Below, in pieces: positions 1 to 64,000 of a stretch of DNA of 64,000 nt. Origin of the DNA: Methylocystis iwaonis (GTDB lineage: Bacteria > Pseudomonadota > Alphaproteobacteria > Rhizobiales > Beijerinckiaceae); the NCBI RefSeq assembly GCF_027925385.1, contig NZ_AP027142.1:2772001-2836000 (forward strand). The letters run 5' to 3'. Position numbers and translations under genes: made by a program. Positions within the stretch are counted from its first letter, which is position 1; each line of letters opens with the position of its first letter. The notes under the pieces are model-generated. The model searched no databases and was not told where the DNA came from. It saw only the letters and a list, made by a program, of their open reading frames with translations.

Positions 1-1344
1 GCCGGGAGACGGCGCGCCGAGCCCCGCGTTACCTTGGTTATGCTGGAGAAAATAGTCGGCGAGACAGTAGCCGTCGTACATCAGCGTATAGGCTTCGATG
101 TCCGAAAAGGCGTCGAGATCGGTTCTGATATTGGAAAGGGCGTAGATATGCCCATCGTTGAGACCGTTGCACTGGTCGACCGGCCCGGGCAGCGACGGAT
201 AGGCCGCATTTCCGGGGAAGTCGTCGCGCAGGTGGAAAAAGACGAAGCTCCCATCGCCGGGGCAATTGCGGAGATTGTCGTAGCACTCGGCGCGCACGCG
301 CGTGGCCAATATGTCGTTCGAGCGCGTGGCGACCGGCAACAGTTGAATGTCCGGCGTACGGTTCCCGTCCAACTGCCCGGAGGCGTCGCTGCAAATGATC
401 AGGTCGCATTTTTCAGAAAGCAGCGCCTCGACGCCCTGATTGTCGTAAACGCCGCCGTCGACCAGCTCGACCACAATCTCTTCGCCATTCGCTCCCTTCG
501 GATAGAGATCGTGGATTGCGAGCGGCGTAAATATCGCCGGCACGCAGGCCGAAGCGGCGACAGCCTCGGAAAGGCCGATCTGCGCCAGCTTCTTTTGCTG
601 CTCCGGCGTCAAACTGGGGTCCGAATAACTGATCCTTGGCAAGGGCTTGATCGTGCCGATCGGATTTGCCGAGGGGACCTCGCCCAGATCCGTCGCGGTG
701 AAAACCCATCGGCCGCCGGTATTCAGCGACGTCGCGTTGAGGTTGAGGATGGGAATCTTGAAATCCGATGTCGAATTATACTCCCGCACATTGAAGCCGG
801 GCTGCATCCAGGCTGGCGTGATCAGCAAATCCGACAGCGGAATTTTCTCGCCAGGGTTCTTCGCGAATCTGCTGTAAAAGCACTGTTCATATACTTCGGC
901 GATGCGGTCGCTTCTCGAATAATCATCCGAGAAAATCATCCTGGCGTTGGCGACGGGGTCGAGCAGCGCCTTTATTCTGACATTGGTCTGAACCGCCGCC
1001 AGAAATTCGCTTTCGATCTCGCCGACGAGGTCCACATAGTCCTGCGACGACGGCAAAATGGGTTCGCCATTCGGGCCGAGCGGCCTTTCCTCGAGCAGCT
1101 TCTTAAGCTTGAGATAATAGAATGCGCCGATGATCGAGCCGCCCGAAACGGTGGAGAGCACATCGACGCGCCGCAGCAAGTCGAGCTCGGCCAATCGCGC
1201 CAGGACGCCGATATGGAAGAGCGAGGCGCGGAAACCGCCGCCGGACAAGGCGAGTCCCAATTTCTGGCCGGGCGCAAGGCTCCATACGGTTGGGATATAG
1301 GCGCCGACACTCGGGACAATGGCTAGAATCCGCGCAGCAGTCAT
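1..1344 (-). CDS. Patatin-like phospholipase, partial (3' end outside window)
   Basis: Acyl hydrolase of the patatin family, probably acting on membrane lipids. The frame is open for 448 codons from an ATG at 1344 to the window edge, so the C-terminus is missing. Seen: a glycine-rich oxyanion loop SGGGFRAS (about residues 34-41), the nucleophile motif STVSGGS with likely catalytic Ser67, and the dyad aspartate in VDGGVYDNQG (Asp296), all in the family's order. There is no obvious N-terminal signal peptide. A GGAGG ribosome-binding site lies 5 nt before the start. The substrate is unknown. The antisense frames through this region lack these motifs. Confidence 0.8.
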   Translation of the reverse strand, partial: MTAARILAIVPSVGAYIPTVWSLAPGQKLGLALSGGGFRASLFHIGVLARLAELDLLRRVDVLSTVSGGSIIGAFYYLKLKKLLEERPLGPNGEPILPSSQDYVDLVGEIESEFLAAVQTNVRIKALLDPVANARMIFSDDYSRSDRIAEVYEQCFYSRFAKNPGEKIPLSDLLITPAWMQPGFNVREYNSTSDFKIPILNLNATSLNTGGRWVFTATDLGEVPSANPIGTIKPLPRISYSDPSLTPEQQKKLAQIGLSEAVAASACVPAIFTPLAIHDLYPKGANGEEIVVELVDGGVYDNQGVEALLSEKCDLIICSDASGQLDGNRTPDIQLLPVATRSNDILATRVRAECYDNLRNCPGDGSFVFFHLRDDFPGNAAYPSLPGPVDQCNGLNDGHIYALSNIRTDLDAFSDIEAYTLMYDGYCLADYFLQHNQGNAGLGAPSPG

Positions 1345-1464
1345 AAAAACCTCCATCACTGAAATATGAGACGGAAGATTAACGCTCGCGCGCGCGTTTT
1401 GACAACGGGTCTGCCTTTCTTATCGCGCCGAAAGCGAAGGCGCGGGCGTTATGCCATTGCGCTT

Positions 1465-1566
1465 GTCATTCCCGACGGGCCGAAGGCCCGATCGGGACTC
1501 CAGAGCCAAAATAGCCAGCTTTGCTCTGGATTCCCGATCGCTCGCTCCGCGAGCGTAGGGAATGAC
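1465..1566. repeat. Dispersed palindromic repeat, family B, copy 1
   Basis: About 100 bp of nested inverted repeats. It starts GTCATTCCCGACGGGCC, passes through CCAGAGC / GCTCTGG arms and ends in GGGAATGAC. A second near-full copy lies at 50095-50197 and fragments occur near 17875 and 10950. It is intergenic, between the patatin and helicase genes, and resembles the extragenic palindromes common in Hyphomicrobiales. Confidence 0.8.
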
Positions 1567-1585
1567 GGCGCTCTGGCTTCCTGCT

Positions 1586-2683
1586 TTACATCACCAACGT
1601 CAGCTTGTGCGCGGCGCGCGTGACGCCCGTATAGAGCCAGCGGGCGCGATGTTCGCGGAAGGCGAAAGACTCGTCGAAGAGGGTCACATTGTCCCATTGC
1701 GAGCCCTGTGACTTGTGCACGGTCAGCGCATAGCCGAAATCGAACTCGTCCGAATCCTTGCGCATCGCGTAAGGAATTTCGCCCTCGCCGCCGTCGAAGA
1801 ACTGCGGAATGACGGCGACGCGCTGGAATTTGCCCGTCTCGCCCTCCTCCGGCATGACGAGCATCCGTATTTTCCCGCGCCGCAGCGCGCCCGCGCTTTT
1901 CACCGTGAAGAGGGCGCCGTTGAGCAGGCCCTTCTTGCGGTTGTTGCGCAGGCAGACGAGCTTTTCGCCCGATTGCGGAAACTGCCCGGTGAAGCCGCGC
2001 AATTCGCGCAGCCGCCCGTTATAGGCGCGCCGCGTCTTGTTCATGCCCACCAGCACCTGATCGGCGCCGGTGACGAGCGCTGGATCGAGCCCTTCGCGCG
2101 AGACGACGCGCGTCTCGCCAAAGACGCCGCGCGTCGGCGTGCCGCCTTCGCGAATCGTCATCGACAGGCGGATGATGGGATTGTCGGAGGCTTGGCGATG
2201 CACCTCCGTCAGCATCACATCGGGCTCTGCCTCCGTGAAAAAGCCCCCGCCCTTCACCGGTGGCAATTGCGCCGGATCGCCGAGAACCAGCACCTTCTTG
2301 CCGAAGGAAAGCAGATCGCGCCCGAGCTCCTCGTCGACCATCGAGCATTCGTCGATGACGATAAGCTTTGCGCGCGCGGCGTCGCTTTCGTCGTTCAACA
2401 CAAAGGACGGCTCCTCGGTTTCGGAATCGGTCGCGCGATAGATGAGGCTGTGAATCGTGCGGGCGTCCTTGCAACCCTTGGAGCGCATCACCAGCGCGGC
2501 CTTGCCGGTGAAGGCGGCGAAGGCGACGTCGCCGTCGACATGTTCGGCAAGGTGAAGCGCGAGCGTCGATTTGCCCGTGCCGGCGTAGCCGAACAGGCGG
2601 AACACCTGCGGGCCGCGCGGCGTCGCGAGCCATTTCGCGACGCTGTTCAGCGCATTCTCCTGTTCGGGCGTCCAGACGGGCAT
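1586..2683 (-). CDS. RecD/Dda-like SF1 DNA helicase (ATP-dependent)
   Basis: Superfamily 1B helicase, likely a 5'-3' DNA-unwinding ATPase. Motifs appear in canonical order over 365 residues: Walker A GYAGTGKST, Walker B VIDECSMVD, motif III GDPAQLPPV, motif IV LTEVHRQ, motif V GYALTVHKSQGSQWD and motif VI RWLYTGVTRA near the C-terminus. It lacks the N-terminal domain of RecD/RecD2 and has no RecB or RecC neighbour, so it is a stand-alone RecD-like helicase rather than a RecBCD subunit. It starts at ATG 2683 with only a weak ribosome-binding site. Its role is not shown by neighbours; repair or replication restart is an inference. Confidence 0.88.
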   Translation of the reverse strand: MPVWTPEQENALNSVAKWLATPRGPQVFRLFGYAGTGKSTLALHLAEHVDGDVAFAAFTGKAALVMRSKGCKDARTIHSLIYRATDSETEEPSFVLNDESDAARAKLIVIDECSMVDEELGRDLLSFGKKVLVLGDPAQLPPVKGGGFFTEAEPDVMLTEVHRQASDNPIIRLSMTIREGGTPTRGVFGETRVVSREGLDPALVTGADQVLVGMNKTRRAYNGRLRELRGFTGQFPQSGEKLVCLRNNRKKGLLNGALFTVKSAGALRRGKIRMLVMPEEGETGKFQRVAVIPQFFDGGEGEIPYAMRKDSDEFDFGYALTVHKSQGSQWDNVTLFDESFAFREHRARWLYTGVTRAAHKLTLVM

Positions 2684-2801
2684 GGGTTCTTACGGCTAGA
2701 ATCGGGGACGTGCACGATGCCGGAGACGGCTCCGCCTCACAAGCCGGTCCGCGCGCGCATCAGAGCTCCGAATTCGGGTTAACGAGCAAACGTGTTCCCG
2801 C

Positions 2802-2939
2802 GTCATGGCCGCGCTTGTCGCGGCCATCCACGCCGCGCCGACGCAGAAAAGCTGAGAGCATAAGCTGAACAACGCCGCTTCTCCTCCCCGCGTGTCGCAA
2901 TGTCTTGGCGTGGATGCCCGCGACAAGCGCGGGCATGAC
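2802..2939. repeat. MITE-like element with 33-bp terminal inverted repeats (family A)
   Basis: A left arm (2802-2834, beginning GTCATGGCCGCGCTTGTCGC) and right arm (2907-2939) are inverted copies with about two mismatches, separated by about 70 bp. Each arm is itself partly palindromic. The same architecture recurs at 6741-6939, and a single arm occurs at 17902-17934. Nothing else is visible in the 2684-2977 gap. Confidence 0.8.
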
Positions 2940-2977
2940 GCTGGTGCGTAACCTGGATTCCGAGCCTGGCGTGCGCA

Positions 2978-3367
2978 TCACGCAGCAAGGCCGCCGAGGA
3001 GCAGCACGGCTCCGAGAAGTGCCGAAACAAGCGCGTAAACGGGCAGCTTCTCCTTGAACTGCATCCAGTCGACCGATCTGCGCAAAAAGCCGGTTGGCAG
3101 GAACATCGTCGCAAGCCCGCTGAAGAGGCCGATCCAGCCAAGCGCCGAGACCAGCGCCTCCAGCCATCCGCCCCAGCGGTTATGGGCCGAGATGACAGCC
3201 AGGCCGAAGACGAGGCGGAGCACGCCGATCATCGATTCGAAGACGGGATCGTGGGAGATGCGCTCGATCAGCCCCACCGCGGCTTCGCGGCGGAAGTAAA
3301 GCCACGCTGCCGCAAACAGCGCATAGGCGCCGATGAATTTGGCGAAAAAGGCCGTCAGCGGCGTCAT
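2978..3367 (-). CDS. Small polytopic membrane protein, function unknown
   Basis: 129 residues starting MTPLTAFFAK at ATG 3367, preceded by a GGAGAGG ribosome-binding site. About four hydrophobic segments can be seen (roughly residues 6-24, 47-62, 70-92 and 108-128), joined by short charged loops, so an inner-membrane protein is likely. It follows hemN by 44 nt on the same strand and may be cotranscribed. I do not recognise the family; no enzymatic motif is visible. Longer in-frame extensions upstream are Arg-rich and overlap hemN's end, so this internal start is preferred. Confidence 0.65.
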   Translation of the reverse strand: MTPLTAFFAKFIGAYALFAAAWLYFRREAAVGLIERISHDPVFESMIGVLRLVFGLAVISAHNRWGGWLEALVSALGWIGLFSGLATMFLPTGFLRRSVDWMQFKEKLPVYALVSALLGAVLLLGGLAA

Positions 3368-3411
3368 GCGCCTCTCCAGACAGCCCCCTGCCCGGCACTG
3401 CTTTTCGTAGA

Positions 3412-4758
3412 TTAGACGGCCGCGGAATGACGCGCCGCGCCGGCCTCCAGATAGGCGTCGAAAGCCGCAGCGGCAAGGCGCACAAACGGCCGCCCACGCT
3501 CGGTGACGCTCACGCGCCGGTCGCGCAGCGCCACCACGCCATCGCGCTCCAGCCCGCTCAAGGATAGGCGCGCCTGGTCGAAGGCGTCGACCGCGAAGCC
3601 ATGCTCCAGTGCGATGGCGCCGAAATCGACGGCAAAGTCGCACATCAGCCGCTCGATGATCTCGCTGCGCGCCAAATCGTCGACGGAAAAGGCGAGGCCG
3701 CGCGTGACCGGGAATCGATCCGCCTCCACAGCGCGCCGCCAGCCCGCAAGATCCGTGGCGTTGCCGACGAAGCCCTGCGGCAGACGGCCGATCGAGGAAA
3801 CGCCGAAGGGCAGCAGAGCGGTTGCGCTGTCGATCGTATAGCCCTGGAAGTTGCGGCGCATGCGCCCCTGCCGCGCTGCGACGGCCAGCGGATCGTTTGG
3901 GCGCGCGAAGTGATCGAGGCCGATCGCCTCATAGCCCGCGCGCTCCAACGCCCGACGCACCGCCGCCGCCTGCGCGAGGCGTTCGGCTGCGCCGGGCAGC
4001 GCGGCGGCGTCGATAAGCTTCTGGTTCGCCTTGAACCAGGGCACATGCGCATAGCCGAAAACCGCAAGGCGCTGCGGATCGAGCGAAGCCGCCATGGAGG
4101 CCGTGCGCTCGACGTCCGCGACGCTCTGCAGCGGCAGGCCATACATCAGATCGAGATTGATCGCGCTGACGCCCACGCCGCGCATCATGGCGACGGCGCG
4201 CTCCACGATCTCGAAGGGCTGCACCCGGCCGGCCGCTTCCTGAACATGGGCGTTCAGATCCTGCACGCCGAAGGAGACGCGGTTGACGCCCGCCCGCGCC
4301 AGCGCCTCTGCCATTTCAGGCTCGAGGAGGCGCGGGTCGAGCTCGATCGCATGTTCCGTCTCGTGGGTGACGTCGAAGAGGTCGCGCAGGCGCTCGATAA
4401 TCTCGCCAAAGCGCGCGGGCCCCAAAATGCCCGGCGTGCCGCCGCCCCAATGGATGCTCGCCACGCTGCGCGCGCTTGTCGCGCGGGCGGTCATCTCGAC
4501 CTCGCGCAGCAGTGTTTCCTTATAGGCGGTGAGCGGCGCCTCCTGCCGAACCGCCTTGGTGTGGCAGCCGCAATAGGCGCAGATCTCCCGGCAAAACGGC
4601 ACATGGAAGTAAAGCGACAGCGTCGCGTGCGGATCGAGGGCGCCGAGCCAGTCGCGCATCTCGACGTCGCCGATCTCCTTTACGAAATGCGGCGCGGTCG
4701 GATAGCTCGTGTAGCGAGGCGCGGAGCGTTCGGCGAGCGCGAGTGCGGCCGGGTCCAT
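3412..4758 (-). CDS. hemN: Oxygen-independent coproporphyrinogen III oxidase (radical SAM)
   Basis: Decarboxylates coproporphyrinogen III to protoporphyrinogen IX without O2, in cytoplasmic heme biosynthesis. The 448 residues match family length. Seen: the cluster motif CREICAYCGC (Cys56, Cys60, Cys63, plus the extra Cys65 of true HemN), the GGGTP S-adenosylmethionine motif, and the N-terminal RYTSYPTAPHF segment typical of HemN rather than HemW. It starts at ATG 4758 after an AGGAG. The 241 bp upstream show no clear FNR box (TTGAT-N4-ATCAA), although oxygen control would be usual for this gene. Confidence 0.95.
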   Translation of the reverse strand: MDPAALALAERSAPRYTSYPTAPHFVKEIGDVEMRDWLGALDPHATLSLYFHVPFCREICAYCGCHTKAVRQEAPLTAYKETLLREVEMTARATSARSVASIHWGGGTPGILGPARFGEIIERLRDLFDVTHETEHAIELDPRLLEPEMAEALARAGVNRVSFGVQDLNAHVQEAAGRVQPFEIVERAVAMMRGVGVSAINLDLMYGLPLQSVADVERTASMAASLDPQRLAVFGYAHVPWFKANQKLIDAAALPGAAERLAQAAAVRRALERAGYEAIGLDHFARPNDPLAVAARQGRMRRNFQGYTIDSATALLPFGVSSIGRLPQGFVGNATDLAGWRRAVEADRFPVTRGLAFSVDDLARSEIIERLMCDFAVDFGAIALEHGFAVDAFDQARLSLSGLERDGVVALRDRRVSVTERGRPFVRLAAAAFDAYLEAGAARHSAAV

Positions 4759-4999
4759 GAGGCGGGGAACTCCTGGGGGACGAAATTCTCGTAATTTTAT
4801 CCCGATCGACCGCGCTGCGCAAAAGCCCCCGCCTGCTACAGATTACCGCGCCTCATCTAAGTTGGCGGAATCTGAGCAGGACGTGCGTTGGCGCATGATT
4901 GCTCAGCCGAATTGCTGCGAAAACGGCCGCAGACGCCTTGGCCCGGGCGCGTGAAAAGGGCAGACTGCACGCGATTCACCCACTCTGGAGCATGCGTCG

Positions 5000-5368
5000 A
5001 TGTCGACCTCTTCCCCGCGCGCGGATAAGCTGCGGCGCCTCGGCCTGGCCGCGGCCCTGTTCGCCGCTTTGCCGCTCGCCAACGCCGTCGCCGCCGGCGA
5101 CACGGCAGGCCGCTACGGCATTCTGCGTGACGATAAGGACACCGGCTGCATGCTGACCTTGATGGGCGGCGGCAGAGCGCAACTGGCCCCCGCCTGCCGC
5201 GACAATGGCATTGTGGTTTTCGACCCCGTGCGGTGGTCGCTCGACCGTGGCCGCCTCGTGCTCGTCGCGCGCAAGGGCCACAAGGCCCATTTCGAACGCG
5301 ACAGCGCCAGCATCTGGCGGCGCGATCCGGCCGAGGGCAAATCCTCGCTCGCCTTCAAGCCGATCTGA
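5000..5368 (+). CDS. Secreted AprI/Inh-like protease inhibitor domain protein
   Basis: 122 residues. An Arg/Lys-rich start, a hydrophobic stretch (about residues 14-30) and an Ala-X-Ala site suggest a Sec signal peptide. The mature part has the Inh-type pattern: a GRY strand, a Cys in GCMLTL, a second Cys in APACRD that would form a disulfide, then VRWSLDRGRLVL. Inh proteins are periplasmic inhibitors of metalloproteases; no protease gene is nearby, so the partner is unknown. A strong hairpin terminator follows within 10 nt, so the gene is monocistronic. The family call is from the pattern alone. Confidence 0.6.
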   Translation: MSTSSPRADKLRRLGLAAALFAALPLANAVAAGDTAGRYGILRDDKDTGCMLTLMGGGRAQLAPACRDNGIVVFDPVRWSLDRGRLVLVARKGHKAHFERDSASIWRRDPAEGKSSLAFKPI

Positions 5369-5377
5369 AAAAAGGAA

Positions 5378-5405
5378 GCCTCCCGGATCGCTCCGGGAGG
5401 CTCTT
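5378..5405 (+). terminator. Rho-independent terminator
   Basis: Perfect 10-bp stem GCCTCCCGGA / TCCGGGAGGC with a TCGC loop (5378-5401), followed by TCTTTG, nine bases after the stop codon of the inhibitor-like gene. Confidence 0.85.
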
Positions 5406-5513
5406 TGTCCGCCGCCGCGCGAGAGGGGTGCGGGGGTGGGCGGCGGAAACTCGGAAAGCACGCGGGACGCAACAAAACCCGGGGAGGACGGGTCGGAGGA
5501 GATTAAGAGAGCG

Positions 5514-5867
5514 CTAATCGCAGACCTGGGCCCTGCGATAGCCGACGACATTGCCCCAGCCGTCCACGACCGGGCGATCGACGGGGTAACAGTCGCCGCC
5601 ATAATAGCCGCCGTAGCCGGTCCCATATTGGGGCTGACTCATCGCGCCGGCGGCGACGCCGAGCGCCAGACCGCCGATCGCGGCGGCGGCGGCCGCGCCG
5701 CCATTGTCCCAACCGCCATGATGATGTCGCCAGCCGCCATGATGCCCCCAGCCGTAGCCGCCATGCCAGCCCCAGCCATCGGCGGCGGCGGCGGGCGAGG
5801 CGGCGCCCGCGCCGAGCAATCCGGCCAAAACAGTGAGAGCGATTGTCTTTCTGACATTCAGGCGCAT
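5514..5867 (-). CDS. Secreted Gly/His/Trp-rich small protein
   Basis: 117 residues from ATG 5867, with GGAG upstream. Residues 1-29 form a classic signal peptide (MRLNVRKT, hydrophobic core, Ala-rich cleavage site). The mature N-terminus is a low-complexity stretch of Gly, His and Trp (about 30-57), followed by an Ala/Gly-rich hydrophobic segment (57-76) resembling a glycine-zipper, then a Tyr/Gly segment. Two cysteines (about 92 and 116) could pair in the tail. It is divergent from the response regulator at 6036. The function is unknown; envelope stress or metal binding through the His cluster is speculation. The first bases of its coding region and upstream DNA recur as a relic at 7929-8010. 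Confidence 0.7.
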   Translation of the reverse strand: MRLNVRKTIALTVLAGLLGAGAASPAAAADGWGWHGGYGWGHHGGWRHHHGGWDNGGAAAAAAIGGLALGVAAGAMSQPQYGTGYGGYYGGDCYPVDRPVVDGWGNVVGYRRAQVCD

Positions 5868-5972
5868 CGGAGGCTCCCTTGGATCGAGGCTTTCCCTCGG
5901 CCTCATGAAGCGACTATCGCGCCGCGCGCCTGAACCGAAGGTGTCCACGCCGTTCAGCTTCCAGTCAGCTTT

Positions 5973-6001
5973 TTGCGCATAGCCCTGGTTGCGCTTATTA
6001 T
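5973..6001 (+). promoter_or_regulatory. Putative sigma-70 promoter of the response regulator gene
   Basis: TTGCGC (5973-5978), a 17-bp spacer, then TATTAT (5996-6001), 35 bp before the TTG start at 6036. Spacing and boxes are close to consensus and it lies in the divergent intergenic region. Confidence 0.5.
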
Positions 6002-6035
6002 ATTGCCAAACTCGTGGTAGGCGGGGAGAGGCCGA

Positions 6036-6689
6036 TTGACCGCCGGAAAGCAGATACGCCTGATGATCGCCGAGGATCAGAGCGTGATCCGTAAGGCGCT
6101 GGCGGCGCTCCTGGCGCTCGAGGAGGATATTGCGGTCGTCGCCACGGCCGCGGACGGCGCGCAGGCGGTCAGCGCCGCCCTCGCCTATGCGCCCGACGTC
6201 ATCCTGATGGACCTCAAAATGCCGCGCATGGACGGCATCGCCGCGACGCGCGCCATTTTGGCGAAATCGCCGTCGATCCGCGTCATCATGCTCACGACCT
6301 TCGACGCCGACGAGCTTGTCTTCGAGGCGGTGTCGGCCGGCGCGCAAGGCTATTTGCTGAAGGACGCCGAAGAGGCCGAAATCCTCTCCGCCATCCGCGC
6401 GGCGGCGCGCGGCGAGCCGCGCCTGTCGCCCAGCGTCGCAGCAAAGATTCTCACCGAGTTTCGCCGCGTCAGAACGCCGAGCAAATTATCGTTCGAAGAC
6501 GAGGAGCCGCTCACCGAACGCGAGAAGGACGTCCTCAACCACGTCGCCGCCGGCAAGGGCAATCGCGAAATCGCGCGCGATATGGGCCTCGCGGAAGGCA
6601 CGGTGAAGAACCACGTCTCGACCATTCTCGCCAAGCTGCATTTGCGTAGCCGGACAGAGCTGGCGATACGGGCGCTGTCGGAAAGGTAG
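6036..6689 (+). CDS. LuxR/NarL-family response regulator (orphan)
   Basis: 217 residues with a receiver domain (about 6-122) and a LuxR helix-turn-helix (about 155-212). Seen: acidic pocket Glu13-Asp14, phospho-acceptor Asp59 in LMDLKMPRMDG, Thr87 and Lys109, then the HTH signature LTEREKDVLNHVAAGKGNRE. It starts at a TTG, supported by a GGGGAGAGG ribosome-binding site immediately upstream. No histidine kinase lies next to it, so the input is unknown. The divergent partner is the Gly/His-rich secreted gene, a possible target. A degraded copy of its last 17 codons sits at 8009-8062. Confidence 0.92.
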   Translation: MTAGKQIRLMIAEDQSVIRKALAALLALEEDIAVVATAADGAQAVSAALAYAPDVILMDLKMPRMDGIAATRAILAKSPSIRVIMLTTFDADELVFEAVSAGAQGYLLKDAEEAEILSAIRAAARGEPRLSPSVAAKILTEFRRVRTPSKLSFEDEEPLTEREKDVLNHVAAGKGNREIARDMGLAEGTVKNHVSTILAKLHLRSRTELAIRALSER

Positions 6690-6740
6690 CTGCTAATATT
6701 TCGCTAAGCGGGTCTAAGGGAATCACACATTTCGGGGACC

Positions 6741-6939
6741 GTCATGGCCGGGCTTGTCCCGGCCACCCACGCCGGCGGGCACAGACCAACAGGACGCGTT
6801 ATCGCTAGGGATGAAGTTCAGCGCGGGCTTTGCGATGCTCCCTGTCCTGCTAGCCGACGCAAATGTTCCATGATCGACCTATGCCCAGCGTTAGCCGCCG
6901 TTGCGCGGCGTGGGTGGTCGGGACAAGCCCGGCCATGAC
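6741..6939. repeat. MITE-like element with 33-bp terminal inverted repeats (family A)
   Basis: Left arm 6741-6773 and right arm 6907-6939 are inverted copies with one mismatch, flanking about 133 bp of unrelated sequence. The arms match those at 2802-2939, but the interior differs. This accounts for most of the 409-bp gap between the response regulator and the methyltransferase. The rest of the gap (6940-7098) shows only an AT-rich stretch just before the methyltransferase, probably its promoter. Confidence 0.8.
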
Positions 6940-7098
6940 GAGGGCCGCGACATGAATGTATGCATGCGTTACGCTGAGCAGGAATGCTAGGAAAGATGCG
7001 CGATGGGCCAGTGGCAAACATCGTCGCCCGGCTGCGCCATTCGCGGTTTTGCTTATCCTTGCAGTTTTAAATCATAAATTCGTCTAATGGAGCGCCTT

Positions 7099-7821
7099 AT
7101 GAGCAACGGCTGGGAAGAATCGGCGAGCGCGTGGATCGCGGCGCAAGGTGAACGCGGCGATTTTGGACGCGAGCATGTGCTCGATCCTGTGATCATGGAG
7201 CGGGTATCCGGAAAGCTTTTCGAGCGCGCGCTCGACGTGGGGTGCGGCGAAGGACGCTTTTGCCGCGCGCTCAAATTAAAAGGTATCCATGTGGTGGGAA
7301 TCGACCCCACCGAAGAATTGATTTCTCATGCGCGTCAGCGCGACCCTGATGGCGATTACCGCATCGGCGGAGCGGAGAGCCTGCCATTCGCCGCCGAAAG
7401 CTTCGACCTCGTCGTCAGTTATTTGACGCTACTCGACATAGATGACTTCCGCGCGGCGCTGGCGGAAATGACGCGTGTGCTAAAGCCCGGCGGGACTCTA
7501 CTCATCGCCAATCTAAACAGCTTCATCACGTCGTGTTCGAGCGGCTGGATAACAGATCAGGACGGAAACTGTCTTTATTACCCGGTCGATCGCTACCTGG
7601 AGGAGTTCCCCGAGTGGGTCGAGTGGTCAGGCATTCGCGTCAAAAACTGGCATCGACCATTAGCCTCGTATATGAAAGAACTGCTTGCGCAGGGCCTTAC
7701 GCTGACTTTCTTCGATGAACCGCAGCCGCAGTCGCGAGACGACCCTGAACGGGAGGCAAGATATCGCCGCGCGCCTTGGTTTCTCGTGATGGAATGGCGG
7801 CTTCCGCAAAACTCCCCTTAG
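7099..7821 (+). CDS. Class I SAM-dependent methyltransferase
   Basis: 240 residues from ATG 7099, which has a well-placed GGAG (7089-7092); an ATG 12 nt upstream is less well supported. Motif I LDVGCGEGRFC, motif II VVGIDPTEELI, motif III ESFDLVVSYLTLLDI and the post-motif LKPGGTLLIANLN identify a UbiE/Methyltransf_11-type fold. The C-terminal half (FPEWVEWSGIRVKNWHRPL) resembles small-molecule methyltransferases of accessory regions. The substrate is unknown. The flanking DNA is repeat-rich and its codon use looks less GC-biased than its neighbours, suggesting acquisition. Confidence 0.8.
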   Translation: MSNGWEESASAWIAAQGERGDFGREHVLDPVIMERVSGKLFERALDVGCGEGRFCRALKLKGIHVVGIDPTEELISHARQRDPDGDYRIGGAESLPFAAESFDLVVSYLTLLDIDDFRAALAEMTRVLKPGGTLLIANLNSFITSCSSGWITDQDGNCLYYPVDRYLEEFPEWVEWSGIRVKNWHRPLASYMKELLAQGLTLTFFDEPQPQSRDDPEREARYRRAPWFLVMEWRLPQNSP

Positions 7822-7895
7822 GGTCTGGGGGGATCGGATGCACGAGCGCGGCGACTTACCGTGCAGGAGCTTGCCAATCTTACCTGATCCAGTGA

Positions 7896-7930
7896 TTTTA
7901 ATTGGGTAGCGCTTCGATACAGTTCGGCTT
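7896..7930 (+). repeat. 35-bp repeat, copy 1 (partner at 9949-9983)
   Basis: TTTTAATTGGGTAGCGCTTC and the following bases match 9949-9983 with about six to seven differences. Both copies lie immediately downstream of an accessory gene. Confidence 0.5.
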
Positions 7931-8062
7931 TCTGACATTCAGGCGCATCGGAAGCTCCTTGGATCGTGCTTTCCCTCGGCCTCATAAAGCCACTATCTTG
8001 CGGCGCGCTTGCATTTGCGCACCCGGACAGAGCGGGCGATACAGGCGCTATCGCAACGGTAA
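7929..8062 (+). pseudogene. Fused relic of the 5.8-6.7 kb locus (response-regulator 3' end)
   Basis: Bases 7929-8010 match 5848-5931 at roughly 90% (the 5' end of the Gly/His-rich gene and its upstream DNA). Bases 8011-8062 match 6638-6688, the last codons of the response regulator, at about 84%. Translated, 8009-8062 reads LHLRTRTERAIQALSQR and stops, against LHLRSRTELAIRALSER in the intact gene. The two pieces are normally about 700 bp apart, so the relic is a duplicated locus with an internal deletion. The LysE start codon follows the relic stop by one base. Confidence 0.75.
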
Positions 8063-8063
8063 T

Positions 8064-8660
8064 ATGCAAATCAACATGGATATAACCGGTTTCACGGCTG
8101 CGATTTTACCAATCGCTTTGTCTCCCGGAGCCAGCTTTACGATGGCCATGAGCAACGCGGCGCGCTCCGGGTTGCGCGGAGTAGCGCCAGTAATAGCGGG
8201 GACGGCGACCGGCATCTACATCCACGCGACATTGGCAGGTTTGGGCGTCTCGAATCTCTTGGCCCGATCATCAGCGGCGATGTGGGCCCTCAAAATCGGC
8301 GGAACAATCTATTTGATGTGGTTGGGGCTCCGGATGATCGGAGAGGGGTTATCTGGAGTGACGCGCGAAGTGACCAGCCTCGACTCTGTAAAGATGACAA
8401 GCGCTATCACCGCCAATCTGCTAAACGTAAAGCCGCTCCTTCTTTATTTGACGGTTGTCCCTCTTTTTGCGGGCGTGAATTTGAGTTCCTATTTCCTCGC
8501 CGCTTCGATCCACGTCTCGATTATGGCGCTATTCCTGACGCTTTGCGGTGCGGCTTTCGCGACGGCCGCGAAAGCCGCGAGAAGCAGCGATGTGATGGCC
8601 GCTTTCAATATCATTGCGGGCATATTCTTGCTGACGCTCGCTGCGAAAGCGGCGTGGTAA
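8064..8660 (+). CDS. LysE/RhtB-family amino-acid exporter
   Basis: 198 residues with about six hydrophobic segments. The family signature is near the N-terminus: LSPGASFTMAMSNAARSGLR followed by a GTATGIYIHATLAGLG helix. This architecture exports amino acids or related metabolites through the inner membrane by proton antiport. The start is ATG 8064, directly after the relic response-regulator stop; ATG 8076 is an alternative. No strong ribosome-binding site is visible. It is slightly shorter than typical members (about 205 residues). The substrate cannot be assigned. Confidence 0.82.
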   Translation: MQINMDITGFTAAILPIALSPGASFTMAMSNAARSGLRGVAPVIAGTATGIYIHATLAGLGVSNLLARSSAAMWALKIGGTIYLMWLGLRMIGEGLSGVTREVTSLDSVKMTSAITANLLNVKPLLLYLTVVPLFAGVNLSSYFLAASIHVSIMALFLTLCGAAFATAAKAARSSDVMAAFNIIAGIFLLTLAAKAAW

Positions 8661-8703
8661 TCGAAGCGGCAGACTGCCTACGCGCGCAGGATCAGCGCCT
8701 GCG

Positions 8704-9282
8704 ATGTCGATCTGTGGTATCTGTCAAAGTATGGAAAGCGACCCATTTCAACCATTGGAGACGACCCGACTCCTCCTACGCTGTGTCGACGCCGAAGATG
8801 CGGCAGCGACCGCCACGATGATGACGCCGGAAGTCAGCCGATGGGTGGCTTATTGGCCCGTCCCTTTTACCTATGCAATGGCTGTCGTGTGTATCGACGC
8901 CGCTTGTGAACGGGCGCGCCGGGGCGATGCACTTCCTTTCGCCGTGACCGAAAAAGCCAGCGGCGAGCTGACCGGGTGGGTGATGCTCCTCCGCGACGAA
9001 GACAACCGTCGGCGCGGCTCTCTTGGTTATTGGCTCGGCGAAAAGCATCACGGCAAGGGTTACATGAGGGAGCTTGCCCCGGCAGCATTGGCGGCAGGTT
9101 TCGACCTGCTCGACCTCGACGTGATCGAGGCGGCGGTTCAACCGGGAAATGCAGCGTCGATTGCCGTTCTGAGAGCTTGTGGAATGAAGCCAACTGGGGA
9201 GGGCATGGTCTACGCACCCGCCCGTGAGCGTTACGAGCTTTGCCACTTTTTCGAGATTCAGCGGCCTCACTCCCTGGCTTGA
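8704..9282 (+). CDS. GNAT-family N-acetyltransferase (RimJ/RimL type)
   Basis: 192 residues from ATG 8704; ATG 8731 (MESDPFQPLETTRLLLR) gives a more typical N-terminus and may be the true start. Seen: the β1 element ETTRLLLRCVDAEDA, the acetyl-CoA-binding segment LGYWLGEKHHGKGYMREL (a variant Q/RxxGxG/A loop) and VQPGNAASIAVLRACGMK near the C-terminus, all standard for ribosomal-protein-type acetyltransferases. The substrate is unknown. It lies 43 bp after the LysE gene and could be cotranscribed. Confidence 0.82.
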   Translation: MSICGICQSMESDPFQPLETTRLLLRCVDAEDAAATATMMTPEVSRWVAYWPVPFTYAMAVVCIDAACERARRGDALPFAVTEKASGELTGWVMLLRDEDNRRRGSLGYWLGEKHHGKGYMRELAPAALAAGFDLLDLDVIEAAVQPGNAASIAVLRACGMKPTGEGMVYAPARERYELCHFFEIQRPHSLA

Positions 9283-9340
9283 AGATCCGATATCCGTTTC
9301 AGTTCGCGGCAATCCCGGATTTTAACCGTCGGGTCGTGTA

Positions 9341-9931
9341 ATGAAAGAAACAGAGCATACTTTAAAGAGCATCCACCTTGCGAATGAGCGGACGGTATGG
9401 GTGCGTGAGCCGGAGCATAGGGCCACGAACGTGACTGTGTTTCTGGATGCGGAGCTTTATCGAGACCGTGTCGGGGCGATATCGATCATCGACGCCCTCG
9501 ATTCCAAGGGTGACATCGCTAGTTCACTTTTTGTCTTTGTCTCGATGGAAAGCGCCGCATCCAGATGGGTGGAGTGCCCCTGCTATTCTCCGTTCGCTCA
9601 GTTCATCGAAGAAGAGTTATTCCCGTGGCTGGAGAGCGTCTATCCTAGCGCACTCGAGGCCCAGGAGCGCGTGATCGCGGGTCTTAGCTATACCGGTTTG
9701 GCCGCAGCTTATGTCTCGATGGTGAACCCATCCCGATTCACAAAAGTGATCGCCCAGTCTGGCTCATTCTGGTCGAACGATTGTTGGATTATCGATTATT
9801 TTGAGAAACTGGATCCCAAGCCACAAGCCATCAACGATCGCAGAAAATCAGAAGCAGACAGTCCCTTCCGTCATGGACGGGCAGCCGGTCTGGCGGCCAT
9901 GCGCGCCACCGTCGCCGCCTATTTGAACTAA
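9341..9931 (+). CDS. Truncated enterochelin-esterase-like α/β-hydrolase
   Basis: 196 residues. The N-terminal part contains the nucleophile elbow VIAGLSYTGLAAAYVS (Ser in GLSYTG) and the following KVIAQSGSFWS strand, as in Fes/IroE-like or esterase-D-like enzymes. After about residue 150 the similarity stops: the family's acid- and histidine-bearing C-terminal half is replaced by a short unrelated Arg/Ala-rich tail ending at 9931. The catalytic triad is therefore incomplete and the gene is probably a decaying fragment. The 35-bp repeat at 9949 begins just after the stop, consistent with a rearrangement end-point. No good ribosome-binding site is seen. Confidence 0.6.
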   Translation: MKETEHTLKSIHLANERTVWVREPEHRATNVTVFLDAELYRDRVGAISIIDALDSKGDIASSLFVFVSMESAASRWVECPCYSPFAQFIEEELFPWLESVYPSALEAQERVIAGLSYTGLAAAYVSMVNPSRFTKVIAQSGSFWSNDCWIIDYFEKLDPKPQAINDRRKSEADSPFRHGRAAGLAAMRATVAAYLN

Positions 9932-9948
9932 GTTCTTGATTTACATGC

Positions 9949-9983
9949 TTTTAATTGAATAGCGCTCCGGTATAGTTCGCTTG
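9949..9983 (+). repeat. 35-bp repeat, copy 2 (partner at 7896-7930)
   Basis: TTTTAATTGAATAGCGCTCC and the following bases are similar to 7896-7930. It lies 18 bp after the truncated esterase. Confidence 0.5.
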
Positions 9984-10087
9984 CGACGTCGATTCGAAAG
10001 CTTCAAACCCCGCCCATCCTGTCTCGCGCTTGTTTCCCACGAGCGCGCAAAGCCGCCATAGCGCCCTGGCGTTTCCGAAGGTGTGAT

Positions 10088-10894
10088 ATGAGCAAAATCG
10101 TCCGGGTTCTCTCCAGAATCGTCTGCTGCTTCTCTGTAACGACATCCTCCCCCGTCTTTGCGGGACCGGATCAATTTATCGCCTCGCAGGTGAAGCCGCA
10201 TTTTGCGGCTTATGCCGACTGCGCCAAGCAATATCTGAGACAGGCCGCCAAAAAAGAGCCTGCGGCGCTTTTCGAGCGCATCGAAAGCTCGCTGCGCCCG
10301 GCGTGCGGCAATCACATCGATCTGGCGCGCGACGCGCTTTTCCGTGGCGATTTTGGTCGGAGCGAAGCGAACGCGATCATTCGGTCCGCCTATGCGTCGA
10401 TGCAGCCCGGGCTCCGTTCTTTGTTCGACCAGGCCGCCGCCTCCGAAAGGCAACGCCATCAAGTCGAAAAAGAGCAAGCCGCTCAAGCGCCACGCGGCGA
10501 AGAGGCGGCGAGCGTTGCGCAAGATCGGATCAAAGCGGTGGAGTTCGAACGCACGAAGCTTTTGAGCGAAGCGTCGAGCGCCTTCGATAATTGTCTGGTC
10601 TCGGAGTCGAAAAGCCTTGTGCCGTTATCGAATGAACCAGCCGAAACACTGGTGAAAGTCATCGAGATAAAATGCGGGGAGCCGGAAAAAAGAGTCGCGA
10701 GCCTCGGCGTCGCCTTCTATGGCGCGTCGAAAGATGATTACCAGAAAATGGTCAAGGAGCCGCTCGACGAAAGAAAGAAGCGGCTCGTCGCCGATATCGT
10801 GACGCTCAGAGCCGATCTCGCGAAGGAAGCGGCAAAGCAACAAAAGGACGTTCCGGAGGCGGCTGCGGGCTCCAAGCCAACCAACGGCAATTGA
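10088..10894 (+). CDS. Secreted protein with two related cysteine-containing segments, function unknown
   Basis: 268 residues with a short signal peptide (about 1-25, ending PVFAG). The mature part has two similar segments. The first (about 35-115) contains YADCAKQYL, EPAALFERI and a second Cys in RPACG. The second (about 165-240) contains FDNCLVSES, EPAETLVKV and IKCGEPE. Each would form one disulfide. A Gln/Glu/Ala-rich helical linker (about 118-160) lies between them and a Lys/Ala-rich tail ends the protein. I do not recognise the family. It is convergent with the small-GTPase gene and probably periplasmic. Confidence 0.65.
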   Translation: MSKIVRVLSRIVCCFSVTTSSPVFAGPDQFIASQVKPHFAAYADCAKQYLRQAAKKEPAALFERIESSLRPACGNHIDLARDALFRGDFGRSEANAIIRSAYASMQPGLRSLFDQAAASERQRHQVEKEQAAQAPRGEEAASVAQDRIKAVEFERTKLLSEASSAFDNCLVSESKSLVPLSNEPAETLVKVIEIKCGEPEKRVASLGVAFYGASKDDYQKMVKEPLDERKKRLVADIVTLRADLAKEAAKQQKDVPEAAAGSKPTNGN

Positions 10895-10985
10895 TGCGCG
10901 ATCCGTTGGATTGGTTCGGTCGCTCCCGACACTCGCGCAGCGCGCGATCACCAGCGTTTGTGGCTCTGGATTCCCGGTCGGGCTT

Positions 10986-11483
10986 TCACATCGCGCGCCG
11001 CCAGATCGCACGGCCGAGCGAGAGAAACATCTCCGCCACCCCCTGCCCCGTCTTGGCGCTCGTATAAACGACGTCGTGCCGCGACGGCGATCCGTCGCTT
11101 GCGAGTTCGGGGGCGAGGTCGATTTTATTGACGATCGCCGCCACCGGGCGGCCGGGAAATCTTTCTTCGAAATGCGAGGCGAGGCCCGCCATTTTCACGA
11201 GCGTCGCCGGCCGCGTCGCATCGGCGACGATGATCGCAGCCGAAGCGCCTGCAAGATAGACCGTCTCGAAAATGCGCAGGCCGAAATCCCCGTCCGTATC
11301 CCATAGGACAAAACGTAAGGTTTCATGGTTTGAGTCGGGGCCGAGGGCGACGTCATGCGTGAGCACATCGACGCCGATCGTCGTCTTGTAATCGCTCTCG
11401 AAGCGATCGAAGACGAAACGGCGCGCCAGCGACGATTTTCCGACGCCAATGTCCCCGAGCAGCATGACTTTCGCCGAGATCAC
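10986..11483 (-). CDS. Ras/Rab-like small GTPase
   Basis: 165 residues forming a bare G domain. Seen: P-loop GDIGVGKSS (10-18), switch I TTIGVD (34-39), G3 WDTDGD (61-66), G4 NKID (119-122) and G5 TSAK (141-144). The base after the DxxG, where Ras has catalytic Gln61, is Asp66, so intrinsic hydrolysis may be slow or need a partner. No prenylation signal is expected or seen. It starts at GTG 11483, overlapping the stop of the OmpA-like gene by 4 nt (GTGA), which indicates translational coupling. It probably acts as a molecular switch at the inner face of the membrane with its neighbour. Confidence 0.88.
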   Translation of the reverse strand: MISAKVMLLGDIGVGKSSLARRFVFDRFESDYKTTIGVDVLTHDVALGPDSNHETLRFVLWDTDGDFGLRIFETVYLAGASAAIIVADATRPATLVKMAGLASHFEERFPGRPVAAIVNKIDLAPELASDGSPSRHDVVYTSAKTGQGVAEMFLSLGRAIWRRAM

Positions 11484-13078
11484 TTCGCGAACTCCCCGGC
11501 GAAGGGCATTTCGAACGACACGCGGCGGCTATGCAGCTCCGCATTGGGATCGCCGATGGGATTATATGTCGAGCGCCAAACGAGCGCGAGACGGTTGCGC
11601 GCGACGCCGCGCTCGACGAGCATCGCGATGACCCTCTCGGCGCGCTTGCGCGAAACGAATCTATTTCGCCCCGTCGTACCCACCTCGTCGGCATAGCCGA
11701 CGACGCGCACGCCCTCGCCGCTCGCTTTGAGAAGCGACGCCAGCTCGTCGAGGCCGGCCGCGGCGGCGGCGGGATCGAGAAACGTGTCGAGCTCTGTGAA
11801 GAAGACCGCGAAACTGTCCGTGAAACGCCGCAGCTTGGCGCGCGGCTCCTCCTGTTCGGCCTTGAGGCGCTGTAAGGCCGCATGCGCTTCGCCGAGCGCT
11901 TCACGCAGCGCCTCCATCTGCGCGACAGGCGCAACCGCGGTGACGTCGCTGGCGACGCGATAGGGTTCGGCCGCTTCGATGAGTTCCGCGGCGAGCGTCC
12001 GAGGTTCTGTTTCGTCAGCGGCGAGCCCGCGCAGAACGACGATTTCCGCTTGATGGTCGATCTCGAGACGGAGCGGATATTTGCCCAAGGCGGGATGGCC
12101 GGCCATCGCCACGACATAAGCCTCGCGGATGCGCCTTTCGCGCCATCCGTGCAGCATCGAATCCCAGGCGAGCCACGCGCCGAGAAACGCCAGCGCGGCG
12201 CTGAAAATCATCAGCGGCGCCTTGCTCCGCCTCGATTTCTCTGCGGCGAGCGCTTCATTCAACATATCGCCCAAAGCGGTGGACGTGCAGGAAGCCTCAT
12301 CCGCCTCGTGCCGCTCGACGATCGACAGAAAGGTGTCGTCGAGACGGCGCTCCATTCGACGCGACAATTGGCCGCCGAATTCGCCCGCGACGATCACGCG
12401 TGGAGAGGCGCGCAAGAACACGATGCCCGAGCCGATGTCGAGCATGCGCAATTCGCCGCCTCGATAGGCGTAAACATTCGCAGCGAATTCGGTGATGGCG
12501 GCAATCAGCCCGCTTTGCAGATCGGCGTTGCCGCCCTCCTCGCCTTCCTCCGCGGGCCATATCGCGAGCAGGCGGCCGCTCCCCCGCTCGAGCAGCAGCG
12601 CGCGCTTCAAACGACCTGCCTCGGCTTCGGCGAGCGCGACTTCCGCCATCGAGCGGCCGGTCAGCAGAGCGCGCAGCCGCATACGCCACGAGTTCGCCGA
12701 AATGAGCGCTTCGATGCGCGCGTTGAGGCTCTCGACGAGGTCACGGAAAGCGCTGGCGACGGTCACCGTCACGAGACGGCCCATGATCGGGTACAAGGCC
12801 TCGATCATCATATCCTTGGAGCTGCGAATCTCGGCGCGGACGATCGAGACGACCGAAGGCGCCAGCGCGGCGGTAAGGTCACGCGGGCGTTTATGTTCCG
12901 CGCGCTTGAACGCCTCGACCATGACGTCGCCTGACGAAATGGCGAATTTCTCCTCGTCTCCGACGCGCGCGTCGATCCTGTCGAGACGTGCGTCTGTCTC
13001 GTCGAGGCGACGGACGGTCTCTCCAAGTAAAAGCGACTTTACTTTCTCGAAGGCCTCGATCCCACTTGGCGCCGACAT
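11480..13078 (-). CDS. Membrane-anchored OmpA-like protein with cytoplasmic longin/roadblock-like region
   Basis: 532 residues. The N-terminus (1-45) is heptad-like and charged. Residues about 158-257 alternate strands and helices (LLLERGSGRLLAIW, GIVFLRASPRVIVAGEF) in a pattern reminiscent of longin/roadblock domains, which bind small GTPases; this is inference. One membrane helix spans about 288-307, a periplasmic BON-like stretch follows, and an OmpA-like domain (about 430-525) ends with GYADEVGTTGRNRFVSRKRA, the peptidoglycan-binding motif. The protein would link cell-wall peptidoglycan to a cytoplasmic G protein. It is coupled to the GTPase gene by a 4-nt overlap and lies 4 nt after the coiled-coil gene. 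Confidence 0.8.
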   Translation of the reverse strand: MSAPSGIEAFEKVKSLLLGETVRRLDETDARLDRIDARVGDEEKFAISSGDVMVEAFKRAEHKRPRDLTAALAPSVVSIVRAEIRSSKDMMIEALYPIMGRLVTVTVASAFRDLVESLNARIEALISANSWRMRLRALLTGRSMAEVALAEAEAGRLKRALLLERGSGRLLAIWPAEEGEEGGNADLQSGLIAAITEFAANVYAYRGGELRMLDIGSGIVFLRASPRVIVAGEFGGQLSRRMERRLDDTFLSIVERHEADEASCTSTALGDMLNEALAAEKSRRSKAPLMIFSAALAFLGAWLAWDSMLHGWRERRIREAYVVAMAGHPALGKYPLRLEIDHQAEIVVLRGLAADETEPRTLAAELIEAAEPYRVASDVTAVAPVAQMEALREALGEAHAALQRLKAEQEEPRAKLRRFTDSFAVFFTELDTFLDPAAAAAGLDELASLLKASGEGVRVVGYADEVGTTGRNRFVSRKRAERVIAMLVERGVARNRLALVWRSTYNPIGDPNAELHSRRVSFEMPFAGEFAK

Positions 13079-13082
13079 CGCG

Positions 13083-13409
13083 TCAAGCCTTCCGCTTCTC
13101 GCTCATCGCCTTGATGATGTAACCCAATTCGACGATCGCGCCGCCGATCGCCTCTATCGTCTCCAGCCGGTTTTTCTCGGTTTCCTGAGACAGTTCGAGG
13201 ATGCGGGAGTCGAGTTCTTCGAAGCGCGTCAGGAACTCTCTGCGCGTTTCTTCCAACTTGGCTTCCAGAATGTTGAATTGGCGCTCGGTCTCTCGCTTCG
13301 TGGCGCCGAAGAGCAGCTCGCGCATCTGCTCCATCGGATCGAACATCAATCCGATGGGGAGATTATCGGGAAGCTGCTGCGGTTTGTCGTCGTTAATGCC
13401 GTTATCCAT
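13083..13409 (-). CDS. Small coiled-coil protein of the GTPase cassette
   Basis: 108 residues from ATG 13409 (MDNGINDDK); a TTG 33 nt upstream is possible but unlikely. Residues about 35-95 are a long amphipathic helix rich in Glu, Arg and Leu (TRFEELDSRILELSQETEKN) with clear heptads, so it is probably an oligomeric coiled coil. No membrane segment or signal peptide. It is the first gene of the three-gene cassette. The function is unknown; a scaffold or regulator of the downstream OmpA-like protein and GTPase is inference. Confidence 0.72.
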   Translation of the reverse strand: MDNGINDDKPQQLPDNLPIGLMFDPMEQMRELLFGATKRETERQFNILEAKLEETRREFLTRFEELDSRILELSQETEKNRLETIEAIGGAIVELGYIIKAMSEKRKA

Positions 13410-13644
13410 TGTATTTCTTGAGACTCCCTGCACGCAACGCAAATAATTCGAGACTCCGGATGAGAGCCCTCTACAGCCATGTTTGTATCACGCAACTTGT
13501 AAAATGCGACATACCGTGACGAAAGTCATGGAGTCATGGTGACCAACAGCACTGTTGGGAGGCGCCGAAAGCGCTCTAATGCGCTCCAAGTCAATGTCGC
13601 TGCTTGTTTATGGACCTGTGGCGCAAGACGCTGGAGAAGGCGCC

Positions 13645-14112
13645 ATGCTGATGTCGACAGCAGACGAACCCATCAAAACGCGGCTGAAAGCCGCGGCAAG
13701 CTCCTCCGAAGAGCGGGAAGAAAGCCAGCGCGGCGCGCTCACGCGACAAGACATCGCCCTGGCGATCTTCGAGCGCGTGAAGGGGATCTCGCGGCGCGAG
13801 GCAAAGCGCCTCACGGATTGCGTCATCGACGAGATGGTCTCGACGCTGGTTTCGGGCGAAACCCTCAAGCTGCACGACTTTGGCTCCTTCGTCGTGCGCG
13901 AGAAGCATAAGCGCTCGGGCCGCAATCCGCGCACGGGCGCGCCTGTGCCGATCGAAGCGCGCCGGGTCGTCATCTTCAAAGCCTCGCCGACGATCAAAGC
14001 CGCGATCAGCGGTTCGACGCCGCGCCAAGGCGCGAAGCCGTCGCGACGGCAGCCGCTGGCGCATAGCGCCGGCGACATGCCGTCCTGCGCGCCGACACTG
14101 GAAAAAGAGTGA
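13645..14112 (+). CDS. ihfA: Integration host factor alpha-like DNA-binding protein
   Basis: 155 residues from ATG 13645, preceded by GGAGAAGG. Residues about 30-125 are the HU/IHF fold: ALTRQDIALAIFERVKGISR, then the dimer helix and GETLKLHDFGSFVVREK, and the DNA-intercalating arm GRNPRTGAPVPIEARRV with the proline typical of IHF/HU. The KGISRREA segment favours the alpha subunit over HU. It is about 50 residues longer than usual, with a Ser/Glu-rich N-terminal extension and a basic Arg/Lys/Pro C-terminal tail. A hairpin terminator follows. It could be a divergent IHF-alpha paralogue. Confidence 0.85.
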   Translation: MLMSTADEPIKTRLKAAASSSEEREESQRGALTRQDIALAIFERVKGISRREAKRLTDCVIDEMVSTLVSGETLKLHDFGSFVVREKHKRSGRNPRTGAPVPIEARRVVIFKASPTIKAAISGSTPRQGAKPSRRQPLAHSAGDMPSCAPTLEKE

Positions 14113-14146
14113 TCCATCCGATCGCATTGCCCCGCGACGGATGAGC

Positions 14147-14190
14147 GCCCGACCACGCCGACTTGCCCCCGGCGCGGTCGGGCCATTTTT
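14147..14190 (+). terminator. Rho-independent terminator after the ihfA-like gene
   Basis: Stem GCCCGACC (14147-14154) / GGTCGGGC (14176-14183), with further pairing inside and a T-rich run ATTTTTCTTTG after it. It lies between convergent genes. Confidence 0.75.
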
Positions 14191-14218
14191 CTTTGCTGAG
14201 GCTATTCAGGCCAACGCC

Positions 14219-15745
14219 TCAAACGGGCAAGGCTTTCCGATTCAACTTGCCGTTGGCGTTACGCGGCAAGGCCTCCAGAAAGACGACGGCGCGCGGCCGC
14301 TTGTAAGCAGCAAGATGTTCGTGGCAATGCGCCAGGATCGCCGCTTCGTCGCAGGGCGCATTGTCGCGCATCACCACATAGGCCTTGATGATCGACGTAT
14401 CGGCGTCGCGGCCGGGGCGCTCCGCCGCGGCGGCTTCCGCGACATGCGGAAAGGCGAGAAGGCATTTCTCCACTTCCGCCGGGGAAACGCGATAGCCGCC
14501 GGCGTTCATGACCTCATCGGCGCGGCCGTGATGGTGCATGTAGCCCTCAGCGTCGAATTCGACGAGGTCGCCGGAGACGAACCAGTCGCCGCGAAACGCC
14601 TCGCGCTCTTCTTCCGGGCGGTTCCAATAACCGAGCATCAGGCCCGGTTCGTCGCGGCGCACGGCGAGCACGCCGGTCTCGCCCGCCGGCAGCGGCGTTT
14701 CGCCGCCCTCGTGGGGCAGCGCCGCCACCACCCGGCCCGGCTGCGGACGGCCGGGCGAGCCCGGATGCACCGGGGTCGTCGGTCCGCTGGAAATGAAGGT
14801 CGAGCATTCGCTCATGCCGAAAGCTTCGTAGATCTCCTTGCCGGTGCGCGCCCGCCATTCCGCCAACAGGCTCGGCGGCAGCGCGGCGCCGGCCGAGAGA
14901 CAATGGCGCAGGCTGGCAAGATCGGCGATCTCCGGCGCGGCGTATTTCAGCATCTGCCGATAGACGCCGGGCACGGCGGCGAAGACCGTGGCGTGGTGCT
15001 CGGCGATGAGACGCGGCCAAACGGCGGGGTCGGGATGGCCGTTGTAGAGGACGGCGGAGCCCCCCGCCGATAAGGGATCGACGATCCCGACGCCGAGCGT
15101 ATAGGTCCAGTTGATCGCGCCGGCGTGCAGCATGACGTCGCCGGGGCCGAGCCCCGTCCAATGCGCCCGCATCGGGCGACGGCCCCAGGCGGCGCGATGG
15201 GCGTGGAGCACGCCTTTCGGCCGGCTCGTGGTGCCGGAGGTGTAGACGAGATAGGCCGGATCGTCCGCGCCCGTGTCGGCGTAATCCTCTAACGGCGCGC
15301 TTTCGGCGAGCTGCGCGAGATCGGCGCCGCGCAGCACGATGGCGTTCCCCTCATGCGCCTCCCCTTCGAAAGCCGCGCCGAGCGCCAGTACGGCGGCGCC
15401 GCAATCCTTCAGCAGGAAATCCGCTTCCTCGAAGGTGAGCTGCGAGGACGCGAGCAACGGCACATAGCCTGCGGCGATCGCCGCGAAATAAGCGAGCGCG
15501 GCGTTGGCTTCATTGCCCATGCGGATCATGACGCGGGCGCCGGGCGCGAGCCCCAGCGCGCGGAAGCCCGCCGCAAGCCGGCGCACTTTAAGATCGAGCT
15601 CCGCATGGGTCCAGCGCAACGCGCCTGCGTCGCCGACGACGGTGATGGCGGTGGCGTCCGGCCGAAGGCGGGCGTTTTCCGCCAGGCAGTAGCGGGCGAG
15701 ATTGAAACGGGCGGGAACGGGTTCTCGAACGAAGGTCTGCGTCAT
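14219..15745 (-). CDS. AMP-forming acyl-CoA synthetase
   Basis: 508 residues from ATG 15745 (MTQTFVREP). ANL-superfamily motifs are in order: phosphate loop YLVYTSGTTSRPKGVLH, A5 YEAFGMSEC, the hinge region with VSGDLVEFDAEGYMHHHGR and DEVMNAGGYRVSPAEVE, and the catalytic lysine in NANGKLNRKAL at the C-terminus. It activates a carboxylic acid to acyl-AMP and then acyl-CoA. The pattern resembles medium-chain or aromatic (benzoate-CoA-type) ligases, but the substrate is not determined. It is divergent from the acyltransferase at 15928. An in-frame upstream ATG at 15901 would add 52 residues without similarity. Confidence 0.88.
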   Translation of the reverse strand: MTQTFVREPVPARFNLARYCLAENARLRPDATAITVVGDAGALRWTHAELDLKVRRLAAGFRALGLAPGARVMIRMGNEANAALAYFAAIAAGYVPLLASSQLTFEEADFLLKDCGAAVLALGAAFEGEAHEGNAIVLRGADLAQLAESAPLEDYADTGADDPAYLVYTSGTTSRPKGVLHAHRAAWGRRPMRAHWTGLGPGDVMLHAGAINWTYTLGVGIVDPLSAGGSAVLYNGHPDPAVWPRLIAEHHATVFAAVPGVYRQMLKYAAPEIADLASLRHCLSAGAALPPSLLAEWRARTGKEIYEAFGMSECSTFISSGPTTPVHPGSPGRPQPGRVVAALPHEGGETPLPAGETGVLAVRRDEPGLMLGYWNRPEEEREAFRGDWFVSGDLVEFDAEGYMHHHGRADEVMNAGGYRVSPAEVEKCLLAFPHVAEAAAAERPGRDADTSIIKAYVVMRDNAPCDEAAILAHCHEHLAAYKRPRAVVFLEALPRNANGKLNRKALPV

Positions 15746-15927
15746 CGGCGCCTTTTCGCACCAGCCGAGCCGCCTTCGCAAGCCAAAGCGCGTTGCGGCT
15801 GAGATCTCGGGCGGGCGCGCCATTGCTGCCTGGTTCAATAATTCTTTTTTAGCGACCCCCAACTCAAACTGGATCAACGGCAGCCTTTCACCCGCCTTCA
15901 TGCCTTCTTTAAGGACATCTCTTAACC

Positions 15928-16965
15928 ATGACCGGGTCTTTGAGGTTTTTCCTCGCTCTCAGCGTCGTCTTTTCCCACCTTTCGGGCGCCAGTTATTGTA
16001 AACATATCGGATATTACTCCGTTGGAAGTTTCTTTATATTGTCGAGCTACGCCATGACGGCGGCGCTTCACGAGCGCTATCGCTTCGACGCCAAGAGCTT
16101 CTGGCTCAGCCGGTTATTGAGGCTGGGGCCGACATATCTGTCGGCCTGCCTCTTGACCTTCCTCGCCGTCGAGATTTTTCCCCTCCAATCGGCAAGCTTC
16201 ATGCCGCGGTGGGGGTTTCCGGCGACCTTCGCCGACATCGTGCAAAACCTTCTCGTGGTCCCGATCATCTTTTTCAGGGCCAATCAGTTCATCTTCATCG
16301 AACCAGCCTGGTCGCTCTCGATCGAGATCATGATGTATGGGGCTCTGTTTCTCCTCCTCGCGCGAGGCCCCGCTTTTGCGTTCTACGGCTTTGCGCTCGG
16401 CTTTTATTTGCATCTCGCCGCGACGCTAAACGACCTGCCGTTCGACCGAATTTATTTTTCAGTTAACGGCCCGATCATGAGTTTTTCGATCGGCGCCCTC
16501 GCCTATTTCTGGCGCCGCCAAAGCGCGCTGCGCATCCCGCCCCTCGCCGCCGTCCTTGTGCTCGGCCTATGGATGATCAATTTCTTCGCGGAAGCCGCCC
16601 TGGCGGCGGCGAACTACCCGGCCAGAGCGGGTTTCTATTTTAATATCTTCCTCACCGTCCCGGTCGTCGTGGCGCTCTCGGAACTGAAAACCGGGCCGGC
16701 CCTCGCCCGTGTCGACCGCCTGCTCGGCGATTTGAGCTACCCGATCTATCTCGTGCAATGGCTGGGCGGCTTCGCCGGCTACATGCTCTTCGCCAGCCCG
16801 GCGATGCGCGGCTGGGAGCTGTTCTTCGCCTCGGTCGCACCGATTCTTCTGATCTCCGGCGCGCTGTCCTGGCTGCAAGGTCTCGTCGTCGAACCTCTCC
16901 GATCGAAAATCCGTGAGGGCGCGACAGAGGCGCGAGTGGGCGCCGTCCTGCAGCCAGCCGAATGA
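15928..16965 (+). CDS. Acyltransferase-3 family membrane protein
   Basis: 345 residues with about ten hydrophobic segments. Family features: an early LRFFLALSVVFSHLSG helix with the catalytic-type His in a VxxSH context, a GSFFILSSYAM segment, a basic SRLLRLGPTYL loop and EPAWSLSIEIMMYG in the middle. Such proteins O-acylate surface polysaccharides or other envelope glycans using acyl donors across the inner membrane. It lies in isolation, with no polysaccharide genes adjacent, so the target is unknown. Confidence 0.85.
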   Translation: MTGSLRFFLALSVVFSHLSGASYCKHIGYYSVGSFFILSSYAMTAALHERYRFDAKSFWLSRLLRLGPTYLSACLLTFLAVEIFPLQSASFMPRWGFPATFADIVQNLLVVPIIFFRANQFIFIEPAWSLSIEIMMYGALFLLLARGPAFAFYGFALGFYLHLAATLNDLPFDRIYFSVNGPIMSFSIGALAYFWRRQSALRIPPLAAVLVLGLWMINFFAEAALAAANYPARAGFYFNIFLTVPVVVALSELKTGPALARVDRLLGDLSYPIYLVQWLGGFAGYMLFASPAMRGWELFFASVAPILLISGALSWLQGLVVEPLRSKIREGATEARVGAVLQPAE

Positions 16966-17070
16966 TTGGGCTTCGTTAACCCAACGGCAAGCATGGCGAG
17001 AGGCGGACCTTTCGCGGCCTGACATTTGGCGCGAGTTTTCGTCAAAAGCGATTCATGCAGGAGCCGCCGC

Positions 17071-17847
17071 GTGGCGAAGAAGAAACCGCAAGCCTCGAAA
17101 ACACCCTCCGCCGGATTGGTCGTGGCGGTCGGGCTCGCCTGCGGCGCCGCGGGCTATTTCCTCGGGAAAAACAGCGCGTCGGTCGAACACGGCCTTTCGG
17201 CTTTGGTGAGCGCCGAGAAACCCGCTGCGCCGGCGGCCAAAACGGCTCCCGAGCAAAAACGTGCGGAGGCGCCCGGCGCGATCAAACCGGCCGAGAAGTC
17301 GGAGCTGTCGCGCCTGCTGAAGGGCGCGACAGCGAAGCCAGCCGAACCCAAAGGCGCCGTCGAAAATGTCCCCACGCCGCCGGCGAAGCCCGACCTCGCC
17401 GCCAGAGGGGAGCCGCTAAAGCTTGAGGACGCCGAGCCGGCCTCCCCCAGGCCCAATCCCACGCAGCCGGACTTCCCTCACCCGCCGGCGCCGATCGCTT
17501 TTACCTTTCTGAATAAGGAAATCTCGCAAAGCGGCGACGCCGGCGCGCGGGTGACGCTTTCCCTCAATTTCGAGAATCTCGCCGGCAAAGCGATCCGCGC
17601 CTTCGAGGGCGTCATGAAGCTCACCGACCAGCAGGACAGAGCCGTCTACAGCACGAAAATCGCCGTGAGCGCGCTGATCTCCGGAGGCGGCGCGATCCGC
17701 TGGGACGAGCAAATCGACGCGGGCAAGCTCGACGACAAGGGCCGGCGCCTCGTGAGCGAGGACAGGGAAAATCTGAAGGCGGTCTTTCTGGTGAAGAAGG
17801 TCTTCTTCGCCGACGGCAGCGTGCGGACATTCGACGCACGGGGCTAG
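17071..17847 (+). CDS. Single-pass membrane protein with Pro/Ala-rich linker, function unknown
   Basis: 258 residues from GTG 17071 (AKKKPQASK), chosen because AGGAG lies 7 nt upstream; an ATG at 17026 lacks a ribosome-binding site. A basic N-terminus precedes a membrane helix (about 14-34), then a long Ala/Pro/Lys/Glu-rich low-complexity linker (about 45-135). A compact C-terminal β-rich domain (about 140-258, AFTFLNKEISQ, RVTLSLNFENLAGKAIRAF, VFFADGSVRTF) is probably periplasmic and looks like an immunoglobulin-like fold with a FxN motif. I do not recognise the family. Confidence 0.7.
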   Translation: MAKKKPQASKTPSAGLVVAVGLACGAAGYFLGKNSASVEHGLSALVSAEKPAAPAAKTAPEQKRAEAPGAIKPAEKSELSRLLKGATAKPAEPKGAVENVPTPPAKPDLAARGEPLKLEDAEPASPRPNPTQPDFPHPPAPIAFTFLNKEISQSGDAGARVTLSLNFENLAGKAIRAFEGVMKLTDQQDRAVYSTKIAVSALISGGGAIRWDEQIDAGKLDDKGRRLVSEDRENLKAVFLVKKVFFADGSVRTFDARG

Positions 17848-17874
17848 GCCGAAGAAGCGTGATACGACGTCGGT

Positions 17875-17977
17875 GTCATTCCCGATCGGGAATCCTGTCC
17901 TGGCGTGGATGCCCGCGACAAGCGCGGGCATGACGCGGCTGCGTAGGGTTTGTTATTCCTCCCGCCGGGAATGACAT
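17875..17977. repeat. Repeat fragments: family B piece and solo family A arm
   Basis: GTCATTCCCGATCGGGAATC (17875-17894) is a short family B fragment. 17902-17934 is a single family A arm (GGCGTGGATGCCCGCGACAA onwards), identical to the right arm of the 2802-2939 element. A family B end GGGAATGAC lies near 17968-17976. Confidence 0.7.
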
Positions 17978-18000
17978 GCGCCCACCGAAGGCGCCGCCGC

Positions 18001-18942
18001 TCAATCGAACAGGCTCGACACGCTCTCCTCGCGCGCCGTGCGGGCGATCGCTTCGCCGATCAGCGGGCCGATCGGGATCACGCGGATATTATGCGCCGCC
18101 TTCACGGCGTCGGTCTCGCGGATCGTGTCGGTGATGACGAGCTCCTTGAGCTTCGAGGCGGTGATGCGCTCGACCGCCGCGCCCGACAGCACGCCATGGG
18201 TGATATAGGCGTGGACCGACTCCGCGCCCGCCGCGAGCAGCGCGTCGGCGGCGTTGCAGAGCGTGCCGCCAGAGTCGACGATGTCGTCGACGAGAATGCA
18301 GTTATGGCCCGCGACGTCGCCGATGATGTTCATCACTTCCGACTCGCCGGCCCGCTCGCGACGCTTATCGACGATCGCCAGCGGCGCATCGATGCGCTTG
18401 GCCAGAGCGCGGGCGCGCACCACGCCGCCGACGTCGGGCGAGACGACCATCACGTTCTTCAACTGCCGATGCGCTTTGATGTCGGCGACCATCACCGGCG
18501 CGGCGAAAAGATTGTCGGTCGGAATATCGAAGAAGCCCTGCACCTGCCCGGCGTGGAGATCGACCGTCAGCACGCGGTCGGCGCCGGCGCGGGTGATGAG
18601 ATTGCTGACAAGCTTGGCCGAGATCGGCGTGCGCCCCCCCTGTTTGCGATCCTGGCGCGCGTAGCCAAAATAAGGGATCACCGCGGTGATGCGGCGGGCC
18701 GACGCGCGGCGGAGCGCGTCGATCATGATCAAGAGCTCCATCAGATGGTCGTTCGCCGGGAAGGACGTGGACTGGATCACGAAAGTGTCCTGGCCACGGA
18801 CATTCTCCAGAACCTCGACCCAGATCTCCTGATCAGCGAAACGCCGCACATGCGCGCGGCAGAGCGGAATCGAGAGATGCGCCGCTATGGCCTCGGCGAG
18901 CGCCCGGTTCGAATTGCCCGCCAGAAGTTTCATCGCCGCCAT
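18001..18942 (-). CDS. prs: Ribose-phosphate pyrophosphokinase
   Basis: Makes PRPP from ribose 5-phosphate and ATP for nucleotide, histidine and NAD synthesis, in the cytosol. The 313 residues match family length. Seen: the flexible-loop basic motif [20 protein letters not shown], the divalent-cation and ribose-phosphate segment [33 protein letters not shown], and the PRPP-binding loop [14 protein letters not shown]. It starts at ATG 18942 behind AAGGATAGG; an internal ATG three codons on ([14 protein letters not shown]) also fits the family. It is transcribed away from mnmA. Confidence 0.96.
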
Positions 18943-19146
18943 GGACCTATCCTTACACCGCTACAGTTTGCGGCGTCTTAGCAGCCATGCGGCCCAGGAA
19001 CAATATGACGCTGATATGGGCGCGCCTTTCCCCGATACGATTGCCTCACGGCCCGGTAATGCTCTAAATGGCAGCTTGCCGGGGTTTTTGCCGCGACGCG
19101 GCATAGGCGCCGGCTCCCCATCACTCCAAGGCGTAACCTCCAGACT

Positions 19147-20394
19147 ATGACGATTTGCACCAGCGCTGCGGATGACGTTTCGACCCTACCGGCGTCGCCG
19201 GGCGCAACGCGCGCCGTCGTCGCCATGTCGGGAGGCGTGGATTCGAGCGTTGTCGCGGCCCTTCTCAAGGAGCAGGGCTACGACGTCGTCGGCGTGACGC
19301 TTCAGCTTTACGACCATGGCGAGGCCACCCACCGCAAGGGCGCCTGCTGCGCCGGCCAGGACATTCAGGACGCCCGCGCGGTCGCGGCGCGCCTCGGCAT
19401 TCCGCATTTCGTGCTCGATTACGAGCGGCGCTTCCAGGAGCGGGTGATCGGGGAATTCGCCGCCTCCTACGCCAGCGGCGAGACGCCGGTCCCCTGCATC
19501 GCCTGCAACCAATTCATCAAATTCGCCGATCTTTTCGAAACCGCCAAGGACCTCGGCGCCGATATTCTGGCGACCGGCCATTATATCTCCTCGCGCGACG
19601 ACGGCGCCGGCGGGCGGGCGCTCTACCGCGCCAAGGACGCCTCGCGCGACCAGAGCTACTTCCTCTTCGCCACGACGCGGGAGCAGCTCGCGATGCTGCG
19701 CTTTCCGCTCGGCGACTACACCAAGGCGGAGGTGCGCGACATGGCCCGCCGCTTCTCTCTCGAAGTGGCGGACAAGCCCGACAGCCAGGACATTTGCTTC
19801 GTTCCGAGCGGACGTTACACCGACGTCGTGCAGCGGCTCGCGCCTCAGGCCGTGGTGCCGGGCGAGATCGTCCATATCGACGGGCGGGTGCTCGGCCGTC
19901 ATGCGGGCGTCGTGCATTATACGATAGGTCAGAGGCGGGGCCTCGGACTCGGCGCGGCAGTCGCGGGCCGTGACGCGCAGCCGCTATATGTGGTGCGCAT
20001 CGACGCGGCGAAAGCCCAAGTCATCGTCGGCCCGCGCGAGGCGTTGGAAACGCGCGCCGTCGCCTTGCGGGGTGTGAACTGGATCGGCCCTGGCGCGTTG
20101 TCTCAATTGCCGCCGCAAGGGATCGACATTATGGCCCGCGTCCGCTCCACTCGCCCGCCCGTCCCTGCGCGGCTCATCGCGCGTGAAGGCCAGGAGGCGA
20201 CAGTCGTCTTCGCGACGGGCGAATTCGGCGTGTCGCCGGGACAGGCCTGCGTCTTCTACGACCCTATCGACGATGGCGATGGCGCGCGCGTGCTGGGCGG
20301 CGGCTTCATCGCCGCGGTCGAGCCGGCGAGACAGAGCGTTCCCGTCATGGCGTCGCCGCCGCGCGCCGCAACCGCGCAAAGGGCGCCGAGATGA
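19147..20394 (+). CDS. mnmA: tRNA-specific 2-thiouridylase MnmA
   Basis: Thiolates U34 of tRNA-Lys, -Glu and -Gln in the cytoplasm, using sulfur relayed from IscS. The 415 residues include the PP-loop [15 protein letters not shown] (SGGVDSS at 28-34), the catalytic cysteine in [15 protein letters not shown], the partner cysteine region [18 protein letters not shown], and the conserved GQRRGLGL segment. The N-terminal 20 residues are a low-conservation extension. Its TGA overlaps the ATG of the methyltransferase gene by 4 nt, so the two are probably cotranslated. Confidence 0.96.
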
Positions 20395-21113
20395 CCGAAG
20401 CGACAGATTCGAGCCGCGAGATCGAATCGCTGGACACTGGCGACGTCGAGGCCGCTTACGCGCGCTGGGCGCCGATCTATGACCTCGCTTTCACCGCCGT
20501 GTTCCGTCCCGGCCGCCGCGCCCTGACAACTGCGGCCTCCAAGGCGGACGGCCCGATTCTCGACGTCGGCGTCGGCACAGGGCTCGAGCTTCCCATGTTC
20601 GAGCCGCATAACCAGGTCTATGGCGTTGATCTCTGCGAGCCGATGCTGCGCCGCGCCAGCGAACGCGTGCGCCGACAGGGGCTGAGCCATGTGGTGGCCC
20701 TCTGCAAGATGGATGCGACGCGCATGGGCTTCGCCGATTCGACCTTCGCCTGCGTCTGCGCGCCTTTCGTGCTGACAGTGGCGCCGGAGCCGGAGGCCAT
20801 GCTCGACGAATTGGGACGCGTGGTGCGGCCGGGCGGCGAGATCATCCTCGTCAACCATGTCAGCCGCAAGGATGACCCTTTCGCGATATTCGAGCATTGG
20901 CTCGACCGCCATGTCGCGCCCAAGCTCGGCTGGCGCCCGCAATTTCCCTGGGCGATCATCGGCGACTGGATCGACAGGCGCCCCGAGATGCGGCTGGTGG
21001 AGCGCCGGCGACTGGCGCCCTTCGGCCTCTTCACCTTCGTGCGCATCAAACGCCTGCCGGTCAGCCAGATCGCAGAAACGCCCGAGACGCAAGCCGAACT
21101 CGAATACGCCTGA
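20391..21113 (+). CDS. pmtA: SAM methyltransferase, probable phosphatidylethanolamine N-methyltransferase
   Basis: 240 residues. It carries the N-terminal signature [19 protein letters not shown] seen in bacterial PmtA, then motif [14 protein letters not shown], motif [13 protein letters not shown], and [16 protein letters not shown]. PmtA makes phosphatidylcholine by three successive methylations of phosphatidylethanolamine at the membrane surface. A UbiE-type methyltransferase is the alternative, but the N-terminal signature and short C-terminal half fit PmtA. Translationally coupled to mnmA (ATGA overlap). Confidence 0.68.
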
Positions 21114-21157
21114 GCACTGGCGCCGAGACGCGGGGCGCGCTAAGTTGTATGAGCGGC

Positions 21158-21310
21158 GCTGCGGGGTGCGTGCAGGACTATTATTCCCCGGGGCCTTATC
21201 GATCCTTATGGGAGCTGTCCCTGGCCTTGCCCGTGGGCTTGGCCACACGGCGCCCACCTACGTTGTAGGTTCCCGGGATCGATGTCCCACGGCTCACGTG
21301 GCCCGCGCTT
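21158..21310 (+). ncRNA. ssrS: 6S RNA
   Basis: The region has the alphaproteobacterial 6S pattern. The closing-stem arms GCGGGGTGCGTG (21161-21172) and CACGTGGCCCGC (21295-21306) pair around a bulge. Inside are CCTTATGGGAGCTGTCCCTG, the apical stem ACCTACGTTGTAGGT and GGATCGATGTCCCACGG, which form the long hairpin with an open central bubble. It lies directly upstream of 5-formyltetrahydrofolate cyclo-ligase, the location of 6S RNA in most proteobacteria. It binds the σ70 RNA polymerase holoenzyme in stationary phase. The ends are approximate. Confidence 0.88.
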
Positions 21311-21338
21311 TCACTCTCGCTTTCCCGGCCCCTTCTCA

Positions 21339-21926
21339 ATGACCGATGTGAAGACAGAATTGCGCCGGCGCGCGCTGGCGCGCCGCGACCTCGTGACTCA
21401 TGAGGAAGCTCATGACGCCGCTTTGTCGGTCGCCCGCCGCGGCCTCGCGCTCGTCGAAGAGCTGTCAGCGACAACAGGGCTCGAAACGCCCATAGTTTCC
21501 GTCTACTGGCCGATTCGCAGCGAGCTCAACACCCGCCCGCTGATCGAGGCTCTCGCGCGAAAGGGCTATCGGGTCGTGCTGCCTGTGATGCACAAGGTCC
21601 GGCATCCTCTGGTCTTCCGGGATTTCGCGCCCGGCGACGATCTCGTGAAAGGGCCCTTCGGCCTTTCCGAGCCGGCCGAAGACAAGCCGGCGCGCGACCC
21701 CGACGTCATCTTCTCGCCGCTGGCGGCCTTCGACCGCAAGGGCTTCCGCCTCGGCTATGGCGGCGGTATTTACGACGCGACGCTCGCGCAGCTACGCCCG
21801 AGGAAGCCGGTAACGGTCGTTGGCCTCGCCTATTCCTGCCAGGAGGCCGACCATGTGCCGACCGAACCGCACGACGAGCGCCTGGATTATCTGATGACCG
21901 AGCGGGAACTAATTATTCCGGCCTAA
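21339..21926 (+). CDS. 5-formyltetrahydrofolate cyclo-ligase
   Basis: Converts 5-formyl-THF to 5,10-methenyl-THF with ATP, in cytoplasmic one-carbon metabolism. 195 residues from ATG 21339 (MTDVKTELRRRALARRD); upstream in-frame starts run into the 6S RNA. Seen: the basic N-terminal helix, YWPIRSELNTRPL (folate pocket) and the family signature FDRKGFRLGYGGGIYDATLA near the C-terminus. Its position behind 6S RNA is conserved across proteobacteria. Confidence 0.94.
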   Translation: MTDVKTELRRRALARRDLVTHEEAHDAALSVARRGLALVEELSATTGLETPIVSVYWPIRSELNTRPLIEALARKGYRVVLPVMHKVRHPLVFRDFAPGDDLVKGPFGLSEPAEDKPARDPDVIFSPLAAFDRKGFRLGYGGGIYDATLAQLRPRKPVTVVGLAYSCQEADHVPTEPHDERLDYLMTERELIIPA

Positions 21927-21953
21927 AGCCGCCCATCATTGCGAGCGTCGCCC

Positions 21954-22029
21954 GTCATTGCGAGCGAAGCGAAGCAATCCAGGGCCGCAACACGGCTCTG
22001 GATTGCTTCGCTTCGCTCCTCGCAATGAC
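21954..22029. repeat. Dispersed palindromic repeat, family C (long hairpin)
   Basis: Arms of about 33 bp (GTCATTGCGAGCGAAGCGAA onwards, and its inverted copy ending CAATGAC) surround a 7-nt loop. A half copy of this element, starting GTCATTGCGAGC, occurs inside cobN at 54242. On RNA it would form a long stem that could also stop or protect transcripts of the two convergent genes. Confidence 0.85.
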
Positions 22030-22039
22030 GGTTATCGAC

Positions 22040-22654
22040 TTAGTCGGACGCCGAGCCCGCTATAGCGGTGAGCCGTCGGAGCCCGGGGATGTATATCGTG
22101 AACAGAAACACGCCCCACCATTCGACGCCGGCGTCAAAATAGGTCGACGTTTCAGGCAGCCGGGGAGAACTCCAATCGTAGATTTCATGGGTGCAGTTTG
22201 GAGGCAGGATAAAATTTTTGACGGCAAGAAAGAGTTGCTCGATTTCACTCGGCCGAGCCGAAAGAGGGTAAGGAGGCGATGAAAAAGCGTAGGCGAACTG
22301 GCCACCTTCGCCCGTGTCGGGAATGTACCAGCCGCCCGAGACGATTTCCGTCTCGCAAAGATCCCGAAGCTTCGGGTCGACCAGCTCCAGCCCATCATTG
22401 CTTCTGAATACGCCGCGCCGAACGAGAGCGTTGTTTTCAGGATCGTACCAATCTCCCAGAAACGTACGATCGTCGATGCGCCGAAAACCGAGGGCGCTAA
22501 GAGCAGCTCCGTCGATGTCGGGCACGATCGCTGAGATCGACGCGAGAAACTCCTGTTCACTTCCGTCGGAGTCCTCGAATGTCGCGAAGCCAAGGACGCC
22601 GCCGATTTCCCAGAAGCGATCGAAGGCGGGTGGCAAATCTTTTATAGCGCGCAT
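22040..22654 (-). CDS. Hypothetical soluble protein, function unknown
   Basis: 204 residues from ATG 22654 (MRAIKDLPPAF); a TTG at 22720 would add 22 low-similarity residues. The composition is that of a soluble α/β protein: Trp- and Asp-rich strands such as GDWYDPENNALVRRGVF, EIVSGGWYIPDTGEG and DAGVEWWGVFLFTIY. No signal peptide, membrane segment or catalytic motif is visible and I do not recognise the family. It is isolated, convergent with the folate gene across the family C hairpin. The 277 bp upstream hold nothing recognisable. Confidence 0.6.
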   Translation of the reverse strand: MRAIKDLPPAFDRFWEIGGVLGFATFEDSDGSEQEFLASISAIVPDIDGAALSALGFRRIDDRTFLGDWYDPENNALVRRGVFRSNDGLELVDPKLRDLCETEIVSGGWYIPDTGEGGQFAYAFSSPPYPLSARPSEIEQLFLAVKNFILPPNCTHEIYDWSSPRLPETSTYFDAGVEWWGVFLFTIYIPGLRRLTAIAGSASD

Positions 22655-22931
22655 ATTTCCGCCCGGTTGCGGAGCCGTTGAATCGGTTTGGTTTGCGTCT
22701 GTTCGATCGTAAAACAGCAATGCGTAGGGTAAGAATTAAGTTGAACGAGGATCGTAAGGATTCGACGCTCTATCAGGCCCTGTTCACAGATTCGAAACTA
22801 CCCTGAGAAGTCGACATGCTGCGCCCGTCCAAGCTGGTGGAAGGCGGCGAGGGTGGCAATTGACGGCTGCCTCGAGAGGCGCGCCGGCAATCCAGTGGCC
22901 CAAGATCGCCGGCGCAAACCAACCATCTGCA

Positions 22932-23861
22932 CTACTTCGCAGGCGGCTCGGGCAGCTTGATCACCTGCCCCGCCTTGAGCTTCGCGCCCGGTTTGATCCC
23001 CGGGTTGGCGGCGGTAAGCGCGCGCAGCTTGTCCGCCTTTCCATAGAGCTTCCTGGCGATCGTCTTCAGCGTCTCGCCCGCCTTCGCGGTATAAGTATCC
23101 TCAGGCGCGGCTGGCTTTTCCGCTGGCGCAGCGTCGGGCGGGGTCGCCGCCTCGGGGGCCTGGGCGGTCTCGGCAGGCTTCGACTCCTCCGAAGGCGCCG
23201 GCGCCTCTGCGGTCTGGTTCTCGGCGGGCGCAGTTTGGTCGCTGGCGGGCGACTCTGCGGTCTGTTGCTCGACATTCGCCTGCTCTTCGGGAGCCGGGGG
23301 TGCCGGAACTTTACCCGTGCCCATGGCAAAGACATAGGCAAGAGCCGCCGCCGCGCCCGCGAGAGCCATTTCCCTAGCGCCACGCACCCGCTTCGGCGGA
23401 TAAAGCGGCGGACGGTTGTCCGTGGACGCGCCCGCCGTCGCGCGCGTCTCCTCGCGGCCCTTGAGCCAACTGAAAAGCTCGAGCAGGAAGTAGAGCAGCA
23501 ACAGCGCCGCGAGCGGCGGCTTCCAATAGGCCCCGGGCGCGAAAATATAGGCCATCGCGCCCTGCTCGATCAGCAGACCGATCCAAGGGATGTCTTCGCC
23601 CTTGCCGCGGCGCAGGAGCGCCGCGCCGGCGACGGCGACGAACAGCGCCGCATAGACCGCCAGTAGGACGTCGCGCGGGACGAAGCTCCAGCCGAGAGCT
23701 TTCTCCCCGAAAAGATAAAGCAGACCCGCTGCCGTCGCGGCATAAACGCCATGCAACAGGCGGCGCCTGGTCGCGAGCTGGGTCAGATGCGCAAGAAGCG
23801 CAGCCGCGATAATTGCCATAAAAGCAAGGGAGAGGTTTGCGGACAAAAGGTCCGGGTTCAT
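22932..23861 (-). CDS. Polytopic membrane protein with C-terminal LysM domain
   Basis: 309 residues. The N-terminal half has about five hydrophobic helices (roughly 8-28, 37-52, 63-82, 92-110, 115-133), then a further helix at about 165-182. A long Ala/Pro/Glu/Thr-rich linker (about 185-255) leads to a LysM domain (about 257-303, YTAKAGETLKTIARKLYGKA ... NPGIKPGAKLKAGQVIKLP). LysM binds peptidoglycan or chitin-like glycans, so the tail should be periplasmic. The function is unknown; a role in anchoring or sensing the cell wall is inference. Confidence 0.75.
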   Translation of the reverse strand: MNPDLLSANLSLAFMAIIAAALLAHLTQLATRRRLLHGVYAATAAGLLYLFGEKALGWSFVPRDVLLAVYAALFVAVAGAALLRRGKGEDIPWIGLLIEQGAMAYIFAPGAYWKPPLAALLLLYFLLELFSWLKGREETRATAGASTDNRPPLYPPKRVRGAREMALAGAAAALAYVFAMGTGKVPAPPAPEEQANVEQQTAESPASDQTAPAENQTAEAPAPSEESKPAETAQAPEAATPPDAAPAEKPAAPEDTYTAKAGETLKTIARKLYGKADKLRALTAANPGIKPGAKLKAGQVIKLPEPPAK

Positions 23862-23927
23862 TGGCGACAGGCTCCTGTTTCACTGCCAAGCTGTGCACGC
23901 CGATGTGACAACAGTTTGTAAGCCGGC

Positions 23928-24950
23928 CTAAGCGTCCTTGCCGCTTACCCCGGCGCTCTCGAAAGTAGCCATGTCGCGGTGGCAGGCGAGCGCCGTCTTG
24001 ACGATAGCGATCGCCAAGCCGGCCCCCGACCCCTCACCAAGCCGCATCCCCAGATCGAGCAATGGTTTTTTGCCCATCCGCGCCAAAACCTCGCGATGCC
24101 CGCCCTCTGGCGAAACATGGCCCGCGACGCAATGGGCGACAGCGTCCGGCGTCATGGCGTGAAGCAAGGCGGCGGCGGCGCAAACAACATAACCATCAAG
24201 CACCACAGGCACATTATTGAGCCGCGCCGCCGTGATCGCGCCCATCATCGCCGCGATCTCGCGTCCGCCGAGGCGGCGCAGGATTTCCAGCGGGTCGGAG
24301 AGATGCGGCCCGTGCAGCGCGAGCGCCGCGTCGATCGCCGCATTCTTGCGGGCGAGCCCCTCTTCATCCACGCCCGTGCCGCGCCCGGTCCAGCGCGAGG
24401 CCGGCCCGCCATAGAGCGCCGCATAAATGGCGGCGGCGCTCGTCGTATTGCCGATGCCCATCTCGCCGGGCGCGAGCAAATCGACCCCGCCCTCTATGGC
24501 TTCGAAACCATAGGCGAAAGTCGCCGCCGCCTCGCGTTCGTCCATGGCGGGCGCCAGCGTGAAATCCTGGGTCGGCCGCTCCAACGCCAGCTCATAGACC
24601 TTCAGGCCGATGTCATGCGCCTTGCAGATTTGATTGATCGCGGCGCCGCCGCTCATGAAGTTTTGCACCATCTGCACGGTGACGCTCGCCGGAAAGGCGG
24701 AGACGCCCTGCGCCACGACGCCATGATTGCCCGCATAGACGGCGACGAGCGGCCGCGCGATCGCGGGCTCCGCTACGCCCTGCCAGGCCGCGAGCCATTC
24801 GACGATCTCCTCTAATCGGCCAAGCGCGCCCGGCGGCTTGGTGAGCTGCGCGTCGCGCGCCCGCACGGCGGCGACGGCCTCTTCGCTCGGCGCCGGAAGA
24901 TTGGCGAAGAGCATGCGGATTTCTTCAAAGGGACGGATGTCGTGAGCCAT
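23928..24950 (-). CDS. cobT: Nicotinate-nucleotide-dimethylbenzimidazole phosphoribosyltransferase
   Basis: Makes α-ribazole phosphate, the lower-ligand precursor of cobalamin (Salmonella CobT, Pseudomonas denitrificans CobU). 340 residues match the family. Seen: the N-terminal LTKPPGALGRLEEIVEWLA, the GNHGVVAQGVSAFP segment, GEMGIGNTTSAAAIYAALYG, GRGTGVD and the C-terminal EGSGAGLAI motif. It is far from the main cob operon at 50-63 kb and transcribed the other way. No riboswitch is seen upstream. Confidence 0.95.
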   Translation of the reverse strand: MAHDIRPFEEIRMLFANLPAPSEEAVAAVRARDAQLTKPPGALGRLEEIVEWLAAWQGVAEPAIARPLVAVYAGNHGVVAQGVSAFPASVTVQMVQNFMSGGAAINQICKAHDIGLKVYELALERPTQDFTLAPAMDEREAAATFAYGFEAIEGGVDLLAPGEMGIGNTTSAAAIYAALYGGPASRWTGRGTGVDEEGLARKNAAIDAALALHGPHLSDPLEILRRLGGREIAAMMGAITAARLNNVPVVLDGYVVCAAAALLHAMTPDAVAHCVAGHVSPEGGHREVLARMGKKPLLDLGMRLGEGSGAGLAIAIVKTALACHRDMATFESAGVSGKDA

Positions 24951-25038
24951 GCGCGGGGTGTAGCGCCTGGAGAGGGAAATGGCGAGTTGAGAAAGAGCGT
25001 TCTTCAGATGCGTTGACGCCGCAGCGTCGCAGTCCCTA

Positions 25039-25149
25039 GCGCGCTTTCCGCTCGCATGGAATCATGCGAGCGATGAGAAAGCGCGCAGAGTCAAAAAGCT
25101 GGAGCGCATTCTTATCGCAAAAGTCTATCAACTTTTGCGGAATGCGCTC
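25039..25149. repeat. Two tandem inverted repeats upstream of ampG
   Basis: First: arms GCGCGCTTT (25039-25047) and AAAGCGCGC (25078-25086), enclosing an inner GCTCGCATG / CATGCGAGC palindrome. Second: arms AGCGCATT (25103-25110) and AATGCGCT (25141-25148), enclosing CGCAAAAGT / ACTTTTGCG. Both fill the gap between cobT and ampG and end 3 nt before the ampG start codon, so they lie in or over its leader. Confidence 0.75.
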
Positions 25150-25151
25150 TA

Positions 25152-26513
25152 ATGACGCGCAACCCTTCCAGAGGCTACGCCGTGCACGACATCGCAGCGC
25201 CCCGCGACAAGACGTCCTTCCTCACGCATTTCAACAATGATCCCCGCCGCATCGGCGCGGCGATCCTGCTCGGCTTCTCGACCGGCCTGCCCTTTCTTCT
25301 GGTCTACAGCACGCAATCTGCCTGGCTCTACGAGGCCAATGTGCCGATCGAGACCATCGGGCTCTTAAGCGAAATGACGCTCGCCTATAAATTCAAATGG
25401 CTCTGGGCGCCTTTCCTCGATGAGTATGACGCGCCGATCTTTTCCAGGCTGCTCGGACGCCGGCGCGGCTGGGTCCTCGTCTCGCAAATCGCCGTCATCG
25501 TCGCGCTGATCGGCGTCGCCTATGGCGATCCGGGAAGCTGGCTGGCGTGGACAATTTTCTTTTCCTTTGCGCTGGGCGTCGCCGGCGCGACGCAGGACAT
25601 CACCGTCGATGGCTGGCGCATCACCGTCGCGCCGAAGGAAAAGCTGGCCTTCATGACCTCGGTCGCAGAGATGGGCTATCGCGTCGGCACGCTGGTCGCC
25701 GGCGCCGGCGCGCTTTATCTCGCCAATTTCTACGGCTGGCGGGCGGCCTATCTCGGCATGGCTGGCGTGATGACGCTGGGCCTCGTCGCGACCTTCCTCG
25801 CACCCGAGCCGCCCTCTGATTTCGAGCCGCATCGCGCGCGGCCGAGTTTCGCTTTCACCGTGACCGAGCCGATCAAGGAACTCTGGCGCCGGCTCGGGCC
25901 GATGGCGCTGGCGATCCTGCTGCTTGTCGCGGGCTTTCGCATGCCGGGCTATGTCTCCACCGCCATGGCCATGCCGCTGTTCAAGAGCCTGCATTTCTCG
26001 GAAGCTGACATCGCCACGGTCACCAAGGTTTTCGGCTTCTGGATCGCGCTCGGCGGCACCATTCTCGCCGGCCTTGTCGTGCGCAAGTTCGGCATGTTGA
26101 AGAGTCTCTTGATCGGCACGATCGCCGGCTCGGCCTCACATCTGTCCCTGGCGTGGCTCGCGGCGCATGGCCACGACTTCACAGACTTTGCGCTCGCCGT
26201 CGAAGTCGAGGGCTTCGCCTACGCCTTCGCGCAGGTGGTGCTCATCATCTACATGTCGTCGCTCGTCTCGACGGAATTCGCCACGAGCCAATTTGCGCTG
26301 CTCACCTCGCTTTGCGCCCTGCCCGGCAGCCTGCTGGCGGGAACGTCCGGCTTCATCATCAAGCACACCGGCTTCGAGACGTTCTTCGTCGGAACGTCGT
26401 TGATGGGGCTTCCAGTCGCCATCCTCGCCTGGTGGGTGTGGCGCAAGCAGGAGCACATCGGAGAAGGCGCTCTGGCGGAGACATCGGCGGAAAGAACCGC
26501 CGAGACGGACTGA
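25152..26513 (+). CDS. ampG: AmpG-family muropeptide permease (MFS)
   Basis: 453 residues with about twelve membrane segments. AmpG imports GlcNAc-anhydroMurNAc peptides released in wall turnover and, in bacteria with AmpR, signals to β-lactamase induction. Seen: the first helix GFSTGLPFLLVYSTQSAWLY, the membrane motif LGVAGATQDITVDGWRITVA matching AmpG's conserved Asp-containing loop, and GYRVGTLVAGAGALYLA. It starts at ATG 25152 immediately after the inverted repeats; a second ATG-free 14-residue extension shows little conservation. No ampC or ampR is nearby. Confidence 0.85.
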   Translation: MTRNPSRGYAVHDIAAPRDKTSFLTHFNNDPRRIGAAILLGFSTGLPFLLVYSTQSAWLYEANVPIETIGLLSEMTLAYKFKWLWAPFLDEYDAPIFSRLLGRRRGWVLVSQIAVIVALIGVAYGDPGSWLAWTIFFSFALGVAGATQDITVDGWRITVAPKEKLAFMTSVAEMGYRVGTLVAGAGALYLANFYGWRAAYLGMAGVMTLGLVATFLAPEPPSDFEPHRARPSFAFTVTEPIKELWRRLGPMALAILLLVAGFRMPGYVSTAMAMPLFKSLHFSEADIATVTKVFGFWIALGGTILAGLVVRKFGMLKSLLIGTIAGSASHLSLAWLAAHGHDFTDFALAVEVEGFAYAFAQVVLIIYMSSLVSTEFATSQFALLTSLCALPGSLLAGTSGFIIKHTGFETFFVGTSLMGLPVAILAWWVWRKQEHIGEGALAETSAERTAETD

Positions 26514-26529
26514 TAGAAGCGGCCTGCCC

Positions 26530-27963
26530 TTAGGCTTTAAAATCGGCGCCGCTCGCCCGCATCTCCTCGAAGGCGGCGAGCGCACGCGCGCGCGCGGCGG
26601 CGTGATCCACGATGGGAAACGGATAGGTCTCTCCCAACGTCACGCCCGCCGCCGCGAGCACATGCGCCGGCGCCTCCCAGGGCCGGTGAATCCACCGCGA
26701 CTCGAGCCCTGCCAATTCAGGAACAAAGCGGCGCACATAAGCGCCGTCGGGATCGAATTTTTCGCCCTGCAGAACAGGATTGAACACGCGGAAATAAGGC
26801 GCGGCGTCGGCGCCGCATCCAGCGACCCATTGCCAGTTTCCGCTATTATTGGCGAGGTCCGCGTCGACAAGCGTGTCCCAAAACCAGCGCGCGCCTTCCT
26901 GCCAGGGAAGGAGAAGATGCTTCACCAGAAAGCTCGCGGCGACCATGCGCGCGCGATTGTGCATAAAGCCGGTGAGCCACAACTCGCGCATGGCGGCGTC
27001 GACGAGCGGGTAGCCTGTGCGCCCCCTGCGCCAGGCCTCGAGCGCGGAGGGATCGTCGCGCCAGGGAAAACCATCGAAACGCCGGTCGAGCGCGCGCTCC
27101 GGCATCTCCGGGTTGGTCACGAGCAGATGGTGAAAGAACTCCCGCCAACCGAGCTCGCGTAGATAAGGCAGGCCGGCCTCGCCGGCTGACTGAATGATCT
27201 CGGCCCAGACACGCCGCGGCGAGATTTCGACAAAATGCAGATGCGGCGAGAGGCGCGACGCGCCCTGCCCCGCAATGCAATCGCGCGCGTTCTTGTAATC
27301 CAGAACGCGAATCTTCGCGAAGTCGGAGAGACGTGCGCGAGCGCTCGCTTCACCCGGCTTCCAAGCATCGCGCAGGCCCCGCGCCCAGTCAGGCTCTTTG
27401 GGCAAAAGGCCCCAGTCGTCCAATCTGTCGCTCGCCGGCGCCGGAGCCGCGTTGAGCTTAGTCGGCGCCGGCAAGGGCGCTGGCGGTCCTCCCGCAGCAA
27501 GACATGCGCGCCAGAAGGGCGAGAAGACCTTGAAGGTCTCGCCCTGCCTGTTGCGCATATGAGCGGGCTCGAAGAGCAACGAGCCATTGAAGCTCTCGAC
27601 CGTAAGGCCGCACCCACGAAGATTCGCCTTAATCTCGCTGTCGCGACGCATGGCCCGGGGGTCATAAACCCTGTTCCAATAGACGGCGCCCGCGCCCGTC
27701 TCGGCGACCACAGCTTCGATCGCAAGTTCCGCGCGGCCGCGCCGCAGGATCAACGGAACGCCGAGCCGCGCGAGATCGGCAGCGAGCGAAGAGAGCGAAT
27801 GGTGAAGCCACCAGCGGCTCGCGCCGCCCATGCGCCACGCGCCAGCGCTGTCGTCGTCGAGCACATAAAGCGCAACGAGCGGCGCGCCAGAGCGCGCCGC
27901 CATCAAGGCAGGATTGTCGTCGAGGCGAAGATCGTTGCGAAACCAGACGATCGCCGGCGCCAT
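26530..27963 (-). CDS. phrB: Deoxyribodipyrimidine photolyase
   Basis: Light-driven repair of cyclobutane pyrimidine dimers. 477 residues: an N-terminal antenna-chromophore domain (VWFRNDLRLDDNPALMAA) and a C-terminal FAD domain with LSPHLHFVEISPRRVW, LRELGWREFFHHLLVTNP and the signature NNSGNWQWVAGCGADAAPYF. These are class I CPD photolyase features. It starts at ATG 27963 with an excellent AAAGGAGG site, 10 nt after the permease stop, so it is probably cotranscribed with the permease. Confidence 0.95.
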   Translation of the reverse strand: MAPAIVWFRNDLRLDDNPALMAARSGAPLVALYVLDDDSAGAWRMGGASRWWLHHSLSSLAADLARLGVPLILRRGRAELAIEAVVAETGAGAVYWNRVYDPRAMRRDSEIKANLRGCGLTVESFNGSLLFEPAHMRNRQGETFKVFSPFWRACLAAGGPPAPLPAPTKLNAAPAPASDRLDDWGLLPKEPDWARGLRDAWKPGEASARARLSDFAKIRVLDYKNARDCIAGQGASRLSPHLHFVEISPRRVWAEIIQSAGEAGLPYLRELGWREFFHHLLVTNPEMPERALDRRFDGFPWRDDPSALEAWRRGRTGYPLVDAAMRELWLTGFMHNRARMVAASFLVKHLLLPWQEGARWFWDTLVDADLANNSGNWQWVAGCGADAAPYFRVFNPVLQGEKFDPDGAYVRRFVPELAGLESRWIHRPWEAPAHVLAAAGVTLGETYPFPIVDHAAARARALAAFEEMRASGADFKA

Positions 27964-27973
27964 GGCGCCTCCT

Positions 27974-29419
27974 TTATCGCCTCGCGTGCCTGATCCCGTA
28001 GAAGGCGTAGATGGCGAGGCCGACGCCGGTCCAGACCAGGAGCCGCAGCCAGGTATCGAGCGGCAGAGCGACCATGAGCGCGATGCAGGACAAAATGCCC
28101 AGTATCGGCATCACCGGAATGCCGGGTGCCCGGAAGGGCCGGCGCAATTCCGGATGGGTTCGTCTCAGTTGGAGGACCGCGAAACAAACCAGCGCGAATG
28201 CGGCCAGCGTGCCGATGCTCACCATCTCTCCCAATATATCGATCGGAAACAGGCCGGCCGCGAGAGCCACAGTGCCGCCGACGAGGATCTGGCTCGCCGC
28301 CGGCGTGCGATAGCGGCGATGTAGCTTGGCGAAAAAGGCCGGCAGCAGGCCGTCGTGCGCCATGGTGAAGAAAACGCGCGTCTGGCCATAGAGCAGCGCA
28401 AGAATGGCGGTGGTCAGCCCGGCGAGCGCGCCGAATTTCACGACCCATGCGAGCCAGGCGACGCCCGTGTGATCCATCACCAGCGCCATCGGATCGGGCA
28501 CGCCGAGATCCTTGTAATTAACGACGCCCGTCGCCACCGCCGCAACCGCCACATAAAGCAGGGAGCAGATGACAAGAGAACCGATAATGCCGATCGGAAT
28601 GTCGCGCTGCGGCGTGTGCGCCTCCTGCGCCGCCGTCGAGACGGAGTCGAAGCCGACATAGGCGAAGAAGACGACCGAAGCTCCGCGCGCCACGCCGCTC
28701 CATCCATAGACGCCGAACTCGCCGCTGTTCTCGGGAATGAGCGGCGACCAATTGGCGACGTCGACATGCGCCGCGCCAACCGCGATCACCATCAGCACGA
28801 CAACAACCTTGAGAGCGACGATCACATTGTTGAACCGCGACGACTCATGCGTGCCGCGCACCAGCAGCATCGTCAACAAAAGGACAATGCCCGCCGCGGG
28901 AAAATTGAAGAACCCATGCACGGCGGGATCGCCCGGGGCGGCAAAATAGGCGGTCGTGTATTGCGACGGAACGCTGATCCCCAACCCATGCAGCACGCGG
29001 TTGAAATAGCCCGCCCAGCCGACAGCGACGGTCGCGGCGCCGGCGGCATATTCCAGCACGAGATTCCAGCCGATGATCCAGGCGAAAATCTCGCCGAGCG
29101 TGACATAAGTATAGGTGTAGGCGCTGCCGCAGACGGGCAGAAGCGCGGCAAGCTCGGCGTAGCAGAAGGCGACGAAGGCGCAGGCAATCCCTGAGAGCGC
29201 GAAGGAGACCATGACGCCCGGCCCGGCGTAATTCGCCGCCGCCGTGCCGGTCAGCACGAAAATGCCCGCGCCGATGATGCCGCCGATGCCGAGCGCCATC
29301 AGCGACGCCCAGCCCAGCGCCCGCTTCAGCCCGTCGCCTTCTTTCTCGGCGTCATGCGCCGCGAGGATGGCGACCACGGATTTGCGCGTGAGGTAAATCT
29401 TCCGCTCGACCTCGGACAA
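27974..29419 (-). CDS. APC-family cationic amino-acid permease
   Basis: 481 residues with about twelve to thirteen hydrophobic segments. The first helix carries the APC signature LMALGIGGIIGAGIFVLTGT, followed by GPGVMVSFALSGIACAFVA and CYAELAALLPVCGSAYTYTY, typical of the CAT (basic amino-acid) subfamily. It imports amino acids through the inner membrane; the substrate is not determined. The start is a TTG at 29419 with a weak AAAGGG upstream, so a later start is possible. A short inverted repeat (29419-29427 / 29442-29450) overlaps the start region. Confidence 0.85.
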   Translation of the reverse strand: MSEVERKIYLTRKSVVAILAAHDAEKEGDGLKRALGWASLMALGIGGIIGAGIFVLTGTAAANYAGPGVMVSFALSGIACAFVAFCYAELAALLPVCGSAYTYTYVTLGEIFAWIIGWNLVLEYAAGAATVAVGWAGYFNRVLHGLGISVPSQYTTAYFAAPGDPAVHGFFNFPAAGIVLLLTMLLVRGTHESSRFNNVIVALKVVVVLMVIAVGAAHVDVANWSPLIPENSGEFGVYGWSGVARGASVVFFAYVGFDSVSTAAQEAHTPQRDIPIGIIGSLVICSLLYVAVAAVATGVVNYKDLGVPDPMALVMDHTGVAWLAWVVKFGALAGLTTAILALLYGQTRVFFTMAHDGLLPAFFAKLHRRYRTPAASQILVGGTVALAAGLFPIDILGEMVSIGTLAAFALVCFAVLQLRRTHPELRRPFRAPGIPVMPILGILSCIALMVALPLDTWLRLLVWTGVGLAIYAFYGIRHARR

Positions 29420-29547
29420 TGCGCCGCCCTTTCGCGAATGCGCGGCGCATCTCTTTGGCCGCTCGGGAGTTTGCGCCGATTATGGTTGCGGCGCCGTAAG
29501 ATACAAGTGGAAATGCCCCGTCCCGCCTATGCGACCCCGCACGGCGC

Positions 29548-30693
29548 TCAAGGGCTCCGGGAAGCGGCATATTCGAGGACAATCTCAGCCGCCCGCGCGC
29601 TCGGGCGCGCGCCCGCCTCCAAAAGACGCGCGCGCACGCGCTCGAAAGCGGCCAATTGCGATGCGCGAGGCGGCGTTTCGGCAAGGAGCGGCGTGAGCGC
29701 CGCCGCCAGGGCGCGCGGCGTCGCGGCCTCCTGGAGAAACTCGGGAACCGCGTTCTCCCCGATCACAAGATTGGGCAGCACGATGGAATGCGCCTTCACC
29801 AGGAAGCGCAGATAGGATTCGAGCTGCGACACGCGGTAGGCGACAACCATGGGCGTTTGCGCCAGCGCAAGCTCCAGCGTGGCGACGCCGGAGGTGACGA
29901 GCGCCGCTCGGGCCGTTCGGAACGCGGCGAATTTCTCAGCCTGCGAGATGAGGCGCGGGACGATCGGCCAGCCGCGCAGCGCCTCCCGCAACGGCGCCTC
30001 CATATGCGGCGCGACGGGGATCGCGACATCGAGATGGGGGTAGTCGCGCATGAGCCGTTCCAGCGTCCGCCCATAGAGCGGCGTCATACGCGCAATTTCA
30101 GCGAGGCGCGAGCCTGGAAGAACGAGGAGAAGCGGCGCGCGAGACGGCCCGCTTTCGCCATGAGGCGCAAGCTCGTCGAGCGCTTCGACAAGCGGATGGC
30201 CGACATAGACGCAGCGCGGCCCGCCGAGCTTCTCATGCGCCTGCGGCTCGAAGGGCAGCAGCGCCAGCACGCAATCGACATAGTCGCGCATCTTCCGCGC
30301 GCGGCCGGGACGCCAGGCCCAGACCGTCGGGCTCACATAATCGACGATGGGAATATCGGGTCGCGCCCGTCGCACCCGGCGCGCGACGCGGTGGGTGAAG
30401 TCTGGCGCGTCGACGATCACCAGACAATCAGGCTCGGCGGCAAGGACGGCGCGCGCCGTCTCGTCGATGTGCGCGAGTATTTTCGGCAGGCGCGCCAAGG
30501 GGGACAGAAGCCCCATGACGGCAATATCGGTGATGGGGAAAAGCGAAGCGAGCCCTTCGCCCGTCATCGCCTTGCCGCCGACGCCGATGAAGTCGACGTC
30601 GGGCGATCTTTCGCGCAAGCCGCGCATCAGGGCCGCGCCCAGCGCATCGCCGGAGGCTTCGCCGGCAATGACGAAAATGCGCGGGCCAGTCAC
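29548..30693 (-). CDS. lpxB: Lipid-A-disaccharide synthase
   Basis: Joins UDP-2,3-diacylglucosamine with lipid X to give the β-1,6 disaccharide of lipid A, at the inner-membrane surface. 381 residues match family length. Seen: the N-terminal FVIAGEASGDALGAALMRGL and the central IVDYVSPTVWAWRPGRARKM, then the nucleotide-binding LPGSRLAEIARM and MVVAYRVSQLE. It starts at GTG 30693, overlapping the lpxA stop by 4 nt (GTGA). It is the last gene of the run; an inverted repeat follows in the 128 bp before the permease. Confidence 0.96.
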   Translation of the reverse strand: MTGPRIFVIAGEASGDALGAALMRGLRERSPDVDFIGVGGKAMTGEGLASLFPITDIAVMGLLSPLARLPKILAHIDETARAVLAAEPDCLVIVDAPDFTHRVARRVRRARPDIPIVDYVSPTVWAWRPGRARKMRDYVDCVLALLPFEPQAHEKLGGPRCVYVGHPLVEALDELAPHGESGPSRAPLLLVLPGSRLAEIARMTPLYGRTLERLMRDYPHLDVAIPVAPHMEAPLREALRGWPIVPRLISQAEKFAAFRTARAALVTSGVATLELALAQTPMVVAYRVSQLESYLRFLVKAHSIVLPNLVIGENAVPEFLQEAATPRALAAALTPLLAETPPRASQLAAFERVRARLLEAGARPSARAAEIVLEYAASRSP

Positions 30694-31496
30694 GCCCGTT
30701 CGCCGCGCTGACGCGGCGCGCAGAGCGGGCGTTGAGACGGCGCGCGCAGGAAGGCGACAATTTCTTCGACCTCGGAAACGCCGACATAGGTCGTCGCGAC
30801 TTTTTCGACCCGGTCGCTCAAAGTTTCCAGAGTGTCGTCGCCAGTGAAAAGCCGCCGATAGGCTTCCCGTAACCGAGCCACTCGTTCGGTCGAATAGCCG
30901 CGCCGGCGCAATCCGACGATATTTACGCCGAAGAGATGCGCGCGATTGCCGCTTGCGAGACCAAAGGGGATGACGTCACCCTCGACGCCCGCGAGTCCGC
31001 CCACAAATGCATGCGCGCCGATGCGCACATTTTGGTGCACCGCCGTTCCGCCGCCGACGGAGGCGTGATCGCCGATGGCGACATGACCGCCAAGCAAAAC
31101 TTGGTTGGCGAGAATGACGCCCTCGCCGAGGCGGCAGTCATGCGCGACATGCGAATAGGCGAGAAATGCGCAGCCCGCGCCGACCCACGTGCCCTCGCCG
31201 ACGCCGGAGTTGATGGTGACGCCCTCGCGAATGATGCAGTCGTCTCCGATCGAGAGCGCGCCTTCCGCGAGCGCCGCTTTGAGATCCTGAGACGGCGCGC
31301 CGAGCGAGACGAAGGGAAAAATCCGCGCGCGGGCGCCGATCGTCGTGCGGCCGGCGACGACGACGTGGGATTGCAGCACAGCGCCGGCGCCGATCTCGAC
31401 GCCCGCGCCAATGTGGCAAAAAGGCCCGACGACGGCGCAGTCGTGCAGATACGCGCCCTGCTCGACGATCGCCGTCGGATGAATGATCGCCGTCAT
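30690..31496 (-). CDS. lpxA: UDP-N-acetylglucosamine O-acyltransferase
   Basis: First step of lipid A synthesis: 3-O-acylation of UDP-GlcNAc from acyl-ACP. 268 residues with left-handed β-helix hexapeptide repeats in the N-terminal two thirds (IHPTAIVEQGAYLHDCAVVG) and a helical C-terminal domain. The catalytic histidine is His119 in YSHVAHDCRLG. It is coupled to lpxB by a 4-nt overlap. No lpxI gene sits between them as in many alphaproteobacteria. Confidence 0.96.
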   Translation of the reverse strand: MTAIIHPTAIVEQGAYLHDCAVVGPFCHIGAGVEIGAGAVLQSHVVVAGRTTIGARARIFPFVSLGAPSQDLKAALAEGALSIGDDCIIREGVTINSGVGEGTWVGAGCAFLAYSHVAHDCRLGEGVILANQVLLGGHVAIGDHASVGGGTAVHQNVRIGAHAFVGGLAGVEGDVIPFGLASGNRAHLFGVNIVGLRRRGYSTERVARLREAYRRLFTGDDTLETLSDRVEKVATTYVGVSEVEEIVAFLRAPSQRPLCAPRQRGERA

Positions 31497-31518
31497 GGCG
31501 GGCTTGCGAGCCTTTGTG

Positions 31519-31983
31519 TCAGACGCCCATCATGGCGCTGATCTGCGCCTCGCAGACAAGCGCGCCATCGACCAGCGCCCTGCCCCGATACCACCAGATA
31601 TTGCGCTTCTGCGCGGTCTTGGTCATGTGGAATTCCACGCGGTCGCCGGGTGTCACCGGCTTGCGGAATTTGGCTGCGTCGATCGTCATGAAATAGACGA
31701 GCTTGGGCCGCTCGCTCTGCGCATTTGCGCGCATGACGATGACGCCAGCCGTTTGCGCCATGGCCTCGATGAGCAGAACGCCAGGCATGACCGGCCGTTC
31801 GGGGAAGTGCCCCGTGAATTGCGGCTCGTTGACCGTGACATTCTTGATGCCGACGCAGGACTCGTCGCCGCGAATATCGACGATGCGGTCGACGAGCAAA
31901 AATGGATAGCGATGGGGCAGGCTGCGCATGATGTCGAGAATATCTGCGCTCTCGAGCGTCGCGCCGGCTTCCGTCCCTGACAT
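31519..31983 (-). CDS. fabZ: (3R)-hydroxyacyl-ACP dehydratase
   Basis: Dehydrates β-hydroxyacyl-ACP in fatty-acid elongation and shares its substrate pool with lipid A synthesis. 154 residues in a hot-dog fold. Seen: [11 protein letters not shown] at the N-terminus and the active-site motif [20 protein letters not shown] with catalytic His59 and Glu73. The usual Gly after HFP is Glu here, a mild variation. It lies between lpxD and lpxA, as is conserved in proteobacteria. Confidence 0.96.
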
Positions 31984-32032
31984 AGTTTCCGTCCCCTGAT
32001 AGCTGAGCGTCTAACGCGCTCCTCGGGGTCTT

Positions 32033-33094
32033 TTATATCGCCTTGTCGGGCTTGTCGCGTCGGGCCGTCTTATCGAGCAGCGCTTCGGCTCGGAGAAAAC
32101 GCCGCAGGGGCCGCGCGGGGGCGCCGCCGAAGCGCGCGCCCGGCGGCACGTCGCGCGCTACGCCGGACTTTGCCGCGATGGCGGCGCCCTCCCCGATCGT
32201 AATGTGGCCGGCGAGCGCCGACTGACCGCCAAGCATGACGTAATCGCCGATCTCGCAGGAGCCGGCGATGCCCGTCTGCGCGGCAATGGCGCAGAATCGG
32301 CCGATCACGACATTGTGCGCGATCTGCACGAGATTATCGATCTTGGCGCCCTCGCCGACAATCGTATCGCGCGTGGCGCCGCGATCGATCGTCGTATTGG
32401 CGCCGATCTCGACGTCGTCCTGAATGATGACGCGGCCGAGTTGCGGGGTCTTGAGCCAGCCCTTCTCGCCCCGCGCGAAGCCGAAGCCGTCCTGGCCGAG
32501 ACGCGCGCCCTGGTGAATGATGACCCGATCGCCGATCAGCGAGCAGATGATGCTGACATGCGCGCCGATGGCGCAATCGCGGCCGATGCGCACGTCCGGG
32601 CCGATAACGGCCTGCGGGCCGATGATGGAGCCTGCGCCGATCTCGGCGCCCGGCCCGACGATGGCGCCGGGATCGACCGTCACGCCGGGCTCCAGCCGCG
32701 CCTGCGGATGGATGATCGAGCTCGGGGAAACGCCGCTCGCGCGAAACAGCGACTCGGGCCGCAAGGCGTGGGGGAAGAGCTTCGACGCGGCGAGCGTCAT
32801 GGCGCGCTGAGGGTCTTGGACAATCAGCCCGCTTATGCGCGCGGGCAGAAGATGCGCGTCCCGCGGTCGAATGAAACATGCCGTCGCGCGGCAGGTTTCG
32901 AGCGCGTCGACGTAGCGCGCAGAGGCAAAGAAACACAGATCGCCGACATGGCCCGCCGCAAGCGGCGCAACCCCGGTGATGAGCGCGGGCGGGGTCTCGA
33001 AACCGCGGCCCTCGGCGATGCGGGCCCCAGTCAGCTCGGCAATTTCAGCGACCGTGTAAGGGCGTGAGAGATGGAAAAAGGCCGCAACGCTCAT
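32033..33094 (-). CDS. lpxD: UDP-3-O-(3-hydroxyacyl)glucosamine N-acyltransferase
   Basis: Third step of lipid A synthesis: N-acylation of UDP-3-O-acylglucosamine. 353 residues with an N-terminal uridine-binding domain ([21 protein letters not shown]), a left-handed β-helix ([20 protein letters not shown]) and the catalytic-type His in [12 protein letters not shown] strong terminator separates it from bamA upstream, so it probably has its own promoter for lpxD-fabZ-lpxA-lpxB. Confidence 0.96.
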
Positions 33095-33130
33095 ATGCGT
33101 AGCCTGCCAGACTTTCGGCGCTCGAGATAC

Positions 33131-33165
33131 AAAAAAGCGCGCCGGACGGATCCGTCCGGCGCGCT
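33131..33165 (-). terminator. Rho-independent terminator after bamA
   Basis: A perfect 30-bp palindrome (33136-33165, centred on GGATCC). Read on the minus strand it is followed by TTTTTT and lies 11 bp after the bamA stop. Confidence 0.9.
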
Positions 33166-33176
33166 CTAAGCGATGA

Positions 33177-35672
33177 TTAGAAGTTGGTGCCGCCCGAGAA
33201 GCGGAAGTTCTGCGTGATGTCGGCGTTCGCCTTCGAGGTGATGACCGCGTAATCGAAGCGGATCGGACCCATCGGCGAGTTCCACAGCACAGAGGCGCCG
33301 ACCGAAGAGCGAAGGCGGAAGGCGTTCGAATTCGGCACCACGCAGGTTCCCTGGCCGAACCCGGCCGCCGCCGTATAGGCCGCCAGACAGGTCACGCCCG
33401 GAATCGTCGGGAGATTATTGCTGTAGTTGGTGCGGCCCTCGAAGTTCCAAAGGCTGCCCGCGTCGGCGAAGAGCGCGCCTCTGAGGCCCAGATCCTTCGG
33501 CAGACCCCAAAGCGGGAACTGCACTTCGAGCGAGCCGCCGACATAGTCGGAGCCGCCGAGCGAGTTGCCGTAACGCGCATTGTAGGTGGTGAAGATATTC
33601 GAGTCGCGCGGGCCGATGCCGCCGGGCGCAAAGCCGCGAACGAGGCTCGGACCAAGGTTGAAGTTATCCTGAATGCGGGGCGTATAGCCGCCGAAGGGCA
33701 ACAGATTGCCGCCTTGCAGACGCGCGATGCCGACCACGTCGTCGAGATAGGGAATCTCGTGGAAGTAGCGGACGTCGCCGGTCGTGCGGAGGTAGCGAGA
33801 ATAGCCGCCCAGTCCCGCCGCGTCCTGGCTGAAAGTCGCCATCCAGCCGTTATGCGGGTTCCGGAAGTCGTCGATCGTATTGTAGTTCAGCGAATAGCCG
33901 ATCGACGACGTCACGATCGTGCCCTGCGATTCCTTGATCGCCAGCGACGCCTCGCCATTCGATTGGCAGTTGTAGAAGAGATTCGGATAGCCCTGCCAGC
34001 TCGGGAAGAAGACCGAATAGCCAGGCGTGATCGCGGTCGGCACCGAACAGTCGTTGTAAGGCCGAGCGATCGTATTCGGGATCGAGATCGTCGTCTGATA
34101 GATCGAGTAACGCGGCGAGAAGCTGAGCTCGTCCGTGATCGGCACGCCGAGGCGCAGCGTGCCGCCGATCGAGGTCGAGGCGTAGATCGAGTAGTTATAG
34201 GCGTCCTGCCGGCGAGCGAAGACGTCGAAGCCCGCCGAGATGCGCTGATCGAGGAAATAGGGCTCCGTGAAGCTGAAGTTCACGCCGCGCGCGATCTGGC
34301 CCGCCTGCACCGACAGACGAACGGCCTGACCACGGCCCATGAAGTTGCTCTCGGAAACCGAAACCTCGGCCAGGAAGCCCTGGTTCGTCGAATAGCCGCC
34401 GGAGACGCCGAAATTGCCCGTCGGTTGATCCTCGACGTCGACGTTCAACACCACGCGGTCAGGCGACGAGCCCGGCTCATTGGTGATCTTGACCTTCTTG
34501 AAGTAGCCGAGGCCGTTCAGGCGGCGCTCGGCGCGATCGATCAGGACGCGGTTATAGGCGTCGCCCTCGCCGATATCGAACTCGCGGCGGATGACATAGT
34601 CGCGGGTGCGGGTGTTGCCGTGAATATTGATGCGCTCGATGTAGACGCGCGGGCCTTCATCGAGAACGAAGCGAATCGCGACGGTCTGCGCGGCGGGATT
34701 GCGTTCGCCGCGCGGACGGGCCTGCGTGAAGGCGTAGCCCTTCTTGGCGACTTCGCGGGTCAGCGCCTCGACTGTCTTCTCGACGGCGTCGCCATTGTAG
34801 ACGTCGCCGGGCGAGAGCCGCAGCACGCCGTTCAGCGCCTCGCCGTCGATATCGGGAAGATGCGATTCGACGCCGACGGAAGAGACCCGATACTGCGGAC
34901 CTTCTTCGACGACGATGTTGATGACGTAGCCCTGCAGCGCGGGGTCGTATTGGGCATCAGAGCTGATGACGCGGAAATCGGCGTAGCCGTTCTTGAGGTA
35001 GAAACGGCGAACGAGCTCGAGGTCGGAAGCGATGCGGTCGGGATCGTAGACGTCGCTGGTCTTCAGGAAGGAGAGGAAATTCATCTCCGTCGTTTCCATC
35101 ATCCCGACGAGGCGGCGCGTCGAATAGACGTTATTGCCGACGAAACGGATCTCCTTGACGCCGGTCTTGTCGCCCTCGACGACCGTGAACACGACGTCGA
35201 TGCGGCCATTCGGCAGCTCGACCGTGCGATAGGAAACCTTGGCGGCGGCGCGGCCGGCGCGGCGATAGATCTCGGTCAGGCGGGCGACGTCGGCCTCCGC
35301 GACCTGCGGGCTGAAGGCGCCGCGCGCCTTGGTGCGCAGTTCGGGCTGCAGGTTCTCGGTCTTGACCTTGCTGTTGCCCTCGATGACCACGCGGTTGACC
35401 TGATTGCCTTCGGTCACGCGGATGATGACAGTGCCGCCCTTGCGGCTTGCGGAAACAGTCGCGAAGCGCCCGCTCTGGCGAAGCGCCTCGAGCCCTTTTT
35501 CGACCTCTTCGGGGCTCGAGCCCGTGAAATAAGAGCGAATCGTCTCGGCGTCGGTGCGGGCGTTGCCCTGCACCACAATGTCCGCCGACGCCGGCGCGGA
35601 AAAGAGGAGAAGCGCCGCAAGCGCGGCCATAAGAAGTGACGAAGATTTCCAAATGCCGCCAGTGGATTGCAT
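33177..35672 (-). CDS. bamA: Outer-membrane protein assembly factor BamA
   Basis: Core of the BAM complex that folds β-barrel proteins into the outer membrane. 831 residues from ATG 35672 ([14 protein letters not shown]) with a Sec signal peptide cleaved after about residue 30 (SAPASA). POTRA domains 1-5 occupy about 31-430, with typical [17 protein letters not shown] and [20 protein letters not shown] starts. The rest is the β-barrel, including [13 protein letters not shown] (the conserved VRGF lid-loop motif) and the C-terminal aromatic FRFSGGTNF. An upstream in-frame extension of 89 residues lacks a signal peptide and is rejected as the start. It is bounded by terminators on both sides. 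Confidence 0.97.
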
Positions 35673-35904
35673 GTAATGCTGGTCCTCGTCCGCAACTTCC
35701 GCCGCCCGGAGCGCGGCGAATGACAACCTATTTGTGCAAGGCGAAACACGCCTTTCCGGGGTCCCGCCAAATCTTCTACAGGGTTTAACCACCCCTGCAA
35801 ATCCAGAATGAATTCTGTTCGGGCAATTTGTCGAAGGCGTGGCGTCAAAGCCACTATTCATGGCTAGCAGACGGTTAACGGACCGCGAATGCGGTGAATA
35901 AAAA

Positions 35905-35932
35905 TGAAGAAACCGCGACGCGCGTCGCGGTT
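35905..35932 (-). terminator. Probable terminator after rseP
   Basis: Perfect 11-bp stem AACCGCGACGC / GCGTCGCGGTT (35911-35932). Read on the minus strand it is followed by TTTCTTCATTTTTATT. It lies about 32 bp past the rseP stop and before the bamA leader. Confidence 0.7.
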
Positions 35933-35964
35933 CCGCCATAAACTTCGTAACTGCGCCGCTTGCG

Positions 35965-37116
35965 TCAGGACGCGCCAGCGAAGCGGTGGATGAGCCGCGC
36001 GATGTCGTTGTAGGTCGAGAAGATCATCAACACCCCGACCATGGCGAGCCCGACCCGGAAAGCGAACTCTTGCGCCCGCTCGTTCAACGCCTGGCCACGG
36101 ATGGCCTCGATGGAGAAGAACAGCAGATGGCCGCCGTCGAGCATCGGAACCGGCATCAGATTCAGAAGACCGATCGATACGGACAGGATGGCGATCAGAT
36201 TGAGGAAGGGCGCGAGGCCGACCTTGGTCGCCGCCTGCGCCATCTTGCCCGAAATCTGCGCAATTCCGATGGGACCCGAGAGCTGATCGGCGCTTTCGCG
36301 GCCGCTGACGAGGCCGCCGAGATAGGAGCCGGTGCGATACACCACCTGCCAGGTCTCGCTGAACGCCAGCCTGACCGACTCGAGCGGCCCATAGCGCTCC
36401 TCCCGCACGTCGCTGGCCTGGGTCGACGCCTTGAGCCCGAGCATGCCGATTCGCATCTTTCCAGCGGGGCTCTCGACCTCGCGCCAGGCGGGCGTCGCCA
36501 GGATCGTCACGTCCTGCCCGGCGCGGCGCACCACGAAGACAAGCTTGGAGTCGGCGGAAACCGAAACCATTTCCTGCATTTTCGAGAATGCGTCGATCGG
36601 CGCGCCGTCGATCGACAGGACGAGATCCCCCGGCAGAAAGCCGGCGGCCGCCCCCGCCCCGCCCTCGACGACCGAGCCGACGCGCGGCGCCAGGATCGTG
36701 CGGCCGTAAAAGTTGAAGATGCCTGCAAAAATCGCGATGGCGAGGACAAAATTGGCGAACGGCCCGGCAAAGACGATGGCGGCCCGTTTCCAGACCGTCT
36801 GCGCCGCGAAAGTGACGTCGCGCTCGGCCGCCGGCATCGCCTCGACGGCGTCGGGGTCCGGCAGGCTCGCGCCATTGGCGTCGCCATGGAATTTCACATA
36901 GCCGCCTAGCGGAATGGCGGCGATGCGCCACCGCGTGCCATAGCGGTCCGTCCTGGCCCAAAGCTCGGGACCAAAGCCAATCGAAAAGGCGTCTACCTGG
37001 ACCCCGCACCAGCGGCCGACGATGAAGTGGCCGAATTCGTGGACAAAGACCACGATGGTCAAGATGAACACGAAGGGGATGACGTAGGTCGCAAAAGTCG
37101 TCAACAGGTCCAGCAC
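35965..37116 (-). CDS. rseP: Site-2 zinc metalloprotease RseP
   Basis: Intramembrane protease of the σE-type envelope-stress pathway; cleaves anti-sigma factors within the membrane. 383 residues with the zinc motif HEFGH (26-30) in the first helix, a central PDZ region (about 120-200), and LNLMPVPMLDGGHLLFF near the C-terminus supplying the third zinc ligand. The start is GTG 37116, supported by GGAG 8 nt upstream. It is in the standard place between dxr and bamA. Confidence 0.96.
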   Translation of the reverse strand: MLDLLTTFATYVIPFVFILTIVVFVHEFGHFIVGRWCGVQVDAFSIGFGPELWARTDRYGTRWRIAAIPLGGYVKFHGDANGASLPDPDAVEAMPAAERDVTFAAQTVWKRAAIVFAGPFANFVLAIAIFAGIFNFYGRTILAPRVGSVVEGGAGAAAGFLPGDLVLSIDGAPIDAFSKMQEMVSVSADSKLVFVVRRAGQDVTILATPAWREVESPAGKMRIGMLGLKASTQASDVREERYGPLESVRLAFSETWQVVYRTGSYLGGLVSGRESADQLSGPIGIAQISGKMAQAATKVGLAPFLNLIAILSVSIGLLNLMPVPMLDGGHLLFFSIEAIRGQALNERAQEFAFRVGLAMVGVLMIFSTYNDIARLIHRFAGAS

Positions 37117-37181
37117 GGTCTCGTCTCCAACGCGTCACGCGGGCCAAGCTCCCCGCGCAACCTGGGGCGCGGGGCGTTTGG

Positions 37182-38414
37182 TTACTGAAGCGTTAAAATG
37201 CCCGAAGGCGCATCGACGGCCAAGACCGCCCGCGACCTTTCTCTGACAATATGGTCAACGCCCAGCGCTTCCTCCACATTTTCAGGAGCGCGAGCATAGC
37301 CTTCGCGCAGCGCCGTCTCGCAGGCCTCCGCCACGTGGCGGACGATTCCCACAAAAGAAATGCGGCCGCCGAGGAAAGCCTCGACCGCGATCTCATTCGC
37401 CGCGTTGAGCACATTGGTCAAGCCGCCGCCATGCGCCAGAGCGTCGAGCGCCAGCCTGAGCGCGGGGAACCGCTCGAAATCGGGCGCTTCGAATGTGAGG
37501 GTCGCGATTTTCGCGAAGTCGAGCCGATGCGCCGGCGTGGTGAGGCGCTCGGGATAGGCCAGACAATGGGCGATCGGCACGCGCATATCCGGCGGCGCCA
37601 TGCCGGCGGTGACGGAGCCGTCCGAGAACGCCACGAGCCCGTGCACGATCGACTGAGGGTGTACGACAACCTCGAGCTTTTCCGCCGGCACGCCGAAAAG
37701 ATGGTGCGCCTCGATCAGCTCGAGGCCCTTGTTCATCATTCCTGCCGAGTCGACCGTGATCTTGGGGCCCATCGCCCAGTTCGGATGGTTGAGGGCCTCC
37801 TCGACCGTCGCGCTGGCGATGCGCTCCTTGCTCCAGGTGCGGAACGGGCCGCCCGAGGCGGTGACGATCATGCGTTCGATTCGCGACGGGTCCTCGCCGC
37901 CCAGCGCCTGGAAGATGGCGTTGTGCTCGCTGTCGACCGGAAGGAGCATCGCCTCCATCTTTTTGGCGGTGCGCATGAAAGGCGCGCCGGCGCAGACGAG
38001 GCATTCCTTGTTGGCGAGCGCGACGTCGCGGCCAAGAGACAGCGCGGCGTGCGTCGGCTCGACCCCCGCGGCGCCGACGATGGCCGATACGACGAGATCG
38101 GCCTCGCGCACCGCGGCCTCGATCACGGCGTCGCGGCCGGCCGCCACCTGCGTATTCGTGCCCGCGAGCGCGTCCTTCAGCTCCGCATAGGCGTTTTCAT
38201 CGCGAATCGCCGCAAATTCCGCCTTGGTGCGGCGGGCGACGTCGGCAAGCGCCTTGGCGTCGCGCCCGCCGGCGACGGCGGTGACCGAAAACCCATCCGG
38301 ATCGCGTTCCAGGAGATCGACCGTCGAGCGGCCGACCGAGCCCGTTGCGCCGAGCAGGACGATACGGCGCGGCGCCCGGGCGCCCCCGTTTGCATGTCCG
38401 TTCTTCAAACCCAT
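37182..38414 (-). CDS. dxr: 1-deoxy-D-xylulose 5-phosphate reductoisomerase
   Basis: Second step of the MEP isoprenoid pathway: DXP to 2-C-methylerythritol 4-phosphate with NADPH. 410 residues from ATG 38414 (MGLKNGHANGG). Seen: the NADPH-binding IVLLGATGSVGRSTVDLLE, the metal/substrate motif LLPVDSEHNAIFQAL, and the flexible-loop region LNHPNWAMGPKITVDSAGMM. The first 17 residues are a short unconserved lead. 7-nt gap to cdsA; an ATG 96 nt upstream would lie within cdsA. Confidence 0.97.
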   Translation of the reverse strand: MGLKNGHANGGARAPRRIVLLGATGSVGRSTVDLLERDPDGFSVTAVAGGRDAKALADVARRTKAEFAAIRDENAYAELKDALAGTNTQVAAGRDAVIEAAVREADLVVSAIVGAAGVEPTHAALSLGRDVALANKECLVCAGAPFMRTAKKMEAMLLPVDSEHNAIFQALGGEDPSRIERMIVTASGGPFRTWSKERIASATVEEALNHPNWAMGPKITVDSAGMMNKGLELIEAHHLFGVPAEKLEVVVHPQSIVHGLVAFSDGSVTAGMAPPDMRVPIAHCLAYPERLTTPAHRLDFAKIATLTFEAPDFERFPALRLALDALAHGGGLTNVLNAANEIAVEAFLGGRISFVGIVRHVAEACETALREGYARAPENVEEALGVDHIVRERSRAVLAVDAPSGILTLQ

Positions 38415-38421
38415 GAGCGTT

Positions 38422-39270
38422 TCACCAGAAAAAGAGGTTGGCCGCCGCCGAGGGATCGCCCCGGACCAAGCCGATCGCCGCCGCGAAAACGCAGGCGAAA
38501 ATGAAACCATCCAGACGGTCCATCACGCCGCCATGACCGGGAATGAGCTGGCTCGAATCCTTGACGCCGAAGCGGCGCTTCACGGAGGATTCGAACAGAT
38601 CTCCCATTTGTGAGATGCCGGCCGCCGCCAGTCCGACCAGAAACACCTGAACGCTAGCAAGCGCCGGGCCGCCGCCGAGATAGGCGGTCGCAAGGCCGAG
38701 CAAGGCGCCGCTGACGACGCCGGTGATCGTGCCCGACCAGGTTTTCCCGGCGGACACGCGAGGCCAAAGCTTGGGACCGCCGATCAGCCGCCCGCCGAAA
38801 TAAGCGAAAATGTCGGTTCCCCACACGATTGCGAAGAGGAAGGCGATCGCTAGAATTCCCAAGTCGAATGATTCCCGCACCCAGCAGACCGAAAAGGCCA
38901 GCGCCCCGGCATAGACGACGCCCCCGGCCGCCCAGGCCCGCCGCGCCGGGCCGGCCAAAACGGCGGCGGTCGCTGCAAAAAAGAGGATATCCAGAGCCGC
39001 ATAGCCAGCGAGCCCGTTCCGCCCGAAAGCAGCCGCCGCCGCCGTCGCCACGCCGCCGGCGGCGACCCTTGCGACGCGACGCTCGCCGCCGATCAGCCCC
39101 TGCCACTCCCAGTTCACGGCAAATGCCGCCACGAGCCAGAAAGCGGCGAAAATAGCGCCCCCGAAATAGAGCGTCGCCACCGCCGCCGCGACGAGCACAA
39201 CCGCAGAAGCGACGCGTGGCCCGAGGTCGGCGAAGCCGCCGCTTTTTTCCTTGGACAGCGGGCCGGTCAT
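38422..39270 (-). CDS. cdsA: Phosphatidate cytidylyltransferase
   Basis: Makes CDP-diacylglycerol from phosphatidate and CTP, the precursor of all phospholipids, in the inner membrane. 282 residues with about seven or eight hydrophobic segments and the C-terminal family signature [20 protein letters not shown] ending in [10 protein letters not shown]. The upstream gene uppS overlaps it by 4 nt (ATGA), so translation is coupled. Confidence 0.95.
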
Positions 39271-40043
39271 GACGCCGTCTTGGCGCTACGCGGCGACTCG
39301 ACCCGGCCAAACCGGCGCTCCCGATGAGCGTATTCCTCCAAAGCGGAGACCAAAGCGGCCTGATCGAAATCGGGCCACAGGATCGGCAGGAATACGAATT
39401 CGGCGTAGGCCGCCTGCCACAAAAGGAAATTCGAGAGCCGCTGTTCGCCGGAGGTGCGGATGATCAGATCCGGGTCCGGTATGTCGGCGGTGTCGAGGCG
39501 CGCGGAGATGGCGTCGGCGTCGATTTCATGCGGCGCAAGCCGCCCCTCCGCCACCATCTCGGCCAGCGCGCGCGCCGCCGCCGCGATCTCCTGCCGTGCG
39601 CCGTAATTGAAGGCCACGACGAGCGTCAGCCCGGTGTTGGCCGCCGTCACCTGCTCCGCCTCCTTGAGCAGGGCCAGAATCTCCGGCGCGAGATCCTCGC
39701 GCGCGCCGATGACGCGCACCCGCACGTTGTTGTCGTGCAGCTCAGACAGGTCGTTGCGAATGAACCGATGCAGCAATCCGAGCAGGCTCTGCACCTCTTC
39801 ACGCGGGCGCGACCAGTTCTCCGCCGAAAAGGAATAGACCGTGAGATAGGAGATACGGAGCTCGATCGCAGCCCTAACGGCACGACGAAGCGCCTCGACG
39901 CCGCGACGATGGCCCTCGAAGCGCGGCAGGCCACGGGCCGCCGCCCAGCGGCCATTACCGTCCATAATGAGCGCGACGTGGCGCGGGACAATCGTTATGC
40001 CGAGCGTGGTCGTCGCCATCTCCAAAAAATCGCCTTCCGCCAT
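39267..40043 (-). CDS. uppS: Undecaprenyl diphosphate synthase
   Basis: Cis-prenyltransferase making the C55 carrier lipid for peptidoglycan and O-antigen. 258 residues from ATG 40043 (MAEGDFLEM); the internal MATTTLGI start would give 250. Seen: [20 protein letters not shown] with the catalytic Asp, [30 protein letters not shown], and the C-terminal [24 protein letters not shown] further upstream (40076) is not supported. Coupled to cdsA by overlap. Confidence 0.96.
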
Positions 40044-40121
40044 ATGTCGTTCCGAATCGCCGGCCGATCTCAGCAATGGAGGCAGACGGTCGCCGCCGCG
40101 CTCGCGTCTCCAGCACGGCCC

Positions 40122-40682
40122 TTAGACCTGCATAATTTCCTTTTCCTTGGCGGCCAGGGCCGCGTCGATTTCCTTCACCGCCTCGTCGGTCGCCTTCTGC
40201 ACCTCGGTTTCGTGCCGCTTGCCGTCATCCTCGGGAATGGCGTGATCCTTCAACAACCGCTTCAGCATGTCGATGCCGTCGCGCCGGACATGGCGCACCG
40301 CGACGCGGGCCTCTTCCGCATATTTATGGGCGACCTTCACCAGCTCCTTACGGCGCTGTTCGTTGAGCTCCGGCATGCGGATGCGCAGAATCTGCCCCTC
40401 GACGGTCGGCTGCAGACCGAGATTGGCTTCGCGAATCGCCTTGTCGACGGCGATGACCAGCGCCTTGTCCCACACCTGGACGGCGAGCATGCGCGGCTCC
40501 GGCACGCTGACGGTCGCCACCTGATTGAGCGGCGAAATCTGCCCATAGGCGTCGACATGCACGGGGTCGAGCAGGCTCGCGGCGGCGCGGCCGGTCCGCA
40601 GGCCGCCGAACTCATGTTTCAGAGTTGCGATCGCGCCCTGCATGCGGCGCTTCAAATCCGCCAGATCGAATTTATCCGTCAT
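40122..40682 (-). CDS. frr: Ribosome recycling factor
   Basis: Separates post-termination ribosomes with EF-G and IF3. 186 residues match family length. Seen: [40 protein letters not shown], and the C-terminal helix [20 protein letters not shown]. It lies between pyrH and uppS in the conserved order, 151 bp after pyrH; no hairpin terminator is obvious in that gap. Confidence 0.97.
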
Positions 40683-40833
40683 GACCTCTACAACCTGCTT
40701 TCGTCGCCAACAGCGCGAGGGCGCGCGCCCGGCCGGCGTGGTTTCTCAACTGGCCCGCGGACGCGCAGGTCCGCGATCAAAGCCCCTTATGGCATGTTTT
40801 TAGGCGTCGTGCGCAAGTTAAAGACGCGCGGGC

Positions 40834-41559
40834 TTATGGCGCGACGAGAGTCGAACGCCCGCCCCCGGCCAGCACCGAGGCGATCGCGCCGGGTTCGCCG
40901 ATCGAAAAGACGATGATCGGAATTCGATTTTCCCGCGCCAGCGCGAAGGCGGCCGTGTCCATGACGGCGAGATTTTGGGCGATGGCCTCGTCATGGGTCA
41001 AGCGCTCGTAACGCTTGGCGGCGGGATCGCGCTTGGGGTCGGCGGTGTAGACGCCGTCGACCTGGGTCGCCTTCAGCACTGCGTCGGCCGAAAGCTCGGC
41101 CGCGCGCAGCACGGCGCCCGTGTCGGTCGTGAAGAAGGGATTGCCGGTGCCGCCGGCCGCGATCATCACCCTTCCCTTGGCGAGATGATGCAGCGCCGCG
41201 CGGCGCGAGAAGGATTCGCACAGCGAGGGCATCGGCACGGAGGAGAGGCAGCGGGCCGGGCGCCCCTGCATTTCGATCGCCTGCTCGAGCGCCAGCCCGT
41301 TCATGACGGTCGCGAGCATGCCGATCGAATCGGCGCGCGCCCGCTCGATGCCCGTATCGGCGCCCTTGATGCCGCGGAAGAAATTGCCGCCGCCGACGAC
41401 CACCGCGACCTCGTGGCCGTTCTCGGAGGCCGTGGCCAGGTCCTTGGCGATGCGCTCCAGCGTCGTCGCATCGAGGCCATAAGGCAGCGATCCTTGCAGC
41501 GCCTCGCCGGAAAGCTTCACGACCACGCGTTTATATCGCTTCGAGGCGTGGTCGGACAT
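40834..41559 (-). CDS. pyrH: UMP kinase
   Basis: Phosphorylates UMP to UDP in the cytosol. 241 residues of the amino-acid-kinase fold: [19 protein letters not shown] at the N-terminus, [17 protein letters not shown], and [19 protein letters not shown] for the nucleotide pocket, then [18 protein letters not shown]. Normally it directly follows tsf; here three unrelated genes lie in between, so it must have its own promoter or depend on read-through from the upstream insert. Confidence 0.97.
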
Positions 41560-41655
41560 GACGGGTCTCTCTGATGGCTTGGGCGGGGGCGCGACTTAAA
41601 TACGAATGGCGCGCCCCCGCCGCAAGTGACCCTTTCGAATCTCCAAAGCGAAAGG

Positions 41656-42639
41656 TTACGGTCCGACCTCTCCGCCCGTCGCGCCGAACACCTGCCCCGT
41701 CGCATAGCTCGATTCCGCCGAGGCCAACAGGACGTAAAGCGGCGCAATCTCCGCCGGCTGGCCGGGGCGTCCGAGCGGCGTGTCGCCGCCGAACTGGGTG
41801 AGATGCTCCTGCGTCTGCCCGCCCGAGGGTTGCAGCGGCGTCCAGAACGGGCCCGGCGCGACGGCGTTGACGCGGATGCCCTGCTTGGCGAGCTGCTTGG
41901 CCAGCCCCCAGGTGAAATTCAGAATGCCGGCCTTGGTCACCGCGTAATCGAGCAGATGCTGCGATGGCTCATAGGCGTTGATGGAGGTCGTGTTGATGAT
42001 GGTCGAACCGGGCCGCATATGGGGGACGGCCGCCTTGGTGATCCAGAACAGCGCATAGAGATTGGTGCGGAAGGTCCAATCCAGGTCTTCCGTGGTAATC
42101 TCCGTGATCGATTCGCGCACATGCTGGCGGGCGGCGTTGTTGACCAGAATGTCGAGCCCGCCAAGCTCATTGACGGCGTCGTCGACCAGACGCTTGCAGA
42201 ACATTTCGTCACGAATGTCGCCAGGAATGGGCGCGGCCTTGCCGCCCGCGTCTTCGATCAACGCCACAACCTCCCGGGCGTCCTCCTCCTCTTGCGGAAG
42301 ATAATTGATCGCGACATCGGCGCCCTCGCGCGCGAAGGCGATCGCCGCCGCGCGGCCGATGCCGGAATCGCCGCCGGTGAGCAGCGCCTTGCGGCCCTTG
42401 AGCCGCCCCGAGCCGCGATAGCTCTTCTCGCCGTGATCGGGCAGCGGAGTCATCTTGCAGGCAAGGCCCGGCCAGGGCTGCGGCTGCTTCTCAAAAGGCG
42501 GCTTGGGATAAAGCTCGCGCGGATTTTTGAGCCCGTCGCCCTGCGTCTGCATATCCGGCAGGGGGGCGGCGCTCTCTATGCCGGTTACCGAGATATTCTC
42601 CCGGATCGCTTCCGTGATCGATTGTCCCTGCGCAGGCAT
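41656..42639 (-). CDS. SDR-family oxidoreductase (YghA-like)
   Basis: 327 residues from ATG 42639, behind a GGGAGGG site. The Rossmann motif [19 protein letters not shown] starts at about residue 80, followed by [12 protein letters not shown] and the active-site YAVTKAG (Tyr-x-x-x-Lys) and an [12 protein letters not shown] segment. The roughly 75-residue N-terminal extension with [14 protein letters not shown] is characteristic of the YghA / general-stress-protein-39 group of NADP-dependent reductases. The substrate is unknown. It is the last gene of the three-gene insert between tsf and pyrH. Confidence 0.87.
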
Positions 42640-42695
42640 TGAACCCTCCCGGCGCCCCGCCAGCAGGGCGAAACGCGGGGGATGAAGGGAATGTT

Positions 42696-43379
42696 TCATA
42701 AGGCCGTCACGAGCCCGGCGGCGCCGACGAGCATCAAGCTCAGCGCCCAAACCAGGTCGAGGTTGAACCAGCTTCTGGAGATGAAGCTCGGGCCGAGCCA
42801 GCCGTGCACAAGGAACGCAATCAAGCCGCCAGCGGTCACCATCGAGACCACATGGAGGAGCGAAACCTGGACCGCGGTTGCAAAGTTTCGCCCCATCAGG
42901 CTCGCCAGTCCCTGATGAGCCGCGTCGACCTCTCCCGCCGAGCAAAGGCCAAGATAGATGGGCAGCAGCATCAAACCGGCCCCATGCGCGATCGCGATAG
43001 CGAAGGACCACAGCGCAAGCTGCGTGGGCCTGATTCGGGCGAGCGCGCGCGGATGTCGCCGGTTGACGAGGCGGTAGGCGCCATAGGCCATCACGCCGAC
43101 GCCGACGCCGATCCTGATGACGCGTCCCCATTCCACCAGCGCGGTCATCAGCGCGAAGGGCAGCAGAATGACCAGCATGGCGGCTAAGTGCCCGGCCGCA
43201 AGCGACGCAAGCGCCAAGGCGAGGTCCCAGCGCCCCCTGCCCATCAGGCCGGCTGAAACGGCCAGAGGCCATCCCATGCCCGGATTAACGCCGTGGTAGA
43301 GGCCGCTGGCGACCACGGCCAGCCAAAGGTCCGCCGTGCTCCATTGAACGTGGCCCACCTTCAGACGGACGGATAGCAA
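42696..43379 (-). CDS. Polytopic membrane protein with HGxNPGMGW motif
   Basis: About 227 residues with six or seven hydrophobic helices. The first helix region carries [20 protein letters not shown], with His, Asn and Trp in a compact motif near the membrane entrance, then [20 protein letters not shown] and [16 protein letters not shown], each with a membrane His. The pattern of intramembrane histidines suggests metal or small-solute transport, but I cannot place the family. The first codon is TTG 43379, overlapping the methanethiol-oxidase gene; GTG 43358 is an alternative. No clear ribosome-binding site is seen, so translation coupled to the upstream gene is likely. Confidence 0.65.
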
Positions 43380-44761
43380 AAGGAGTCGGTTGAGCAGTCG
43401 CCGCCTTCGAGGCGGATTTGATGTGACCTGTATCCATCCGGAAATTCGACCCAGAATTTCTTGTCCAACGTGACGCCGCCATCAGTCCCGACGTCGGCTT
43501 TGACCATCGCGCCTGGCACTCCCTCAGGAAAGAACTGGTCGTCCCAGGTCGAATAGAGCGAGTTCGTCCAGTAGACCCGCTTCCCGTCGCGGCTGATCTC
43601 GATCATCTGGGGGCCGCCGGCAAATGTATTGCCATTCGGATGGGGCGTCCGTCGGACAATGCCGCCGATATGCGTCGAGCCAGCCAGCTTGGGCGCCCTC
43701 GGGTCGCTGACGTCGTATTGGCGCATCTCGCCCGTGCCCCAGCAGGACACATAGAGGAATCGGTCATCGAGCGAGAGGTCGATGTCGGTGACCAATGGCG
43801 GAACGGCGGCGAAGGGCTGAAGCAATGGGGGAAGCTGATCTTTATCTGCCGGCTCCGGCGCAATGACGGCTGTCTTCTCGCAACGGAACGTGCCGCCCTC
43901 GCGCCACCACGTCCAGATCGAGCCCTCGAGGTTGGTCGTGTCCACCACGACGCCAACAAAGCCGTATTCCTTTATGGGGTCGTGCGCTGGCCGGACTTCG
44001 AGGGCCATCTGATGGTTGGCGCCCAGGTCGATCGTCTGGACGTTGCGACGCGCACGCAAATCCCAGAAATGCAGCCGATGTCCATATCTGTTGCCGAGCA
44101 GATCGTCTGGAACCAGGCCGTTCTCGAACTGCGGCGGCAACCCCCATTCGCTCGTCACCATGTAATCCCGCGGGAGGTTCCACCAGAAATCGTAATGCTT
44201 GTCCTGCGGCCCTCGGTCGATTTCCCAGCGGCCCAGCACGTCGAATGTTTCGCAATCCATGATGAAGATACCCGGCGGGCTATCGGTCCCATCCGGTCCG
44301 CCGCCGCCGAGGGTGGAGACATAAATGCCCTCCGGCCCGCAATGGACCGTGTGCGGCCGCGAATAGCCGGTCTTGTGGAAGACTTCCTCCGGCTCGATGA
44401 TCTTGTGGATCTTTGCCTGCGTGGGGTCCGGCTTAGTGTCGATCACATAGATCCGCGACGACCGCAGACCTGGGATGATGAGGTAGCGGCGTTCCAGAAA
44501 GGCGTGGCCCGACATGGGCGACAAGGCGGATGAGCAGGCGTTCCAGCCGAAATGATGAAATTCGTCACCCTTATTCGGCATCACCACCGTGTGGACGATT
44601 TTTCCATAGGATGAGGAACTCGAATCGACGTCGACCACGCCCAGGCAGTCCGGACGCGAAAAATTGGGACTGAGCATCAGGACGTAGGCATATCGCTCAG
44701 GGGGCGCTTCCATCGCCAGCTTGGGGGTGGCGTGGAAGGTGGGGTCCGGACGGATCGTCAT
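43361..44761 (-). CDS. mtoX: Selenium-binding-protein (SBP56) family, probable methanethiol oxidase
   Basis: The SBP56 family in bacteria includes methanethiol oxidase (CH3SH + O2 to formaldehyde, H2S and H2O2). 466 residues fit the family. Seen: FHHFGWNACSSAL and FLERRYLIIPGLRSSRIYVI at the N-terminus, YSRPHTVHCGPEGIYVSTLG, WGLPPQFENGL, DDRFLYVSCWGTGEMRQYDV and the C-terminal cysteines in [14 protein letters not shown]. His- and Cys-rich sites fit a metal cofactor. No signal peptide is apparent, whereas known bacterial methanethiol oxidases are exported. It starts at ATG 44761 with GGAGGGAG. First gene of the insert. Substrate oxidation here is inference. Confidence 0.82.
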   Translation of the reverse strand: MTIRPDPTFHATPKLAMEAPPERYAYVLMLSPNFSRPDCLGVVDVDSSSSSYGKIVHTVVMPNKGDEFHHFGWNACSSALSPMSGHAFLERRYLIIPGLRSSRIYVIDTKPDPTQAKIHKIIEPEEVFHKTGYSRPHTVHCGPEGIYVSTLGGGGPDGTDSPPGIFIMDCETFDVLGRWEIDRGPQDKHYDFWWNLPRDYMVTSEWGLPPQFENGLVPDDLLGNRYGHRLHFWDLRARRNVQTIDLGANHQMALEVRPAHDPIKEYGFVGVVVDTTNLEGSIWTWWREGGTFRCEKTAVIAPEPADKDQLPPLLQPFAAVPPLVTDIDLSLDDRFLYVSCWGTGEMRQYDVSDPRAPKLAGSTHIGGIVRRTPHPNGNTFAGGPQMIEISRDGKRVYWTNSLYSTWDDQFFPEGVPGAMVKADVGTDGGVTLDKKFWVEFPDGYRSHQIRLEGGDCSTDSFCYPSV

Positions 44762-44940
44762 TTTTCTCCCTCCGTGATCCGGGCCTCCCAGCCGAGGCGG
44801 GAGCGTCGTCGCCGGATTAAACAGTTCGGAGATAACGCCCGTTCAGGAGCCAGCAATGGCTCATCAGCGCGGCGCCGACCTATGCGCCACAGCGAGCATG
44901 TCTGCTTGGGCGGAAAAGCAACCAAGCGCGTTAGACCAAC

Positions 44941-44968
44941 AAAAAAGGCCGAGGTTGGAGCCTCGGCC
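44941..44968 (-). terminator. Rho-independent terminator after tsf
   Basis: Stem GGCCGAGG / CCTCGGCC (44947-44954 / 44961-44968) with flanking A and T runs on both sides. On the minus strand it ends tsf transcription with TTTTTT. The T-rich other side means it could also act on the plus strand. The rest of 44762-45045 shows only the upstream region of the mtoX gene. Confidence 0.88.
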
Positions 44969-45045
44969 TTTTAGTTTCTGTTCATTACGCCTTGCGAAGC
45001 GCCCTCCCCTTTAAGGGAGGAAATGGCGTGGGAGCCCGTTCTGGC

Positions 45046-45972
45046 TCAGCCCTTCGCGGCCGCCGCGACTTCCGCCGCGAAATCGCTGGTCTGCTTCTCG
45101 ATGCCCTCGCCGAGCGCATAGCGGACGAAGCCCTTGATGGCGATCGGCGCGCCGGCCTTGCCTTCGAGCTCCTTCACCGCCTGGGCGACGGTCTTGCCAT
45201 TATGCTCGGGGTGGTTCGAGGGCTGGTCGAGCAGGCAGACTTCCTTGGCGAAAGTCTTGACACCGGACTCGACGATCTTCGCCAGCACATTCTCGGGCTT
45301 GCCGGCGTTCTTCTCGCGCAGCAGATTGGCCTCGCGCTCGACAATCGCCGGGTCGAGGCCAGAGGCGTCCATCGCCTGCGGATTGGCCGAGGCGACATGC
45401 ATGGCGATCTCGCGCGCGAGCTTGGCCAGCACTTCCTTGTCGCCGGTCGATTCCAGCGCGACGATCACCGCGATCTTGCCCTGGCCGTCGACGACCTGGC
45501 CGTGCACATAGCGGCCGACCACGCCGTCCGACACCGTCAGCGCGGCCGCGCGGCGCAGCGTGAGGTTCTCGCCGATCGTGGCGATAGACGTCGTGATGTT
45601 CTCGGCGACCGTGCCGCCGCCCGGATAAGCCTCTCCGCCGAGCTCAGCGGCGTCGGTCTTGCCGGTCGCCAGCGCCACTTCGGCGATGTTCTTGACGAGC
45701 GTCTGGAAGTCGGCGTTACGGGAAACGAAGTCGGTCTCGGAGTTCACCTCGACGACGACGCCCTTCTTGTCGCCGGTGAGCGCGGCGACAAGGCCCTCGG
45801 CGGCCACGCGGTCGGCCTTCTTGGCGGCTTTGGAGAGGCCCTTCTTGCGCAGCCAGTCGACAGCGGCCTCGAACTCGCCCTCGGTCGCGGTGAGCGCGGC
45901 CTTGCAGTCCATCATGCCGGCGCCGGTGCTCTCACGCAGTTCCTTGACGAGGGCGGCGGTAATCGTGGCCAT
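45046..45972 (-). CDS. tsf: Translation elongation factor Ts
   Basis: Guanine-nucleotide exchange factor for EF-Tu. 308 residues: the N-terminal UBA-like domain [20 protein letters not shown] with [10 protein letters not shown], then the core with [17 protein letters not shown] and [17 protein letters not shown]. It is the second gene of the rpsB-tsf pair with a 135-bp gap that holds a strong stem. A terminator follows. Confidence 0.97.
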
Positions 45973-46047
45973 GGTCGAAATCCTTCTGTTGGGGCCGGCT
46001 GGAAGCCCGCGGCGACGGCTTCCCGGCTCTCGGGGGCTTTATGGCGA

Positions 46048-46078
46048 CGGGCGCCGGCTCTGGATGAGCCGGCGCCCG
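46048..46078 (-). other. Perfect 13-bp RNA stem between rpsB and tsf
   Basis: CGGGCGCCGGCTC / GAGCCGGCGCCCG with a 5-nt loop, in the rpsB-tsf gap. No T run follows on the minus strand, so it is not a simple terminator. A processing, pausing or attenuation role is inference. Confidence 0.7.
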
Positions 46079-46107
46079 AGGTAATGGCGAAAGATGACAG
46101 TCAGTCT

Positions 46108-47124
46108 TTAGGCGGACAGAAGCGCGCGCGCCTGATCCACCCAGCCATCGCGGGCGATGCGGCCGCTGAGCTTGAGATCGGCGTCGACCTTCTCGACGTC
46201 GCCCGGCGTCATCGCGGCGATCTGCCAGTAATGGAACACGCCGGCGTCATTGAGCTTCTTGACGACCTGCGGGCCGACGCCGTTCAGCTTGGCGAGATCG
46301 TCGGGGGCGCCGCGCGGGGCGGCGAGCAGCTCGAAGACCTCGGCCGACTCGTAAGCCTCGCCGCTTTCGGCGCCGGCCACGGCCGGCTCGACGGCCGGAG
46401 CCTCGGCTTCGCCGAGATCGACGCCCAGCGCGCCCTGGCTGCGGGAGATGCCGTCGATCGCGGCGCGGGCGATCAGGTCGCAGTAGAGCTGGATGGCGCG
46501 GCCGGCGTCGTCATTGCCCGGGATGGGATAGGTCACGCCATCCGGATCGCAGTTGGTGTCGAGGATCGCCACCACCGGGATCTTGAGGCGGTTGGCCTCC
46601 TTGATCGCGAGCTGCTCCTTATTGGTGTCGATGACAAAGATCAGGTCGGGCGTGCCGCCCATGTCCTTGATGCCGCCGAGCGCCTTTTCCAGCTTGTCGC
46701 GCTCGCGGGTGAGGAGCAGGCGCTCCTTCTTCGTCACGCCCTGGGCGCCGGCCGAGAGCATCTCGTCGAGCTTGCGCAGGCGATTGATCGAGCCCGAAAT
46801 GGTCTTCCAGTTGGTCAGCGTGCCGCCGAGCCAGCGGGAGTTGATGTAATATTGCGCGCTGCGGCGGGCCGAGTCGGCGATCTGATCTTGCGCCTGACGC
46901 TTGGTGCCGACGAACAGCACGCGGCCGCCCTTGGCCACCGTGTCGGAGACCGTCTTCAGCGCCTGATGCAGCAGCGGAACGGTCTGGGCGAGGTCGATGA
47001 TGTGGATATTGTTGCGCACGCCGAAAATGAAGGGGGCCATCTTCGGGTTCCAGCGATGCGACTGGTGGCCGAAGTGAGCGCCCGCCTCGAGAAGGCCGCG
47101 CATGGTGAAGTCAGGAAGCGCCAT
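46108..47124 (-). CDS. rpsB: 30S ribosomal protein S2 with C-terminal extension
   Basis: Small-subunit protein needed for S1 and mRNA docking. The S2 core (residues about 1-230) shows [44 protein letters not shown] and [18 protein letters not shown]. Unlike the roughly 240-residue E. coli protein it has 338 residues. The extra part ends with [20 protein letters not shown] and [18 protein letters not shown], a helix-hairpin-helix-like segment linked by an Ala/Glu-rich spacer. This extension occurs in Hyphomicrobiales S2. Confidence 0.96.
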
Positions 47125-47585
47125 TTACTTTTCTCCGGTTGAGCCTCGGCGAAAGCAAGGTGAAGAGGCCGGAAACCGGCCACCGGAAACGACGTCTTGG
47201 ATCAGACGCCGCATAACCTTCGCCTGTGGGATGCGCGCGCTTATATGCGAAGCGCCCGCAGGGAGCAATAGGGATCGCCGCAAGGTTTGCAAGAGGATTT
47301 GCAAGAAGGCCGCCCCGAGGCCGCCTGCCCGGGGTGGAAACAACCTGCGGCGGGGCTTCGGAGAGGCCTCTCAAAGGCCTCGAATCTTAGGGTTCCACGG
47401 CCTAAAAAAATTTTTTGTCCGCGACCAGTTGTCGCACATTAAGTGATTGATTATACGCTTTAATATCGCATTTTTGGCCGTCAAAATTAGGCTCTCCCCG
47501 CAGATTGCCAAGCGGTTTGAATCGGGCTAGGGTTACCTCGATGCGGCAAGCATTCTGGTAGAAAAAACAAACAGGGGGAAAACGC
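47125..47585. promoter_or_regulatory. Divergent promoter/leader region between rpsB and the small membrane-protein gene
   Basis: 461 bp without a gene. The right part (about 47400-47520) is strikingly AT-rich for this genome. On the plus strand TTGTCG and, 17 bp on, TATACG form a plausible σ70 promoter (about 47430-47458), leaving a leader of more than 100 nt before the ATG at 47586. The left part would be the rpsB leader, GC-rich with a CGGCGG / CCGCCG-like fold near 47300. No riboswitch is recognised. Confidence 0.4.
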
Positions 47586-47780
47586 ATGGCTGTCAACGTT
47601 CACAGCTCCGGCGACATCGGCAAGATGCTCATCTGGGTCGCCGCCTTCGTCGGCTTCGTCGTCGTCGCTCTTACCTGGGTTCCGGACTGGATCTCTCCCG
47701 AGGGCACCAACGGCACGGGCAACAACCGCGAGGCTCTCGGCACCGCCGGCACCGGCTCTACCGCGCGCATGATTCAGTAA
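47586..47780 (+). CDS. Small single-pass membrane protein, function unknown
   Basis: 64 residues. A short polar N-terminus (MAVNVHSSGDIGK) is followed by a single membrane helix (about 14-36: MLIWVAAFVGFVVVALTW) and a Gly/Asn/Thr-rich soluble tail (EGTNGTGNNREALGTAGTGS). There is a strong CAGGGGGAAAA ribosome-binding site 3 nt before the start, and a long AT-rich upstream region. It is clearly a real small gene rather than a chance frame, and probably abundant. I do not recognise a family; an accessory subunit of a membrane complex is one possibility. Confidence 0.7.
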   Translation: MAVNVHSSGDIGKMLIWVAAFVGFVVVALTWVPDWISPEGTNGTGNNREALGTAGTGSTARMIQ

Positions 47781-48021
47781 TACCCCTGCTGAACGACTTG
47801 CCGGGGGGTGATCTCCCGGTCTTGTCGTCTGGGAGCACGATCGGCCCGGCAACGGCGCAGATCGATTTGGAGCCGACGCTCTCGACTTGTTCGGGCGTCG
47901 GCTTCAGCATTTTTGGCCGCCGATCGCATTTTTGCGGGCTGGCCGCGACCAAGCAGCCGGGCCGGCGCTGTCTCCTCGAGATGGAACGACCGCCGCGGCG
48001 CTCAAACGGCAAAGGAAGCTG

Positions 48022-49005
48022 ATGTCCCGAATGCGCGCCGATCTGTTGCTTATGGCGGTTTCGATCATTTGGGGAACGGCTTTTATCGCGCAAAAACACG
48101 CCAATGGGACCATGGGGCCGATCAGTTTCGTCGGCGCGCGTTTTTTGGTTTCCTGGATGGCGCTGGCGCCGCTGGCCTTCTACGAGCACCGTAAAAAGGC
48201 TCAACCGCGGTTGAGAAAACAGGATGTGGCGCTTGCGGGCCTGATCGGCTTCTGCCTGTTTGTCGGCTCTACCTTACAACAAACCGGCCTTGTCACGACC
48301 ACGGCGACGAACGGCGGGTTTTTGACCGCTCTCTATGTGATCTTCGTCCCCTTCATCGTCTGGATGGTCTCCGGAGCCAAGCCGAGACCCGTGGTGCTGG
48401 CCGCGATCGCCGTGTCCGTCGCAGGGGCCTGGCTCCTGACGGAACACGGACATTTTCAAGGGCTCAACGGCGGCGACGCTTTGGTTCTGATCGCGGACAT
48501 CGCCTGGGCTGCCGGGATCAGCCTGGTTCCGGTCTTTCTGGCGCGCGCCGACCGGCCATTCTTCCTGGCTTTCGCGCAATATGGCGTCGCCACTCTTCTC
48601 GGCCTCATTGTCGGGCTCAGCTTCGAGCCTGTCTCCCAGGAGGGATTGGCCGTGGCGCTTCCGGCAATCCTCTATGCCGGCCTCTGCTCTGGTGGAATCG
48701 CCTTCACGCTGCAGATCGTCGCGCAAAAATATACGCCCCCGGCCGAAGCCGCTCTGATCATGTCGCTCGAGTGCGTCTTCGCGGCCCTGTCGGGCGCCGC
48801 GCTGCTCTCCGAACGCCTGACGGGCCCCGCCATCCTGGGCTGCCTTCTCATCCTGCTCGGCGTCCTTATGGTCGAGGTCGGTCCTGCCGCGAAAAATATC
48901 AAGCTGCGCAGCTACTTGCGGAAGTCCGTCCTCGGAAAGCGCCTTGGCGCCATCGCGCCTTACGAATACGCTTCGCCGCGAGCCGACTTCGAGCCGCCCA
49001 GATAG
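48022..49005 (+). CDS. EamA/DMT-family transporter
   Basis: 327 residues from ATG 48022, after AAAGGAAG. About ten hydrophobic segments form two EamA repeats: LMAVSIIWGTAFIAQKHA and ARFLVSWMALAPLAF in the first, VLIADIAWAAGISLVPVFLA and SLECVFAALSGAALLSERL in the second. This is the drug/metabolite transporter superfamily, exporting metabolites or amino acids. The substrate is unknown. It precedes a fatty-acid-hydroxylase family gene by 5 nt and the two are probably cotranscribed. Confidence 0.85.
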   Translation: MSRMRADLLLMAVSIIWGTAFIAQKHANGTMGPISFVGARFLVSWMALAPLAFYEHRKKAQPRLRKQDVALAGLIGFCLFVGSTLQQTGLVTTTATNGGFLTALYVIFVPFIVWMVSGAKPRPVVLAAIAVSVAGAWLLTEHGHFQGLNGGDALVLIADIAWAAGISLVPVFLARADRPFFLAFAQYGVATLLGLIVGLSFEPVSQEGLAVALPAILYAGLCSGGIAFTLQIVAQKYTPPAEAALIMSLECVFAALSGAALLSERLTGPAILGCLLILLGVLMVEVGPAAKNIKLRSYLRKSVLGKRLGAIAPYEYASPRADFEPPR

Positions 49006-49010
49006 CTCCC

Positions 49011-50051
49011 ATGGACCTGAACAGCGCGATCCGCTTTTCCGCAAGGCAAGTTTCGTCGGAGCTGTTTTCGGCAGGTTCGATCTTTTCGATCTATTCGCTG
49101 GCGTCGTCCTTCGCTTTGGGGTTCGCCGCATTGGCTTATCGACGCTTGCGGCGCCGGGGGCGCGCCAATCTGCCGCTGGTGGCGCGCGCGATTTTCTCCA
49201 AGAATTTCGCGATGCGCGAGTCTGTTCACGCAGACCTGAAGCTCTTCGTTCTCAGCGTCATCTTCATGCCGGCGGTGATCGGCGGCCTCGTCATTTCGTC
49301 GAACGTCATTGCGATGGGCGTCAGTTCGGTCCTCGGCAAAGCATTCGGGCACATGGGGAACACAAGCTTCAGCGATTTGCAGATCAAGGCGATCTCGACC
49401 GTAGTTTTGTTCCTGGCCTATGAGATCGGCTATTTTCTCGACCATTATCTCAAGCACCGGGTTGCTTTCTTGTGGGAGCTTCACAAGCTCCATCACACGG
49501 CCGATGTCCTGACGCCGCTGACCAATTTCAGAAACCACCCGATCGACAATGTCATCTTCGGCTATATGCTCGCGACCTTCATCGGCGCCGCGTCCGGCAC
49601 ATTGCATTGGCTCTTCAACCGGCCGACGGATATGTTTGCCGTCGACGGCAAGAACATCCTCTTTCTCTGCTTTCTCTGGACGATCGGGCATCTCCAGCAT
49701 TCGCAGTTCTGGATACCCTTCTCCGGCGCCTGGGGCCGCTTGATTTTGAGCCCCGCCCACCATCAAATCCATCATTCGAATGACCCGAGGCATTTCAATC
49801 GCAACCTCGGCAGTGTCCTCGCGGTGTGGGATTGGATGTTCGGAACGCTCGAGATCCCCACGGAGAAAAACCCGCGCCTGACCTATGGCGTCGACGAAAA
49901 AGGCGTCGACCCGCATTCGGTTGCCGGCATGCTGCTGACGCCCGTCGTGAAATCAGCGTCCGCGCTTTGGCGTGCGCTCGTCTCGGCGCCGCAGTTCTTC
50001 TTCAATGCCCGCGGCGCCGCGGCGGAGCGCCTGCTACGACGCCAAGGCTGA
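49011..50051 (+). CDS. Fatty acid hydroxylase / sterol desaturase family protein
   Basis: 346 residues from ATG 49011. Four or more membrane helices and the diiron histidine boxes of the family in order: DHYLKH, ELHKLHHTADVLTP and HHQIHHSND, with an additional LQHSQ. Members hydroxylate or desaturate lipids such as sterols, ceramides and hopanoids in the membrane, using O2. The lipid substrate is unknown. The stop is followed by a family B repeat, so it ends this transcription unit. Confidence 0.9.
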   Translation: MDLNSAIRFSARQVSSELFSAGSIFSIYSLASSFALGFAALAYRRLRRRGRANLPLVARAIFSKNFAMRESVHADLKLFVLSVIFMPAVIGGLVISSNVIAMGVSSVLGKAFGHMGNTSFSDLQIKAISTVVLFLAYEIGYFLDHYLKHRVAFLWELHKLHHTADVLTPLTNFRNHPIDNVIFGYMLATFIGAASGTLHWLFNRPTDMFAVDGKNILFLCFLWTIGHLQHSQFWIPFSGAWGRLILSPAHHQIHHSNDPRHFNRNLGSVLAVWDWMFGTLEIPTEKNPRLTYGVDEKGVDPHSVAGMLLTPVVKSASALWRALVSAPQFFFNARGAAAERLLRRQG

Positions 50052-50094
50052 GCTTTTTATACTATTTCCGTTTGAGTAGCTTGCGTTGGCGCTT

Positions 50095-50197
50095 GTCATT
50101 CCCGACGGGCCGAAGGCCCGATCGGGATCCAGAGCCGCAAAAACGCTGGTTTTGCTCTGGATTCCCGATCGCTCGCTGCGCGAGCGATCGGGAATGG
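50095..50197. repeat. Dispersed palindromic repeat, family B, copy 2
   Basis: GTCATTCCCGACGGGCCGAA onwards, with CCAGAGC / GCTCTGG arms and a GCGAGCGATCGGGAATGG end; near-identical to 1465-1566. It lies between the fatty-acid-hydroxylase gene and cobO. Confidence 0.8.
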
Positions 50198-50224
50198 CGC
50201 CGACCAATCAAAGCGGAACTCATA

Positions 50225-50842
50225 TTAGAATTCGATGCCTTCCTGCGCCTTCACGCCCGCTGCGAAATGGTGCTTCACCAAGGTCATCTCCGTCACGAGG
50301 TCGGCGGCCGCGATCATTTCCGGCTTGGCGTTGCGTCCGGTCACGACGATATGGAGACCTTCTCGACGAGCGGCCAGTCTTTCCACAACCTCGCCCAGCG
50401 GCAGGTGATCGTAGCGCAGCGAAATATTCAGCTCGTCGAGCACCAGCAGGCGAATCTCGGGATCATCCATCAGCGCGCAGGCCGTCTCCCAGGCGCGCCG
50501 CGCCGCGGCCTCGTCACGCGCGCGGTCCTGCGTCTCCCAGGTGAAGCCCTCCCCCAACGTATGCCAGGAGACCTCCCCGAGCTTCTCCAGCATCTCGCGC
50601 TCGCCCGACCGCCACCCGCCCTTGCCGAATTGCACGACGCCGACCTTCCAGCCATGGCCGAGCGCCCGCAGCGCCAATCCGAAGGCCGCGGTGGACTTGC
50701 CCTTGCCGGAGCCGGTGTGAACCATCAGCAGGCCCTTTTGTGCGATGGTCTTGCCGGCGACCTCCGCGTCCTGCACGGCCTTGCGCTTTTCCATCTTCTC
50801 GCGATGGCGGCGCGCCGCGTCCTTTTCCTGCTCTTCTTCCAA
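50225..50842 (-). CDS. cobO: Cob(I)yrinic acid a,c-diamide adenosyltransferase
   Basis: Transfers adenosyl from ATP to the cobalt of corrinoids (BtuR/CobO family). 205 residues starting at a TTG (50842), supported by AAGGAG 7 nt upstream and by the family's Arg/Lys/Glu-rich lead. Seen: the P-loop GLLMVHTGSGKGKSTAAFG, ALGHGWKVGVVQFGKG, and LLVLDELNISLRYDHL. It is divergent from the cob operon, sharing its regulatory region with the riboswitch on the other strand. Confidence 0.94.
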   Translation of the reverse strand: MEEEQEKDAARRHREKMEKRKAVQDAEVAGKTIAQKGLLMVHTGSGKGKSTAAFGLALRALGHGWKVGVVQFGKGGWRSGEREMLEKLGEVSWHTLGEGFTWETQDRARDEAAARRAWETACALMDDPEIRLLVLDELNISLRYDHLPLGEVVERLAARREGLHIVVTGRNAKPEMIAAADLVTEMTLVKHHFAAGVKAQEGIEF

Positions 50843-50894
50843 GACGCGCTCCTTGGCGTTTGACGTAAAGGTGACGCGCGCATATGACTGAGCG

Positions 50895-51058
50895 TGACGG
50901 TCCTTCGCAAGGAGGCGAAAAGGGAACGCGGTGCGGGAGTCCCCAAAACCGCGGCTGCCCCCGCAACTGTAACCGGGAAGGCTGCGCCATCGGCCACTGA
51001 GCCAAAAGCTTGGGAAGGCGGCGCGGATGTAACCCGGAAGCCAGGAGACCTGCCGTCG
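50895..51058 (+). promoter_or_regulatory. Cobalamin riboswitch
   Basis: Shows the cobalamin-aptamer elements in order: GGGAACGCGGTGCGG, CCGCGGCTGCCCCCGCAACT with GTAA, GGGAAGGC, CCACTG, GGGAAGGC, ACCCGGAAGCCAGGAGACCT and GCC, with the B12 box ending at about 51054. It lies upstream of cbtB and so controls the whole operon to cobB. Bound adenosylcobalamin would reduce expression; whether by termination or translation block is not clear from the sequence. Confidence 0.95.
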
Positions 51059-51105
51059 CTTGTCGGAATTATGCGCCGCCGGTGGGGCGGCAGGGAGACG
51101 TTCAT

Positions 51106-51288
51106 ATGACGACCAAGACTGCCGCTATTCGTTCGATTTCCGGCTCTCGCGCGGAGACGCTGAAGGCCGCTTTCGTCGCTTTCATCGTTGGCCTCGGCCT
51201 CGTCTATGGCGCGGGCTTCGCAAACTCCGAGACCGTGCACGACGCGGCGCATGATTCGCGCCACGCGCTCTCCTTCCCCTGCCACTGA
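51106..51288 (+). CDS. cbtB: Cobalt transporter accessory subunit CbtB
   Basis: 60 residues from ATG 51106. One membrane helix (about 21-40, KAAFVAFIVGLGLVYGAGFA) and a His-rich C-terminal tail with His45, His49, His53 and a terminal Cys-His (FPCH), as in CbtB. Cobalt import with CbtA is established for this family. The riboswitch lies immediately upstream. GGGAG is placed a little before the start. Confidence 0.9.
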   Translation: MTTKTAAIRSISGSRAETLKAAFVAFIVGLGLVYGAGFANSETVHDAAHDSRHALSFPCH

Positions 51289-51306
51289 CCGCCCTTCACG
51301 CGACCC

Positions 51307-51975
51307 GTGATCGCGCGCCTGTTGGCGGCCGGCCTCATCGCCGGCATTGTTGCGGGCCTTGCGGTCGCGGGTCTGCAGCACGTGACGACTACGCCACTCA
51401 TCCTCGCCGCCGAGGTTTATGAGGCGGCGCAGCACGCCCATGACGCGGCCGAAGCCACGGCCCCGGCCTTCGAGGGCCTGCGCCGCACGGTCGCGACAAG
51501 CCTCGCAACCGTCGCCGTCTCCGCCGGCTATGCGCTGATCCTGCTCGCCGGCATGCTTTTTTCGGGAGAGTCGATCGGCCCGCGCCGCGCCGCGCTTTGG
51601 GGCGCCTGCGCCTTCGCCGCCACCGGACTCGCGACGAGCCTCGGCCTCGCGCCGCAACTCCCCGGCGCGGCGGAGACCGATCTTGCGGGCCGCCAAATCT
51701 GGTGGCTCGCGACGGCCGCCTCGACCGGCGCCGGGCTTTTCGCTTTGCTGCGCCTCGACGCGCCCGCCGCCAAGATCTTCGGCGCCGCGCTGATTGTCGC
51801 GCCGCATTTCTTCTGGCCGACGGCCGCCACGCCTGAAAGCACCGTCCCCGCGGAGCTTGCGGCGCGCTTCGCGGCCGCGTCGCTGACCGTGCAGGCGGCG
51901 AGCTGGGTCCTCGCCGGCGCGCTCGCGGGGCTGTCCTGGCGTCTCATCTCGCGTGACGAAACGGAGGCCGCATGA
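51307..51975 (+). CDS. cbtA: Cobalt transporter CbtA
   Basis: 222 residues from GTG 51307. About five hydrophobic segments, with HVTTTPLILAAEVYEAAQHA near the first loop and a His pair in QHAHDAAE, then ALIVAPHFFWPTAATPES in a later membrane region. These histidines fit cobalt handling. The stop overlaps the cobW ATG by 4 nt. It is in the riboswitch operon. Confidence 0.88.
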   Translation: MIARLLAAGLIAGIVAGLAVAGLQHVTTTPLILAAEVYEAAQHAHDAAEATAPAFEGLRRTVATSLATVAVSAGYALILLAGMLFSGESIGPRRAALWGACAFAATGLATSLGLAPQLPGAAETDLAGRQIWWLATAASTGAGLFALLRLDAPAAKIFGAALIVAPHFFWPTAATPESTVPAELAARFAAASLTVQAASWVLAGALAGLSWRLISRDETEAA

Positions 51976-53006
51976 GCGCCGCCAAAATCCCCGCGACCAT
52001 CATCACCGGCTTTCTCGGCGCCGGCAAAACGACGCTCATCCGCCATGTGCTGGAGAACGCCCACGACCGCCGGCTAGCGCTTGTCATCAACGAATTCGGC
52101 GACGTCGGTGTTGACGGCGATATCTTGCGCGCTTGCGGTGTCGAGAATTGCCCCGAGGAGAATATCGTCGAGCTCGCGAATGGGTGCCTGTGCTGCACCG
52201 TCGCCGACGACTTCGTGCCGGCGATCGAAGCGCTGCTCGCGCATGAGAAGCGGCCCGAGCATATCATCATCGAAACCTCCGGCCTCGCGCTGCCGAAGCC
52301 TTTGGTAAAGGCCTTCGACTGGCCCGCCATCCGCTCGAAGCTCACCGTCGACGGCGTGATCGCCGTCATCGACGGCAAGGCGGTCGCAGAAGGCCGTTTT
52401 GCCGATGACCTCGACGCCATCGCGCAGGAGCGCGCCGAAACCGAGACGATCGATCACGACAATCCGCTCGAAGAAGTCTTCGAGGATCAGCTCGCCTGCG
52501 CCGATCTCGTCATTCTGAACAAGACCGACCTACTCGACGAGGCGGAAGAAGCGGCGGTCGCCGCGCAGCTTTCGCGAGGCGCGCGCGCGAGCGTGAAAGT
52601 CGTGCGCGTGCGCGATGGCCACGTCGATCCGCTCGTGCTGCTCGGCCTCGCCGCGGCGGCTGAGGACGATCTCGCGAACCGCCCCTCGCATCACGACGCG
52701 GAGACCGAGCACGATCACGACGACTTCGACAGTTTCGTCGTCAGCATTCCGGCAATCTCCGATCCCGCCGCGCTCGTTACGAAACTCGTTGAAGCCGCAC
52801 GCGCCCACGACGTGCTGCGCGTAAAAGGCTTCGTCGAGGTAGCCGGCAAGCCGATGCGTCTTCTCGTGCAGGGCGTCGGCGCGCGCGTTCAGCATCATTT
52901 CGACCGCCCTTGGAAGTCTGGCGAAGAACGCGCGAGCCGTCTCGTCGTGATCGGCGAAAAGGGACTCGATCGCGAGTCGATCGCCGCGATGCTCGCGCAG
53001 CCGTGA
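51972..53006 (+). CDS. cobW: CobW-family metal-chaperone GTPase
   Basis: 344 residues. The G3E GTPase P-loop ITGFLGAGKTTLIRH is at 11-25, followed by INEFGDVGVDGD and the metal-binding CxCC in NGCLCC (Cys72, Cys74, Cys75), ETSGLALPKPL and an NKTD guanine motif. A His/Asp-rich linker (HHDAETEHDHDDF, about 229-241) precedes the C-terminal CobW_C domain. It probably supplies cobalt to CobN. It is followed by cobN after 6 nt. Confidence 0.94.
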   Translation: MSAAKIPATIITGFLGAGKTTLIRHVLENAHDRRLALVINEFGDVGVDGDILRACGVENCPEENIVELANGCLCCTVADDFVPAIEALLAHEKRPEHIIIETSGLALPKPLVKAFDWPAIRSKLTVDGVIAVIDGKAVAEGRFADDLDAIAQERAETETIDHDNPLEEVFEDQLACADLVILNKTDLLDEAEEAAVAAQLSRGARASVKVVRVRDGHVDPLVLLGLAAAAEDDLANRPSHHDAETEHDHDDFDSFVVSIPAISDPAALVTKLVEAARAHDVLRVKGFVEVAGKPMRLLVQGVGARVQHHFDRPWKSGEERASRLVVIGEKGLDRESIAAMLAQP

Positions 53007-53012
53007 GGCGCC

Positions 53013-56000
53013 ATGCACCTCCTGCCGCGCGATCTCCATAGTCTCGACGACGCCGGCGCGGCGACGGATCTCGGCCAGACTCCGGCCGACATTGTCTTCC
53101 TGTCTTTTTCCGACTCCGAGCTGCGCCTGCTGGCGCGATTGCATGTGCGCGACGAGCGGCTTGCAAGCCTGCGCTGCGCACCGCTCGCGCAACTGAAACA
53201 CCCCTACTCCGTCGATCTCTATCTCGACACAGTCGCGCGTCACGCCAAGCTCATCGTCGTGCGGCTTCTGGGCGGCAAGGATTATTGGGCTTATGGCGTC
53301 GAGCAACTCGAAGCGCTGGCCCGCACGCACAATATTGCACTCGCCATCGTGCCGGGCGACACGGTCGAGGACATCCGTCTCGCTCAGGCGTCGATCCTAG
53401 ATGCCCAAGCCCTCAATCGCATCTGGCGTTTTTTCCAGGATGGCGGCCCCGATAATTTTCGCTCATTTCTGGCCTACGCATCGACGCTCGCCGGGCGCCC
53501 CACCGATTGGCGCGAGAGCGTTCCGGTCGCCAATGCCGGCCGTTTCACGCAGGCCTGTCGCGCAGCCGAGGGCGAGGCGCCGCGCGCGACGATTGTCTTC
53601 TATCGCTCGCTTTATCTTGCCGACGATGTTGCGCCGATCATCGCGCTCGCGGATGCGCTCAATGACCGTGGTTTCAGGGTTGACGCCCTCTACGTCGCAA
53701 GCCTCAAGGAGCCCGAGAGCGAAGCTTTTATAACGCAGGCGCTCGACGCATTCGCGCCCGACGTCATTCTCAACGCCACCGCCTTCTCCGCACGCCGCGA
53801 CTCGGGCGGCGTGCTCGACCGCGCCGACGCGCCCGTCTTGCAAGTCGCGCTCGCCACCTGCACGCGCGACGCATGGGAAGCCTCCGCACGCGGCGCCAAC
53901 GCCGCCGACCTCGCGATGAATGTCGTGCTGCCGGAAGTTGACGGCCGCATCTTCACCCGCGCCATCTCCTTCAAGGAAACCGCGCCGCGCGGCGCCGCCG
54001 AATTGGACGAGCCCCGCCATGCGCCGGAGCAGTCGCGCATCGCTTTCGTTGCGGAGCTAGCCGCGAATTGGGCGCGCCTGCGCCGCAAATCGAACGCCGA
54101 GAAAAGCCTTGCGCTGATTCTCTCCGATTACCCCGCGCGTCGCGGACGCAGCGGATATGCGATCGGCCTGGACGCCGAAGCGAGCGTCGTGGAGATCACC
54201 GCAGCGCTGGGCCACGCCGGCTACGCGATAAACGATCCTCCGTCATTGCGAGCCGAAGGCGAAGCAATCCAGAGCAACGCCACGAACGCCGCGGAAATCC
54301 CCTCTCCCGCCTGCGGGAGAGGGTGGCCCCTGCGTAAGCAGGGGTCGGGTGAGGGCCCTCATCCGTCACCGCTTCGCGGCGACACCTTCTCCCGCGAGCG
54401 GGAGAAGGAGGGATCACGATCAATCATTCGCGCACTCGAAGAATGTGCGCAGACGGTCGCCGTCAAGCTCACCGACTACACGCGCCTACTCGAATCGCTT
54501 CCTGCAAATTTCGTCGCAAGCCTCAACGACGCATGGGGCGCCCCGCAGGACGACCCCGCGATCGTCGGCGACGCCTTCCGCTTCTCCTGCCTCATCAACG
54601 GCAATCTCGTCATCGCCCTGCAGCCAGATCGCGGCGCGCGCGCCGAGCGCTACGAGACTTACCACGACATGCAACGGCCGCCGCGCCACGCCTATGTCGC
54701 CTTCTATCTCTGGCTGCGTCACATCCGCAAAATCGACGCGCTCATACATCTCGGCGCCCATGGCACGCTCGAATGGCTGCCGGGCAAGTCCGTGATGCTT
54801 TCGCAGGATTGCGCGCCCGAAGCCGTGCTGGGCCCTACCCCGCTCATCTATCCTTTCATCGTCAATGATCCCGGCGAAGCCGCGCAAGCCAAGCGCCGCA
54901 CGAGCGCCGTGACGATCGGGCATCTGACGCCACCGCTCGTCGAGGCCGAACTCTTCGACGCCGCGGCGACGATCGAGACGCTGCTCGACGAATATGCGGC
55001 CGCGGCGTCGCTCGATCCACGCCGCGCGCGCCTCATCGCCGGCGCCATTCTCGATGATACCGAACGCAGCGGGCTCGCGCAGGAATGCGGCGTGACGCGC
55101 GAGACCGACATCGCCGAAACGCTGACGCGACTCGACGCCTGGATGTGCGACCTCAAGGAAATGCGCATCGGCGACGGGCTTCACGTCTTCGGCCGCGCCG
55201 ACGAAGACACAACGCGCAACGCTTGCGGGCTAAGCGAACGCAAGGCGCTCCTCGCCGCGCTTTCGGGCCGCTTCGTCGAGCCCGGCCCGGCCGGCGCGCC
55301 GTCACGCGGCCGCGCCGACGTCATCCCCACCGGCCGCAATCTTTTCTGCATCGATCCGCGCCATGCGCCGACGCAAACGGCTTACGACATCGGCCGCCGC
55401 GCCGCGCATGAAGTGATGACGCGCCATGCGCAAACGCATGGCGAATTTCCCCGCCGCATCATGCTCGATCTCTGGGGCAGCGCGACGATCCGCACCGGCG
55501 GCGAGGATTTCGCGCAGGCGCTCGCGCTTCTCGGCGTCCGGCCGACATGGGATCACCAAAGCGCACGCGTCATCGGCTTCGAGATCTTGCCGCAGGCAAA
55601 GCTCGATTTTCCGCGCGTCGACGTCACGCTGCATGTCTCGGGCCTGTTTCGCGATATGTTTCCCGGCCTCATCGCGCTCTTCAATGACGCCGTGCGCGCG
55701 GTGGCGGCGCTCGATGAAGACGCGGATTTCAATCCACTCAAGGAAGCGCAAGACCTCACGCGCATCTTCGGCGCGGCGCATGGAAACTACGGGCTCGGCG
55801 TCAGCGAGACGATCTTGCGCGGAGAGTGGTCGTCGCCGGACGATCTTGCCCGCGCTTATCTTCAAGCCGGCAGCCATGCGCTCGACCGCGCCGGCGAAAG
55901 TGCGCCCGCTTATGACGCGTTCAGCGCGCAGGTCGCCGGCGCCGACGCCCATGTTCATGTGCAGGACATGGCGGAAGTTGACGTGCTGACCGGCCCCGCC

Positions 56001-56465
56001 TTCGCCGATTTCGAAGGCGGCTTTGCCGCCGCAAATAAAATGCTCGGAGGCGACGCCGCTCTCGTGCATCTCGACGCCACGCGGCCGGAGCGCCTGACCG
56101 CGCGGTCGTTGCAGGACGAGATCGCTCGCGTGCTGCGCATGCGCCTCGCCAATCCGCGCTGGCTCGAAGGCCAGATGCGCCACGGCCATCGCGGCGGCGC
56201 CGAGATCGCGGAAGGCATCGACAATCTTTACGCCTTCGCGGCGACGAGTGGCCTCGTCAGCGACGCGCAATTCGACCTCGCCTTTTCAGCGACGCTCGGC
56301 GACGACAAGGTGCGCGACTTTCTCGCGCGCGAGAATCCGCGCGCCCTGGAGGCGATCGCACACGTCTTTAACGAGGCGCTGACGCGCGAACTCTGGCGCA
56401 CGGGTCGGAACAGCGTGCGCAGCATCTTGATAAGTGTCGGAGGGACCCATGCAGCCGACGCCTGA
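53013..56465 (+). CDS. cobN: Cobaltochelatase subunit CobN with in-frame repeat insertion
   Basis: Inserts Co2+ into hydrogenobyrinate a,c-diamide with CobS and CobT, using ATP, in the aerobic pathway. 1150 residues, the large H-subunit family. Seen: ALIHLGAHGTLEWLPGKSVM, ATCTRDAWEASARGANAADL and MLGGDAALVHLDATRPERL. Residues about 410-471 (PPSLRAEGEAIQSN, PSPACGRGWPLRKQGSGEG, SPLRGDTFSREREKEGS) are not CobN-like. They are encoded by dispersed palindromic repeats, yet the frame is kept. The protein ends overlapping cobG by 17 nt. The cobS and cobT-type chelatase genes are not in this window. Confidence 0.92.
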   Translation: MHLLPRDLHSLDDAGAATDLGQTPADIVFLSFSDSELRLLARLHVRDERLASLRCAPLAQLKHPYSVDLYLDTVARHAKLIVVRLLGGKDYWAYGVEQLEALARTHNIALAIVPGDTVEDIRLAQASILDAQALNRIWRFFQDGGPDNFRSFLAYASTLAGRPTDWRESVPVANAGRFTQACRAAEGEAPRATIVFYRSLYLADDVAPIIALADALNDRGFRVDALYVASLKEPESEAFITQALDAFAPDVILNATAFSARRDSGGVLDRADAPVLQVALATCTRDAWEASARGANAADLAMNVVLPEVDGRIFTRAISFKETAPRGAAELDEPRHAPEQSRIAFVAELAANWARLRRKSNAEKSLALILSDYPARRGRSGYAIGLDAEASVVEITAALGHAGYAINDPPSLRAEGEAIQSNATNAAEIPSPACGRGWPLRKQGSGEGPHPSPLRGDTFSREREKEGSRSIIRALEECAQTVAVKLTDYTRLLESLPANFVASLNDAWGAPQDDPAIVGDAFRFSCLINGNLVIALQPDRGARAERYETYHDMQRPPRHAYVAFYLWLRHIRKIDALIHLGAHGTLEWLPGKSVMLSQDCAPEAVLGPTPLIYPFIVNDPGEAAQAKRRTSAVTIGHLTPPLVEAELFDAAATIETLLDEYAAAASLDPRRARLIAGAILDDTERSGLAQECGVTRETDIAETLTRLDAWMCDLKEMRIGDGLHVFGRADEDTTRNACGLSERKALLAALSGRFVEPGPAGAPSRGRADVIPTGRNLFCIDPRHAPTQTAYDIGRRAAHEVMTRHAQTHGEFPRRIMLDLWGSATIRTGGEDFAQALALLGVRPTWDHQSARVIGFEILPQAKLDFPRVDVTLHVSGLFRDMFPGLIALFNDAVRAVAALDEDADFNPLKEAQDLTRIFGAAHGNYGLGVSETILRGEWSSPDDLARAYLQAGSHALDRAGESAPAYDAFSAQVAGADAHVHVQDMAEVDVLTGPAFADFEGGFAAANKMLGGDAALVHLDATRPERLTARSLQDEIARVLRMRLANPRWLEGQMRHGHRGGAEIAEGIDNLYAFAATSGLVSDAQFDLAFSATLGDDKVRDFLARENPRALEAIAHVFNEALTRELWRTGRNSVRSILISVGGTHAADA
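54241..54425. repeat. Palindromic repeat elements inserted inside cobN
   Basis: 54241-54275 is a half copy of the family C repeat (CGTCATTGCGAGCCGAAGGC onwards). 54299-54413 is a second family, with CCCTCTCCCGCCTGCGGGAG onwards and a TTCTCCCGCGAGCGGGAGAA end. The block is about 185 bp, a length that preserves the cobN frame, and adds about 62 codons. Confidence 0.85.
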
Positions 56466-57708
56466 GATCAAGGGCTGGTGCCCAGGGGCCTATGCCCCCA
56501 TGGCGAGCAATGATGGTCTGCTCATCCGCGCGAAGATCGTCGGCTCTCGATTAACCGCTGCGCAGCTTGCAGCGGTCGCCGCGATTTCCACCGATTGCGG
56601 CAATGGCCTTGTGGATCTCTCGCAGCGCGCGCAGTTGCAAATCAGAGGCGTCAGCGCGGCGACCTTGCCCGACGCCTTGCGAAGACTCGACGCCGCGCAT
56701 CTACTCCCGCGTGACGCCGCGGCAGAGCGCGTCACCAACGTCATCACCGCGCCGCTCTCTGACGACGCCAATGCGATGGCGCGCGAACTCGCCGACGCCA
56801 TTCAGGCAGATCAGGCTCTGCGCGCCTTGCCCGCCAAATTTCTTTTCGCGATTGACGGCGGAACGCTGCCGCTGTCGAACGTCGAAGCGGATATTCGGCT
56901 CTCCGCGGCGCAACCGAACAACGTTGCGATAAGCGTAGCGGGAGCCGACGATCTCGCGACTATCGTAGATCGAACCGAAGCCGTCGCCACTGCGCTCAAG
57001 CTCGCACGCGCCTTTGTGACGCTTCGCAACGGCGCCTTTGAGCTTCGCCGTGTGGGGCGGCTCGTCAAAGCGCTTGGGGCCGCCCGCCTGTTTAGCGAAG
57101 CCGGGCTCGTCGCAGCGCATTCGCGGCGTCCTGATTCTGCGCCGCGCCCCTTCCTAGGCGCACGAGAAGCGGGCGGCCTCTATTTCGCCGGCGTCGCCGC
57201 GCCATCGGGCCGTTGGCGCGCAAGCGAGCTTAAAGAACTTGCGGCGCTCGCCGCGTCGCAAGCGGGCGGGGAATTACGCCTCACGCCCTGGCGCGCCATT
57301 CTCATCCCCGCGCCGTCGGCCGACAGCGCGCAAAGCATCATCGCCGGCGCCCGCGCGCTTGACCTCATCGTCTCCCACGAAGACCCGCGCCTTGCCGTCG
57401 TGGCGTGTCCTGGCGCGCCGGAATGCCCGCAGGCGCGCGGCGACACGCGCGGCGCTCTTGCGCGGCTCGCGCCGCTGGCGCAAAAGCTTGCAGGCAAGGA
57501 TGGCGTCGGCCTTCACATCTCCGGCTGCGCCAAAGGCTGCGCGCGGCCGGGCAGCGCGCCGGTGACGCTTATCGCCGATGACGGCCGCTTCAACCTCGTC
57601 GACGCGGGCGGCGCGAGCGACGCGCCACAGTCGAAGGGGCTCGACATCGACGCCGTCGAAAGCACGCTTACCGCGCGCGCAAGGGAACATCTATGTCAGA
57701 CGCATTGA
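56449..57708 (+). CDS. cobG: Precorrin-3B synthase
   Basis: Aerobic ring-contraction step: hydroxylates precorrin-3A with O2 to precorrin-3B. 419 residues from ATG 56449, supported by GGAGG; an in-frame GTG 15 nt upstream is weaker. It has the sulfite/nitrite-reductase-like fold. The GWCPGAYAPM N-terminus, VACPGAPECPQARGDTR and HISGCAKGCARPGSA supply the Cys ligands for the 4Fe-4S cluster. Its presence shows the O2-dependent cobalamin route. Confidence 0.94.
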   Translation: MQPTPEIKGWCPGAYAPMASNDGLLIRAKIVGSRLTAAQLAAVAAISTDCGNGLVDLSQRAQLQIRGVSAATLPDALRRLDAAHLLPRDAAAERVTNVITAPLSDDANAMARELADAIQADQALRALPAKFLFAIDGGTLPLSNVEADIRLSAAQPNNVAISVAGADDLATIVDRTEAVATALKLARAFVTLRNGAFELRRVGRLVKALGAARLFSEAGLVAAHSRRPDSAPRPFLGAREAGGLYFAGVAAPSGRWRASELKELAALAASQAGGELRLTPWRAILIPAPSADSAQSIIAGARALDLIVSHEDPRLAVVACPGAPECPQARGDTRGALARLAPLAQKLAGKDGVGLHISGCAKGCARPGSAPVTLIADDGRFNLVDAGGASDAPQSKGLDIDAVESTLTARAREHLCQTH

Positions 57709-58325
57709 GTTACATCCGCGACGGCGCGGCGATCTACAAGCGCTCCTTTGCGATCATTCGCGCGGAGGCGAATCTCGCGCGCTTCACGCCGGAGCAGGAA
57801 AAGATCGCCGTGCGCATGATTCACGCCTGCGGCATGGTGGAGCTCGCCGACGACATCGACTTCTCGCCAAGCTTTGTGTCGGACGCCAAAGCCGCGCTGC
57901 GCAAGGGCGCGCCCATTCTCTGCGACGCCAATATGGTCGCGCATGGCGTCACGCGCGCGCGCCTGCCGGCGAATAATCCCGTGGTGTGCACGCTCGCGGA
58001 CCCCAATGTGGCGGCGCTTGCCGCGGAACTCGGCACAACCCGCAGCGCCGCCGCGATGGAGCTTTGGCGCGATAGGCTCGACGGCGCCGTCATCGCGATC
58101 GGCAATGCGCCGACGTCGCTCTTCCGTCTGCTCGAAATGCTGGGCGAAGGCGTTGCGCGCCCCGCGGCGATCATCGGCATGCCAGTTGGTTTCGTCGGCG
58201 CGGCGGAATCGAAAGAGGCGCTCGCCGCCGATGGGCGCATTCCTTTCGCCATCGTGAAAGGCCGCAAGGGCGGCAGCGCCATGGCCGCCGCCGCGATCAA
58301 TGCGCTGGCGAGCGACGCCGAATGA
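57693..58325 (+). CDS. cobH: Precorrin-8X methylmutase
   Basis: Moves a methyl group to give hydrogenobyrinate. 210 residues of the CobH/CbiC family: YIRDGAAIYKRSFAIIRAEA at the start, MIHACGMVELADDIDFS with the catalytic-type His44, CDANMVAHGVTRARLPANN and RPAAIIGMPVGFVGAAESKE. Its ATG lies inside the end of cobG (16-nt overlap), implying coupling. Confidence 0.95.
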   Translation: MSDALSYIRDGAAIYKRSFAIIRAEANLARFTPEQEKIAVRMIHACGMVELADDIDFSPSFVSDAKAALRKGAPILCDANMVAHGVTRARLPANNPVVCTLADPNVAALAAELGTTRSAAAMELWRDRLDGAVIAIGNAPTSLFRLLEMLGEGVARPAAIIGMPVGFVGAAESKEALAADGRIPFAIVKGRKGGSAMAAAAINALASDAE

Positions 58326-59086
58326 GCGTGCTTCCCATAACCTCGCAACAAGGCGCCGCGAAACTCGGCGCGCTGATCGGCATTGGGCTTGGCCCCGGCG
58401 ATCCCGAGCTTGTCACAGTGAAAGCCGCGCGCCTCATCGGTGAAGCGAAAACGATCGCCTATTTCGCCAAGCGCGGCCGCGTAAGTCACGCGCGCACGAT
58501 TGCGGAGCGCTATGTCTCGGAAGGCTGCGAGGAGCTGCCGCTCCTCTATCCGGTGACGACGGAGATTGCCTTCGACGCGCCCGAATATGTTTCTTCGCTT
58601 GCGGGTTTCTACGAAGAAAGCGCGGAGCGTCTCGCCGCTGTGCTCGAACAGGGCCGCGACGTCGCCCTGCTCTGCGAAGGCGATCCGCTGCTTTACGGCT
58701 CCTTCATGCATATGTTCACGCGGCTTCAGCAGCGTTTTCGCGTCGAGGTCTGCGCAGGCGTTTCCGGCATGTCCGGCTGTTTCGCCGCAGCCCGCCAACC
58801 CATGACATGGGGCGACGACATCCTCACCGTCATGCCCGCGACACTCGATGAAGACGCGCTTGCCGAGCGTCTTGCTGCGGCGGACGCCGCCGTCGTCATG
58901 AAGCTCGGCGGCAACTTCCCGAAATTGCGCCGCGCCATGACTCGCGCAGGCGTCATCTCGCGCGCCATTTACGTCGAGCGCGGAACCATGGCGGGCGAGA
59001 AGATCATGCCCTTTGCTGAAAAGCGCGACGACGATGCGCCTTATTTCGCCATGGCGCTGGTGCCGGGCCAGGGCCGACGCCCATGA
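58322..59086 (+). CDS. cobI: Precorrin-2 C20-methyltransferase
   Basis: Adds the C20 methyl from SAM to precorrin-2. 254 residues of the tetrapyrrole-methylase fold: ALIGIGLGPGDPELVTVKAA at the start, ALLCEGDPLLYGSFMHMF and VEVCAGVSGMSGCFAAARQ. Its ATG overlaps the cobH stop by 4 nt. Confidence 0.95.
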   Translation: MSVLPITSQQGAAKLGALIGIGLGPGDPELVTVKAARLIGEAKTIAYFAKRGRVSHARTIAERYVSEGCEELPLLYPVTTEIAFDAPEYVSSLAGFYEESAERLAAVLEQGRDVALLCEGDPLLYGSFMHMFTRLQQRFRVEVCAGVSGMSGCFAAARQPMTWGDDILTVMPATLDEDALAERLAAADAAVVMKLGGNFPKLRRAMTRAGVISRAIYVERGTMAGEKIMPFAEKRDDDAPYFAMALVPGQGRRP

Positions 59087-59835
59087 GCGGATGTCTCTAT
59101 ATCGTCGGCCTCGGGCCGGCCGATGAGAAATGGCTGACGCTGGAGGCGCAAGAGGCGCTCGCCCAGGCGCAGGACATTATCGGCTATGACCCCTATGTCG
59201 CCCGCGTGCCGATGCGGCCCGGACAGACGCGATTGGCCAGCGACAACCGCGTCGAGATCGACCGCGCCCGCGAGGCGCTCGCGCGAACCGCGCAAGGACG
59301 CGTCGTCGCGGTCGTCTCGGGTGGCGATCCGGGCGTTTTCGCCATGGCGGCGGCGGTGTTCGAGGCTGTCGATCATGGCCCGAAGGAATGGCGCGCTCTC
59401 GACATTCGCGTGCTGCCGGGCGTCTCGGCGATGCAGGCGGCCGCCGCGCGTCTCGGCGCGCCGCTCGGCCATGATTTCTGCGCCATCTCGCTTTCGGACA
59501 ATCTCAAACCATGGAGCGTGATCGAGAAGCGGCTGGAACATGCGGCGCGCGGCGATTTCGTCATCGCGCTTTACAACCCCGCCTCGCGCGCGCGGCCCAC
59601 GCGCATCGCCGACGCCTTTGCGCTACTGCGCCGCTTGCTTCCCGGCGAAACATTGGTCAGCTTCGCGAAGGCGGTCGGCCGCGAAAAGGAAGAGATTATT
59701 CTCACGCGCCTCGATGAAGCGGATACGTCGCTGATCGACATGTCGACCCTTGTCGTCATCGGGGCGAGCGGCACAAAGCGCATCGCGCGTGAAGGCGCGC
59801 GCGACTGGGTCTATACGTCGCGAAAGGCCGAGTGA
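59083..59835 (+). CDS. cobJ: Precorrin-3B C17-methyltransferase
   Basis: Methylates C17 with SAM and contracts the ring to precorrin-4. 250 residues: LYIVGLGPADEKWLTLEAQE, IIGYDPYVARVPMRPGQTR, VVSGGDPGVFAMAAAVFE and VLPGVSAMQAAAARLGAPLG. It overlaps cobI by 4 nt. The next base after its stop begins cobL; cobK (precorrin-6A reductase), often found here, is absent. Confidence 0.95.
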   Translation: MSGCLYIVGLGPADEKWLTLEAQEALAQAQDIIGYDPYVARVPMRPGQTRLASDNRVEIDRAREALARTAQGRVVAVVSGGDPGVFAMAAAVFEAVDHGPKEWRALDIRVLPGVSAMQAAAARLGAPLGHDFCAISLSDNLKPWSVIEKRLEHAARGDFVIALYNPASRARPTRIADAFALLRRLLPGETLVSFAKAVGREKEEIILTRLDEADTSLIDMSTLVVIGASGTKRIAREGARDWVYTSRKAE

Positions 59836-61038
59836 ATGGAGAAATGGCTCTCCATCGTCGGCATTGGTGAAGATGGCGTCGACGCGCTGGCGCCGGCCGC
59901 ACGCACGCTGATCAACCAAGCGACGCTCATTGTCGGCGGCGCACGCCACCTCTCACTCGTCAGCGAAAGCAAGGCCGAGCGCCTGCAATGGCCCTCGCCG
60001 CTCACGGACGCAATTCCGCTTATATTGGCGCGGCGCGGCGCACCGGTCGTCGTGGTCGCCTCTGGCGATCCTTTCTTCTACGGCGTCGGCGATCTCATTT
60101 CGCGCCACGTCGCGCGCGACGAAATCTTCTGCATCCCCTCGCCTTCCGCCTTTTCTCTCGCCGCCGCGCGGCTCAATTGGAGCCAGCAGGACTGCGCGCT
60201 CGTCTCGCTGCATGGCCGCGCCTTCGAGCGCATCACGCCTTTTCTTCAGCCACGCGCGCGCATCATCGCGCTGTCATGGGATGAAACGACGCCGACGCGT
60301 CTCGCCGATCATCTAACAAAGCTCGGCATGGGCGCTTCGCGACTCTTCGTGCTCGAACGTCTGGGCGGCTCGAAGGAACGCATTCGTGAGGGGCGCGCAG
60401 ATAGTTTCAATCTGCAAGCCATCGCGGCGCTCAACACTGTCGCAATCGATGTCGTCGCCGCGCCCGCCGCGCGCACCATTCCGCGCACGCCGGGCCTCCC
60501 CGACGATTGGTTCGAAAACGACGGCCAACTTACAAAACGTGAGATCCGAGCTGTGACGCTCTCTGCGCTGGCGCCACGCAAGGGCGAGACGCTGTGGGAT
60601 ATCGGCGCCGGCTCGGGCTCGATTTCAATTGAGTGGATGCTGAGCGATCCATCGAACCGCGCCGTTGCGCTGGAGCGCGACGAAACGCGCGCGGCGCGCA
60701 TCGCGCGCAACGCAATCGCCTTGGGCGTTCCCGATCTGGCGATCGTGAAAGGCGCCGCCCCGCAGGCGCTGGAAGACCTTCGCACGCCCGACGCCATTTT
60801 CATCGGCGGCGGCGCCAATGAGGCGACTCTGGAGGCCGCATGGCGCGCGCTTCCTTCGCAAGGCAGGATCGTCGTCAACGGCGTGACGCTCGAAACGCAG
60901 GCGCTGCTCACGCAAGCGTTCAAAGCCAAAGGCGGCGACCTTATACACCTGCAGATTTCTCGCGCCCGTCCGGTCGGCCGCTTTCATGCGCTCGATCCCG
61001 CAATGGCGGTGCTGCAATGGCGCGCGGTGAAACCATGA
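59836..61038 (+). CDS. cobL: Precorrin-6Y C5,15-methyltransferase (decarboxylating)
   Basis: Methylates C5 and C15 and decarboxylates precorrin-6Y. 400 residues forming two domains. The CbiE-like methylase (about 1-205) shows LSIVGIGEDGVDALAPAART and VVVASGDPFFYGVGDLIS. The CbiT-like Rossmann part (about 220-400) shows LWDIGAGSGSISIEWMLS and GGGANEATLEAAWRALPSQG. Its start directly abuts the cobJ stop. Confidence 0.95.
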   Translation: MEKWLSIVGIGEDGVDALAPAARTLINQATLIVGGARHLSLVSESKAERLQWPSPLTDAIPLILARRGAPVVVVASGDPFFYGVGDLISRHVARDEIFCIPSPSAFSLAAARLNWSQQDCALVSLHGRAFERITPFLQPRARIIALSWDETTPTRLADHLTKLGMGASRLFVLERLGGSKERIREGRADSFNLQAIAALNTVAIDVVAAPAARTIPRTPGLPDDWFENDGQLTKREIRAVTLSALAPRKGETLWDIGAGSGSISIEWMLSDPSNRAVALERDETRAARIARNAIALGVPDLAIVKGAAPQALEDLRTPDAIFIGGGANEATLEAAWRALPSQGRIVVNGVTLETQALLTQAFKAKGGDLIHLQISRARPVGRFHALDPAMAVLQWRAVKP

Positions 61039-61424
61039 GATACGCCGCCGGCATTGGCGCACGACGCGGCGTCGCCGCCGAAGCCATCATCGATCTCGTG
61101 CGCGCGGTCGCCGCGCAACATGGCGCGTCGCTGTCCGACATCACGCTCTGCACGCTGGAAAGCAAAGCGGATGAGCCAGGCCTGCATGAGGCGGCGAACG
61201 CGCTCGGCGCCCCGCTCGTCTTTCTACCGCTCGATGCTTTGAAAGCGCGCAAGGGCGCCGCGCCCACCCATTCGCCGCGCGTGCAAGCGATGTTCGGCGT
61301 GGGCAGCGTCGCCGAAGCCGCCGCGCTCGTCGGAGCAGGCCCCGGAAGCCGCCTGTTGGGGCCGCGCGTCGCCACGCCTTACGTCGCCTGCGCGCTCGCC
61401 ATCAGCGCCGAGGAAAAAGAATGA
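61035..61424 (+). CDS. cobE: CobE (CbiG C-terminal-like protein)
   Basis: 129 residues from ATG 61035, overlapping cobL by 4 nt. The fold is that of the C-terminal part of Cbi[41 protein letters not shown], and [20 protein letters not shown]. CobE is required for aerobic cobalamin synthesis in Pseudomonas denitrificans; its exact reaction is not settled. Its place between cobL and cobM supports the assignment. Confidence 0.9.
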
Positions 61425-62185
61425 CCGTCCATTTCATTGGCGCCGGACCCGGCGCCGCCGATCTCCTCACGCTGCGCGGCCGCGATCTCATCGCGCGCTG
61501 TCCTGTCTGCCTTTATGCCGGCTCGCTCGTGCCGGCGGGCGTGCTCGCCCATTGTCCGGAAGGCGCGCGCATCGTCGACACCGCGCCCCTCTCGCTCGAC
61601 GACATCATTGCGGAAATGAAGGCCGCGCATGACGCCGGGCATGACGTGGCGCGGCTGCACTCCGGCGATCTCTCCATCTGGAGCGCCGTCGGCGAACAGA
61701 CGCGCCGTCTGCGCGCGCTCGGCATTCCCTATACGATGACGCCAGGCGTGCCCGCCTTCGCGGCCGCGGCAAGCGCGCTCGGGCGCGAGCTGACGCTCCC
61801 GGAAATGACACAGTCCGTCGTGCTCACCCGCACTTCGGGGCGCGCCTCGGCCATGCCGGAGCGCGAGAAGCTCGCAACCTTCGCACAATCGGGCGCGACG
61901 CTCGCAATCCATCTTTCCATTCACGTTCTCGGCCGCGTCGTCGAAGAGCTCACGCCGTTTTACGGCGCCGACTGCCCCGTCGCGCTGGTCTATCGCGCCT
62001 CCTGGCCGGAAGAGACGATCATCCGAGGCGCGCTCGCGGACATAGAAGCCCGCGCCGCCGAGGCGCCGATGGAGCGCACCGCGCTGATCCTCGTGGGGCC
62101 CGCCCTCGCCGCCGAGGACTTCCGAGAAAGCGCGCTTTACGACGCCGGCTATGATCGTCGCTTCCGGCCGCGAGGCGGCGTATGA
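61421..62185 (+). CDS. cobM: Precorrin-4 C11-methyltransferase
   Basis: Methylates C11 of precorrin-4 with SAM. 254 residues: [60 protein letters not shown] and [20 protein letters not shown], all typical of CobM/CbiF. It overlaps cobE by 4 nt and cobB by 4 nt. Confidence 0.96.
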
Positions 62186-63483
62186 GCGCTCCGGGCATAT
62201 TGATCGCGGCGGCGCGATCGGGCTCGGGCAAGACAACACTCGCGCTCGGCCTGATGCGGGCGCTCACGCGGCGCGGCATGCGCGTCACCGCGGTGAAGTG
62301 CGGACCGGACTATATCGACCCGGCCTTTCACGCCGCCGCAACGGGGTGCGAGGGGATCAATCTCGATTCATGGGCCATGGAGCCCGGCTTGATCGCGGCC
62401 CTTGCCGCAAGGGCGGGCGCGGAAGCCGACATCATCATCGCCGAAGGCGCCATGGGGCTTTTCGACGGCGCGCCCGAGGGGGCTGGCGGCACAGGCGCCA
62501 GCGCGGATATTGCCGCGCTGCTCGGCTGGCCGGTGCTGCTGGCGCATGACGCTTCCGGCCAGGCGCAGACCGCGGGCGCCGTCATCCGAGGTCTCGCCTC
62601 CCATGATCCGCGTGTGAAAATCGCCGGCGTCGTGGCTAATCGCCTCGGCAGCGACAGGCATCGCCGTCTGGTGGCGGAGAGCGTGGCGGCGCTTGGGCTT
62701 CCGCTTTTTGGCGCCCTGCTTCGCAACGACGCCGTCAAGCTGCCGGAGCGGCACCTAGGCCTTGTGCAAGCCGGAGAAACGGAAGGGCTGGACGCGCGGC
62801 TAAACGCCCTGGCGGATTTCGTCGAAGCCCATGTCGATGTGGCTGCGATCGTCAACGCCGCGGCAAGCGCGCCGAGGGCCCTCGACGCATCCGCTACGCC
62901 CAAGCCGCCGGCGCGGCGCATCGCCGTCGCGCGCGATGCGGCCTTTTCCTTTTTCTATCCCCATCACGCGCAGAGCTGGCGCGCCCAGGGCGCAGAGCTT
63001 GTCTTTTTCTCCCCCCTCGCAGACGAGCCGCCGCCACAAGACGCCGACCTCTGTTGGCTTCCCGGCGGGTATCCGGAGCTCCACGCCGGCGCGCTCGCGC
63101 AGGCGGAAAATTTTCTCTCTGGCCTGCGCCGTTTCGCTCAAACCAAGCCCGTCCATGGCGAGTGCGGCGGCTATATGGTTCTGGGACAGCTTCTCACCGA
63201 CGCCGACGGGCGCGCGCATCGGATGGCGGGATTGCTCGAGCTGGAGACGAGCTTCGCCAGTCGTAAGCTTCATCTTGGCTACAGAATCGCGGCTCTTTCG
63301 GCGGATCACTGCCTCGGTCCGAAAGGACGCATTTTACGGGGGCATGAATTCCACTACGCTACGGTCACGCGCGAAGAAGGCGAGGCTTTCGCGCTGGTGC
63401 GGGACGCCTATTCCCCCACGCAATCGCCTTCCGGCCGACGCGCGGGCTTGGTCTCCGGGACCTTTTTTCACGTCATCGGCTGA
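62182..63483 (+). CDS. cobB: Cobyrinic acid a,c-diamide synthase
   Basis: Amidates the a and c side chains of hydrogenobyrinate using glutamine and ATP. 433 residues with an N-terminal ATP domain ([20 protein letters not shown]) and [18 protein letters not shown], and a C-terminal glutamine-amidotransferase with [14 protein letters not shown] (nucleophile Cys328). It overlaps cobM by 4 nt and ends the operon. The following 240 bp hold only the minus-strand terminator and then tRNA. Confidence 0.96.
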
Positions 63484-63502
63484 GTTTACGCCCCCCGAAG
63501 AC

Positions 63503-63534
63503 AAAAAAAGGGGCCGCCGGAAAGCCAGCGGCCC
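63503..63534 (-). terminator. Rho-independent terminator of the rRNA operon (minus strand)
   Basis: Stem GGGCCGC (63511-63517) / GCGGCCC (63528-63534), read on the minus strand before seven T (63503-63509 are A on the plus strand). It lies downstream of the tRNA-fMet gene. Confidence 0.8.
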
Positions 63535-63726
63535 AAGTCAAGGGAGGAAACGCCCAAGGAGGGCTACGAGAGCGAGAACCATCTCGCTGTCGTCTCACCG
63601 TTGTATTGCTGCATTGCACAAGTGTCAAGCCGATTTTTGCTGCAGCGCTCCCAAGAGCCTGCGCATTTTGTCGCGGCGCGGCGAAAAAGCTTTTTAACAC
63701 AGGGCTCTGCTGGGGAAACGTCAGCT

Positions 63727-63803
<77 letters not shown>

Positions 63804-63814
63804 ACAAGCGAGAA

Positions 63815-63837
63815 GCGCCGCTTTTTTGGAGCGGCGC
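63815..63837. other. Perfect 8-bp hairpin between 5S rRNA and tRNA-fMet
   Basis: GCGCCGCT (63815-63822) / AGCGGCGC (63830-63837). A T run is on the plus-strand side only, so it does not look like a terminator for the minus-strand operon. A processing stem is possible. Confidence 0.5.
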
Positions 63838-63883
63838 TTTTGTGTTTGGGATCGGAAGAGGAGTTGATTTGATGTGTTTGGCA

Positions 63884-64000
63884 GGCCTGGCGACGACCTA
63901 CTCTCCCAGGTCTTGAGACATAGTACCATTGGCGCGGAAGCGTTTGACGGCCGAGTTCGGGATGGGATCGGGTCTGATCGCTTCGCCGAAGGCCACCAGG
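63884..64000 (-). rRNA. rrf: 5S ribosomal RNA, 5' end at or just past the window edge
   Basis: The minus strand begins CCTGGTGGCCTTCGGCGAAG and contains the hallmark ACCCGATCCCATCCCGAACT, GCGCCAATGGTACTATGTC and GGGAGAGTAGGTCGTCGCCA GG end. The closing helix CCTGG / CCAGG is intact. One or two 5' bases may be beyond 64000. 23S and 16S must lie further right. Confidence 0.93.

Follow-up and report, generated by a model that had tools for sequence, protein, structure and literature searches.

The cobN gene and its lengthened linker

The window analysed here is a stretch of 64,000 nucleotides from Methylocystis iwaonis (contig NZ_AP027142.1), whose genome is referred to as G000. Its forward strand carries cobN, with cobW on one side and cobG/cobH on the other. 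The cobN frame remains open through a block of palindromic repeats, and the encoded 1150 residues match CobN equivalog models above their cut-offs, which bears out the original prediction that the block lies in frame and that CobN sequence reads normally both upstream and downstream of it. The features of the locus are the following.

53013..56465, forward strand: cobN, cobaltochelatase subunit CobN, 1150 aa, open frame without a stop through the repeat block
54225..54428, forward strand: expanded linker that separates the motifs ...GHAGY and R.LE and spans 68 residues (405-472)
54241..54272, forward strand: CGTC-tagged REP monomer (family A) with CGTC, ATTGC...GCAAT arms and CCA tail, read as SLRAEGEAIQ (consensus features from PMC3733652)
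54273..54298, forward strand: spacer; at another genomic place (L010), most of it adjoins a B copy that lies upstream of an S21 gene
54299..54410, forward strand: element B, a long palindrome, read as PSPACGRGW...SREREKEG
54300-54323 and 54385-54408, forward strand: terminal hairpins of element B
54327-54344 and 54365-54383, forward strand: internal hairpins of element B, limits set by eye
54353..54384, forward strand: block within B that differs as a unit from the sister alleles L032 and L033
21952..22030, no strand assigned: intergenic dimer of the same CGTC REP as in cobN

Only one CobN match was found in the genome at E <= 1e-100, and CobT was found once. Because cobN is single and CobT is present, the interrupted cobN is presumably the working gene. 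The linker between Y404 and R473 comprises 68 residues, compared with 10 to 22 in the 78 CobN rows scored as insert-free; 49 of these 78 have linkers of 10 to 14 residues, and the commonest length is 12 (19 rows). The sequences of the solved CobN structures 9uk9 and 7c6o align on both sides of site 411. The inserted segment would form a surface loop, and its peptide is likely to be nearly neutral for CobN.

Part A begins with CGTC (54241-54244), and its stem starts with A and T (ATTGC...GCAAT) and is followed by the CCA tail, as the definition of CGTC-tagged REPs requires. By eye, unbroken pairing is confined to ATTGC/GCAAT and the inner pairs are interrupted, compared with the 8-9 bp stem and 4-5 bp loop of the CGTC-REP criterion. 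Part A had been described as the same as a half-repeat at 21954-22029; it does resemble one half of the dimer at 21952-22030, as a close copy and not an identical one. The second palindromic family proposed for the block corresponds to element B, which is distinct from part A and has terminal inverted repeats with 31-nt arms that are 81% complementary, as expected of a MITE. The start of the proposed interval (54241..54425) stands, while its 3' end is too far downstream: the final ~13-15 bases are ordinary linker, and the repeat DNA spans ~54241-54410. The predicted RNA fold of 54236-54430 reached -106.7 kcal/mol, compared with -76.5 +/- 4.7 for 200 shuffles (z -6.45). Elsewhere in G000 (L010, C1:1220536-1220659), a B element together with most of the cobN spacer lies upstream of the gene for ribosomal protein S21. 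Since most of the spacer adjoins a B copy there, the insert may have arrived partly as one composite.

Dispersed copies and sister alleles

With 40 of 335 candidates scored, the block matches G000 strand-wise at least 84 times at E <= 1e-3, a count that includes the block itself. Element B resembles another genomic copy, with identity reaching 96% over 109 bp. The CGTC dimer has at least 80 strand-wise matches at 40 or more places (40 of 259 candidates scored); these places were found with the dimer as query. CGTC-tagged REPs are described as mostly head-to-head dimers, and the cobN copy is a monomer. The possibility that the block matches no repeats elsewhere in the genome, named beforehand as a refutation, is contradicted by these counts.

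Other genes were scanned for the same repeats at 55 further A and B places of G000. Among the places fetched, with single A halves left out, 13 ORFs crossed the repeat at 26 distinct B places besides cobN (14 loci; at least 30 aa on each side), and nine crossed it at 29 A places (at least 60 aa on each side). In none of these 22 crossing ORFs did Pfam families flank the repeat on both sides. Families were present in three B ORFs (L006, L010, and L012), in each case downstream of the repeat, and the remaining 19 had none, which makes the two-sided Pfam test coarse. The suggested search inside other genes returned crossing ORFs, none of them with a Pfam family both before and after the repeat. 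This outcome fits copies being purged by selection and surviving at a tolerant loop.

The Y1 (RAYT) transposase was considered as the mover of the repeats and rejected. Two such genes occur in the genome, and within ~1.5 kb of the two Y1_Tnp loci no A or B match exceeded 19 bases (E 0.012); no active transposase for the repeats was identified at these loci. When occupied and short alleles were compared by eye, no clear target-site duplication was seen.

The insert is common to the related genomes G006 and G022, where it was found as DNA (L032/L065 and L033, respectively), and occurs as protein in P0001 (Methylocystis iwaonis). G006 is classed as the same species, and its CobN is the same as that of Methylocystis sp. 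Sn-Cys (L065). Its recurrence in two related genomes means that the insert is no assembly error, and an artefact of assembly or reading frame can be dismissed for practical purposes. The gaps among the three sister alleles measure 24, 6, and 6 bp. All are multiples of three in a free nucleotide alignment, which was used for the frame argument as codon alignments force gaps to multiples of three. The 24 bp missing from L032 belong to the REP hairpin. In the 32 bases of 54353-54384, L032 and L033 share one hairpin type, like that of L010, whereas G000 has another, which also appears in five of the 12 other B copies aligned from its own genome. This change points to patchwise exchange with a dispersed copy.

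Between G000 and G022, 112 of 112 bases are identical at 54241-54352, third positions included (37/37). Identity is 88-92% in the rest of cobN, falls to 75-85% in the 100 bases that directly flank the stretch on each side, and none of the 1023 100-base windows in the rest of cobN reaches 99%. In the same stretch, G000 and G006 agree in 86 of 88 bases, which is unexceptional, as 106 of 1023 windows elsewhere reach 99% in that pair.

Residue 411 as an insertion hotspot

The CobN set comprised 120 of 7986 homologs (8000 scored candidates) together with genome loci, giving 164 full-length sequences, 131 of them distinct, with that of the window included. Inserts were counted by alignment, with core columns defined at 70% occupancy and a threshold of at least 10 extra residues. 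Such inserts occurred at residue 411 in 52 of the 131 distinct sequences and at 183/185 in eight, while the sole other position, 729, had five (the chimeric P0002 and four proteins of the outgroup). Aligned with its relatives, the segment is either absent or replaced by other repeats, as the original prediction had proposed to check, and the refuting case of relatives carrying it as ordinary CobN sequence did not arise. The recurrence at this site and the sharing of the insert by sister genomes go beyond that prediction.

Six families (A to F) were distinguished by peptide at 411, accounting for 50 of the 52 inserts. The labels are analyst-written peptide patterns and partly assigned by eye: four of the 52 inserts were unmatched, two of which (P0041 and L038) were put in C by eye, while P0077 and P0089 were left unassigned. 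For four families (A, B, C, and F) the insert DNA at 411 is dispersed in the carrier genome. Counted strand-wise and with the insert itself included, family C has 12 matches in G005 and family F has 70 in G133, both with the insert at 411, while families D (76 in G002) and H (40 in G007) were tested with inserts at site 183. Matches to family C were also found in G012 (10) and in G011 (one), whose CobN is without the full C insert.

On the CobN tree, at least 35 changes are required among 13 states, and at least 22 when presence is counted. This is a quick tree of 130 rows, from which the insert columns and the chimeric P0002 were removed; 43 of its 127 inner branches are weakly supported, and the state labels (BI, CI, D, D2, AB, and B) were partly hand-set. 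The count mixes gain, loss, and transfer, and gain and loss are blurred because some insert-free rows hold short remnants (P0020, L053, L055, and L056). Three of these (L055, L053, and L056) are scars that keep the apparent ends of C without its middle. Residue 411 is an insertion hotspot with turnover of families and with shrunken alleles.

In one metagenome-assembled genome (L079), CobN is split at the hotspot into two ORFs, 444 and 732 residues long, that overlap, through either a lost frame or an error in that assembly. L057 holds the same 731-residue piece as L079 and is probably from the same genome.

A second CobN site at ~183 takes repeat inserts as well (L045, L049, L083, and L149-L152), with two in tandem in four g14 genomes. 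In the wider family, matches were found in 70 of 119 genomes. From these, the 30 best loci and 20 regions picked as mostly interrupted-looking or long-framed were taken, of which 45 of 50 had a usable ORF; this choice of rows is biased, and therefore no rate was derived. Large repeat-like inserts recur there at 182-186, and at 411 with family F in L144/L157 (one genome). Family F lies at 411 in another genus (g40, G133). Three loci of other genera carry an insert at a third place, after residue 477 and past the R.LE stretch, which belongs to family F in L155, to B in L156, and to another in L154. A 76-residue insert lies near residue 47 in L138, and near residue 731 many rows hold 12-27 extra residues that are not repeat-like.

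At the hotspot, repeats are also nested in one another. Element I, a two-hairpin repeat of ~60 bp with 92 matches in 20 of the 39 genomes of the genus and none in G000, occupies the loop of a B or C hairpin in L034, L039, and L042, and these alleles exceed comparable ones without it by 60 or 63 bp. The surroundings of element I were examined for 90 of the 92 matches (L196-L285), which gave 86 distinct copies with both flanks, orthologous copies of related genomes being counted separately. A stem of the host repeat (at least 8 pairs with one mismatch allowed, at most 10 nt from the copy ends) flanks 69 of the 86 copies, compared with 3.4% of 2589 random positions; the stems are shorter in the other 17. 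One D-like host context accounts for 40 of the 86 copies, which probably multiplied as a composite or share common descent, and 36 of the other 46 have a stem. Since the hosts of element I share CTCCC/GGGAG (by eye), a sequence target and a loop target are inseparable here. We tentatively suggest, at somewhat less than even odds, that repeat hairpins serve as landing places: element I would enter the apical loop of CTCCC/GGGAG hairpins, so that the first tolerated repeat in CobN would seed further in-frame insertions. If this is true, CobN offers a coding site for following, from species to species, how REPs grow by nesting, are exchanged, and collapse.

Origin and turnover of the inserts

The explanation that we consider probable is that palindromes land throughout the genome and are mostly purged from genes, while the tolerant CobN loops at ~411 and ~183 let in-frame copies stay and then turn over. 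Several short palindromic repeat families would have spread in the genomes of the genus and family by insertion or recombination, and copies entering genes would normally be lost. In-frame copies would survive in CobN because the loops at ~411 and ~183 tolerate extra residues, and the one at ~411 would be among the rare coding sites where selection allows copies to persist. Resident copies could later have patches replaced through exchange with other copies, take up additional palindromes, or shrink to scars by in-frame deletion, and insert alleles could move between species with the surrounding cobN; the present state in this strain, a CGTC REP followed by a B element, would be one outcome of such steps. 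The repeats are dispersed and the frame is kept, while the route of entry would be transposition or recombination. In the shallow clade, some of the turnover may reflect interspecies allele transfer and not new insertion. Neutral drift does not predict the conservation of the insert relative to G022, which counts against this explanation, as do the lack of an identified target-site duplication or active transposase and the broken CobN of L079. Recent allele transfer or a constraint on the hairpin would each suffice for that identity, and neither is offered as a firm explanation.

Spread mainly by allele transfer, that is, by homologous recombination of the insert-bearing cobN stretch after few independent insertions, is a possible but rather doubtful account. 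It would agree with the alternation of B, C, and E alleles between close neighbours in the shallow clade, with downstream linker letters that are common to B and E alleles and absent in C alleles, and with the identity of G000 and G022 insert DNA over 112 bases between differing flanks. However, six families by peptide (four by DNA) call for at least four to six insertions on any tree, and family F at 411 in another genus (g40, G133) also argues against it. Selection for an mRNA hairpin in this region, whichever family supplies it, for example through ribosome slowing between two folding units or through mRNA decay, appears improbable. While the strong fold of the insert (z -6.45), the inverted arms seen by eye in the other inserts available as DNA, and the conservation of third positions relative to G022 could all be read in its favour, 78 of 130 CobN rows are insert-free, near neighbours included and some with short scars, which indicates that loss is tolerated. 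Still less probable, and hardly to be expected, is recruitment of the peptide for a function of CobN, for instance a contact to CobS/CobT: indels in sister strains leave the frame intact, as such a role would have it, but the site holds peptides now of one family and now of another, and no shared peptide feature is apparent.

The preferred explanation, of palindromes surviving at tolerant loops, has counterparts in known systems. Rickettsia palindromic elements (RPE) are described as in-frame inserts in protein genes in the parts of PMC2229807 and PMC3767692 consulted. The likeness to RPE claimed in the original prediction holds in that dispersed palindromes lie in frame within a conserved gene, here cobN, and are read as extra residues. 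They differ in that the cobN repeats are GC-rich, occur in methanotrophs, and strike one gene repeatedly. Rickettsial orthologs, as far as PMC3767692 was covered, share the insert at the same locus, whereas families swap at one locus here; and unlike what RPE would lead one to expect, no crossing ORF at the other G000 places examined had Pfam families flanking the copy on both sides.

CGTC-tagged REPs (Di Nocera et al. 2013, PMC3733652) are reported, in the sections used here, to have intragenic copies and no known dedicated transposase, and part A agrees with them in CGTC, AT-starting arms, and CCA tail, as well as in its intragenic position and in apparently having no transposase of its own. 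Part B and families C to I are not evidently of the CGTC type. For intragenic CGTC/GTAG REPs, the one case of insertion at the same site in these sections is that of recB in two Xanthomonas species; cobN, cobalt, and Methylocystis are absent from the main text of that paper. The parts of PMC3767692 consulted also place WPE and eRPE-4 in one region of the biotin ligase gene. As in CobN, different palindromes occupy one place in one gene, and a hotspot is possible there too; that case involves two families in two genera, whereas six families by peptide occur in CobN. QMITE elements of Coxiella are likewise MITE-like palindromes, some of them in frame in ORFs, and IS1111 prefers a palindromic REP sequence, according to the portions of PMC5896051 consulted, which do not describe a site that recurs across species. 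A search by title and start of the abstract, covering few subscription journals, returned no literature dealing with CobN repeats or with palindromes in coding genes of Methylocystis. In-frame and intragenic palindromes are therefore known from RPE and intragenic REPs, while the multi-family hotspot and the nesting look new.

In the literature, as far as it was covered, in-frame palindromes are mostly catalogued gene by gene, while six families (by peptide) occur at one loop in CobN, a protein of the vitamin B12 pathway. As intact, nested, exchanged, shrunken, and broken CobN alleles exist in living relatives, the rate and route of REP entry are testable in ordinary strain collections, and the CobN repeats form a natural archive of repeat gain and loss within a gene. 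The spot also seems to accept tens of foreign residues, which would be useful for enzyme tagging.

The window holds further repeats outside cobN. By eye, F-type copies (GTGGATGCCCGCGACAAGCGCGGGCATGAC) lie at 2901-2950 and 17896-17945, a repeat type that is found in CobN of another genus. A two-part composite repeat of ~105 bp occurs twice (1452-1555 and 50082-50186), and similar stretches at 5847-5932 and 7928-8011, ~2.1 kb apart, are 86-97% identical in two parts.
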